Part shown: piece after piece, positions 1 to 39,139 of the stretch | Layout of the letters: each line of letters opens with the position of its first letter | Numbering within the stretch: the stretch's first letter is position 1 | NCBI GenBank assembly: GCA_018830135.1 | Contig: JAHJTB010000479.1 | Span: forward strand, 1-39,139 | DNA: 39,139 bases | DNA from: Pseudomonadota bacterium | Lineage (GTDB): Bacteria > Desulfobacterota > Desulfarculia > Adiutricales > JAGVGV01 | Reading direction: 5' to 3' | Translations under genes and position numbers: made by a program | Notes under the pieces: generated by a model | Told to the model about the DNA's origin: nothing | Seen by the model: only the letters and a program-made list of their open reading frames with translations | The model's database searches: none

Positions 1-183
1 GACCGGGCCCTCCAGGTCCACGGCGGTCTGGGTATGACCGATGACACGCCCATCGCTATGTACTGGCGGGGCGAGCGTGCCTCCCGGATTTACGACGGCG
101 CGGACGAGGTCCACAAGATTTCGGTGGCCCGCCGGGTCTTGCGCGATTACAAAAAGGGCAAAAAGGTCCGTTTCGCCCAGTAG
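1..183 (+). CDS. Acyl-CoA dehydrogenase, C-terminal fragment (5' end outside window)
   Basis: Frame 1 reads DRALQVHGGLGMTDDTPIAMYWRGERASRIYDGADEVHKISVARRVLRDYKKGKKVRFAQ*, the typical ACAD C-terminus (QVHGGxG...R.YDGADEVHK). Confidence 0.9.
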   Translation, partial: DRALQVHGGLGMTDDTPIAMYWRGERASRIYDGADEVHKISVARRVLRDYKKGKKVRFAQ

Positions 184-210
184 GGATATCAAGGAACCGG
201 AAGACGAAGC

Positions 211-244
211 CGGGTCAGCGGGGCGATCACGCGCCGCTGACCCG
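211..244 (+). terminator. GC-rich stem-loop after the acyl-CoA dehydrogenase, no U-tract
   Basis: CGGGTCAGCGGGGCG / CGCGCCGCTGACCCG (15 bp, one mismatch) with loop ATCA. Confidence 0.5.
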
Positions 245-268
245 ACCCGCCTTCCATCTGGACGCTTC

Positions 269-1063
269 ATGAACAATTTAACCAGTTTCAAGGAGTTCTC
301 TCAGCGGGTCAGCCTGTCCCGTCAGGACATCTGCCGGGAGATATTCGAGGACAACCGTCAGCACATCAAGATCAAGAAGGAAAAGACCGTCGTCAAGAAC
401 CTGGTGCGCATCTTTGACGCGGCCCTGAAAATAAGCAATCAGACGGGTTTTCAGGCTATGAGCATGCGCAGTCTCAGCCGGGAGACCGGGCTGTCCATGG
501 GCGGCCTGTACGCCTATTTTTCCGGCAAGGAAGACCTTTTGGAAATGCTGCACAGCATCGGACACACCACGACCTGGCGCACCCTGGAGGAGAACCTGAA
601 CGGCCTGACCGACCCGGTGGCCCGGCTCCGGGTGGCCATCCAGACCCATCTTTTCCTGAGCGAGGTCATGCAGCCCTGGTTCTATTTCTCCTACATGGAA
701 GCAAGACACCTCCCCCCGACGCAAAAGGAGCGGTCCAAGAACGCCGAACTGGAGACGGAACGCCTGTACGCCGACATCATCGATGACGGCGTCCGCCAGG
801 GCTGCTTCGCCGTCGATGACGTCCTCCTGGCCGCCTCCGTGATCAAGGCCATGCTCCAGGACTGGTATATCAAGCGCTGGAAATACGCCAAGCGCGGGGT
901 TTCGGTGGACCGCTACGGACTGTTTCTGGTGGACCTGGTCGAGGCCTTCTGTCTGGCCCCGGAATACCGGAAACGGAAAGCACTGGAAAGGGGCGACGAT
1001 GGACTTTTCGGACCAGCCGAAGGACGTCCGGCCGGACGAAGAGCTGCCGACCGAGGCAATTGA
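269..1063 (+). CDS. TetR/AcrR family transcriptional regulator
   Basis: N-terminal HTH region ...IFDAALKISNQTGFQAMSMRSLSRETGLSMGGLYAYFSGKEDLLEML. In-frame ATG at 269; 3' end overlaps the next CDS. Confidence 0.88.
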   Translation: MNNLTSFKEFSQRVSLSRQDICREIFEDNRQHIKIKKEKTVVKNLVRIFDAALKISNQTGFQAMSMRSLSRETGLSMGGLYAYFSGKEDLLEMLHSIGHTTTWRTLEENLNGLTDPVARLRVAIQTHLFLSEVMQPWFYFSYMEARHLPPTQKERSKNAELETERLYADIIDDGVRQGCFAVDDVLLAASVIKAMLQDWYIKRWKYAKRGVSVDRYGLFLVDLVEAFCLAPEYRKRKALERGDDGLFGPAEGRPAGRRAADRGN

Positions 1064-2069
1064 ATCCTTCCTGCGCCGCGAGATTCCGGGGCTTTCCGGG
1101 CCCATGCGGCTGCTACAGTTCCCCGGCGGACACTCGAACCTGACCTATCACCTGGCTTTCGGGGACCGGGAAATGGTCCTCCGGCGCGGACCGTTCGGGA
1201 CCAAGGTGGCCACGGCCCACGACATGGGCCGGGAGTACCGCGTGCTATCCGCGGTGCATCGAGTCTACCCTTACGCGCCCGAGCCCCTGGCCTTTTGCGA
1301 GGACGAGTCTCTGCTGGGCTTCGGCTTCTATGTCATGGAACGCATCCGCGGCCTGGTTTTGCGCCGGCAACTGCCGCCCGGTCTCGATGCCACGCCGGAG
1401 CAGGGCCGCCGGCTGGCCTACAATCTGATCAGGACCCAGTATGAACTGCACGCCCTGGACTATCGGGCCGTGGGACTGGAAAACTTCGGCCGGCCCGCCG
1501 GGTACGTCGAACGCCAGGTCCGGGGCTGGATCAAGCGCTACCGGAACGCACGGACCCCGGACGCCCCCGGGGCCGAAGACCTCATGGAACGCCTCGAACA
1601 CCGCCTGCCGCCCGACGAGGGCCGATCGGCCCTGATCCACAACGATTTCAAGCTGGACAACGTGATCGTCGATTCCTCGGACATTGTCCGGATCGTGGGT
1701 GTGTTCGATTGGGAGATGGCCACGCTGGGGGACCCGATCCTGGACCTGGTCGGCTCCCTGGCCTACATCATCGAACCGGACGACCCGCCGGAGATGGAGG
1801 CCAACAACCAGTGGCCGCCGGCCCTCCGAAGCGGGGTGACCCGGAGGGAACTGCTGGAATACTACGAGTCCCTCTCCGGGCTCCGGATCGAGAACTTCGA
1901 CTATTTATACGGCTTCGCCCTTTTTCGGCTGGCGGTCATCATCCAGCAGCTTTATTATCGCTATTACCACGGCCAGACGCGGGACGAGCGCTTCGCGCCC
2001 ATGATTCACGGCGTCATCGCCCTGATCCGCGAGGCGGCCCGGGTTTTCGAACTCGCCGGCCTGTCCTGA
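999..2069 (+). CDS. APH-fold phosphotransferase, ACAD10/11 N-terminal / LvaA-like (copy 1)
   Basis: QFPGGHSNLTYHL, catalytic loop HNDFKLDN and FDWEMATLGDP, typical of the APH/choline kinase superfamily ACAD10-like branch. Confidence 0.88.
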   Translation: MDFSDQPKDVRPDEELPTEAIESFLRREIPGLSGPMRLLQFPGGHSNLTYHLAFGDREMVLRRGPFGTKVATAHDMGREYRVLSAVHRVYPYAPEPLAFCEDESLLGFGFYVMERIRGLVLRRQLPPGLDATPEQGRRLAYNLIRTQYELHALDYRAVGLENFGRPAGYVERQVRGWIKRYRNARTPDAPGAEDLMERLEHRLPPDEGRSALIHNDFKLDNVIVDSSDIVRIVGVFDWEMATLGDPILDLVGSLAYIIEPDDPPEMEANNQWPPALRSGVTRRELLEYYESLSGLRIENFDYLYGFALFRLAVIIQQLYYRYYHGQTRDERFAPMIHGVIALIREAARVFELAGLS

Positions 2070-2132
2070 ACCGGCGCGTGGCGATCTTCCCCGTAAGGAT
2101 TCAGGGAGGGGATATCAACAAGGAGAGGACAA

Positions 2133-3200
2133 GTGAACGCATATACGGATCAGCCCAAAGAGATACGCCCGGGTGAGGAGTTGGACCGGGTCCGGCTCGA
2201 TGCATTTCTTCGGGAAGCCGTCCCCGGACTGGACGGCGAGTTGGAAATCAAGCAGTTCCCGGGAGGTCATTCCAATCTGACCTACTATCTGAGGATGGGC
2301 GGCCGGGAGATGGTTCTGCGCCGACCGCCTTTCGGCTCGACGGTCAAGAGCGCCCACGACATGTCGCGTGAATACCGGGTTCTGGCGGCCCTCCATTCGG
2401 TCTACCCGTACGCGCCCAGACCGCTGGCCTTTTCGGACGACGCCTCGGTAATCGGCGACCAGTTCTACGTCATGGAGCGGATCGTGGGTACGGTCATTCG
2501 CCGTGAACTCCCGCCCGGACTGACCCTGACCCCGGACCAGTGCCGGGGCCTTTACGAAAACCTGGTCCGGGTGCAGTACGAACTTCATTCCCTGGACTAC
2601 CAGGCCGTGGGCCTGGGGGACCTGGGCAAGCCGGAAGGGTATGTCCGCCGTCAGGTCGAAGGGTGGAGCCGGCGTTACCGGAACGCCCGCACGCCGGACG
2701 CCCGGGACGGGGACGCGGTCATGGATTGGTTCGCCGGGCACGTCCCGCCGGACAACGACCGGCCGGGCATCATTCACAACGACTTCAAGCTGGACAACGT
2801 CACCGTGTCCCCGGACGACCCGTCCCGGGTCATCGGCGTGTTCGACTGGGAGATGGCCACCCTGGGCGATCCGCTCATGGATTTTTGCAACTCGCTTTCC
2901 TACGTTTACCAGGAAGGCGATCCCCCGGAGATGGCCGTGATCAACACCTACCCCCGGGTCATGCACGGAACCATGACCCGGGAGGAAATGATCGCCTTGT
3001 ACGAAGCGCTTTCAGGCCGGAAAATCGGCGACATTCACTACTACTACGCCTTCGGCCTTTTCCGGCTGGCGGTCATCGCCCAGCAGATATACTACCGATA
3101 TTACCACGGCAAGACCCGGGACGAACGCTTCGCCTTCATGGTCGTTGCCACCAATACCCTGGTCGACGCGGCGGCCCGGAGCATCGAGCGGGCCGGGTGA
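2133..3200 (+). CDS. APH-fold phosphotransferase, ACAD10/11 N-terminal / LvaA-like (copy 2)
   Basis: GTG start after an AAGGAGAGG SD; QFPGGHSNLTYYL, IIHNDFKLDN, FDWEMATLGDP. Collinear with copies 1 and 3. Confidence 0.88.
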   Translation: MNAYTDQPKEIRPGEELDRVRLDAFLREAVPGLDGELEIKQFPGGHSNLTYYLRMGGREMVLRRPPFGSTVKSAHDMSREYRVLAALHSVYPYAPRPLAFSDDASVIGDQFYVMERIVGTVIRRELPPGLTLTPDQCRGLYENLVRVQYELHSLDYQAVGLGDLGKPEGYVRRQVEGWSRRYRNARTPDARDGDAVMDWFAGHVPPDNDRPGIIHNDFKLDNVTVSPDDPSRVIGVFDWEMATLGDPLMDFCNSLSYVYQEGDPPEMAVINTYPRVMHGTMTREEMIALYEALSGRKIGDIHYYYAFGLFRLAVIAQQIYYRYYHGKTRDERFAFMVVATNTLVDAAARSIERAG

Positions 3201-3327
3201 AGCGGGCCGGGACAAGACGCCCCGGCGGTCCCCGGGCGGGACGCGGGGAGAGCCCAATATCAACGGCGGGCGGCGGCCGGGCCGAAGCGAGGCCTGTCGG
3301 CCGTCTTATCCAGAAAGGGAGAGCATC

Positions 3328-4854
3328 ATGGCTATAAAGACCTTTGACGACTTCATTCAGCGAATGAACCGGATGAAAGACAACCTCTACATGGGAGGAG
3401 AAAAAATCAGCCGGACCGACGAACGGTTGAAAGGCGGGCAGCGTATCATCAAAGAGACGTACGACGTGGCCCACCGGCCGGAGTTCGAGGCCCTGTGCAC
3501 GGCGACCTCCCACCTGACCGGCGAGCGGATCAGCCGCTTCTGCCATGTCCACCAGAGCACCGATGACCTGCTGGCCAAACAGCAGATGACCCGGGCCCTG
3601 TGCCACCGGGTCGGGGGCTGCATCCAGCGCTGCATGGGCATCGACGCCATCAACGCCCTTTCGGTCATCACTTATGAAATGGATCAGGGCCTGGGCACGG
3701 ACTGCGATCAGAAGTTCCGGACCTATCTGAAATATTTCCAGGACAACGACCTGGTGGCCAGTTGCGCCCAGACCGATCCCAAGGGCGACCGGCTCAAGCG
3801 GCCGCACGAGCAGGCCGACCCGGACCAGTACCTGCGGATTATCGAAAGCCGGCCCGACGGCATCGTGGTGCGGGGGGCCAAGATCAACATCACCAACACC
3901 CCGTACGCGGACGAGATCGTGGTCGTGCCCACGCGGTTCATGACGGCCCGGGACGGCGATTACGCCGTGGCCTTCGCCATTCCGGCGGACTGGGACGACG
4001 TCAAGCTGCTGGTCCGGCCCGCCTACCATCATAAAAGAAAACATCTCAAGGCGCCCATCTCCGAGATCGGCGACGGTGAGGCCTTCATCATTTTCGACGA
4101 CACGTTCATCCCCCGGGACCGGGTCTTCATGGACGGCAAGGGCGACCCCCGTCAGACGGCCTACGCCGGGTTCCTGGCCCTGCTGTTCGCCCATTACCAC
4201 CGGCACAGCTACACCGGCTGCAAGCCCGCCGTTTCCGAGGTTCTGGCCAGCGCCGCGGCCTTGATGGCCGAATACAACGGGATCGAGAAGGAGGCCCACG
4301 TCAAGGAAAAGATTTCCCATCTGATCGGGACGGCCGAACTGGTCTTCGCCGCCGGCCAGGTCAGCGCCTACCGGGCCGAGGTCTCGCCCTCCGGCACGGC
4401 CATTCCCGACGAGATTCTGACCAATGCCGGCCGCCGTCTGGCCGGGGAAGAGATTTACAACGAGTACAAGACCCTGGCCGACCTGTCCGGCGGCCTGGTG
4501 GCCACCCTGCCCTTCGAGGACGAGTTCTTCTCGGACGAAACCGGCCAACTGGCCAACAAGTATCTCCAGCGGAACCCCAACATCAGCACGGAAAACGTTC
4601 ATCGCTGCTTCCGGGGCATGGAGAACCTGATCCTGTCGGACATCGCCGGCGTGCTCGGCATGCTGGCCGGCATCCACGGCGGCGGATCGCCCCAGATGGA
4701 GACCATCACCATGATGGCCCGATACGACATGGGCAAGCTGAAGAACATCGCCAAATACCTCTTCGGCATCGAACCGCAACTGCCGATGTACACCCGGGAG
4801 ACCGTCACCCCTCGGGCCATGCTGGACCGCTTCCGGAAACAGTCCAAGGAATGA
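3328..4854 (+). CDS. 4-hydroxybutyryl-CoA dehydratase / vinylacetyl-CoA isomerase-like protein (HpaB/AbfD family)
   Basis: MAIKTFDDFIQRMNRMKDNLYMGGEK...; C98-IQR-C102 and H291-X6-C298 correspond to the AbfD [4Fe-4S] ligand pattern (C99, C103, H292, C299 in the Clostridium enzyme, recalled). Confidence 0.88.
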   Translation: MAIKTFDDFIQRMNRMKDNLYMGGEKISRTDERLKGGQRIIKETYDVAHRPEFEALCTATSHLTGERISRFCHVHQSTDDLLAKQQMTRALCHRVGGCIQRCMGIDAINALSVITYEMDQGLGTDCDQKFRTYLKYFQDNDLVASCAQTDPKGDRLKRPHEQADPDQYLRIIESRPDGIVVRGAKINITNTPYADEIVVVPTRFMTARDGDYAVAFAIPADWDDVKLLVRPAYHHKRKHLKAPISEIGDGEAFIIFDDTFIPRDRVFMDGKGDPRQTAYAGFLALLFAHYHRHSYTGCKPAVSEVLASAAALMAEYNGIEKEAHVKEKISHLIGTAELVFAAGQVSAYRAEVSPSGTAIPDEILTNAGRRLAGEEIYNEYKTLADLSGGLVATLPFEDEFFSDETGQLANKYLQRNPNISTENVHRCFRGMENLILSDIAGVLGMLAGIHGGGSPQMETITMMARYDMGKLKNIAKYLFGIEPQLPMYTRETVTPRAMLDRFRKQSKE

Positions 4855-4870
4855 TGCCGGGACGTCGAAG

Positions 4871-5938
4871 ATGAAAGCGATCGATCAACCGGAAAAAATC
4901 CGGCCGGGGGAGGAACTCGACCTCGGCCGGATTGAAGCGTATCTCAAGGCCCAAATTCCCGACCTCGAGGGCCGTCTGGAAACCGGCCAGTTTCCGGGCG
5001 GCCATTCGAACCTGACCTACTACCTGAAGTGCGGGGACCGGGAGATGGTCCTGCGGCGTCCGCCCTTCGGGACCAAGCCCGCCGGCGCCCACGACATGAA
5101 CCGGGAGTATCGGGTCCTGTCCGCTCTGCACCCGGTCTACCCGTACGGTCCCAAACCGCTGCACCTGTGCCGGGACGAATCCGTCATGGGATGCCCTTTC
5201 TGGGTCATGGAAAAAATTACGGGCATCGTTATTCGCAAGGAGATGCCGCCCGGACTTGAATACACGCCCGAGCAGGCCCTCGAGTTGCGGCGCGACCTGG
5301 TCGAGGTCCAGTATCGTCTCCATGCCGTGGACTACAAGGCCATCGGCCTGGAGGACTTCGGCAAGCCCAAGGGCTACCTGGAGCGACAGGTCCTGGGCTG
5401 GAACAAGCGTTACCGCAACGCCCGCACCCCGGACGCGCCGGAGGCGGAAGACGTGATGTGCTGGCTGGAGGCCGAGATGCCCCCGGAGAACGACCGGCCG
5501 GGCATCGTTCATAATGACTTCAAGCTGGACAACGTGGCCCTGGACCCCTCGCGGCCGGCCCGGCTGATCGGGGTCTTCGACTGGGAGATGGCCACGATCG
5601 GCGATCCGTTGATGGACCTGTGCAACTCCCTGGTCTACGTTCTGGACCCGGACGATCCGCCGGAGATGGAAATCGTGCGCTACATGCCCCGCCAGATCGA
5701 CGATGTCATGACCCGGGCGGAAATGACGCGCTACTACGAAACCCTCTCGGGCCAGACCCTGGATCGAATCGACTACTATTACGCCCTGAGTCTGTTCCGT
5801 CTGGGGGTCATCATCCAGCAGATATATTATCGTTTCTACCATGGCCAGACCCGGGACCAGCGTTTCAAGACCCGGATTCGGAACGTCCATGCTCTGGTTC
5901 AGGCGGCCCAAAGGGTCATCGCGCATTCAGGCCGTTGA
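4871..5938 (+). CDS. APH-fold phosphotransferase, ACAD10/11 N-terminal / LvaA-like (copy 3)
   Basis: QFPGGHSNLTYYL, IVHNDFKLDN, FDWEMATIGDP; same architecture as copies 1 and 2. Confidence 0.88.
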   Translation: MKAIDQPEKIRPGEELDLGRIEAYLKAQIPDLEGRLETGQFPGGHSNLTYYLKCGDREMVLRRPPFGTKPAGAHDMNREYRVLSALHPVYPYGPKPLHLCRDESVMGCPFWVMEKITGIVIRKEMPPGLEYTPEQALELRRDLVEVQYRLHAVDYKAIGLEDFGKPKGYLERQVLGWNKRYRNARTPDAPEAEDVMCWLEAEMPPENDRPGIVHNDFKLDNVALDPSRPARLIGVFDWEMATIGDPLMDLCNSLVYVLDPDDPPEMEIVRYMPRQIDDVMTRAEMTRYYETLSGQTLDRIDYYYALSLFRLGVIIQQIYYRFYHGQTRDQRFKTRIRNVHALVQAAQRVIAHSGR

Positions 5939-6259
5939 GTCCCGAGGCCGGAGGCCGCGCGGGCGACGGGAACCCGATATACCCCGGTTCTATGAATCCT
6001 TGCGCCGAACGGAAGAATGTCCGTGTCTGCGGACCGGATTTGTGATAGAGTTCATCGAATCATAACACGAGCATATTAAGAGACTTCCGGGCGGGCCGAG
6101 CCCAACGGCCGTCCCGCTCGGGCTTCTCATCGGATGAGACCGGCCGCCGGACCGGTTACGGCTTGGCGCGGCCGGATTCTCATATGCGGCCGGCGGTCAC
6201 GGCGGGCGTGTCCGCGGCGGCGAAACAGATAACCGATCGAAGCCGAGGAGGGACGAGGC

Positions 6260-7930
6260 ATGAAACACGTGTTTGGTAAATCGATCCGGGGCGCGGTAGC
6301 GATTTTCTTCCTTTGCCTTTTAATGGGGCCGTTACCGGCCTGGGCCGCGGGGCTCCAGGTCGTGGATTCCCATTACAAGCCGGTCGTTCTAGTCAAGGAT
6401 TCGCCGCTTCCGGGCTGCAACGGCGCGGTCATCGGACAAGACGGGGCCCTGTACATCGTGCACACGGCCACGGGCGCGACCACCCGGGTCGACCTGAAGA
6501 CCATGAAGGCGAGCACCTTTGTTCAGCCGTATTCAGGCACCTTCATCACCGACGACATCACTGCCGACGACAAGGGCAATCTTTATATTACCGGCACGAC
6601 GCCCCTGATCGGCGAGGTCTACCGGATCGACAAGAACGGGGTCAAGACGGTCATCGCCAGCGGACTGAAGGCCCCCAACGGAATCCAGTACAACAAGAAG
6701 ACCGGCCGGCTGTTCATGACCGAGTGTTTTCAGGGCAACCGGGTCTTCGAGGTCGATCCCGCGGGCGCCAAACCGCCCCGGCTCATGATCAAGGAAAACG
6801 TCATTCCCGTGCCCGAAGGCTTCGGCTTCGACATGGAGACCAACGACCTGATCGTGCCCGACCTGGGTTCGGGCAAGATATTGAGGATTCACCCGGACAC
6901 GGCCGAGATAACGACCATTGCCGAAAAGTTCGTCACGCCGGTGGCCTTGAAGGTGGGGCCGGACAACAAGGCCTACATCGTCGAGCTGGGCACGGGTAAC
7001 GTCTGGCGCATGAGCCTGGACGGGAAGCAGAAGGACAAGCTGGCCCAGATCGCTCCCGGCCTGGACAACCTGGCCATCACGCCGGCCGGCAAGCTTTACG
7101 TGACCAGCTACTGGGATGCCACGGTCTTCGAGGTGTCCACCGACGGCAGCGGCAAGTACAAGACGCTTTTCCCCAAGGGGCCGAACCAGCCTCAGGGGGT
7201 CGTGGCCATGCAGGGCAAGGTCTATCTGTCCGACGCCATCATGGTCCGGATCGCGGACAAGGGCAAATGGGTCCAGACCAAGCTCAACGCCTGGGCCCAT
7301 CACGGCATGCCCCTGACCCTGGGGCTGGCCAAGGGGCCGGGCGGGCAGCTTTGCTGGCCGGACGTCATCAACGGGGCCGTGGCCATCGGCAATCCGGCCA
7401 CGGGCGAGTTCAAACCGGTGGCCGGCGGGCTGAATCAGCCTTTCGGCGTGATCATGGTCGGGGACAAGCTCTATGTCTGCGAATACGGGGCCGGCCAGGT
7501 GACCGAAATCAGCCTCAAGGACGGGGCCAAGAAGGCGGTGGCCGATGGTTTGGAAGGCCCGCTGGCCCTGACCATGATCGGTGGTATGCTTTACGTGGCC
7601 GAGCCTCGGGCAGGCCGGGTCAGCCGGGTCGATCCGGCCACGGGCAAGAAGGAGGTCTTCGTGGTCGGTCTGGCCGGACGTCCGGGCGCCCTGGCGGATG
7701 ACGGGTCCGGCAACCTGTTGATCCTCGACGGCGCGGCCGGCCGCCTGCTGCGGGTCAACCCCAGGAACCTGGCCGTATCCATGGTGGCCGTGAACCTGCC
7801 CGTAAACTACGCCGTTATCGGCAGTTATCCCCCGATCGAATTCCCCCTGCCCATGGACGTGGATGAAAAGGGCAACATCTATCTGACCACTTCCGGACGA
7901 GGCCTGATCCAACTGAAAAAGGCCAAGTAA
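6260..7930 (+). CDS. Exported SMP-30/gluconolactonase/NHL-like beta-propeller protein
   Basis: N-terminal signal peptide (MKHVFGKSIRGAVAIFFLCLLMGPLPAWAAG), then repeated propeller-blade patterns (GNLYITGTTPLIGEVYRIDKNG, KAYIVELGTGNVWRMSLDG, etc.). SD gaggag upstream. Confidence 0.78.
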   Translation: MKHVFGKSIRGAVAIFFLCLLMGPLPAWAAGLQVVDSHYKPVVLVKDSPLPGCNGAVIGQDGALYIVHTATGATTRVDLKTMKASTFVQPYSGTFITDDITADDKGNLYITGTTPLIGEVYRIDKNGVKTVIASGLKAPNGIQYNKKTGRLFMTECFQGNRVFEVDPAGAKPPRLMIKENVIPVPEGFGFDMETNDLIVPDLGSGKILRIHPDTAEITTIAEKFVTPVALKVGPDNKAYIVELGTGNVWRMSLDGKQKDKLAQIAPGLDNLAITPAGKLYVTSYWDATVFEVSTDGSGKYKTLFPKGPNQPQGVVAMQGKVYLSDAIMVRIADKGKWVQTKLNAWAHHGMPLTLGLAKGPGGQLCWPDVINGAVAIGNPATGEFKPVAGGLNQPFGVIMVGDKLYVCEYGAGQVTEISLKDGAKKAVADGLEGPLALTMIGGMLYVAEPRAGRVSRVDPATGKKEVFVVGLAGRPGALADDGSGNLLILDGAAGRLLRVNPRNLAVSMVAVNLPVNYAVIGSYPPIEFPLPMDVDEKGNIYLTTSGRGLIQLKKAK

Positions 7931-7942
7931 TCCGAATTCGTC

Positions 7943-7974
7943 CGATCGGGACGGCGGCCTCGCCGTTCCGATCG
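7943..7974 (+). terminator. 14-bp GC-rich stem-loop after the propeller gene
   Basis: CGATCGGGACGGCG-GCCT-CGCCGTTCCGATCG; one G.U pair, no U-tract. Confidence 0.5.
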
Positions 7975-8020
7975 ATTCATCGAGGCATTGTTTCAGAATA
8001 ACCGCCCTGAAGGAGTCCCC

Positions 8021-9685
8021 ATGAACCAGACCCATTATCCGTTTTGGCCCAAGCGCATGCCCACAACCCTGGTCTATCCCCGGACGCCGCTTTACGATTT
8101 CATGGAGACGTCGGCCCGTCGATACCCCGATCATACCGCCGTGGTCTGCTACGGCCGCCGCCTGAATTACGCCGAGCTCGACGAGGCCTGCCTGCGACTG
8201 GCCGGGGCCCTGGCCGGATTCGGCGTCGAAAAGGGCGATCGGGTCGCCTTGTACATGCAGAACTGTCCCCATTTCATCATCGGATTCTTCGGGACCATGC
8301 GGGCCAACGCCGTGCTCGTCCCGCTCAATCCCATGCTGGTGCCTGAAGAGTTCCGCAAGCTGCTCCGGGACTCGGGCGCGCGGGTCGTCATCACCACCAC
8401 CGAACTCTATGACCGGGCGGCCGAGGTCTGCCGGGAACTGGGCATCGAAAAGATCATCGTCGGCTCCCATCGGGACTACCTGCCCGAAGCCCCCGAACTG
8501 CCCGTGCCGCCCTTCATGCTCGAGGCGCCGGAGCGGATCGAAGGCGCCCCGGCCTGGCTGGATGTCCTGGCCGAAGCCGGACCGCCTCCCGAGGTCCGGG
8601 TCGGACCGGACGACCTGTGCCTGCTGCCCTACACCGCCGGTTCGACCGGTATTCCCAAGGGCTGCATGCATACCCACGCCAGCCTGACCTCCAACAGCCT
8701 GGGCGCCGCCGTGTTCGTGGGCATGACCGCCGCCAGTGTCCATCTGGCCGCCCTGCCGTTTTTTCACGTCACCGGCATGGTCCATAGCATGGTCGGCCCG
8801 GTAGTGGCCGGCGGAACCATCGTTCTGCTGACCCGATGGGACCGGGAGGCCGGACTCCAGGCCATTGAAAAATATCGGTGCACCCACTGGGTCAATATCA
8901 CGACCATGCTCATCGACGCCCTGGCCGCGCCGGGCATCGAATCCAGGGACCTGGGGTCCCTGCTCCAGGTCGGAGGCGGCGGCGCGCCGCTGCCCGTGGC
9001 CGTGGGCGAGCAGTTGCGCGACCTGACCGGACTGACCTACGTCGAAGGCTACGGCCTGACCGAAACCATCTCCCAGACCCATTTCAATCCCCCGGACCGG
9101 GCCAGACTCGGCAGCGTAGGCGTGCCCCACTTCGGAACCGACTCCCGCGTGATCGACCCGTCCACAGGCGTGGAGGTCCCCCCGGGCCAGGACGGCGAGA
9201 TCGTGGTTCACGGGCCCCAGGTCCTCAAGGGCTACTGGAACAAGCCCGACGAAACCCGGGAGGCCTTCATCGAACTGGAAGGCAAGACCTTCTTTCGCAC
9301 CGGCGACATCGGACGAATGGACGAAGAAGGGTATTTCTACATCGTCGATCGGGTCAAGCGCATGATCAACGCGGCCGGTTTCAAGGTCTGGCCCACCGAG
9401 GTCGAGGCCGTGCTTTACCATCATCCGGCCGTGCTCGAGGCCTGCGTCGTCGGCGTGCCGGACCCGGAACGGGTCGAGAACGTCAAGGCCTTCATCGTGA
9501 CCAAACCGGAACATCGCGACCGGGTCTCGGCCGATGAGATCATCGCCTGGTCCCGGGAGCGAATGTCGGCCTACAAATACCCCCGCCTGGTCGAGTTCGT
9601 CGAGGAACTGCCCAAAAGTGGCGCCGGCAAGGTCCTGTGGCGGGTGCTTCAGGAACAGGAGCGGGAGCGGGTCGCGAAGGGCTGA
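8021..9685 (+). CDS. AMP-dependent acyl-CoA synthetase/ligase
   Basis: YTAGSTGIPKGCMHTH (A3-like), YGLTETISQTHFNP, FFRTGDIG, KRMINAAGFKVWPTEVE, C-terminal lysine motif PKSGAGKVLWR. Confidence 0.92.
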   Translation: MNQTHYPFWPKRMPTTLVYPRTPLYDFMETSARRYPDHTAVVCYGRRLNYAELDEACLRLAGALAGFGVEKGDRVALYMQNCPHFIIGFFGTMRANAVLVPLNPMLVPEEFRKLLRDSGARVVITTTELYDRAAEVCRELGIEKIIVGSHRDYLPEAPELPVPPFMLEAPERIEGAPAWLDVLAEAGPPPEVRVGPDDLCLLPYTAGSTGIPKGCMHTHASLTSNSLGAAVFVGMTAASVHLAALPFFHVTGMVHSMVGPVVAGGTIVLLTRWDREAGLQAIEKYRCTHWVNITTMLIDALAAPGIESRDLGSLLQVGGGGAPLPVAVGEQLRDLTGLTYVEGYGLTETISQTHFNPPDRARLGSVGVPHFGTDSRVIDPSTGVEVPPGQDGEIVVHGPQVLKGYWNKPDETREAFIELEGKTFFRTGDIGRMDEEGYFYIVDRVKRMINAAGFKVWPTEVEAVLYHHPAVLEACVVGVPDPERVENVKAFIVTKPEHRDRVSADEIIAWSRERMSAYKYPRLVEFVEELPKSGAGKVLWRVLQEQERERVAKG

Positions 9686-9733
9686 GGCCCGGGAAATGCT
9701 GGATTCGGTCAGTGGACACATCGAGGTGAGGAA

Positions 9734-10726
9734 ATGAGCGGAGCGACGGTGAATACGGTCATGGGAGCCGTTGAGGCAAAGGACCTGGGGCGGACCCTGA
9801 TGCACGAGCACATCGTTTTCGGCTATCCCGGCTGGTACGGCGATCTGAGCGTGGCGCCGTACGATCGGGAGGCCGCGCTGGAAGCCGGTCTGGAACTCAT
9901 GGATCGGGTCAAGGAATACGGAGTGAATGCCCTGGTGGATGCCACGCCCAACGACTGCGGCCGGGACGTGGAACTGCTCCGGGAAATATCCGAACGGACC
10001 GGTGTTCACATCATCTGTTCCACCGGGTACTACCACGAGGGCGAGGGGGCGCCGGTCTATTTCAAGATTCGCAACAAGGTCGGCGATGCCGTAGCCGAGA
10101 TACACGAGCTGTTCGTCAAGGAGATCACCGAGGGGATCGGCGGCACCGGGATCAAGGCCGGGGTGATCAAGGTCGCTTCGGGCAAGAATGTCATCACCGA
10201 CTACGACAAGCTGTTTTTCAAGGCCGCCGCCCGGGCCCAGCAGGACACGGGCGTGCCCATCATCACCCATACCCAGGCCGGGACCATGGGGCCGGAGCAG
10301 GCCCGGCTGCTGATTTCCGAGGGGGCCGATCCCGGGCGGATCATGATCGGCCACATGAGCGACAGCACGGACATCCGCTACCACGTCCGGGTCCTTAACG
10401 AAGGGGTCTTCGTGGGCATCGATCGCCTGGGGCTCCAGTACATCGTCGGATGCCCGTGGGACGTCGAACGATACGCGGTCATCATCGGCCTTGTGGGCAT
10501 CGGATACGCGGACCGGCTGATGTTCTCCCACGACTGGGTCGCCTACTGGATGGGCCGCGAGACGCCCATGTCGGAAGCGGCCGTGCCTCTGCTCGGCAAC
10601 TGGTACCCGACCCATCTCTTCAAAAACGTCATCCCGGCCCTCAAGAAGGGGGGCGTGTCCGAGGCCCAGATCAAGACCATGATCGAGGGCAATCCCCGGC
10701 GGCTGTTCGAGGGCGGCCCGGCCTGA
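9734..10726 (+). CDS. Phosphotriesterase/lactonase-family metallohydrolase
   Basis: LMHEHIVFGYPG (HxH), AGVIKVAS (bridging Lys region), ITHTQAG, IGHMSDSTD, MFSHDW: PTE/PLL-type metal-ligand pattern. Confidence 0.85.
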   Translation: MSGATVNTVMGAVEAKDLGRTLMHEHIVFGYPGWYGDLSVAPYDREAALEAGLELMDRVKEYGVNALVDATPNDCGRDVELLREISERTGVHIICSTGYYHEGEGAPVYFKIRNKVGDAVAEIHELFVKEITEGIGGTGIKAGVIKVASGKNVITDYDKLFFKAAARAQQDTGVPIITHTQAGTMGPEQARLLISEGADPGRIMIGHMSDSTDIRYHVRVLNEGVFVGIDRLGLQYIVGCPWDVERYAVIIGLVGIGYADRLMFSHDWVAYWMGRETPMSEAAVPLLGNWYPTHLFKNVIPALKKGGVSEAQIKTMIEGNPRRLFEGGPA

Positions 10727-10761
10727 CCGGCCGGGTCTCCGGATTCAAGGCGCAAATTTCC

Positions 10762-10789
10762 TTGACAATATACCGCCGGCCGATATAAT
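10762..10789 (+). promoter_or_regulatory. Consensus sigma70-type promoter
   Basis: TTGACA (10762-10767), 16-nt spacer, TATAAT (10784-10789). Confidence 0.85.
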
Positions 10790-10803
10790 TGACCCACGAG
10801 GAT

Positions 10804-10872
10804 ATGAGTATGCACGTCGTCACGCCCAATTATTATTACTTTTATTTTTTTAGGAGGACGTCCGGGCTTTAG
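10804..10872 (+). CDS. Aromatic-residue-rich leader peptide (MSMHVVTPNYYYFYFFRRTSGL); the second ATG at 10810 may be the real start
   Basis: ATG...TAG mini-ORF with TAT TAT TAC TTT TAT TTT TTT (YYYFYFF). GAGG SD at 10798-10801 is 8 nt before the ATG at 10810. Confidence 0.85.
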   Translation: MSMHVVTPNYYYFYFFRRTSGL

Positions 10873-10929
10873 TGTGTGACGACGCCCACGACCAGGAATC
10901 AAGCGGAGCACACACTCCGCTTTTTTATT
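10815..10929 (+). promoter_or_regulatory. Transcription attenuator (segments 1:2, 2:3, 3:4)
   Basis: 1:2 = CGTCGTCAC (10815-10823)/GTGACGACG (10876-10884). 2:3 = AGTGTGTG (10871-10878)/CACACACT (10909-10916). 3:4 = AAGCGGAG (10901-10908)/CTCCGCTT (10915-10922). Confidence 0.85.
10901..10929 (+). terminator. Rho-independent terminator of the attenuator
   Basis: AAGCGGAG-CACACA-CTCCGCTT followed by TTTTATT. Confidence 0.9.
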
Positions 10930-10975
10930 GGGCCGAAACCAGCCCTAACGGATGTCTTTTCGGAGGAAACGGGTC

Positions 10976-12565
10976 ATGACCCATCCCGCCCCCTTGGCGC
11001 CCTTGTCCGAATCCGATCCCGAACTGGCGCGCCTGAGTATCAACGACCGGCTCAGCCTGATCAGCCTGATCGACGAAGGAATTCGTCTGGGCTCTTCCGA
11101 CTCCCCCAAGGTGGCCGACCTGTTCGGCAACCTCTGGCAACTGGTCGGGGCCACGGTTTCGGGCAGCAAAATCGATCGTCTGGCGCCCGAACTCACCCCG
11201 AAAGGCTTTCGGGTCTTCGAGATCAACGCCGATTCCGGAGAAAACCTGGGCCGGCTGAACATGATTTATCTCAAAAAGCCCATCCCCTGCTATTACCTGG
11301 TCTTTGTCGAGGTCGCGCCGCCCTTCCGGCGCAAGGGCCTGGGGAATCGAATCCTGGAGTACTTCCGGGGCTTTTTGAAGGAAAAATCCGCGGTGGGCAT
11401 CCTGGACAACATCATTCCCGAGGACGATCCGACGTATGACATTTACGCCAAACAGGCCTGGGAACCCATCGAGGACGTCATCGGGGAAGGCTTGACCGAT
11501 CCGGAAGACAACTACATGGTCTTCATCCCGCCCTGCCTGCGAGGGAAGGACATTCGCGGACCCCTGGTCAAGCTGATCCATCACTTGAAAAGGAAGCGCG
11601 CCGTCATCGATATGCGGGACAACGAGGTCATGGTCGGCCGGACCATCGCCGAGTTCCGGGAGGTGTTTGGCGCCCTTCGGGCCTATTTCGGACCGGAGAT
11701 CGACCGGGGCGAAACCTCGCGGCTCATGTGCTTCATGTTCACCCGCTTCGTGACCAAGCTGATCGCTTTTCGCCGCCGGATCGGCGAACTGATCGGGTAC
11801 ACCGGCGGCGACTCCCTGGAGCAGATCATTCTGCCCGGGGAAATCGCGGTCCTGCCCGTCCAGTCCTACGCGCCCCGGGAACTGGACAGCAGGCCGCTGT
11901 CCTGGTTCGGTGAAGAGGACCTGTGGGTCAGGCTGCCCGAGGACCTCAAACAGCGGCCGGCCCGCTTCATCGAATCGTTGCCCGACTATCAACGCCCCAG
12001 CCTGATCAACTGGCGGCGGGACCGGGGGGGCGAACCGGGCCGGACCATGACCCTCGGCGATCTGATGGACCTGGGCTTCGATCCGACACGGCTCAAGGAA
12101 ATCGCGGTCGATGGCCGGGACTACATTTTCGAACGCATCCAGGTCCGCCAGGTCGAGGAACTGAGGAGAAAAAAGGAGATTCTGGAGCGGCTGGCTTCGG
12201 AAATGCCCGGGGCTCGGGTCAAGAACGCCCGGCTCGGGGCCAACCAGGTTCGGCTGGTCATACTCGACAGCGGAAACGCGTACGTCCTGCGCCGCAAGGT
12301 GGAAGGCATCCACTGGGAGGAGGCGGTCGAACAGCTCCAGACCACGGAGGAGTTGAAAAAGGTCAATGCTTCGACCCGGATCGACCGGCTGATCCTGGCC
12401 ACCGTCCGTAAGGTCAACCAGACCGTTGCCCGTAAGCTGGACCTGGACGAAAAAATGGTCCAGGACCAGATGACCTGCTTCGTTTCCTGGGACCTGGCCG
12501 GCAACCGGCCCCGGCTGCTTATCGACTACGCCGGCACTTCCCTCGATGCGGTATGGATGGCCTGA
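10976..12565 (+). CDS. GNAT-domain protein of unknown function (about 529 aa)
   Basis: SD GGAGGA then ATG at 10976. N-terminal GNAT signature YLVFVEVAPPFRRKGLGNRILEYF (acetyl-CoA loop RRKGLG); C-terminal about 350 aa not recognised. Confidence 0.75.
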   Translation: MTHPAPLAPLSESDPELARLSINDRLSLISLIDEGIRLGSSDSPKVADLFGNLWQLVGATVSGSKIDRLAPELTPKGFRVFEINADSGENLGRLNMIYLKKPIPCYYLVFVEVAPPFRRKGLGNRILEYFRGFLKEKSAVGILDNIIPEDDPTYDIYAKQAWEPIEDVIGEGLTDPEDNYMVFIPPCLRGKDIRGPLVKLIHHLKRKRAVIDMRDNEVMVGRTIAEFREVFGALRAYFGPEIDRGETSRLMCFMFTRFVTKLIAFRRRIGELIGYTGGDSLEQIILPGEIAVLPVQSYAPRELDSRPLSWFGEEDLWVRLPEDLKQRPARFIESLPDYQRPSLINWRRDRGGEPGRTMTLGDLMDLGFDPTRLKEIAVDGRDYIFERIQVRQVEELRRKKEILERLASEMPGARVKNARLGANQVRLVILDSGNAYVLRRKVEGIHWEEAVEQLQTTEELKKVNASTRIDRLILATVRKVNQTVARKLDLDEKMVQDQMTCFVSWDLAGNRPRLLIDYAGTSLDAVWMA

Positions 12566-12589
12566 TCCCGGGCGCACGATATTCGTAGC

Positions 12590-12658
12590 CCGGCGGCTCC
12601 TGGCAAAGACGATGATGGTCCTTCCGTCTTTGCGAGGGGCCGCCGGCGACCAGGCAAT
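12590..12658. repeat. Imperfect long palindrome / possible dispersed-repeat copy
   Basis: CCGGCGGCTCCTGGCAAAGACG (12590-12611) and CGTCTTTGCGAGGGGCCGCCGG (12625-12646) form an imperfect stem; continues CGACCAGGCAATC. Confidence 0.6.
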
Positions 12659-12727
12659 CAATCTATTGGATTCTATATAATTTCCGTCCCCCGGCCTGGA
12701 TACCGAGTGAGAAATCCGGGCTTCTAT

Positions 12728-13084
12728 CTAGAATGTCAGCATGACCCAGTCGCTTTTGAGCATCTCGGTCAGCGGCTGTCCCATGTATTTGACTTCTATC
12801 CCAAGAGCGGCCAGATCGTCGGATACGCCGTACATGTCCGAGCAGGCCTTGCAGGCCTGCAGTTCGACCCCCGCCTGCGACACCGCGCCGATCTGTTCCC
12901 GCAGATTCGGATCGTCACTGAGCAGTTTGGCCGACGGTCCCCAGACCACCAGACGCACCTGTTCCCACCAGCCCCGCAGTTTGGCGTTCCGGGTATACAT
13001 GAAGACCAGTTTTTCGGCGACATCCGGGTCCCCCGAACTCCAGATCACGCACAACTTTCCCGTGGCTTCAGTTTTTTCGGTCAT
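12728..13084 (-). CDS. DsrE/DsrF-like family small protein
   Basis: MTEKTEATGKLCVIWSSGDPDVAEKLVFMYTRNAKLRGWWEQVRLVVWGPSAKLL...VELQACKACSDMYGV...: DsrE-like fold pattern. SD caaggagggt upstream. Confidence 0.72.
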   Translation of the reverse strand: MTEKTEATGKLCVIWSSGDPDVAEKLVFMYTRNAKLRGWWEQVRLVVWGPSAKLLSDDPNLREQIGAVSQAGVELQACKACSDMYGVSDDLAALGIEVKYMGQPLTEMLKSDWVMLTF

Positions 13085-13200
13085 TTTACCCTCCTTGTAG
13101 GCTGCGCCTTCGGGCCGAATGTCGGCCCGGGGCGATGTTCCCTCTTGATATCCATACACCACAACCCGGTTTTTTGCCCGCCGGGTCCAGACCGGTCGTC

Positions 13201-13229
13201 TTGACACCACCGGGCGGTCGACCTATAGT
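13201..13229 (+). promoter_or_regulatory. Sigma70-type promoter upstream of the aminotransferase operon
   Basis: TTGACA (13201-13206), 17-nt spacer, TATAGT (13224-13229). Confidence 0.7.
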
Positions 13230-13375
13230 TACAAAAGGAATGCCGCGAATCAGGCCTTGCCGCAAGAACTCAGATGACCCGGTCCGAGGCGAACGCGTGA
13301 ATCGTCCTGCTTTCCGTCGTTCGTATCGGGCAGGCAGCCCCAGGCCATGACGCCAATACCTTCCGAGGAGACACC

Positions 13376-14563
13376 ATGACCATTGATTCCCTTCAGTTCA
13401 AGGACCTCGATCCGGGAGAACGGCTGCTCATGGGGCCGGGCCCCAGCAACGTACCGGCCCGGGTGCTCCAGGCCATGGCCGCCCCCTGCATCGGTCACCT
13501 GGACGCCCGGTTTCTGACTTACATGGACGAGACCCAGAAGCTGCTGCGGTTTCTATTCCAGACGGAAAATGCCCTGACGATCCCGGTTTCCGGAACCGGC
13601 AGCGCCGGCATGGAGACCTGTTTCGTCAATCTGGTCGAGCCCGGAGATGAGGTGGTCGTCTGCGTCAACGGCGTTTTCGGTACGCGGATGTCGGATATCG
13701 TCGGCCGTCTGGGCGGCAAGCTGACCCGGGTGGACGCGGAATGGGGGCGGGCCGTGGACCCGGAGGCCGTGCGCAGGGCCGTCCGGAACGGGCGGCCCAA
13801 GGTTCTGGCCGTGGTTCATGCCGAGACCTCCACCGGCGTCAGACAGCCCCTCGATGATCTGGCGGCCATTGCCCGGGAGTGCGGCGCGCTGTTCATGGTG
13901 GACACGGTCACCTCCCTGGGCGGCATCGAAGTTGCCCTGGACCGGATCGGGGTGGACGCGGCGTACAGCGGCACCCAGAAATGTATTTCCTGCCCGCCCG
14001 GACTCGCCCCGGTCTCCTTCAGTTCGGCGGCCGTCCAGGCCATGGAAAAACGGAAGACGCCCGTGGTCAGTTGGTACCTGGACATGACCATGGTTCGGAG
14101 TTACTGGGGCGAGGAGAGAAAGTATCATCACACCGCGCCGATCAACATGACCTACGGCCTGCGCGAGGCCCTGCGCCTGATCGCCGAGGAGGGGCTCGAT
14201 GCCCGTTTCGAACGGCATCGCCTCAACCATCGGGCCCTGGTGGCCGGCCTGGAGGCCATGGGGCTGGCCATGCTGGCGCCCGAAGCCGAGCGCCTGCCCA
14301 TGCTCAACGCGGTCCGCGTTCCCGAAGGGGCCGACGATCTGAAGGTGCGCCAGTCGCTGATGCGGAACTGGAACATCGAGATCGGCGGCGGTCTGGGCGC
14401 TCTGGCCGGAAAAATCTGGCGCGTAGGGCTCATGGGCCATACCTCCCGCCGGCAGTCCGTATATCTTTTCCTGTCCGCCCTCGAGACCGTGCTCAAGGCC
14501 CAGGGCCTTTCGTTAAGGCCCGACGCCCTGGACGCGGCGGCGGCGGTTTACGGTTCGACTTGA
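13376..14563 (+). CDS. Class V aminotransferase, alanine-glyoxylate / serine-glyoxylate type
   Basis: MGPGPSNVPARVLQAMAAPCIGHLD, GTGSAGMET, MVDTVTSLGGIEV, YSGTQKCISCPPGLAP (PLP lysine region). Confidence 0.9.
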   Translation: MTIDSLQFKDLDPGERLLMGPGPSNVPARVLQAMAAPCIGHLDARFLTYMDETQKLLRFLFQTENALTIPVSGTGSAGMETCFVNLVEPGDEVVVCVNGVFGTRMSDIVGRLGGKLTRVDAEWGRAVDPEAVRRAVRNGRPKVLAVVHAETSTGVRQPLDDLAAIARECGALFMVDTVTSLGGIEVALDRIGVDAAYSGTQKCISCPPGLAPVSFSSAAVQAMEKRKTPVVSWYLDMTMVRSYWGEERKYHHTAPINMTYGLREALRLIAEEGLDARFERHRLNHRALVAGLEAMGLAMLAPEAERLPMLNAVRVPEGADDLKVRQSLMRNWNIEIGGGLGALAGKIWRVGLMGHTSRRQSVYLFLSALETVLKAQGLSLRPDALDAAAAVYGST

Positions 14564-17154
14564 TCGCCGCCGAAATATCGGCCCGCCTGGCCCGGATTGT
14601 CGGACCGGAAAACATTTCGGCCGGCCGATTCGAACGGCGCGTGTATTCCTATGACGCCTCCCTGGTCGAAGGCCTGCCTGACGCGGTGGTCTTTCCCGGC
14701 GACGTGGAGCAGACGTCGGCCGTGGTCCGGGAGATCACCCGGGCCGGACTTCCCATCGTGCCTCGGGGATTCGGGACCAACCTGTCCGGGGGCAGCATCG
14801 CCCTGCGCGGCGGGGTGATCGTCAGCCTCGCCCGACTGAACCGAATACTGGGTCTTGAACCCCTTAACCGGCGGGCCGTGGTCCAGCCCGCGGTGACTAA
14901 CCTCGAACTTCAGCAGGCCTTGTCATCTCTGGGTTTTTTCTATGCACCCGACCCGGCCAGCCAGAAAGTGGCCACCCTGGGCGGGAACGCCTCCGAGAAC
15001 TCCGGCGGCCCCCGATGTCTGAAATACGGCGTCACCACCAATCACATTCTCGAACTCGAAGTCGTCATGCCGGACGGCGAGCTGGTCCGGCTGGGCGGGC
15101 CCAACGGGGACGCGGCCGGGTACGATCTCCGAGGGGTTATGATCGGCAGCGAAGGGACCTTCGGCCTGATAACGGAACTGACCCTTCGCATCCTGCCCCA
15201 ACCGGAGTCCGTCCTGACCATGCTGGCTGTGTACGACGATCTGCCGGCCGCCGCGGTCACGGTTTCGGAAATCATCGCCGCCGGCATCGTCCCGGCTGCT
15301 TTGGAAATGATGGACCGGCCGGTCATGCGGGCCGTCGAGGATAGCTTTCCTTGCGGCTACCCCCTCGACGCCGCAGCCGTGCTGATCATCGAAGTCGAGG
15401 GCCTGGCCGCCGGGCTGGCGTCCCAGGCCGAGCGGATCGAGCGGATATGTCTGGCCCGGGGCTGCCGGGAGGTTCGTGAAGCCAAGACCCGGGAGGAGAG
15501 GGACCGTTTGTGGGCCGGCCGCCGGGGGGCTTTGGGGGCCGTGGCCCGGCTGGCCCCGCGATACCTGGTCGCCGATTGTACGGTGCCCAGAACCCGGCTC
15601 CCCGAGGCCCTGGAAAGCGTCCGCTCGGTAGCCGAACGGTACGGGCTGGCCTACGGCAACGTCTTCCACGCCGGCGACGGCAACCTGCACCCCCTCCTGC
15701 TTTTCGACCCCACCGGGCCGGACGCCATCGAACAGGTCCACCGGGCCGGATTCGAAATCATGCGGGCCTGCGTGGACCTGGGGGGGACTATTACCGGGGA
15801 GCACGGTATCGGAGCGGAAAAAAAGGAGGCCATGCGGCTGGTTTTTTCCGAAGCGGACCTGGCCGTCATGCAGGGTCTGAAGCAGTCCTTCGATCCCGAG
15901 GGCCTGCTCAATCCGGGCAAGATGTTTCCAGCCGAATCGATCGACCCCGACTCGAACCTGCCACCCGGACCGTGGCCGGACCCGGACGGGGAATTGAGGC
16001 CCGAGGACGAAGGCCAGGCGGCCGAAATGGTCCGCTGGGCCGCGGGCCGGAGCCGCGCGCTTCGACCCATCGGACTGGGGCGGCGGCGCGAGTTCGGCAA
16101 CCAGGCCTCACGGCCCCTGGTCGATCTGCACAGCACCGGTCTGCCGGAGGCGATAGACCACGATCCGGCCAATCAGCTGGTTACGGTCGGGGCGGGGACG
16201 TCCCTGCGACGTCTACAGGCGGTCCTGTCCCAAGGCGGCCAGTGGCTGCCGCTACGTCCGCCCCGGACCGATGGCTGGACCATCGGCGGTCTGGTCGCCT
16301 TGAACGCCTGCGGACCGGATCGGCTGGCTTATGGCGCCCCCCGCGACCTGCTCCTGGGGCTGCGCTTCGTTTCCGGCCGGGGCTGTCCGATCCAGGCCGG
16401 CGGCCGGGTGGTCAAAAACGTGGCCGGGTACGACATGACCCGTCTCATGGCCGGTTCGGCGGGTACACTGGGCTTTCTGACGAAGCTGAACTTCAAGGTG
16501 GCCCCACTGCCCCAGTCCGGACTGATTCTCGAAGCCGCGGGCCTATTGGACCCATGTGCCCGGGCCGCGGAAGCGCTTCTGACCTCACCGTTGGAACCGA
16601 TCTGGGCGGTCGCCGTTCCGGCGCCTGACGCCGCCGCTCTTTCAGGCCCATGGATTCTGAACATCGGTTTCGAGGGCCTGGAGGAGCCGGTGCGCGATGC
16701 GGCGGGGCGGGGCCGGGAACTGCTGGCCCGGGCCGGTCTGGAGGCGACCCCGGCCCGGGCCTTTGAACGGGACACGGCGATCTGGGACGCCCTGTTCGGC
16801 CCGCTCGACCAGGCGCCTTGCCTGCTCAGGCTCGACCTGCCGCCGGACCGGATCGCGGACTGTCTGGCCATGGCCGGGCCGTTGATCGCGACGTCTCGCG
16901 TGGTGCTGGACCTGGGACTCGGCCGGCTGTCGGCCGGGATGGAAGACCTGTCCAACGAGGCATGGGCCAGGCTGTGCGCCCTGGCGGCCGAACACGGGGG
17001 ACGGGCCTTTCTGGAAAAGGCCCCCCCGGAATTCAAGCGGGAAAACGACGTCTTCGGCCCAGCCCGGCCGGAATGGCGGATCGGCCACCGGATCAAGGCC
17101 CTCCTGGACCCCGGATCGATATTCGCTCCCGGGTGCCTGCCGGGCGGGAAGTAA
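14560..17154 (+). CDS. Fused glycolate oxidase GlcD-GlcE-like FAD-binding protein
   Basis: TTG start overlapping the upstream TGA. GlcD half (PRGFGTNLSGGS, HAGDGNLHPLLLFD, TGEHGIGAEKKEAM, LLNPGKMFP), then GlcE-like half (LGRRREFGNQ, VGAGTSLRRLQ, GRVVKNVAGYDMTRLMAGSAGTLGFLT) with no stop between. Confidence 0.87.
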   Translation: MIAAEISARLARIVGPENISAGRFERRVYSYDASLVEGLPDAVVFPGDVEQTSAVVREITRAGLPIVPRGFGTNLSGGSIALRGGVIVSLARLNRILGLEPLNRRAVVQPAVTNLELQQALSSLGFFYAPDPASQKVATLGGNASENSGGPRCLKYGVTTNHILELEVVMPDGELVRLGGPNGDAAGYDLRGVMIGSEGTFGLITELTLRILPQPESVLTMLAVYDDLPAAAVTVSEIIAAGIVPAALEMMDRPVMRAVEDSFPCGYPLDAAAVLIIEVEGLAAGLASQAERIERICLARGCREVREAKTREERDRLWAGRRGALGAVARLAPRYLVADCTVPRTRLPEALESVRSVAERYGLAYGNVFHAGDGNLHPLLLFDPTGPDAIEQVHRAGFEIMRACVDLGGTITGEHGIGAEKKEAMRLVFSEADLAVMQGLKQSFDPEGLLNPGKMFPAESIDPDSNLPPGPWPDPDGELRPEDEGQAAEMVRWAAGRSRALRPIGLGRRREFGNQASRPLVDLHSTGLPEAIDHDPANQLVTVGAGTSLRRLQAVLSQGGQWLPLRPPRTDGWTIGGLVALNACGPDRLAYGAPRDLLLGLRFVSGRGCPIQAGGRVVKNVAGYDMTRLMAGSAGTLGFLTKLNFKVAPLPQSGLILEAAGLLDPCARAAEALLTSPLEPIWAVAVPAPDAAALSGPWILNIGFEGLEEPVRDAAGRGRELLARAGLEATPARAFERDTAIWDALFGPLDQAPCLLRLDLPPDRIADCLAMAGPLIATSRVVLDLGLGRLSAGMEDLSNEAWARLCALAAEHGGRAFLEKAPPEFKRENDVFGPARPEWRIGHRIKALLDPGSIFAPGCLPGGK

Positions 17155-17163
17155 GGGCGCGCC

Positions 17164-18417
17164 GTGGACCGCTTTGCTCAAATCGACCAATGCAACCGTT
17201 GCGGATTCTGCCAGGAAAAATGCCCCATCTTCCGGGTTACGGGCCACGAGGCCGGGGTGGCCCGGGGAAGACTGGCCCTTTTGTCCGCCCTCCGGGACGG
17301 GTCCCTGGACTGGTCGGACGGAATCGAGGAGCCGCTTTTCGCTTGCCTGCTTTGCGGGGCCTGCACCGCCAACTGCTTTCCGGCCGTGCCCACGGCCGAT
17401 ATGATCCTGGAAGCCCGTCGGGAATACCTGGAGCGGTCCGGCCGCAAGCCGCTGCACCGGCTCCTGTTTGACCACCTGCTCCCGTATCCCGGCCGCCTGC
17501 GCCTGGCCGCCCGAGGGGCCGCCGTCCTCCCGGACAGGGACGTGTCCCGGGTCGCCCGGGCCCTGGGCCTGCTGCGCTTCCTGGGCCGTGATTTTCCGAA
17601 GGCCCTGGACATCGTCGGCCGGGTTCCGGCCCGTCCCCTGCGCGATGGAAGCGCCCCGCGGACCTTTGCCGGTCAGGATCGAACCGGGCCGGCCATCGGG
17701 TACTTCGTCGGATGCGGCATGGACCTCGTCCGTCCCGAAGCCGCCCGGGAGACCCTGGCCCTTCTGGGCCGGCTGGGCCGCTCGGTCGAACTCCTGCCCA
17801 ACGGCTGCTGCGGCCTGCCCGCCGAAACCTACGGCGACCGCCGGGCCGCCCGGAAGCTGGCCGAAAGGAACCTCCGGCTCCTGGCCGGCCGGTCCCTGGA
17901 CCTGATCGTGACGGACTGTTCGAGTTGCGCCGCTTTTCTGAAAAAATATCCCCGGCTATTTGAAGCGGACGACCCGTGGCAGGAGACCGCGGCCGTTGTC
18001 TCCAGCCGGGTCCGCGACCTTCTGGAGGTCCTGAGCCGGATCGGACCGGGTGACGAACCCCAGGGGGAAAAATGGATCGTCACCTATCACGACCCCTGCC
18101 ACGCCTCGCGCGGGCAAGGCCTGACCAAGCCGCCGCGCGATTTTCTCGCTTCCCTGCCGGGCGTGGAGTACCGGGAAATGGAAGAGGCCGACTGGTGTTG
18201 CGGCGGGGCGGGATCATACGCTCTGGCCCACTACGACCTGGCCCGACGCGTGCTGGAACGCAAGATCGACCATATCGAAAAGACCGGCGCCCAGGTTGTG
18301 GCCAGCTCCTGCCCGGCCTGCCTCGTCCACCTCGATTACGGATGCCGGATGCGCGGCCTCCCGGTTCGGGCGGTCCATATCTCCCGGATCGCCAATCGAG
18401 GCAGGTCGTCGGAGTGA
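17164..18417 (+). CDS. glcF: Glycolate oxidase iron-sulfur subunit (GlcF-like)
   Basis: Two ferredoxin motifs (CNRCGFCQEKCP, CLLCGACTANCFP) and two CCG motifs (NGCCGLPAE, WCCGGAGSY). Confidence 0.88.
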   Translation: MDRFAQIDQCNRCGFCQEKCPIFRVTGHEAGVARGRLALLSALRDGSLDWSDGIEEPLFACLLCGACTANCFPAVPTADMILEARREYLERSGRKPLHRLLFDHLLPYPGRLRLAARGAAVLPDRDVSRVARALGLLRFLGRDFPKALDIVGRVPARPLRDGSAPRTFAGQDRTGPAIGYFVGCGMDLVRPEAARETLALLGRLGRSVELLPNGCCGLPAETYGDRRAARKLAERNLRLLAGRSLDLIVTDCSSCAAFLKKYPRLFEADDPWQETAAVVSSRVRDLLEVLSRIGPGDEPQGEKWIVTYHDPCHASRGQGLTKPPRDFLASLPGVEYREMEEADWCCGGAGSYALAHYDLARRVLERKIDHIEKTGAQVVASSCPACLVHLDYGCRMRGLPVRAVHISRIANRGRSSE

Positions 18418-18518
18418 ACGACAACGCCTTGACCTTAAGGAGAAAAGTATAAACATTCCTGGAAAACATCTTCAGCGATCAGTAGGCCCAAACCGCCGTC
18501 TGTTTGCCGATTGACCCA

Positions 18519-19211
18519 ATGTGCGGACGATTCAGCCTGTTTTCACCCCTTGACATCATGGCCGACCGGTTCGGGCTCGATGCGGCCATGGTTCCCGACC
18601 CCCGACACAACCTGGCGCCGACCCGGCTGATACCCGTCGTCCGACTCGGTCCGGAAACGGGACGCCCCGAGATCGCCCGCCTCAGATGGGGCTTGATCCC
18701 GCCCTGGGCCAGGGACGACTCCGGTGCGTCGCGCCTGATCAACGCCCGCTCGGAAACGGCCGCCGAAAAGCCCGTCTTTCGGCAGGCCTTTCGAAAACGA
18801 AGATGCCTGGTTCCGGCCGACGGGTTTTTTGAATGGCGGCGTTCCGGTATAGAGGGGATCCCCTGGTTCTTTCGCCTCAAGGACCGGCGCCTGATGGCCA
18901 TGGCCGGTCTGTGGGAACGCTGGCAAAGCCCGGACGGGCCGATCGTCGATTCCTGCGCCCTGTTGACCACAGGGGCCAACGAACTGGTTCGGCGGGTCCA
19001 CCACCGGATGCCGGTCATCATTCCGGACCCGGACTACGAAGCGTGGCTCGACCCGGACCAGGCAGACCCGGAAACCTTGAACCGGATGATGAAACCCTAC
19101 CCGGCCGGCCTGATGGCCGGGCATCCGGTGGGGACCTGGGCCAACGACCCGAACCATGACGGGCCCCTGTGCATCGAACCGGCCGAGGACGGACAGTTGT
19201 CTTTGTGGTGA
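18519..19211 (+). CDS. SRAP (SOS response-associated peptidase, YedK/HMCES) family protein
   Basis: Starts MCGRF (catalytic Cys2); LINARSETAAEKPVFRQAFRKRRCLVPADGFFEWR; HHRMPVI. Confidence 0.93.
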   Translation: MCGRFSLFSPLDIMADRFGLDAAMVPDPRHNLAPTRLIPVVRLGPETGRPEIARLRWGLIPPWARDDSGASRLINARSETAAEKPVFRQAFRKRRCLVPADGFFEWRRSGIEGIPWFFRLKDRRLMAMAGLWERWQSPDGPIVDSCALLTTGANELVRRVHHRMPVIIPDPDYEAWLDPDQADPETLNRMMKPYPAGLMAGHPVGTWANDPNHDGPLCIEPAEDGQLSLW

Positions 19212-19326
19212 TCGGGTCAGTACGGCAGGGAAGCTTCCCGTGTTGCTTTTTTCGCCGGCCACCTGTTTACTTTTCGAAGCAGCGACAAGCCGGCCTGGCC
19301 CAGGCCGCCAAGAGGAGCAGGGCTTC

Positions 19327-20574
19327 ATGCTGACAGTCTCGGAAAAACTGGAAGCGCTGGCCACTTTGGGCGTGGAACTCAACCGGGTGGCCGACCTGGA
19401 TATTCTCATGGAGCGGATTCTGTCCGAGGCCCGTCATTTCGTCAACGCCGACGCGGGCTCGATCTACATACGGGACCGAGATCGACTGAATTTCAGTTAC
19501 ACCCAGAACGCCACCCTTCAGAAAAGGCTGCCGCTTGGGGAAAAACTGATCTTTTCCACCTTTACCGTACCGATCAACGAAGACAGCATCTCCGGCCACG
19601 CGGCCTACACGGCCCGGGCCACGAACATAGCCGACGTCTATCACCTGGACGAGTCCGTGCCCTACAGCTTCGGACGGGGTTTCGACCAGGCCTCCGGCTA
19701 TCGGACCCAGTCCATGCTGACCCTGCCCCTGGTCACAAACCGGGGGGACGTGATCGGCGTGCTCCAGATCATCAACGCCCAGAACGAGAACTGTGATATC
19801 GTCCCCTTTGCCGAAGAGGACGAGAAGATGATGCGGCATTTCGCCAGCACGGCCACGGTCGCCCTGGAGCGGGCCCGCATGACCCGGGCCATGATCCTGC
19901 GGACCATTCGCATGGCCGAAATGCGGGACCCCAAGGAGACGGGCGCCCACGCCAACCGGGTCGGGTCTTACGCCGTGGAAATCTACGAGCACTGGGCCAG
20001 GAAGCAGGGCATGGGGGACAAGGACATCGACGCCAAGCGCGACGTCTTTCGCATGGCCGCCATGCTGCACGACGTGGGCAAAGTGGCTATTTCCGATACG
20101 ATCCTGAAAAAACCGGGCCGTTTCACCCCGGAAGAATACGAGGTCATGAAGCAGCATTCCATGTTCGGGGCCCGATTGTTTCTGGACCGCCAGTCCGAGT
20201 TCGACGACGCGGCCCAGAATGTGGCCCTCAATCATCACGAACGCTGGGACGGGAAAGGGTATCCGGGCCATATCGACGTGGCTACGGGAGAACCCCTGGC
20301 CGAACGGGCCGATGAAAACGGCTGTCCGCTGGGCAAGGCCGGCGAGGAGATTCCGGTGTTCGGCCGGATCGTGGCCATTGCCGACGTTTTTGACGCCTTG
20401 TGCTCCCGCCGGGTTTACAAGCCGGCCTGGGAGGAAAGCGAGGCCCTCAGCGTCATGGAGGAAGGGCGGGGCAGCCAGTTCGATCCCGACCTGATCGACG
20501 TTTTTTTTTCCATCCTGGACCTGATTCGTTCCATTCGGGACCGTTATCCCGATCTGCCGGACCCGGAAAAGTGA
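19327..20574 (+). CDS. GAF domain / HD-GYP domain phosphodiesterase-type protein
   Basis: GAF-like N-terminus (LDILMERILSEARHFVNADAGSIYIRD...), HDVGKVAISDTILKKPG and HHERWDGKGYP. Confidence 0.92.
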   Translation: MLTVSEKLEALATLGVELNRVADLDILMERILSEARHFVNADAGSIYIRDRDRLNFSYTQNATLQKRLPLGEKLIFSTFTVPINEDSISGHAAYTARATNIADVYHLDESVPYSFGRGFDQASGYRTQSMLTLPLVTNRGDVIGVLQIINAQNENCDIVPFAEEDEKMMRHFASTATVALERARMTRAMILRTIRMAEMRDPKETGAHANRVGSYAVEIYEHWARKQGMGDKDIDAKRDVFRMAAMLHDVGKVAISDTILKKPGRFTPEEYEVMKQHSMFGARLFLDRQSEFDDAAQNVALNHHERWDGKGYPGHIDVATGEPLAERADENGCPLGKAGEEIPVFGRIVAIADVFDALCSRRVYKPAWEESEALSVMEEGRGSQFDPDLIDVFFSILDLIRSIRDRYPDLPDPEK

Positions 20575-20653
20575 TATGATCGAGCCGGCGGTCCGGACGG
20601 CCCGCCGGCGGCAACGCGCCCGTCAAAGAACATCGCGTTCAGAGGTTGAGGAC

Positions 20654-21601
20654 ATGACAGGCATACGCTCCAGAAGAGCCTTGCGGCCGACCCCATCCTT
20701 GATCCTTATCGCCTGGGCCCTGTTGCTTCTGGCCTGGCCGGACGCGGCCTGGGCGGTCAAAAACCTGACCGTCGCCAAGTCCGGCGGCGGCTCTGGTACG
20801 GTCACCACCGCTCCGGCCGGGATCGACTGCGGCTCCACCTGTTCGGCCGCTTTCGCCGACGGGACCCGGGTCACCCTGACGGCCGCTCCAGCGGCCCCGT
20901 CCGGTTTCGACGGCTGGCTGGGGGCGCCCTGCCGGGGCAACGGCCCCTGCACCCTGGACATGCTCGACGACTATAGCGCCATCGCCGCGTTCAATCCGGA
21001 CAGTGACGCTGACAACAGCAGCGATACCGTGGAAAACGCCGGGCCGTACGGCGGGGACGGAAACCAGAACGGCGTGCGCGACTCGACCGAAGCCAATGTC
21101 GCCACCTTGAAATCCATCGAATACGTTTATACCACTCTGGTTTCCGAAACCGGGACCCAACTCGCCCAGGTCAATGCCCAGGAAAATCCGTCGCCGGCCG
21201 ACAATCCCAAGGACCCGTACTTCCCGTACGGGTTCTTCGGCTTCTCCGTCCAGGGCCTGAACGCCGGGGACTCGACTGTCGTGACCATGATCCTGCACTA
21301 TCCCCTGGCCATCACCACGTACTTCAAATACGGACCGACCCCGGACAACCCCGTCCCCCACTGGTACGAGTTCGTCCACGACGGCCGAACCGGTGCCCGC
21401 ATCCGGCTGTTTACCGACGCCACGGTCATCTATCTCTATCTCATGGATGGAGAACGAGGGGACGACGACCTGGCCGCCAACGGGACCATCACCGACGTGG
21501 GCGCTCCGGGCGCCCGGGCCGAGGATACGGCCAGACTCAAGGACGGCTCGGGCGGGGGCGGCGGCGGCGGGTGTTTCATCAACAGCGTCCCCGCGCCCTG
21601 A
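20654..21601 (+). CDS. Exported choice-of-anchor-like protein with Gly-rich CFI C-terminus
   Basis: Signal peptide; GTVTTAPAGIDCGSTCSAAFADGTRVTLTAAPAAPSGFDGW (InlB-like repeat); WYEFVHDGRTGARI...LMDGERGDDDLAANGTITDVGAPG; C-term GGGGGGGCFINSVPAP. Confidence 0.72.
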   Translation: MTGIRSRRALRPTPSLILIAWALLLLAWPDAAWAVKNLTVAKSGGGSGTVTTAPAGIDCGSTCSAAFADGTRVTLTAAPAAPSGFDGWLGAPCRGNGPCTLDMLDDYSAIAAFNPDSDADNSSDTVENAGPYGGDGNQNGVRDSTEANVATLKSIEYVYTTLVSETGTQLAQVNAQENPSPADNPKDPYFPYGFFGFSVQGLNAGDSTVVTMILHYPLAITTYFKYGPTPDNPVPHWYEFVHDGRTGARIRLFTDATVIYLYLMDGERGDDDLAANGTITDVGAPGARAEDTARLKDGSGGGGGGGCFINSVPAP

Positions 21602-21609
21602 GCGCGATT

Positions 21610-21640
21610 CCCGACCGAAGGACCGGGCCCTTCGGTCGGG
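21610..21640 (+). terminator. 12-bp stem-loop after the exported protein gene
   Basis: CCCGACCGAAGG / CCTTCGGTCGGG, 7-nt loop, no U-tract. Confidence 0.55.
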
Positions 21641-21666
21641 AAGCCCGATGCTTGCGGTCTTTCCTG

Positions 21667-21695
21667 TTGACATGAAGCTATAACGTAGCTATTAT
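21667..21695 (+). promoter_or_regulatory. Sigma70-type promoter with a palindrome in the spacer
   Basis: TTGACA (21667-21672), 17-nt spacer containing AGCTATAACGTAGC(T), TATTAT (21690-21695). Confidence 0.72.
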
Positions 21696-21873
21696 GTATA
21701 TATCTCAGCCATGCGAAATACCACCGCCCCGTACCGGCGGTACCCGGTGGTGTCGGAAGGGATCATGAGCGACCCCGACTTTAGTGGTTATTGCACTTCC
21801 CTGTTCAAACGTCCTCTCGGTCCGCCCGCCGCCCGCATTTTTAAAAAAACAGGCCCAGACAAGGAGACCGGCT

Positions 21874-24459
21874 ATGGACTATGTCGATAAGCTTAGGGAG
21901 ATCGTCGGCCCGGACAACCTGACGGCCAGCGAGATCGACTGCTTGAGTTGTTCCCGGGACATGTCCGTTCACGTGGGCGTGCCGGACGTGATCGTCTTTC
22001 CGGAGAACGAGGATCAGGTGGCCGCGATCGTCAAACTGGCCGCGGAGTACAAGGTGCCGGTGATTCCCCGGGGCAGCGGGACCAGCGTGACCGGGGCGGC
22101 CCTTTCGCCCTACGGCGGGATTCTCGTGGACCTGGTCCGCATGAACCAGGTCCTGGAAATCAATGTCAACGACCGTTACGTCCGGGTCCAGCCGGGCGTG
22201 GTCTGCAACGCCCTCAACACCCGACTGGCCCCCCGTCATTTCTTCCCGCCCGACCCGGGCTCCGCGCCCATCGCCAGCATCGGGGGCATGATTTCGACCA
22301 ATGCCAGCGGCGTCCGGGCCGTCAAGTATGGTACGACCAAGGACTACGTCATGGGTCTGAGGGTCGTGCTGGCCGACGGCTCGATCATCCATACCGGGAC
22401 CATCGCCCCCAAGCATTCCACCGGCATCGACTTGACGCATCTCTTCGCCTCTTCCGAAGGCACCCTGGGCATCATAGTCGAGGCTTGGCTCAAGATTCTT
22501 CCCACGCCGGAGGCCTGGAGATTTGCCCAGATCAACTTCCCATCCCTGGAAGACGCCGGTCTGGCCGTGGAAGAGATGATGACCTCCGGAATTCCTATCT
22601 GTACCTGTGAAATCCTGGACCGGGTGTCCATCGACATCATGGCCGGCAAGCTGGCCCTGGACGTGCCCCCGGAGGTCCAGTGCCAGATACTGCTGGAGAT
22701 CGACGGGAGCCGGTCCGAGGTCGAGGCCCATTCCAGGCGGATCGATGAGGTCCGCGCCGGGCATCGGGCCATCGAAATCCACTGGACCACCAATCCCGAG
22801 GAGCGGGCGGCCCTGTCCCGGGTCCGCCAGGGCCTGGTGCCGGCCATGAGCCGCATCAAGCCCTTTCATCGCCTGGTGCCGCTGGTCGAGGACTTCGGCG
22901 TGCCCATGTCGGCCGTTCCGGCCACCATCCGGGGCATCCAGGAGATCGGCGAACGGCACGGTTATCCCATCGCCACCTTCGGGCATATCGGAGACGGCAA
23001 CCTGCACGCCACCTTCATCATGGACGTGACCAATCCGGACGAATGGGCCAAGGTCAAGGGGATCGCCCTCGAGTTCATCGACCTGACCCTGGCCCACCAG
23101 GGCACGCTTTCGGCCGAGCACGGCCTGGGCATGGCCAAGAGCCCCTATATCGGCCGGGAACTGGGCGAGGCCGCCGAGGTCATGAAAAAGATCAAAAAGG
23201 CCCTCGATCCGGACAACATCCTCAATCCGGGCAAGTCCGTCTTCGAAGGGGCCATCAACGACATCCTGGACCGGTCGGCCTTCGACGCCCTGGTCGAGGA
23301 CCCCGCCCGGCTCAAGTCCTTCGGCCCGGAGGTGGACCAGGAGATTCTGGCCTGTATCCAGTGCGGCTTCTGCCGGGCCGGCTGCCCCACCTTTGCCCGG
23401 ACCCGGCTCGAGTCCATGAACGCGAGGGGCCGGGTGACCCTGGCCTACAACATGCTTGTCGACCGGGTCGAGCCATCCGAAGACCTGGCCAAACGCCTCT
23501 ACCAGTGCATGATCTGCCTCAACTGCAAATACACCTGTCCGGCGGGCGTGGACCTGTCGGCGATCATCCACGCGGCCCGGGAACGCCTGGTCCGGGAGGG
23601 CCATCTTCCGGAAATCCATCGCAAGCTGATCGAAAGCATCGTCGAACACGGCAATCCCTTCACCGAACCGGCGGACCGGCGGGCCGACGTGTATCCCACG
23701 AGTTTCAAAAAAAAGGACCGGGCCGAAACCCTGCTGTTCATCGGCTGCGTATCCTCGTACCAGGACCTCAAGGTCGTTCCGGCGGTCATCCGGCTGGCCG
23801 AAGCCGCGGGCGAGGACTTCACGGTCCTGGGCGAGGACGAGGTCTGCTGCGGCTACTATTCCTATCTTGTGGGGGACACGCCGGCCTTCAAGGGATTCAT
23901 GAACGAGGCCATTTCGAGAATTGAGCGTATCGGGGCCAAACGCCTGGTGGCCACCTGCGCCGGCTGCTACAAGACCTTCCGGGACCTCTACCCCAAATAC
24001 GGCGGCGGTTTCGGTGAGACCCGACTGCTGCATACCGTCGAATACCTCGACGAATTGATCGCCGGGGGCCGTTTTGAATTCAAGCCCGGCGGCGAGCCCC
24101 TCAAGGCGGCCTGGCACGACCCCTGCGACATCGGCCGCCACATGCAGATTTTCGATCCGCCCCGGCGAGTGATTCAGGCCCTGCCCGGCCTGGAGCTGGT
24201 CGAGTTTCCCATGAACCGCAACCTGGCCAAGTGCTGCGGCGGCGGCGGCGGGGTCAAGGCCTTTGACAACACCATGGCCGGAGACATCGGGTACGACCGG
24301 GTTCTCCAGGCCGTCGGCGTCGGAGCGGACCTGATCGTGTCTGCCTGTCCTTCCTGCAAAAACAGCTTGAACCAGGGCGCCGCCCGGGCTCGCAAGGAGA
24401 AGAAGGGCCGGGTCAAGGTGATGGACCTGACCGAACTGGTCGCCTCGCGGCTGGCCTGA
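21874..24459 (+). CDS. Fused FAD-binding / (Fe-S)-CCG 2-hydroxyacid oxidoreductase (D-lactate dehydrogenase / GlcD-GlcF-like)
   Basis: PRGSGTSVTGAALSPYGG, HIGDGNLHATFIMD, SAEHGLGMAK, LNPGKSVFEG; then CIQCGFCRAGCP, CMICLNCKYTCP, EVCCGYYS, KCCGGGGG. Confidence 0.9.
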   Translation: MDYVDKLREIVGPDNLTASEIDCLSCSRDMSVHVGVPDVIVFPENEDQVAAIVKLAAEYKVPVIPRGSGTSVTGAALSPYGGILVDLVRMNQVLEINVNDRYVRVQPGVVCNALNTRLAPRHFFPPDPGSAPIASIGGMISTNASGVRAVKYGTTKDYVMGLRVVLADGSIIHTGTIAPKHSTGIDLTHLFASSEGTLGIIVEAWLKILPTPEAWRFAQINFPSLEDAGLAVEEMMTSGIPICTCEILDRVSIDIMAGKLALDVPPEVQCQILLEIDGSRSEVEAHSRRIDEVRAGHRAIEIHWTTNPEERAALSRVRQGLVPAMSRIKPFHRLVPLVEDFGVPMSAVPATIRGIQEIGERHGYPIATFGHIGDGNLHATFIMDVTNPDEWAKVKGIALEFIDLTLAHQGTLSAEHGLGMAKSPYIGRELGEAAEVMKKIKKALDPDNILNPGKSVFEGAINDILDRSAFDALVEDPARLKSFGPEVDQEILACIQCGFCRAGCPTFARTRLESMNARGRVTLAYNMLVDRVEPSEDLAKRLYQCMICLNCKYTCPAGVDLSAIIHAARERLVREGHLPEIHRKLIESIVEHGNPFTEPADRRADVYPTSFKKKDRAETLLFIGCVSSYQDLKVVPAVIRLAEAAGEDFTVLGEDEVCCGYYSYLVGDTPAFKGFMNEAISRIERIGAKRLVATCAGCYKTFRDLYPKYGGGFGETRLLHTVEYLDELIAGGRFEFKPGGEPLKAAWHDPCDIGRHMQIFDPPRRVIQALPGLELVEFPMNRNLAKCCGGGGGVKAFDNTMAGDIGYDRVLQAVGVGADLIVSACPSCKNSLNQGAARARKEKKGRVKVMDLTELVASRLA

Positions 24460-24503
24460 CCCGGACCACGAACCACCCTGACCGGACCGAGAAGGAATAG
24501 ACG

Positions 24504-25748
24504 ATGACCGAAGCGGACAAGACCAAGCGGAAACCCATCGAAGCCACCAAAACCTGCCGACGGCTCATGGCCGATCATTTCCGGGAGCTGGACGAGGCGG
24601 CCCGGTCCGGGGCGCCCAAGATCGCCTGGTGCACCAGCGTCGGACCGGCCGAACTGCTGCGGGCCATGGGCTTCCTGGTCTACTTCCCTGAAAACCACGG
24701 GGCCATGCTCGGCTCGACCCGCATGGCCGCGGACCTCATCCCGGCGGCCAACGCCATCGGTTATTCCCCGGACATCTGTTCCTACCTGACCTCGGATATC
24801 GGCTCCTACCTGCGGGGGGAGACGCCGCTCAAGACGGCTTACGGCATGGACCTGCCCCGGCCCGACGTGCTGGTATACAACACCAACCAGTGCCGGGACG
24901 TCCAGGACTGGTTCGCCTGGTACGCCCGGGAGTTCCAGGCCCCTCTGGTCGGCATCCACACCCAGCGCGGCGTGGGCCCGGTGATGAAGAGCCACGTCGA
25001 GGACCAGGCCGCCCAGATACGGGCCTTGATCCCGACCCTCGAGGAGGTCTCGGGCCGGAAGTTCGACCTCGACCGGCTCAAGGAGACCGTGGCCGAGTCC
25101 CTGGCCGTGACCCGGCTTTGGAGAGCCGTACTCGAGTGCGGGGCGGCCCGACCCTCGCCCCTGACATTCTTCGACGCCTGCATCCTCATGGGGCCCGCCG
25201 TGGTCGCTCGGGGCACGCGAGAGGCCACGGTCTACTATGAACAGCTTCTCGCCGAGCTGCGGGAAAAGATCGGGAACCGGGAAGCGGCGGTGGAAGGCGA
25301 GCGGTTCCGCCTCTACTGGGAAGGCATGCCGGTCTGGGGGCGGCTGCGCGCCCTGTCCGATCTTTTCCTTGGACTGAAAAGCGGGGTCGTGGCCTCGACC
25401 TACTGCAACTCCTGGATTTTCGACGCCCTCGACCCGGACCAGCCCTTCGAGGGCATGGCCCGGGCCTATATCGAACTGTTCATCGTGCGCAACGACGACT
25501 TCAAAGAGGACTACATCGCCCGGATGCACGATTTGTACAAACTGGACGGGATCATCTACCACGACGCCAAGACCTGTCCCAACAATACCAACAGCCGCTA
25601 CGGCATGCCGCAACGGCTGGAAGAACGGTTGGGGCTGCCGTCCCTGACCATCAACGGCGACCTTAACGATCTGCGTTGCTACTCCGAAGAGCAGAGTGTG
25701 ACCAACATCGAGGCCTTTGTCGAACAGTTGGCCGATGATCGGGTCTGA
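24504..25748 (+). CDS. 2-hydroxyacyl-CoA dehydratase / benzoyl-CoA reductase / DCCP family subunit (HgdB-BcrB-like)
   Basis: KIAWCTSVGPAELLRAMGFLVYFPENHGAML, SYLTSDIGSYL, YNTNQCRDVQDWF, HDAKTCPNNTNSRYG; adjacent activase. Confidence 0.87.
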   Translation: MTEADKTKRKPIEATKTCRRLMADHFRELDEAARSGAPKIAWCTSVGPAELLRAMGFLVYFPENHGAMLGSTRMAADLIPAANAIGYSPDICSYLTSDIGSYLRGETPLKTAYGMDLPRPDVLVYNTNQCRDVQDWFAWYAREFQAPLVGIHTQRGVGPVMKSHVEDQAAQIRALIPTLEEVSGRKFDLDRLKETVAESLAVTRLWRAVLECGAARPSPLTFFDACILMGPAVVARGTREATVYYEQLLAELREKIGNREAAVEGERFRLYWEGMPVWGRLRALSDLFLGLKSGVVASTYCNSWIFDALDPDQPFEGMARAYIELFIVRNDDFKEDYIARMHDLYKLDGIIYHDAKTCPNNTNSRYGMPQRLEERLGLPSLTINGDLNDLRCYSEEQSVTNIEAFVEQLADDRV

Positions 25749-25764
25749 CGGCCGGGAGAAGCGA

Positions 25765-26571
25765 TTGAGCGGCGATTCGACATGCTACGCCGGTGTGGAC
25801 ATCGGGGCCCGGGCGGCCAAGGTGGTCCTGATCGACGCCGAGGGAGGCCTGCTGGCCCGGGCCCTGGCCGGTTCCGGGACCGACTACCAGGCCGTGGCCG
25901 AACGGCTGCTGTCCGACTGCCTCGACCAGGCCGGCCTGGCGCGGGACCGGATCGCCGGTTGCGTGGCCACGGGATACGGCCGCCGCAACGTCCCGTTTGC
26001 CAACGGGGCGCGCACGGAAATCAGCTGCCATGCGGCGGGTTGTTTTTTTCATTTTCAGCGGGCCATGACCGTCATCGACATCGGCGGGCAGGACAACAAG
26101 ATCATCAAGGTCGATGGGCATGGCCGGCGGACCGGTTTCAAGATGAATCGCAAGTGCGCCGCGGGCACCGGCGCCTTTCTGGAGGAAATGGCCATGCGTC
26201 TGGACCTGCCCCTTTCGGACATGAACGGGCTGGCCGGGCGGTCCGGGGCCGTGGTGGAGCTGGGCAGTTACTGCACGGTTTTCACGGCCACGGAAATACT
26301 GGAAAAGATACGGGCCGGCCATCAGGTGCCGGACATCGTCCGGGGGATTTTCGTCAGTATCGCAAAGCGGGTCCTGGAAATGGACTCCATTGCCGACACG
26401 CCGGTCATGTCCGGCGGCGTGGCCGCCCACAACCCGGTCCTGGTCGAGATCATGTCCGGCATGATCGGCCGGGAGGTGCTGACGCCGCCCGAGCCGCAAC
26501 TGATGGGGGCCTGGGGCGCGGCCCTGGCCGCCCGGGACAACCGCCGCGCCGGCGATCATAATCGGGTCTGA
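25765..26571 (+). CDS. BcrA/BadF/HgdC-type ATPase activase
   Basis: YAGVDIGARAAKVVLID (ASKHA phosphate 1), IDIGGQDNKIIK, NRKCAAGTGAFLEEMA, ELGSYCTVFTATEI (two cluster cysteines), SGGVAAHNPVLV. TTG start at 25765 after gggaga; ATG at 25735 is an alternative. Confidence 0.9.
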   Translation: MSGDSTCYAGVDIGARAAKVVLIDAEGGLLARALAGSGTDYQAVAERLLSDCLDQAGLARDRIAGCVATGYGRRNVPFANGARTEISCHAAGCFFHFQRAMTVIDIGGQDNKIIKVDGHGRRTGFKMNRKCAAGTGAFLEEMAMRLDLPLSDMNGLAGRSGAVVELGSYCTVFTATEILEKIRAGHQVPDIVRGIFVSIAKRVLEMDSIADTPVMSGGVAAHNPVLVEIMSGMIGREVLTPPEPQLMGAWGAALAARDNRRAGDHNRV

Positions 26572-26630
26572 TTCGGTCGGGCCGCGTCCGACGGACCGGT
26601 CCGCCTTTTAAAAAGAGGGAGGAGGAAGGC

Positions 26631-28205
26631 ATGAGTCGGTGGCTTAACGCAGGTGAGGTAGTCCGGGTCAACGCCGCGCTTGTTCCGGACAAGATCGGGG
26701 CCAAGGACCTCGATCGGAGCATGACCTTTCGGGAATGGAACGACCGGAGTTGCCGCCTGGCCAACGCCCTGCGGGGGCTGGGCCTGGAAAAAGGCGACCG
26801 GTTCGGCATTATCGCTTACAACCGCGTCGAATGGATGGAAATCTACGCCGCCGCGGCCAAGGCCGGCCTGGTGGCCGTGCCGATCATGTTCCGGCTGGCG
26901 CCCCCCGAATATCAATACATCCTCGAAGATTCCGGGGCCAAGGCCTTCATCGTCGAAGAGCCCTTCAGCCAGGGCGCCGATTCCATCCGATCCAGCCTGC
27001 CCGGACTCGAGCATCTCATCTACCTGGGCCAAGGGAACGCGCCGGAGGGGTACCATGGGTACGAAGACCTCATCGCCGGGGCCTCCCCCGAGGAGCCCGG
27101 CGTTACGGTCGATCACCAGGACGTCTGGACCTTCATGTACACCTCCGGGACCACGGGCAAACCCAAGGGCGCGGTCCGGACCCACGAAAGCTATATCGCC
27201 TTTTACGTCATCAACATCACCGAAATGGGCTTCGACCGGGACGACATGGCCCTCATGGTCATGCCCATGTGCCATGTCAACTCGATCTTCTACTCCTTCA
27301 CCTTCACCTACGCCCAGGCCGGAGTCTGCGTGTACAGCCGGGCCAGCTTCGATCCCGAACACATGCTCCAGACCCTCTCCGAACAGGGCATCACTTTCAC
27401 CTCCCTGGTCCCGACCCACTACATCATGATGCTCAGCCTGCCCGAGGAGATCAAGGGCCGGTACGATGTCTCCCGGGTCCGGCGGCTGCTATGTTCATCG
27501 GCCCCGGCTCGCAAGGACACCAAGGTAAGCATTCTGGACCATTTCAAAAATTCCCGGCTCTACGAGGCGTACGGCTCGACCGAGGCCGGCCTGGTGACCC
27601 TGCTGCGGCCGGAGGACCAGATGCGCAAGCTGGGCTCCATCGGCCGGGAAATCATATGCACCGACCGGATCAGGCTCCTTGATCAGAATGGGAACGAGGT
27701 TCCGGACGGCCAGGTGGGCGAGCTGTTCTCGCGAGGACCGGCCTTGTTTTCCCAATACTGGAATCTGCCCGACGTGACCCGGGAGTCGTTCCGGGGCGAA
27801 TATTTTTCCGCCGGCGACATGGCCCGGCGGGACGAGGACGGGTACTACTACCTGATCGATCGCAAGAAGAACATGATCATCACCGGCGGGGAGAACGTCT
27901 ACCCGTCCGAGATCGAGGACGTGGTCGGCTCGCATCACAAGGTCAAGGACGTGGCCGTCATCGGCGTGCCGGACGAGAAGTGGGGCGAGTGCATCAAGGC
28001 CGTGGTCATTCTACACGACGATTTCGAGCCGAGCAGGGACGTCGCGGCCGAGATCATCGAACACTGCCGGGGCCGGATCGCCGGCTTCAAGCGGCCCAAG
28101 AGCGTGGACTTTATCGACGAGGACGAAATGCCGCGAACCGGGACCGGCAAAATTCTGCACCGGGCACTGAGGGAACGGTACGGCAAGTGGAGCGACTCCC
28201 AATAA
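26631..28205 (+). CDS. AMP-dependent acyl-CoA synthetase/ligase
   Basis: YTSGTTGKPKGAVRTH, YGSTEAGLVTL, YFSAGDMARRDEDGYYYLIDRKKNMIITGGENVYPSEIE, PRTGTGKILHRAL. Confidence 0.93.
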   Translation: MSRWLNAGEVVRVNAALVPDKIGAKDLDRSMTFREWNDRSCRLANALRGLGLEKGDRFGIIAYNRVEWMEIYAAAAKAGLVAVPIMFRLAPPEYQYILEDSGAKAFIVEEPFSQGADSIRSSLPGLEHLIYLGQGNAPEGYHGYEDLIAGASPEEPGVTVDHQDVWTFMYTSGTTGKPKGAVRTHESYIAFYVINITEMGFDRDDMALMVMPMCHVNSIFYSFTFTYAQAGVCVYSRASFDPEHMLQTLSEQGITFTSLVPTHYIMMLSLPEEIKGRYDVSRVRRLLCSSAPARKDTKVSILDHFKNSRLYEAYGSTEAGLVTLLRPEDQMRKLGSIGREIICTDRIRLLDQNGNEVPDGQVGELFSRGPALFSQYWNLPDVTRESFRGEYFSAGDMARRDEDGYYYLIDRKKNMIITGGENVYPSEIEDVVGSHHKVKDVAVIGVPDEKWGECIKAVVILHDDFEPSRDVAAEIIEHCRGRIAGFKRPKSVDFIDEDEMPRTGTGKILHRALRERYGKWSDSQ

Positions 28206-28295
28206 GGTCGGCCGCCTTGGGGAACGCTTGACTCCGGGACGATCGGGGCTACCGGCCCACTCAATTTATCATATCGAGACACGGAGGAAAAACGG

Positions 28296-29486
28296 ATGCT
28301 GAAAAACTGTTTCATCCCTTACAAAGGCTACTGGAGCTCGCCCTTCTGCCGCTGGCAGGGCAGCCTGCAGAACGAACACGCCGTCAAGCTGGGAGCGGCC
28401 ACGGCCCGCAAGTTCCTCGATCTGCGCGGCCTGTCCCCCGACATCTTCGACGGCCTCTATCTGGGCATGACCATCGGCCAGCCGAGCTGGTTCTACGCCG
28501 CGCCCTGGTTCGCCGCCTTGATGGGCAATGACAAGATCAGCGGGCCCACCGTCTCGCAGGCCTGCGCCACCTCGGCCACGACCCTGGGAATGGCCGCCAT
28601 GGCCATCGAGTCGGGCATGTACCGCAATATCCTGGTGGCCGCCACGGACCGGTGCTCCAACGGCCCCCACACCGTCTGGCCCAATCCCAACGGCCCGGGC
28701 GGCGAGGTCATTTCCGAGAACTGGATGATGGACAACTTCAACAACGACCCCTACGGCCGCCAGGCCATGGTTCAGACCGCCGAAAACGTGGGCAGTCAAC
28801 ATGGCGTGACCAAGGAGGAGTCGGACGCCATGGCCTTGCGGCGGTACGAGCAGTACCTGGATTCCCTGGCCAACGACCGGGAGTTCCAGAAGCGCTACAT
28901 GGTCGCGGTCGATGTGCGGTTGTCCAAGAAAAAGACCCTGGTCGTCGAGGAGGACGAAGGCATCACGCCTTGCACGGCAGAGGGGCTGGCTGCTCTGAAA
29001 CCGGTCGTGCCCGGCGGGACCATCTCCTTCGGCGCCCAGACCCACCCGGCCGACGGAAACGCCGGCCTGATCGTGGCCGGCCGGGAACAGGCCGCGGACA
29101 TGTCCGCGGACAAGAACGTGACGATCCAGGTCCTGTCGTACGGCTTCGCCCGGGCCGAGAAGGCCCACATGGCCGCGGCCGTGTCGCCCTGCGCCCAGAT
29201 GGCCCTGGACAACGCCGGTCTCAAGGTCGCCGACCTGGCCGCGGTCAAGACCCACAACCCCTTTACGGTCAACGACGTGGTCATGGCCAAGATCATGGGG
29301 ATTGACGACCGGATTTTCAACAACTACGGAAGCTCCCTGGTCTTCGGCCATCCCCAGGGGCCGACCGGGGCCCGGTGTATCGTCGAGCTGATCGAGGAGT
29401 TGGTCATCAAGGGCGGCGGATACGGTCTGTTTGCAGGCTGCGCGGCCGGGGACACCGCCGCCGGCGTGGTCGTCAAGGTCAACTGA
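28296..29486 (+). CDS. Thiolase-like (SCP-x/acetyl-CoA acetyltransferase-like) protein
   Basis: SQACATSATTLGMAAMAIESG (active-site Cys region), THNPFTVND, GHPQGPTGARCIVELIEEL, LFAGCAAGDTAAGVVVK. Confidence 0.85.
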   Translation: MLKNCFIPYKGYWSSPFCRWQGSLQNEHAVKLGAATARKFLDLRGLSPDIFDGLYLGMTIGQPSWFYAAPWFAALMGNDKISGPTVSQACATSATTLGMAAMAIESGMYRNILVAATDRCSNGPHTVWPNPNGPGGEVISENWMMDNFNNDPYGRQAMVQTAENVGSQHGVTKEESDAMALRRYEQYLDSLANDREFQKRYMVAVDVRLSKKKTLVVEEDEGITPCTAEGLAALKPVVPGGTISFGAQTHPADGNAGLIVAGREQAADMSADKNVTIQVLSYGFARAEKAHMAAAVSPCAQMALDNAGLKVADLAAVKTHNPFTVNDVVMAKIMGIDDRIFNNYGSSLVFGHPQGPTGARCIVELIEELVIKGGGYGLFAGCAAGDTAAGVVVKVN

Positions 29487-29495
29487 GCCCTGCCC

Positions 29496-29535
29496 GAAAC
29501 GAGGTTCCCGGGCATCCCGGTCCGGGAACCGTTTC
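29496..29535 (+). terminator. Bulged 14-bp stem-loop after the thiolase-like gene
   Basis: GAAACG(AG)GTTCCCGG / CCGGGAACCGTTTC. Confidence 0.45.
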
Positions 29536-29603
29536 CATGCCGCGTGCCGGCGGGGCCGCCGGACCGACCGCCCCACGGGCGCCCGGCGGCCGCGAGGTGT
29601 ATC

Positions 29604-30884
29604 GTGCGCGTCCTGCTCGTTTCCGCCAACCGTGAAGAAGTCAACATGCTGACCCTGCCCTTGGGCCTGGCCTGCGTGGCCGAGGCGACCCGGTCCGCCG
29701 GCCACGAGGTCGAAATGATCGACCTGATCGGCCGGGACGACGCGGACCTCGGCATCGGCCGGGCCATCGATTCCATTCGGCCCGAGGTGATCGGAATTTC
29801 CATCCGGAACATCGACGATCAGAACATGGACGGGACCCGTTTCCTGCTGGATATTGCCGGCCGGATCGTGTCCCTCTGCCGGGCCGCGACGGACGCGCCC
29901 ATCGTTCTGGGAGGGGCCGGATACAGCATCTTTCCGGAAAGCGCCCTGGCGTACCTCGGGGCGGACATGGGCATCCGGGGTGAAGGCGAACAGGCCTTCC
30001 CGGCCCTGCTCGAACGGCTGTCGAAAAACAGGCCCCTGTCCGATCTGCCCGGACTGTACCGGCCCGGAATCGCTCCCCCAACCGAGTGGAGGCCGGAACC
30101 CCAACTCGAAAGGCTGCCCTGGCCCAAACCCTCCTGCTGGCCTCAGGCCCAACGGTCAAATCCCCAGCTCTGGATTCCCGTCCAGATCAGGCGGGGCTGC
30201 CCCCTGGGCTGTGTCTACTGCTCGACGGCCTCCATCGAAGGGCGGCGCATCCGGACCTGCGCGCCAGACAAGGCGGCCGAGCGGATGGACGAACTGGTCC
30301 GGGCCGGTTTTTCCCGTTTTTTTTTCACCGACAACATCTTCAACCTGCCCCCGTCCTACGCCAAGGCCTTCTGCCGGGCTTTGAAAGAACGCGGCCTGAA
30401 ACCCAAGTGGCTGTGTATTGTCTATCCCACGCGGCTGGACGAGGAACTGGTCCGCCTGATGGCCGAAGCCGGATGCGCCGGCGTTAGCCTGGGCTTTGAA
30501 ACCGGGTCGGCACGCATGCTGGCCGGGTTGAACAAGCGGTTCAGCCTCTCGGACGTCCGCCGGGCCGCATCCATGCTGGCCGAACACGGTCTGCCCACCA
30601 TGGGTTTCCTGCTGCTGGGCGGGCCGGGAGAAACGCGGGAGTCGGTGCTCGAAAGCCTGGATTTTGCTGAAAGTCTGCCCATCACCTCCCTGAAGCTGAC
30701 CGTGGGCCTGCGCATCTATCCCGAAACGCCCCTGGCCGCGATCGCCGCCCGGAGGGGACTGATCCCACAAGGCGACGATCTTCTTCGTCCCCGGTTCTAC
30801 CTGGAACCGGGGCTGGAGGACTGGCTCCGCGAAACCGTGCAGGACCGGGCCCGGGGCCGGGCCAACTGGATGACCGGGGCCTGA
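29604..30884 (+). CDS. Cobalamin-binding-domain radical SAM protein (1)
   Basis: GTG start; N-terminal Rossmann-like B12-binding-type region (VRVLLVSANREEVNMLTLPLGLACVAEATRSAGHEVEMIDL); CPLGCVYC; GAGYSIFPESAL. Confidence 0.88.
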   Translation: MRVLLVSANREEVNMLTLPLGLACVAEATRSAGHEVEMIDLIGRDDADLGIGRAIDSIRPEVIGISIRNIDDQNMDGTRFLLDIAGRIVSLCRAATDAPIVLGGAGYSIFPESALAYLGADMGIRGEGEQAFPALLERLSKNRPLSDLPGLYRPGIAPPTEWRPEPQLERLPWPKPSCWPQAQRSNPQLWIPVQIRRGCPLGCVYCSTASIEGRRIRTCAPDKAAERMDELVRAGFSRFFFTDNIFNLPPSYAKAFCRALKERGLKPKWLCIVYPTRLDEELVRLMAEAGCAGVSLGFETGSARMLAGLNKRFSLSDVRRAASMLAEHGLPTMGFLLLGGPGETRESVLESLDFAESLPITSLKLTVGLRIYPETPLAAIAARRGLIPQGDDLLRPRFYLEPGLEDWLRETVQDRARGRANWMTGA

Positions 30885-30935
30885 CCTCCGCTCCGATCCC
30901 GCCTTCCCGGAAAGCGGCACGAATGCAATTGGCCT

Positions 30936-30964
30936 TTGACAACGGGGCGTCAAGACAATAAAAT
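30936..30964 (+). promoter_or_regulatory. Sigma70-type promoter upstream of radical SAM protein 2
   Basis: TTGACA (30936-30941), 17-nt spacer, TAAAAT (30959-30964). Confidence 0.65.
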
Positions 30965-31003
30965 CCGCGCTAACGATTGCTGATCTTTACCGGGAGTCTC
31001 GAA

Positions 31004-32593
31004 ATGCGCTTTTTGCTCGTCAATCCCTTTTATCCCATATCCGAAACGCCGTCACCGCCGCTGGGCCTGGCCTTCCTGGCCGGGGCCCTGGAACGGGCCG
31101 GGGTGGAAGTCCGGCTGCTGGACCTGGTCGTCCATCCCTATTCCCGGGACCGTCTGGAGGCGCTCATCGATGAATTCCGGCCGGACGCGGTCGGGGCCAC
31201 GGCCGTGACCATGACCTTCGACCATGCCATCGAGATCATCGAAGACGTCAAGCGGGTTGCGCCCGGGGTCCGGACCGTCATGGGCGGCCCCCACGTCAGC
31301 TTTTGCGGACCGGAGACCATGCTCCGGTATTCCGCCCTGGATTTTGTCGTTCTGGGCGAGGGGGAACTGACCATCGTCGAACTGGCCGAAGCCATGGACC
31401 GGGGCTCGGGCTGGGAGCGGATTCCCGGCCTGATCTACCGCCTGGGCCCGGAAATCGTTTCGACCGAATGGCGGGAGCCCGTGGCCGACGTGGACTCGCT
31501 GCCCCAGCCGGCCAGGCACCTCGTGCCCTTGGGCCGCTATCGGGCCCTGGGCATGCCGGTCAGCATGACCACCAGCCGGGGCTGCCCTTTCAACTGCATC
31601 TTCTGCGTCGGCCGGAAAATGGTCGGGGCCAAGGTCCGTTACCGCGACCCGATCCAGGTGGTCGATGAACTGGAATACCTGAGCACCCTGGACTTTCACC
31701 AGATCAATATTGCCGACGACCTGTTCACGGCCAACAAGAAACACTGCCACGCCGTGTGCGACGAGATCATCCGCCGGGGCCTGAAGACCAAGTGGACCTC
31801 TTTTGCCCGGGTGGATACGGTCTCCCGCGAGGTGCTGGCCAAGATGCGGGAGGCCGGCTGCGATGCGGTCAGTTTCGGCATCGAGACGGCCAATGCGGAG
31901 ATACTCAAGACCATCCGCAAGGGCATCACGACCGATCAGGTGGTCGAGGCCATCCAGATGTGCATCGACACCGGGGTGACCCCGTTCGGATCATTCATTC
32001 TGGGCCTTCCCGGAGAGACGCCGGAAACCATCGCGGAGACCCTGGCCTTCGGGGACCGGATCAAGGCCATGGGTACCTCCTACGGTTTCCACCTTCTGGC
32101 GCCCTTCCCCGGGACCGAGGTTCGGGAGCAGAGCGAGAAGTACGGCCTCAAGATACTGACCGACGACTGGCGGGAGTACCACGCCAACCGGTCCATCGTC
32201 GAAACCGAGACGGTAACCCGGGAGATGATGGACGATATCGTCATCGAGTGGGAACGGGAGTTCGACGAATATCTGGGGGACATCAAGCAGCGCCGCGAAC
32301 TGGGCCAGACCACGCCCGAGGAGGCCTGGCCCCTGGACAAGCTCGAACATACGGTCCTGATCTACGACCTGATGATGAACGGGGCCATCGAGGAACGGGG
32401 ACACTGGCCCCAGGGGCCCGGCCCGGTTTCAGAGGCCGAAGCCTTGGCGACCCTGGCCGACCGGATCATGGACCGGACCCGGGAAAGCCGGGCCCAGGTC
32501 GAGAGCACGCTGGGTTATGCCCTGGGAAAAGGCGCGCTTGAACTTCGCGAGGAGGACGGCCTCCTTCGGTGGGCCTGGGTCGAATATTTGTAG
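31004..32593 (+). CDS. Cobalamin-binding-domain radical SAM protein (2)
   Basis: MRFLLVNPFYPISETPSPPLGLAFLAGALERAGVEVRLLDL; TVMGGPHVSF; SRGCPFNCIFCVGRKM (CxxxCxxC); GIETANAEILKTIRKGIT. Confidence 0.92.
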   Translation: MRFLLVNPFYPISETPSPPLGLAFLAGALERAGVEVRLLDLVVHPYSRDRLEALIDEFRPDAVGATAVTMTFDHAIEIIEDVKRVAPGVRTVMGGPHVSFCGPETMLRYSALDFVVLGEGELTIVELAEAMDRGSGWERIPGLIYRLGPEIVSTEWREPVADVDSLPQPARHLVPLGRYRALGMPVSMTTSRGCPFNCIFCVGRKMVGAKVRYRDPIQVVDELEYLSTLDFHQINIADDLFTANKKHCHAVCDEIIRRGLKTKWTSFARVDTVSREVLAKMREAGCDAVSFGIETANAEILKTIRKGITTDQVVEAIQMCIDTGVTPFGSFILGLPGETPETIAETLAFGDRIKAMGTSYGFHLLAPFPGTEVREQSEKYGLKILTDDWREYHANRSIVETETVTREMMDDIVIEWEREFDEYLGDIKQRRELGQTTPEEAWPLDKLEHTVLIYDLMMNGAIEERGHWPQGPGPVSEAEALATLADRIMDRTRESRAQVESTLGYALGKGALELREEDGLLRWAWVEYL

Positions 32594-32611
32594 GAACGGA
32601 GCGGGGAGATC

Positions 32612-33259
32612 ATGGGACCGGACGTCAGGTTGATCGACGAGGTCAAGGGGTTCATGGACGAGGAGGAGGGGCGGCGGCTCTATGAGGCGGCCCTGGAAGC
32701 CGCCCCCATGGGACCTTGCCTGGAGATCGGAAGCTACTGCGGCAAATCGGCGATCTACCTGGGCACGGGCGTCAAAGAGCGCGGCGGCGTCCTGTTTTCC
32801 ATCGATCATCATCGGGGCTCCGAGGAGCAGCAGCCCGGCGAGGAGTATTTCGATCCGGACCTGCTGGACCCCCGCACCGGGCGGATCGACACCTTCTCGC
32901 ATTTCCGGGCCAGCCTGGAAAAGGCGGGCCTGGAAGACACGGTCGTGCCTCTGGTCTGCCGCTCCGAGACGGCGGCCCGGTCCTGGGCCACGCCGCTGAG
33001 CCTGGTCTTCATCGACGGCGGCCATGCCTTCGAGACCGCGTACACGGACTACAACTCCTGGGCCGGCCACCTGATGCCCGGCGGCCTGCTGCTGATCCAC
33101 GATCTGTTCGAGAGGCCCGAGGAAGGGGGCCAGGCCCCCTGGCGGGTCTACCGGGTCGCGGCCGGGTCCGGCCTGTTCAAGGAACTGCCCCGGACCAAGA
33201 CCCTGGGGGTTCTGCGGCGGCTGGACTGCGGCGAAATTCCGGCCAATCTGCCTTATTGA
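32612..33259 (+). CDS. Class I SAM-dependent methyltransferase (Methyltransf_24-like)
   Basis: CLEIGSYCGKSAIYLGTG, LVFIDGGHAFETAYTDYNSW. Confidence 0.82.
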   Translation: MGPDVRLIDEVKGFMDEEEGRRLYEAALEAAPMGPCLEIGSYCGKSAIYLGTGVKERGGVLFSIDHHRGSEEQQPGEEYFDPDLLDPRTGRIDTFSHFRASLEKAGLEDTVVPLVCRSETAARSWATPLSLVFIDGGHAFETAYTDYNSWAGHLMPGGLLLIHDLFERPEEGGQAPWRVYRVAAGSGLFKELPRTKTLGVLRRLDCGEIPANLPY

Positions 33260-33280
33260 ATCCCGAGACGGCCCGGGCCG

Positions 33281-33994
33281 TCAGCCATCCTTCCGGAAAT
33301 ACAGGACCACGCTTTTCCCGATCAGGGGGTTGAGGAATTCTTCGGCCGCGCGGGTGGCCTTGGGGCGCTTCATCATGTCCCAGACCAGCAGGCGGTGGTA
33401 GAGGTTGACCAGGGCCGAGTCCTGACGGGTCGGTCCGACCAGGCATTTGAGCCACCAGTACGGGGAGTGCAGGGCGTGGGCGTGATGGCCGGCCCAGCAC
33501 CGCAGGCCGGCCTCTTCGATCATCCGGGTCAGTTCCCGAGCCTTGTAGATGCGCACGTGGCCGTCGTTGGCCGCATGGTAGTCCCTGGAGAGGGCCCAGC
33601 AGATGCGTTCCGGCAGCCAGCGCGGGACGCTGACCACGAGATGGCAGCCCGGCTTCAGAATCCGGACCAGTTCGCCCACCGCGGTTTGATGATCGGGGAT
33701 GTGTTCGAGGACCTCGGAACAGATGACCAGGTCGAAGGCGTCGTCGTCAAAGGGCAGGTCGGTCACGCTCGCCGTCAGGCAGGCCGAGGGGCCGCCGCCG
33801 TGCTCCCCCAGTTCCTGGTGGAAGCGCAGGCGCTCCCGGGCCTGGAGGACGTCCGGGTAGCGGAGGTCGGCGCCGATGGCCACCACGTCCTTCCAACGGG
33901 CCGCCTCGGCCAGATGCCGGCCGGAACCGCAGCCGATATCCAGAATCCGGTCACCCGGCTTGAGTTCGAGTCGCTTGAAATCGACGGTAATCAA
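33281..33994 (-). CDS. Class I SAM-dependent methyltransferase (Methyltransf_11-like)
   Basis: ILDIGCGSGRHLAEAARW, DLPFDDDAFDLVICSEVLEHIPD. Proposed TTG start preceded by AAGGAG; overlaps the upstream glycosyltransferase end. Confidence 0.85.
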   Translation of the reverse strand: MITVDFKRLELKPGDRILDIGCGSGRHLAEAARWKDVVAIGADLRYPDVLQARERLRFHQELGEHGGGPSACLTASVTDLPFDDDAFDLVICSEVLEHIPDHQTAVGELVRILKPGCHLVVSVPRWLPERICWALSRDYHAANDGHVRIYKARELTRMIEEAGLRCWAGHHAHALHSPYWWLKCLVGPTRQDSALVNLYHRLLVWDMMKRPKATRAAEEFLNPLIGKSVVLYFRKDG

Positions 33995-35228
33995 GGATGG
34001 TCTCCTTGTACACTTCAACGGTCTTTTCCGCGGCCTTGGTCCAGGTGAAGGTGTCGTGCACCCGCCGGTAACCCTTGTCAGCCAGTTCCCGGGCCCGATC
34101 CGGATGGTCGAGCAGGGAGACGATGGCCCGGCCCAGGGCCTCCGAATCGCCCGGCGGGACCAGTATCCCGGCGTCGCCCACCACTTCGGGCAGGGCCCCG
34201 CCGGTGGTGCTGATCACCGGCACCCGGCAGGCCATGGCCTCCCCGGCCGGCAGGCCGAAACCTTCGTACAAGGAGGGGACCACGGCCATGGTCGCCCGGG
34301 CGTACTGGCGGATGAATTCATCGTCGTCGATCCGGCCCGTGAAGGTAACCCGGCGTCCCACGTCCAAGTCCTTGATCAGCCGATACAGGTTGCTGCCTTT
34401 CTTGGGCGCCCCGATCACCACCAGGCGCACGTCCCGGGTCCGGGAAATATCGGCCACGGCCTTGAGCAGGACGTGAAGGCCTTTCATGGGAATGTCCGAA
34501 CTGTTGGTGACCATGATCCGGTTCGGCTCCCGCTCGATCCCCGGAAGGGGACGGAAGGTCTCCACGCTGATGCCGTTGGGCACGATCCGGAACCGGCTGG
34601 GAACGATTCCGAAGTCCCGGCTGATATCGTCCCGGGCGCAGGCGGAAACGGTGATGATCTGACGGAACTTCATGGAAACGCGCCGCTGCATGCCGATGAA
34701 ACTGAACCAGCGCATCTCCTTGAGCTTGCTCCAGGGATATCGCGCCGCCCGGATGGCCACGGCCCGGTCCCGCGTAATGGGATGGTGGATGGTGATCGTG
34801 GTGGGTATCCGATTCCTGAGGCCCCACAAGGCGTAGGAAAGGCATTGGTTGTCGTGGACCACGTCGTAATGGTGAAACCGGCGCAGCAGGTATCGCCAGG
34901 CCCGAAACCCGAAGGTCAGGGGCTCGGGAAAGCCCATACTGGAAACGCCCAGCCATTCCACGATGTTGATCGGGTCGCCCAGTTCCTTGAAGGTCGGGAA
35001 ACGAAAGAGATTTTCCGCGTCGTACAAGTCCAGGCAGGGCAGTTGATGGACCGTGACGCCCTCGTCCAGGACCAGCCTGGGCGGGCCGGCGATGACATCC
35101 ACGCGATGCCCCAGGCCCGTCAAGGCCCGACTCAGATTTTTGATATAAACCCCCTGTCCGCCTGAAAAAGGGTTGCTGCGATAGCTCAGCAGGCAGATGC
35201 GCAGGGGGGTGTCGTCAAGCGCGGCCAT
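33951..35228 (-). CDS. GT4-family glycosyltransferase
   Basis: LRICLLSYRSNPFSGGQGVYIKNLSRALTGLGHRVDVIAG ... VPSLYEGFGLPAGEAMACRVPVISTTGGALPEVVGDAGILVPPGD. Confidence 0.93.
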   Translation of the reverse strand: MAALDDTPLRICLLSYRSNPFSGGQGVYIKNLSRALTGLGHRVDVIAGPPRLVLDEGVTVHQLPCLDLYDAENLFRFPTFKELGDPINIVEWLGVSSMGFPEPLTFGFRAWRYLLRRFHHYDVVHDNQCLSYALWGLRNRIPTTITIHHPITRDRAVAIRAARYPWSKLKEMRWFSFIGMQRRVSMKFRQIITVSACARDDISRDFGIVPSRFRIVPNGISVETFRPLPGIEREPNRIMVTNSSDIPMKGLHVLLKAVADISRTRDVRLVVIGAPKKGSNLYRLIKDLDVGRRVTFTGRIDDDEFIRQYARATMAVVPSLYEGFGLPAGEAMACRVPVISTTGGALPEVVGDAGILVPPGDSEALGRAIVSLLDHPDRARELADKGYRRVHDTFTWTKAAEKTVEVYKETILDYRRFQATRTQAG

Positions 35229-35349
35229 GTCAGTACCTTTTGTCACGGGCCAAGTGGGCCCGAAATGTTTTTGCCGTTCGCTTCGTGGTCGGGACTCCGA
35301 TGTCGCCGCCTCGTGCGTTTTCGCCCGGCCGCCCTCCGGCGGCCAAAAT

Positions 35350-35365
35350 GAATGAACAGTCATTC
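35350..35365. promoter_or_regulatory. Palindromic operator resembling TetR-family (FadR-like) boxes
   Basis: (T)GAATGA-ACAG-TCATTC: perfect 6-4-6 inverted repeat upstream of the minus-strand glycosyltransferase gene. Confidence 0.55.
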
Positions 35366-35705
35366 GTAACGCATTCCAGGGACCGGTGACAAGACTTTTT
35401 TTAATCAAATCATATGATCAGAGATCCAAAAACAGGCCGCTTCGGCCCGATCACCGGGCCGGGCTCAAGGCTCAATCCTCAAAATATGCCTTTATATTCA
35501 TGCGGTTGTTTGTGTTTGCCCTCCTCGGCCTCGAACCAGACCGGACTTTTGGCCCAGGCCTAATCATCACGGACCCGCCGGCCGAGGCGGGAATGGCCGG
35601 TCGGTCCGGACAACGCGTTCCCTGGGCTGAATCACATACCCAGTTCAGGTATAATTATCCTTAATAATTAAATAATAGTGCGGGTTAGGTCGTGGATCCG
35701 GTCGC

Positions 35706-38700
35706 TCAGGCCCCGTTTTTGGGTTTGGGTTCGTCCGGGGCCTTCGGGGCCAGTCGGTCCAGGTAGGCCGACAGCCGCTGCTGTTTGCGCTCGACCGCCC
35801 CGGGATAGGCCTGGCCTCCGTTGTAGGACAGGGCGACCCGGGCCAGATTGCATCGCGGCGGGCCGTCTTTGGGGGCCGCCACGGTATGCTGTTCGATCAG
35901 TTGCCCCAGGTAGAAGGCGGCCATATAGGTGGCCAGGGTCAGATGGTCCTGGAGCCGTTTGGGCACGCCGGGAACCTGGATGCCCTGTTTGTCCATCTGG
36001 CTTAAGATGAACGGCTTGGTGGGCTCCCATATCTGGAAGGGGCTGGCCGATCTGGAGCGGTCTCCCAGGACGTTGGCGAAATAGCTCTCCTGATGGCTGA
36101 TGGCCACCATCAGGGTCAGGGGCACGCCAAAGGCCTTGGACGCGACGTACAGGTCCTCGGCGAACCGGCGGGCGTATTCGTCGATCTGGTCCGGCTTGTG
36201 GGCGTAGGCGTAGATTTCGTTCGAGGTGATGGCCCGTACGTGGGCCTTGATGTATGGGACCATGATCCGCAGGAACCGGGCCGGTCCCGCTTTTTCCAGT
36301 TCGGGTATGGGCTTGAGCCGTCCGACGAAGGCCACATCGGGGCGGTGGTCCCGCCAGGCCGCGTACCGGTTCGCGTTGGCCAGGATCATGTTCAGGCAGA
36401 TCGACGGATCGGCCCCGAGCAGGCGGTAGTCCCCGTACAGGCGGTCCCAGAAATGGCATTCGGCGGAATCGGCCGACCGGGCCAGAGCGTACAGGGTCTG
36501 GACCTGGGTCAGCTCCGGATAGGCGCCGCGAAAATCATAGGAGATATAAGGAAACTCGCCATCCAGATGCTCGAAGGCGTTGCGAAGGTCCATGAGCTTC
36601 GGCAGGCGAACCGTTTGGCCGGGTTTGAACTGCCGGCGCAGATAACCGATGTATTCTCGGGGTTCCAGGCCCACCTGTCTGGCCAAAGCGCTGATTTCAT
36701 CCCGAACCAGGGCCTCGATTCGTTCGGTCCCCCGGGCCCGATCCCAGGGCCGGGCGAAGCTGGCGTCAAAGGGACGGCCGACCAAAGGACTGTATACGGT
36801 GTCCGGGGCCGGGACGGGCTCCATCCGCAACTGGCCGCCCAGGTTTTCGACCATTCGTTCGCGCCCGGCGGGGTCTTCGAGCAGGGCCGTGGCAATGGAG
36901 GGCTCTTCGGGCAGGGCGAAAACCATTCCCCCGGCCAGAAGCAGGGAATACAGGCCGCGCCGAACCGTCTGTCGGGCCGCCCGGCGGAACTGGTCGCTCC
37001 GGATTTTGGCTGCTCCGGCGGCGGTCAGTTCGGCCAGACGGGCGGCGGCGATGACCGCGGCGTCCTTGAAGCCCTTGTCCCGGTTCAGTTCGACCAGGGC
37101 CTCCCAGACCGCCTGGTTGTCTCCCCCGTACCGGGCAATGGTCCAAAGGAGCAGGCCCAGGCGGTCCTGACCGGCCTCGAGTTCGTCGACCCGGCGGCGG
37201 AATCGGGCCAGTTCGGTCTCCCGTTCCTCCAGGAGGCGGGTCCGGTCCTCCAACTCGGCCTGAAGCCCTGACAAGGCCTCGGCGGACCGGGCGGCGATGT
37301 GGGACGCGCCGACCCAGGCCGCTTCGACCTGGCCGGTCCGGGCTTCGAGTTGGGTCCGGAGCGTCCGAATCTCAGCGCCCCGGGCCACGGCCAGACTCCG
37401 AAAAGACTCCCGATCCGCGTCGGTCTGGCTGAAACGGGAGCGAAGCGAGGCGTGGTCCTTGAGCAAGGACTTGAGCCGGGCCCCGCGGGCCTCCGACTCC
37501 CGGGCGGCCCGTGCCCCGGACCGTTCCAGGGCCTCGGCCCGATCCGTCATGCGAGCCAGGGATTCCCGCAACTCCGTCCGATCGAGTTGGGAGGCCAGAA
37601 GCCCGCTCTCGGACTTCTCCAGGGCCGCTTCGGTCAGGGCCAGGCTCTGCCGGGTTTCTCCCAGACCGGCCCGCAGCCGGGCGATCCGGTTTTCCAGACC
37701 CGCCTTCTCGGCCTGAAGGTCCGAAGACTGCCGTGTCAACCGGCCGAGTTGATGATGAGCATCGGCCAGGGCGGAGGTGTTGGTGAACCAGGCCTGCCAG
37801 AAAAAGGCCAGCAGGGGCTGGAGCGTTTCCAGCCGGGACTTCATCAGGTCATGACTGCGGCTCAGGTGCTCATTCTCGAAGACCCACAAGCGGCGCTCGT
37901 CCTCGATAACACCCAGTTTGGTCCGGAGATTTTCGTTTTCATAGCCCAGCATGTGGACCATCAAAACCAGCAGATCGGAACCCTCGGGCAAGGCGGTGAC
38001 GGTCTCTTGTTCCCTTCGGGGCGGCCCGGTCCACAGACGGACCTGGTCGATGAAAAATTCCAGCAGCGGATACAGATCGGCCAGTTGGTCCTGGAGGGTC
38101 TGGACCTGTCGGCCTCGATGCCGGGCCAGGGCTTCGAAGTCCCCGGCCAGGGACTCCTGGGCCTCGAGCCGGTCGGACATGGCCTTCGAGCGGCCGCGCA
38201 GAATTCCCATTTCGCTTTCCCGGCGGTTGAGAACCTGCCGCAGCCGGGTCACGGAACGGGAAAGCAGTCCGGCGGCTTCTTCGGTCCGGCGGCTTTTTTC
38301 CGCCAGTTGGACAATCTCGCCGGACAGGGTCCGGTTGTCCGCCTCCAGGGCCTCGTTGCGGGCCTTGCCCCGTTCCAGGGCCAGGGCCAGGACCCGGATC
38401 AGGGGGTAGATATCGTCATTGAAATGACGGGCCAGCCCGGTTGCTCTGGAGCGGGCCGAAGCCAGTTCTTCGGTCAGGCGCGACCTTTCGGCCCGCAATC
38501 GCTCCAGTCGATTCCGGGTCTGGTTCAGGGACAGTCCCAGCCGCTTTTCCCGGGTTCCCAGACGGAGCAGTTCGGCCCGGTCCCGGCGCCGACCCGCTTC
38601 CAGGCCCCGGATGCGTATTGCCTGGTTCCGGACCCGGGCCAGGGTCTCAATCTGCTTTTTCAGGCCGACCAGGGAGGTGTAGCCGTCGGACGCGGAACGC

Positions 38701-39139
38701 AGGCGGACCAGGTCGGTTTCGAGTGAAGCGAAAACCGCGGGGTCGGGCTTGGAAAGGACCGCTTCGAGATCGACGGTCACCCGGTCGTGCGAGGCCCGTA
38801 GACGATCCCGCAAGGTGTCCAGATTGCGGCCGGCTTCGGCCAGTTGTACGGCCCCGGTTAGAAGATTGTCCTCCAGAAAGGCGGGTTCGCCGATCAGGGG
38901 CGCCAGTCCGGCCCGGACTTCTCCCAGCCGGAGACGCAGCCGGTCCGCCCGATGCCGCAAAACGGCGCACTGCGCGGCCGCGCCCCGGGACCGGCTGACC
39001 AGGATATCCGCCGCGGACTCCAGCTCCGAGGCCAGACGGCGCCGTTCGGTCTCCCAGTCCCGGACCCCGGCCAGGGCCTCGTTCAAACGGGATTCCAGAT
39101 CGGCCCGGAGCCGGCGGCGCCGCTGCGCTTCTTCCTTCA
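35706..39139 (-). CDS. Long coiled-coil protein with TM segment and C-terminal lytic-transglycosylase-like domain (N-terminus outside window)
   Basis: Frame stays open to the window edge (KEEAQRRRRLRADLESRLNEALAG...). About 700 aa of R/E/L/A-rich heptads, hydrophobic segment RGLYSLLLAGGMVFALP, then AISHQESYFANVLGDRSRSASPFQIWEPTK and ALSYNGGQAYPG as in SLT domains. Confidence 0.82.
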   Translation of the reverse strand, partial: KEEAQRRRRLRADLESRLNEALAGVRDWETERRRLASELESAADILVSRSRGAAAQCAVLRHRADRLRLRLGEVRAGLAPLIGEPAFLEDNLLTGAVQLAEAGRNLDTLRDRLRASHDRVTVDLEAVLSKPDPAVFASLETDLVRLRSASDGYTSLVGLKKQIETLARVRNQAIRIRGLEAGRRRDRAELLRLGTREKRLGLSLNQTRNRLERLRAERSRLTEELASARSRATGLARHFNDDIYPLIRVLALALERGKARNEALEADNRTLSGEIVQLAEKSRRTEEAAGLLSRSVTRLRQVLNRRESEMGILRGRSKAMSDRLEAQESLAGDFEALARHRGRQVQTLQDQLADLYPLLEFFIDQVRLWTGPPRREQETVTALPEGSDLLVLMVHMLGYENENLRTKLGVIEDERRLWVFENEHLSRSHDLMKSRLETLQPLLAFFWQAWFTNTSALADAHHQLGRLTRQSSDLQAEKAGLENRIARLRAGLGETRQSLALTEAALEKSESGLLASQLDRTELRESLARMTDRAEALERSGARAARESEARGARLKSLLKDHASLRSRFSQTDADRESFRSLAVARGAEIRTLRTQLEARTGQVEAAWVGASHIAARSAEALSGLQAELEDRTRLLEERETELARFRRRVDELEAGQDRLGLLLWTIARYGGDNQAVWEALVELNRDKGFKDAAVIAAARLAELTAAGAAKIRSDQFRRAARQTVRRGLYSLLLAGGMVFALPEEPSIATALLEDPAGRERMVENLGGQLRMEPVPAPDTVYSPLVGRPFDASFARPWDRARGTERIEALVRDEISALARQVGLEPREYIGYLRRQFKPGQTVRLPKLMDLRNAFEHLDGEFPYISYDFRGAYPELTQVQTLYALARSADSAECHFWDRLYGDYRLLGADPSICLNMILANANRYAAWRDHRPDVAFVGRLKPIPELEKAGPARFLRIMVPYIKAHVRAITSNEIYAYAHKPDQIDEYARRFAEDLYVASKAFGVPLTLMVAISHQESYFANVLGDRSRSASPFQIWEPTKPFILSQMDKQGIQVPGVPKRLQDHLTLATYMAAFYLGQLIEQHTVAAPKDGPPRCNLARVALSYNGGQAYPGAVERKQQRLSAYLDRLAPKAPDEPKPKNGA

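Follow-up and report, generated by a model that had tools for sequence, protein, structure and literature searches.

The closest described parallels to the locus considered here are the transcription attenuators ahead of pheA and trpEDCBA in Escherichia coli. In the pheL-pheA system, a short leader peptide carries a run of regulatory codons, all of them for Phe, a stop codon lies next to segment 2 of the RNA, three pairings compete, and a terminator with a U tract precedes the gene. The trpL-trpEDCBA system operates through Trp codons and the same succession of 1:2, 2:3 and 3:4 pairings. The window, a term used here for the whole 39,139-nt stretch of DNA analysed, carries a leader that an earlier note had read as a Tyr/Phe-responsive attenuator. 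At the level of sequence comparison this reading is supported, both by homologous leaders in many genera and by kindred leaders on aromatic biosynthetic operons. The locus most likely represents a genuine ribosome-mediated Phe/Tyr attenuator that belongs to a leader family absent from Rfam and has a variant antiterminator geometry.

The features of the locus are collected in Table 1. The promoter described in the earlier note matches the consensus at every position, and TTGACA-type -35 boxes lie upstream of the homologous leaders in similar placement. Directly upstream, the window carries genes for an acyl-CoA ligase (7988-9685) and a phosphotriesterase-family protein (9734-10726), which the predicted promoter at 10762 would place in a separate transcription unit. 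Translation confirms the leader peptide with seven consecutive aromatic codons, and its TAG stop is found where it had been placed; 7 nt, not 8 as previously counted, separate segment 1 from the first Tyr codon. The leader ORF is thus translatable (GAGG-8-ATG) and rich in the regulating codons, and it is conserved in relatives. An inverted-repeat search with a minimum of 8 bases across 10795-10930 returned exactly three repeats, all perfect, and these are the previously proposed competing pairings 1:2 (9 bp) and 2:3 (8 bp) and the 3:4 terminator stem (8 bp) with its U-rich tail. An intrinsic terminator with a U tract therefore stands before the structural gene, and competing 2:3 and 3:4 pairings are joined by 1:2. 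By sequence, the mutual exclusion of 2:3 and 3:4 is partial, as they have two bases in common plus the loop, and 2:3, once formed, would leave six pairs of the terminator possible; the overlap of 2:3 with 1:2 amounts to three bases only.

Table 1. Features of the attenuator and of the gene it precedes, in window coordinates
Feature	Position	Strand	Basis and remarks
Sigma-70-type promoter TTGACA-16-TATAAT	10762-10789	+	-35 TTGACA at 10762-10767, 16 nt, -10 TATAAT at 10784-10789; 12/12 consensus; 0.2 expected in shuffles
Leader ORF Shine-Dalgarno GAGG	10798-10801	+	8 nt before ATG 10810; sequence
Leader peptide MHVVTPNYYYFYFFRRTSGL	10810-10872	+	ATG 10810, TAG 10870-10872; translation; aromatic-run leaders of homologues spaced alike
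Segment 1 (CGTCGTCAC)	10815-10823	+	perfect inverted repeat with 10876-10884; helix in free-leader MFE
Regulatory codons TAT TAT TAC TTT TAT TTT TTT (YYYFYFF)	10831-10851	+	sequence; pattern match
AGGAGG with small palindrome, internal Shine-Dalgarno-like	10852-10863	+	between aromatic codons and stop; kept in relatives
Segment 2	10871-10884	+	10871-10878 pairs with segment 3; 10876-10884 pairs with segment 1
Intrinsic terminator AAGCGGAG-CACACA-CTCCGCTT + TTTTTT (3:4)	10901-10926	+	inverted repeat 10901-10908/10915-10922; stem nearly invariant in 13 leaders
Segment 3 (CACACACT)	10909-10916	+	terminator loop and first two bases of its 3' arm; pairs with 10871-10878
Regulated gene, GNAT-domain protein	10976-12565	+	likely start 10976; longest ORF from 10952

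In the proposed mechanism, a shortage of Phe or Tyr would stall the leader ribosome in the YYYFYFF run, where it would cover segment 1. Segment 2, beside the stop codon, would then pair with segment 3 as the terminator loop leaves RNA polymerase, the terminator hairpin would fail, and the GNAT-domain gene would be read. With Phe and Tyr plentiful, the ribosome at the stop codon would cover segment 2 and the terminator would form; in a leader without a ribosome, 1:2 would likewise leave the terminator free. The distances in the window, similar in the 13 leaders introduced below, place the stall site over segment 1 and the stop codon so as to lead the ribosome onto segment 2. Folding of the free leader yields 1:2 plus the terminator at -36.9 kcal/mol, moderately better than shuffled sequences (z -2.5). 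With a ribosome at the stop codon the terminator has a probability of 1.00, and with a stalled ribosome and RNA emerged only as far as segment 3, the 2:3 pairing reaches 0.96, whereas for the full RNA at equilibrium the stalled state gives 0.99 for the terminator versus 0.01 for 2:3. Because the terminator outcompetes 2:3 at equilibrium, antitermination would need kinetic control; and because segment 3 consists of the terminator loop and two 3'-arm bases, the antiterminator would have to form before the 3' arm exits the polymerase and then hold the loop.

Taken by itself, the window is suggestive only, because aromatic codon runs reach chance level genome-wide: runs of six TAY/TTY codons gave 8 matches in the window's genome against 7 in a reversed control. 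Duplex tests on the window alone are also non-significant (p about 0.1). The TAT and TTT codons, whose AT-richness had been pointed out earlier, are present as described but carry no separate evidential weight, since Phe and Tyr have TAY/TTY codons only. It is conservation, and not the codon run or the fold score alone, that gives the attenuator its significance. The earlier note had staked its reading on conservation of the leader in relatives and had proposed a comparison of orthologous loci for compensatory changes. Homologues of the downstream gene were found in a Desulfomonile and a Desulfobacteraceae metagenome genome, and a sample of 395 genomes of the phylum yielded homologues in 33, of which about 30 are full length. 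The first two homologues have their own leaders with different peptides and stems on a common plan, and the same holds for homologues of about 39-59% protein identity (e.g. MSVTARHYYFYFYCFTRCRRLS, MIGTHTYFYYFYFSRGPAMS and MNAHAEKFFYFCFYFRGGARMA): peptides and stems diverge, the spacing is maintained and so is the complementarity, and at one pair a compensatory exchange is clear. Both expectations were thus borne out, as many genera have their own Y/F leader, terminator, competing pairings and conserved spacing, and one 2:3 pair shows a double change, from U-A to C-G, in four leaders.

Leaders of type A (the window, L001, L002, L007, L008, L010, L012-L015, L019 and L020) have a terminator built on GCGGAG...CTCCGC, and in most of them the stop codon runs into the antiterminator (TAGTGTGTG, TGAGTGTG, TAGCGTGTG); together with one paralogue they form the set of 13. 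In this set the start codon lies 18-27 nt from the aromatic run (39 in one), the run 18-27 nt from the stop, and the stop 32-38 nt from the terminator (47 in one). The 2:3 register is kept fully or nearly in 9 of the 13 and, held fixed, gives 81% paired positions versus at most 64% in slid controls, with 3 of 500 shuffles as good; the fixed register fails in L007, L014 and L019. Segment 1 changes together with segment 2 in most leaders, and when the leaders are tested jointly for duplex formation, p is about 6e-6 for 2:3 and about 2e-5 for 1:2, values to be read knowing that the leaders are related and hence not independent. Seven of the 13 (e.g. L020, L012, L013 and L008) carry an internal Shine-Dalgarno-like sequence (GGAGG/GGGGG) followed after 5-7 nt by an in-frame ATG, one codon and a stop. 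This putative minigene lies over segment 2 in the relatives, and in the window the AGGAGG is present and the ATG absent. Conceivably, it would bring a ribosome straight to segment 2 and so favour termination. A second leader subgroup (L026, L027, L028, L031, L034 and others) is built of several GGCCATGG-like segments in series. The anatomy of the attenuator, its conservation and the 2:3 covariation are established by these observations. A single regulatory logic has outlasted a large divergence in which the RNA sequence and, in one subgroup, the whole stem arrangement were replaced. A plain intrinsic terminator behind a chance aromatic ORF, with repeats that are incidental GT/AC-rich sequence, would account for the chance-level frequency of six-codon TWY runs in the genome and for the ability of a (GT)n/(AC)n repeat to pair in several registers (64% at a slide of +2). 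Because the whole arrangement is conserved from genus to genus and also stands on known aromatic operons, this explanation has almost no probability.

Those operons extend the comparison within and beyond the window's own genome (G000). There, an aroF-pheA-tyrA operon (contig C241) follows the leader MHNDLSTYTYDTDRAGRFFFFGFFYYFAAVCPWAQGGSG, with the run FFFFGFFYYF, and trpE on contig C169 (locus L062) is preceded by an FWWWW leader and a GACCCACCGTC...GACGGTGGGTC terminator, a Trp attenuator. A genome-wide scan for six-codon F/Y runs also brought to light a second type-A leader in G000, on the minus strand of L059 (contig C58, model match 4052-4188), with seven Tyr codons (MTVTRSEERYYYYYYYAGDGMS); behind it lies a signal-peptide remnant that runs into what, read by eye, resembles the C-terminal portion of the large subunit of a TRAP transporter. 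The locus may represent a transporter under tyrosine control that has decayed, or else a join made in assembly. Across the phylum, a covariance model of the type-A leader found members before aroK-aroC (YYYFFYF, FYFYFF, FYYFYY, YYFFYY), before aroF (FFSFYFWYF, FFFWFYF) and, as YLYYYYYY, before an MBL-fold gene. Two further matches precede CoA-related genes: in L085 (G362, contig C43, about 1760-3148), the Phe-rich leader MVNTIRGFFCFFSFRRSTCVT (GFFCFFSF) and a type-A terminator stand before a class III CoA-transferase, which hints at aryl-CoA chemistry under Phe control, and in L086 (G156, contig C1, about 1382-3891), the F/Y leader MKHNQLSQANFYYFYYNEGRNLPAY (FYYFYY) lies at a long distance from an ADP-forming acyl-CoA synthetase gene.

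Homologues of the window gene also occur inside aromatic operons. In L037 the order is aroB' (3-dehydroquinate synthase II), aroE, aroA, aroK, aroC, pheA, the window gene homologue, a DUF362 gene, a FabK-like gene and trpE, so that the DUF362 homologue lies between the GNAT gene and trpE. In L038 and L039, too, pheA is followed by the window gene homologue. Leaders with FYFYWFFY and FNFYWFYY belong to the operon regions of L037 and L038, and on the reverse strand of L038 (7570-8718) a DUF362 gene has its own Tyr leader MELGTKRMFDYYYYLQAIHLCA and terminator. In L009, L017 and L018, the homologue is fused to an MBL-fold domain, with an FFYF leader before the latter two. This shared regulon is itself an observation, and the way in which codon identity tracks the pathway is an argument for charged-tRNA sensing. 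The aromatic run could instead be a nascent-chain arrest sequence, like those of TnaC and SecM, or respond to another signal, in which case stalling would depend on the peptide and not on tRNA charging; a ribosome so arrested would affect the RNA identically, and the leaders do have a basic C-terminal part in common (RR/GR/RG). Yet Y and F are combined in freely varying order and proportion (YYYFYFF, YFYYFYF, FFYFCFYF, YYYYYYY), the leaders show no conservation at their N-terminal end, and the codons follow the pathway, with W before trpE, F/Y before aroF-pheA-tyrA, and F/Y/W heading complete aro-pheA-trpE operons, all of which makes peptide-dependent arrest very improbable. The leader can thus be regarded, with high confidence, as a ribosome-mediated attenuator that would sense charged tRNA-Phe and tRNA-Tyr and control a GNAT-domain gene of the aromatic amino acid regulon.

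How closely such leaders are associated with this gene family was gauged by a strict scan, which required a terminator and, ahead of it, a short ORF in which five or more of seven codons are aromatic. Leader and terminator precede 19 of 32 family genes versus 5 of about 210 other genes, and when the 218 genes of large loci were scanned, 8 of the 13 found were family genes again. The five non-family matches lie before aroF, a DeoC/LacD-type aldolase gene heading an aro operon, a DUF362 gene, an ADP-forming acyl-CoA synthetase gene and an MBL-fold gene, all of which fit an aromatic amino acid regulon. The count rises to 24 of 32 with the addition of L019 and L027 (from reading the loci), L011 (leader at an upstream MBL gene), and L021 and L022 (leaders at the operon heads). 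Of the remainder, L004 and L024 run off the end of their contigs, L025 and L033 gave an ambiguous picture, and a leader was not found for L009, L016, L023 and L029.

The regulated gene itself probably starts at the ATG at 10976, 9 nt behind a GGAGG, and not at 10952. Its protein, 529-537 aa in length, has no Pfam or NCBIfam match at threshold and, by sequence search, no solved relative; Acetyltransf_1 matches weakly in all four members scanned, with the window protein just under the cut-off. An AlphaFold2 model from 31 sequences reached a pLDDT of 81.5 (a 4-sequence run, at pLDDT 63, was discarded as too poor), and Foldseek aligned it with GNAT structures over the N-terminal part only. The downstream protein thus combines a predicted GNAT fold with an RxxGxG acyl-CoA loop (R126, G129, G131) that is invariant in 31 homologues, and its C-terminal ~340 residues (200-537) correspond to no recognised family among the matches found. 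The protein was also considered as a substitute for TyrA, prephenate dehydrogenase, an idea rejected because TyrA is present in the window's genome and in 18 of the 29 other carriers, and because the genomes that lack it group by lineage. In several nearly complete genomes, of family f13 and the f59 genomes G156 and G278, prephenate dehydrogenase (PF02153) is absent or below threshold.

The earlier note had stated that the downstream gene is not a biosynthetic gene. That claim is unsafe, given the homologues located within aro-pheA-trpE operons. The recurrence of the switch ahead of this gene in many relatives links it with the metabolism of aromatic amino acids, and it is probably an unrecognised part of Phe/Tyr metabolism. 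Tentatively, and at a little below even expectation, a fuller proposal can be framed on these comparative grounds: the GNAT-domain protein would be an enzyme, salvage enzyme or regulator of Phe/Tyr metabolism in the phylum, within a Phe/Tyr attenuation regulon whose further members would be a DUF362 protein, a class III CoA-transferase, an ADP-forming acyl-CoA synthetase and an MBL-fold hydrolase, the last of which is joined to the GNAT-domain protein as a fusion in some genomes, under attenuators with a loop-invading antiterminator and often a Shine-Dalgarno-ATG-codon-stop minigene over segment 2. It is a lesser though substantial possibility that the attenuator is real and the protein acts outside Phe/Tyr metabolism, for example as a starvation-induced stress modifier or a tRNA- or protein-acetylating factor, with Phe/Tyr shortage serving as a cue only. 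GNAT enzymes have many targets, the gene stands alone behind its attenuator in most genomes, and the protein fills no obvious pathway gap, given that most carriers retain tyrA and that aroF, pheA and tyrA are all present in the window's genome. Against this stand the three genomes in which the gene lies directly after pheA or within an aro/trp operon, and its retention under aromatic codons over a wide range. Attenuators reveal the purpose of a gene, as their codons name the amino acid, and by this token aromatic leaders would assign a widespread uncharacterised protein family and several companions to the aromatic amino acid metabolism of anaerobic bacteria.

Searches of Rfam assigned the window to no known leader family, either at the gathering threshold or with E values up to 10, and matched nothing except tRNAs in 20 loci. 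An earlier description was not found among the open-access papers searched, though some of the biosynthetic leaders may appear in subscription literature on attenuators of proteobacteria. Comparison with the described systems shows where the locus belongs. Like pheL-pheA, it combines a short leader peptide, an aromatic codon run, a stop next to segment 2, three competing pairings and a U-tract terminator before the gene; unlike pheL, it mixes Tyr and Phe codons, controls a gene other than pheA, and is unrelated in sequence, and segment 3 of pheL, like that of trpL, is the 5' arm of the terminator. The aroF-pheA-tyrA leader of the same genome resembles it in its mixed Phe/Tyr codons, terminator and aromatic regulon, and differs in having several GGCCATGG-type segments in series (by eye), an arrangement common to one subgroup of GNAT-gene leaders. 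With trpL-trpEDCBA it has in common the 1:2, 2:3, 3:4 logic and an antiterminator weaker than the terminator at equilibrium: by the same kind of calculation, the terminator wins in trpL and the antiterminator wins at full length in pheL. The enteric logic that the earlier note had recognised therefore holds as regards stalling and competing pairings but not as regards antiterminator geometry, since in the window the antiterminator takes as its partner the terminator loop, extended by two bases of the 3' arm.
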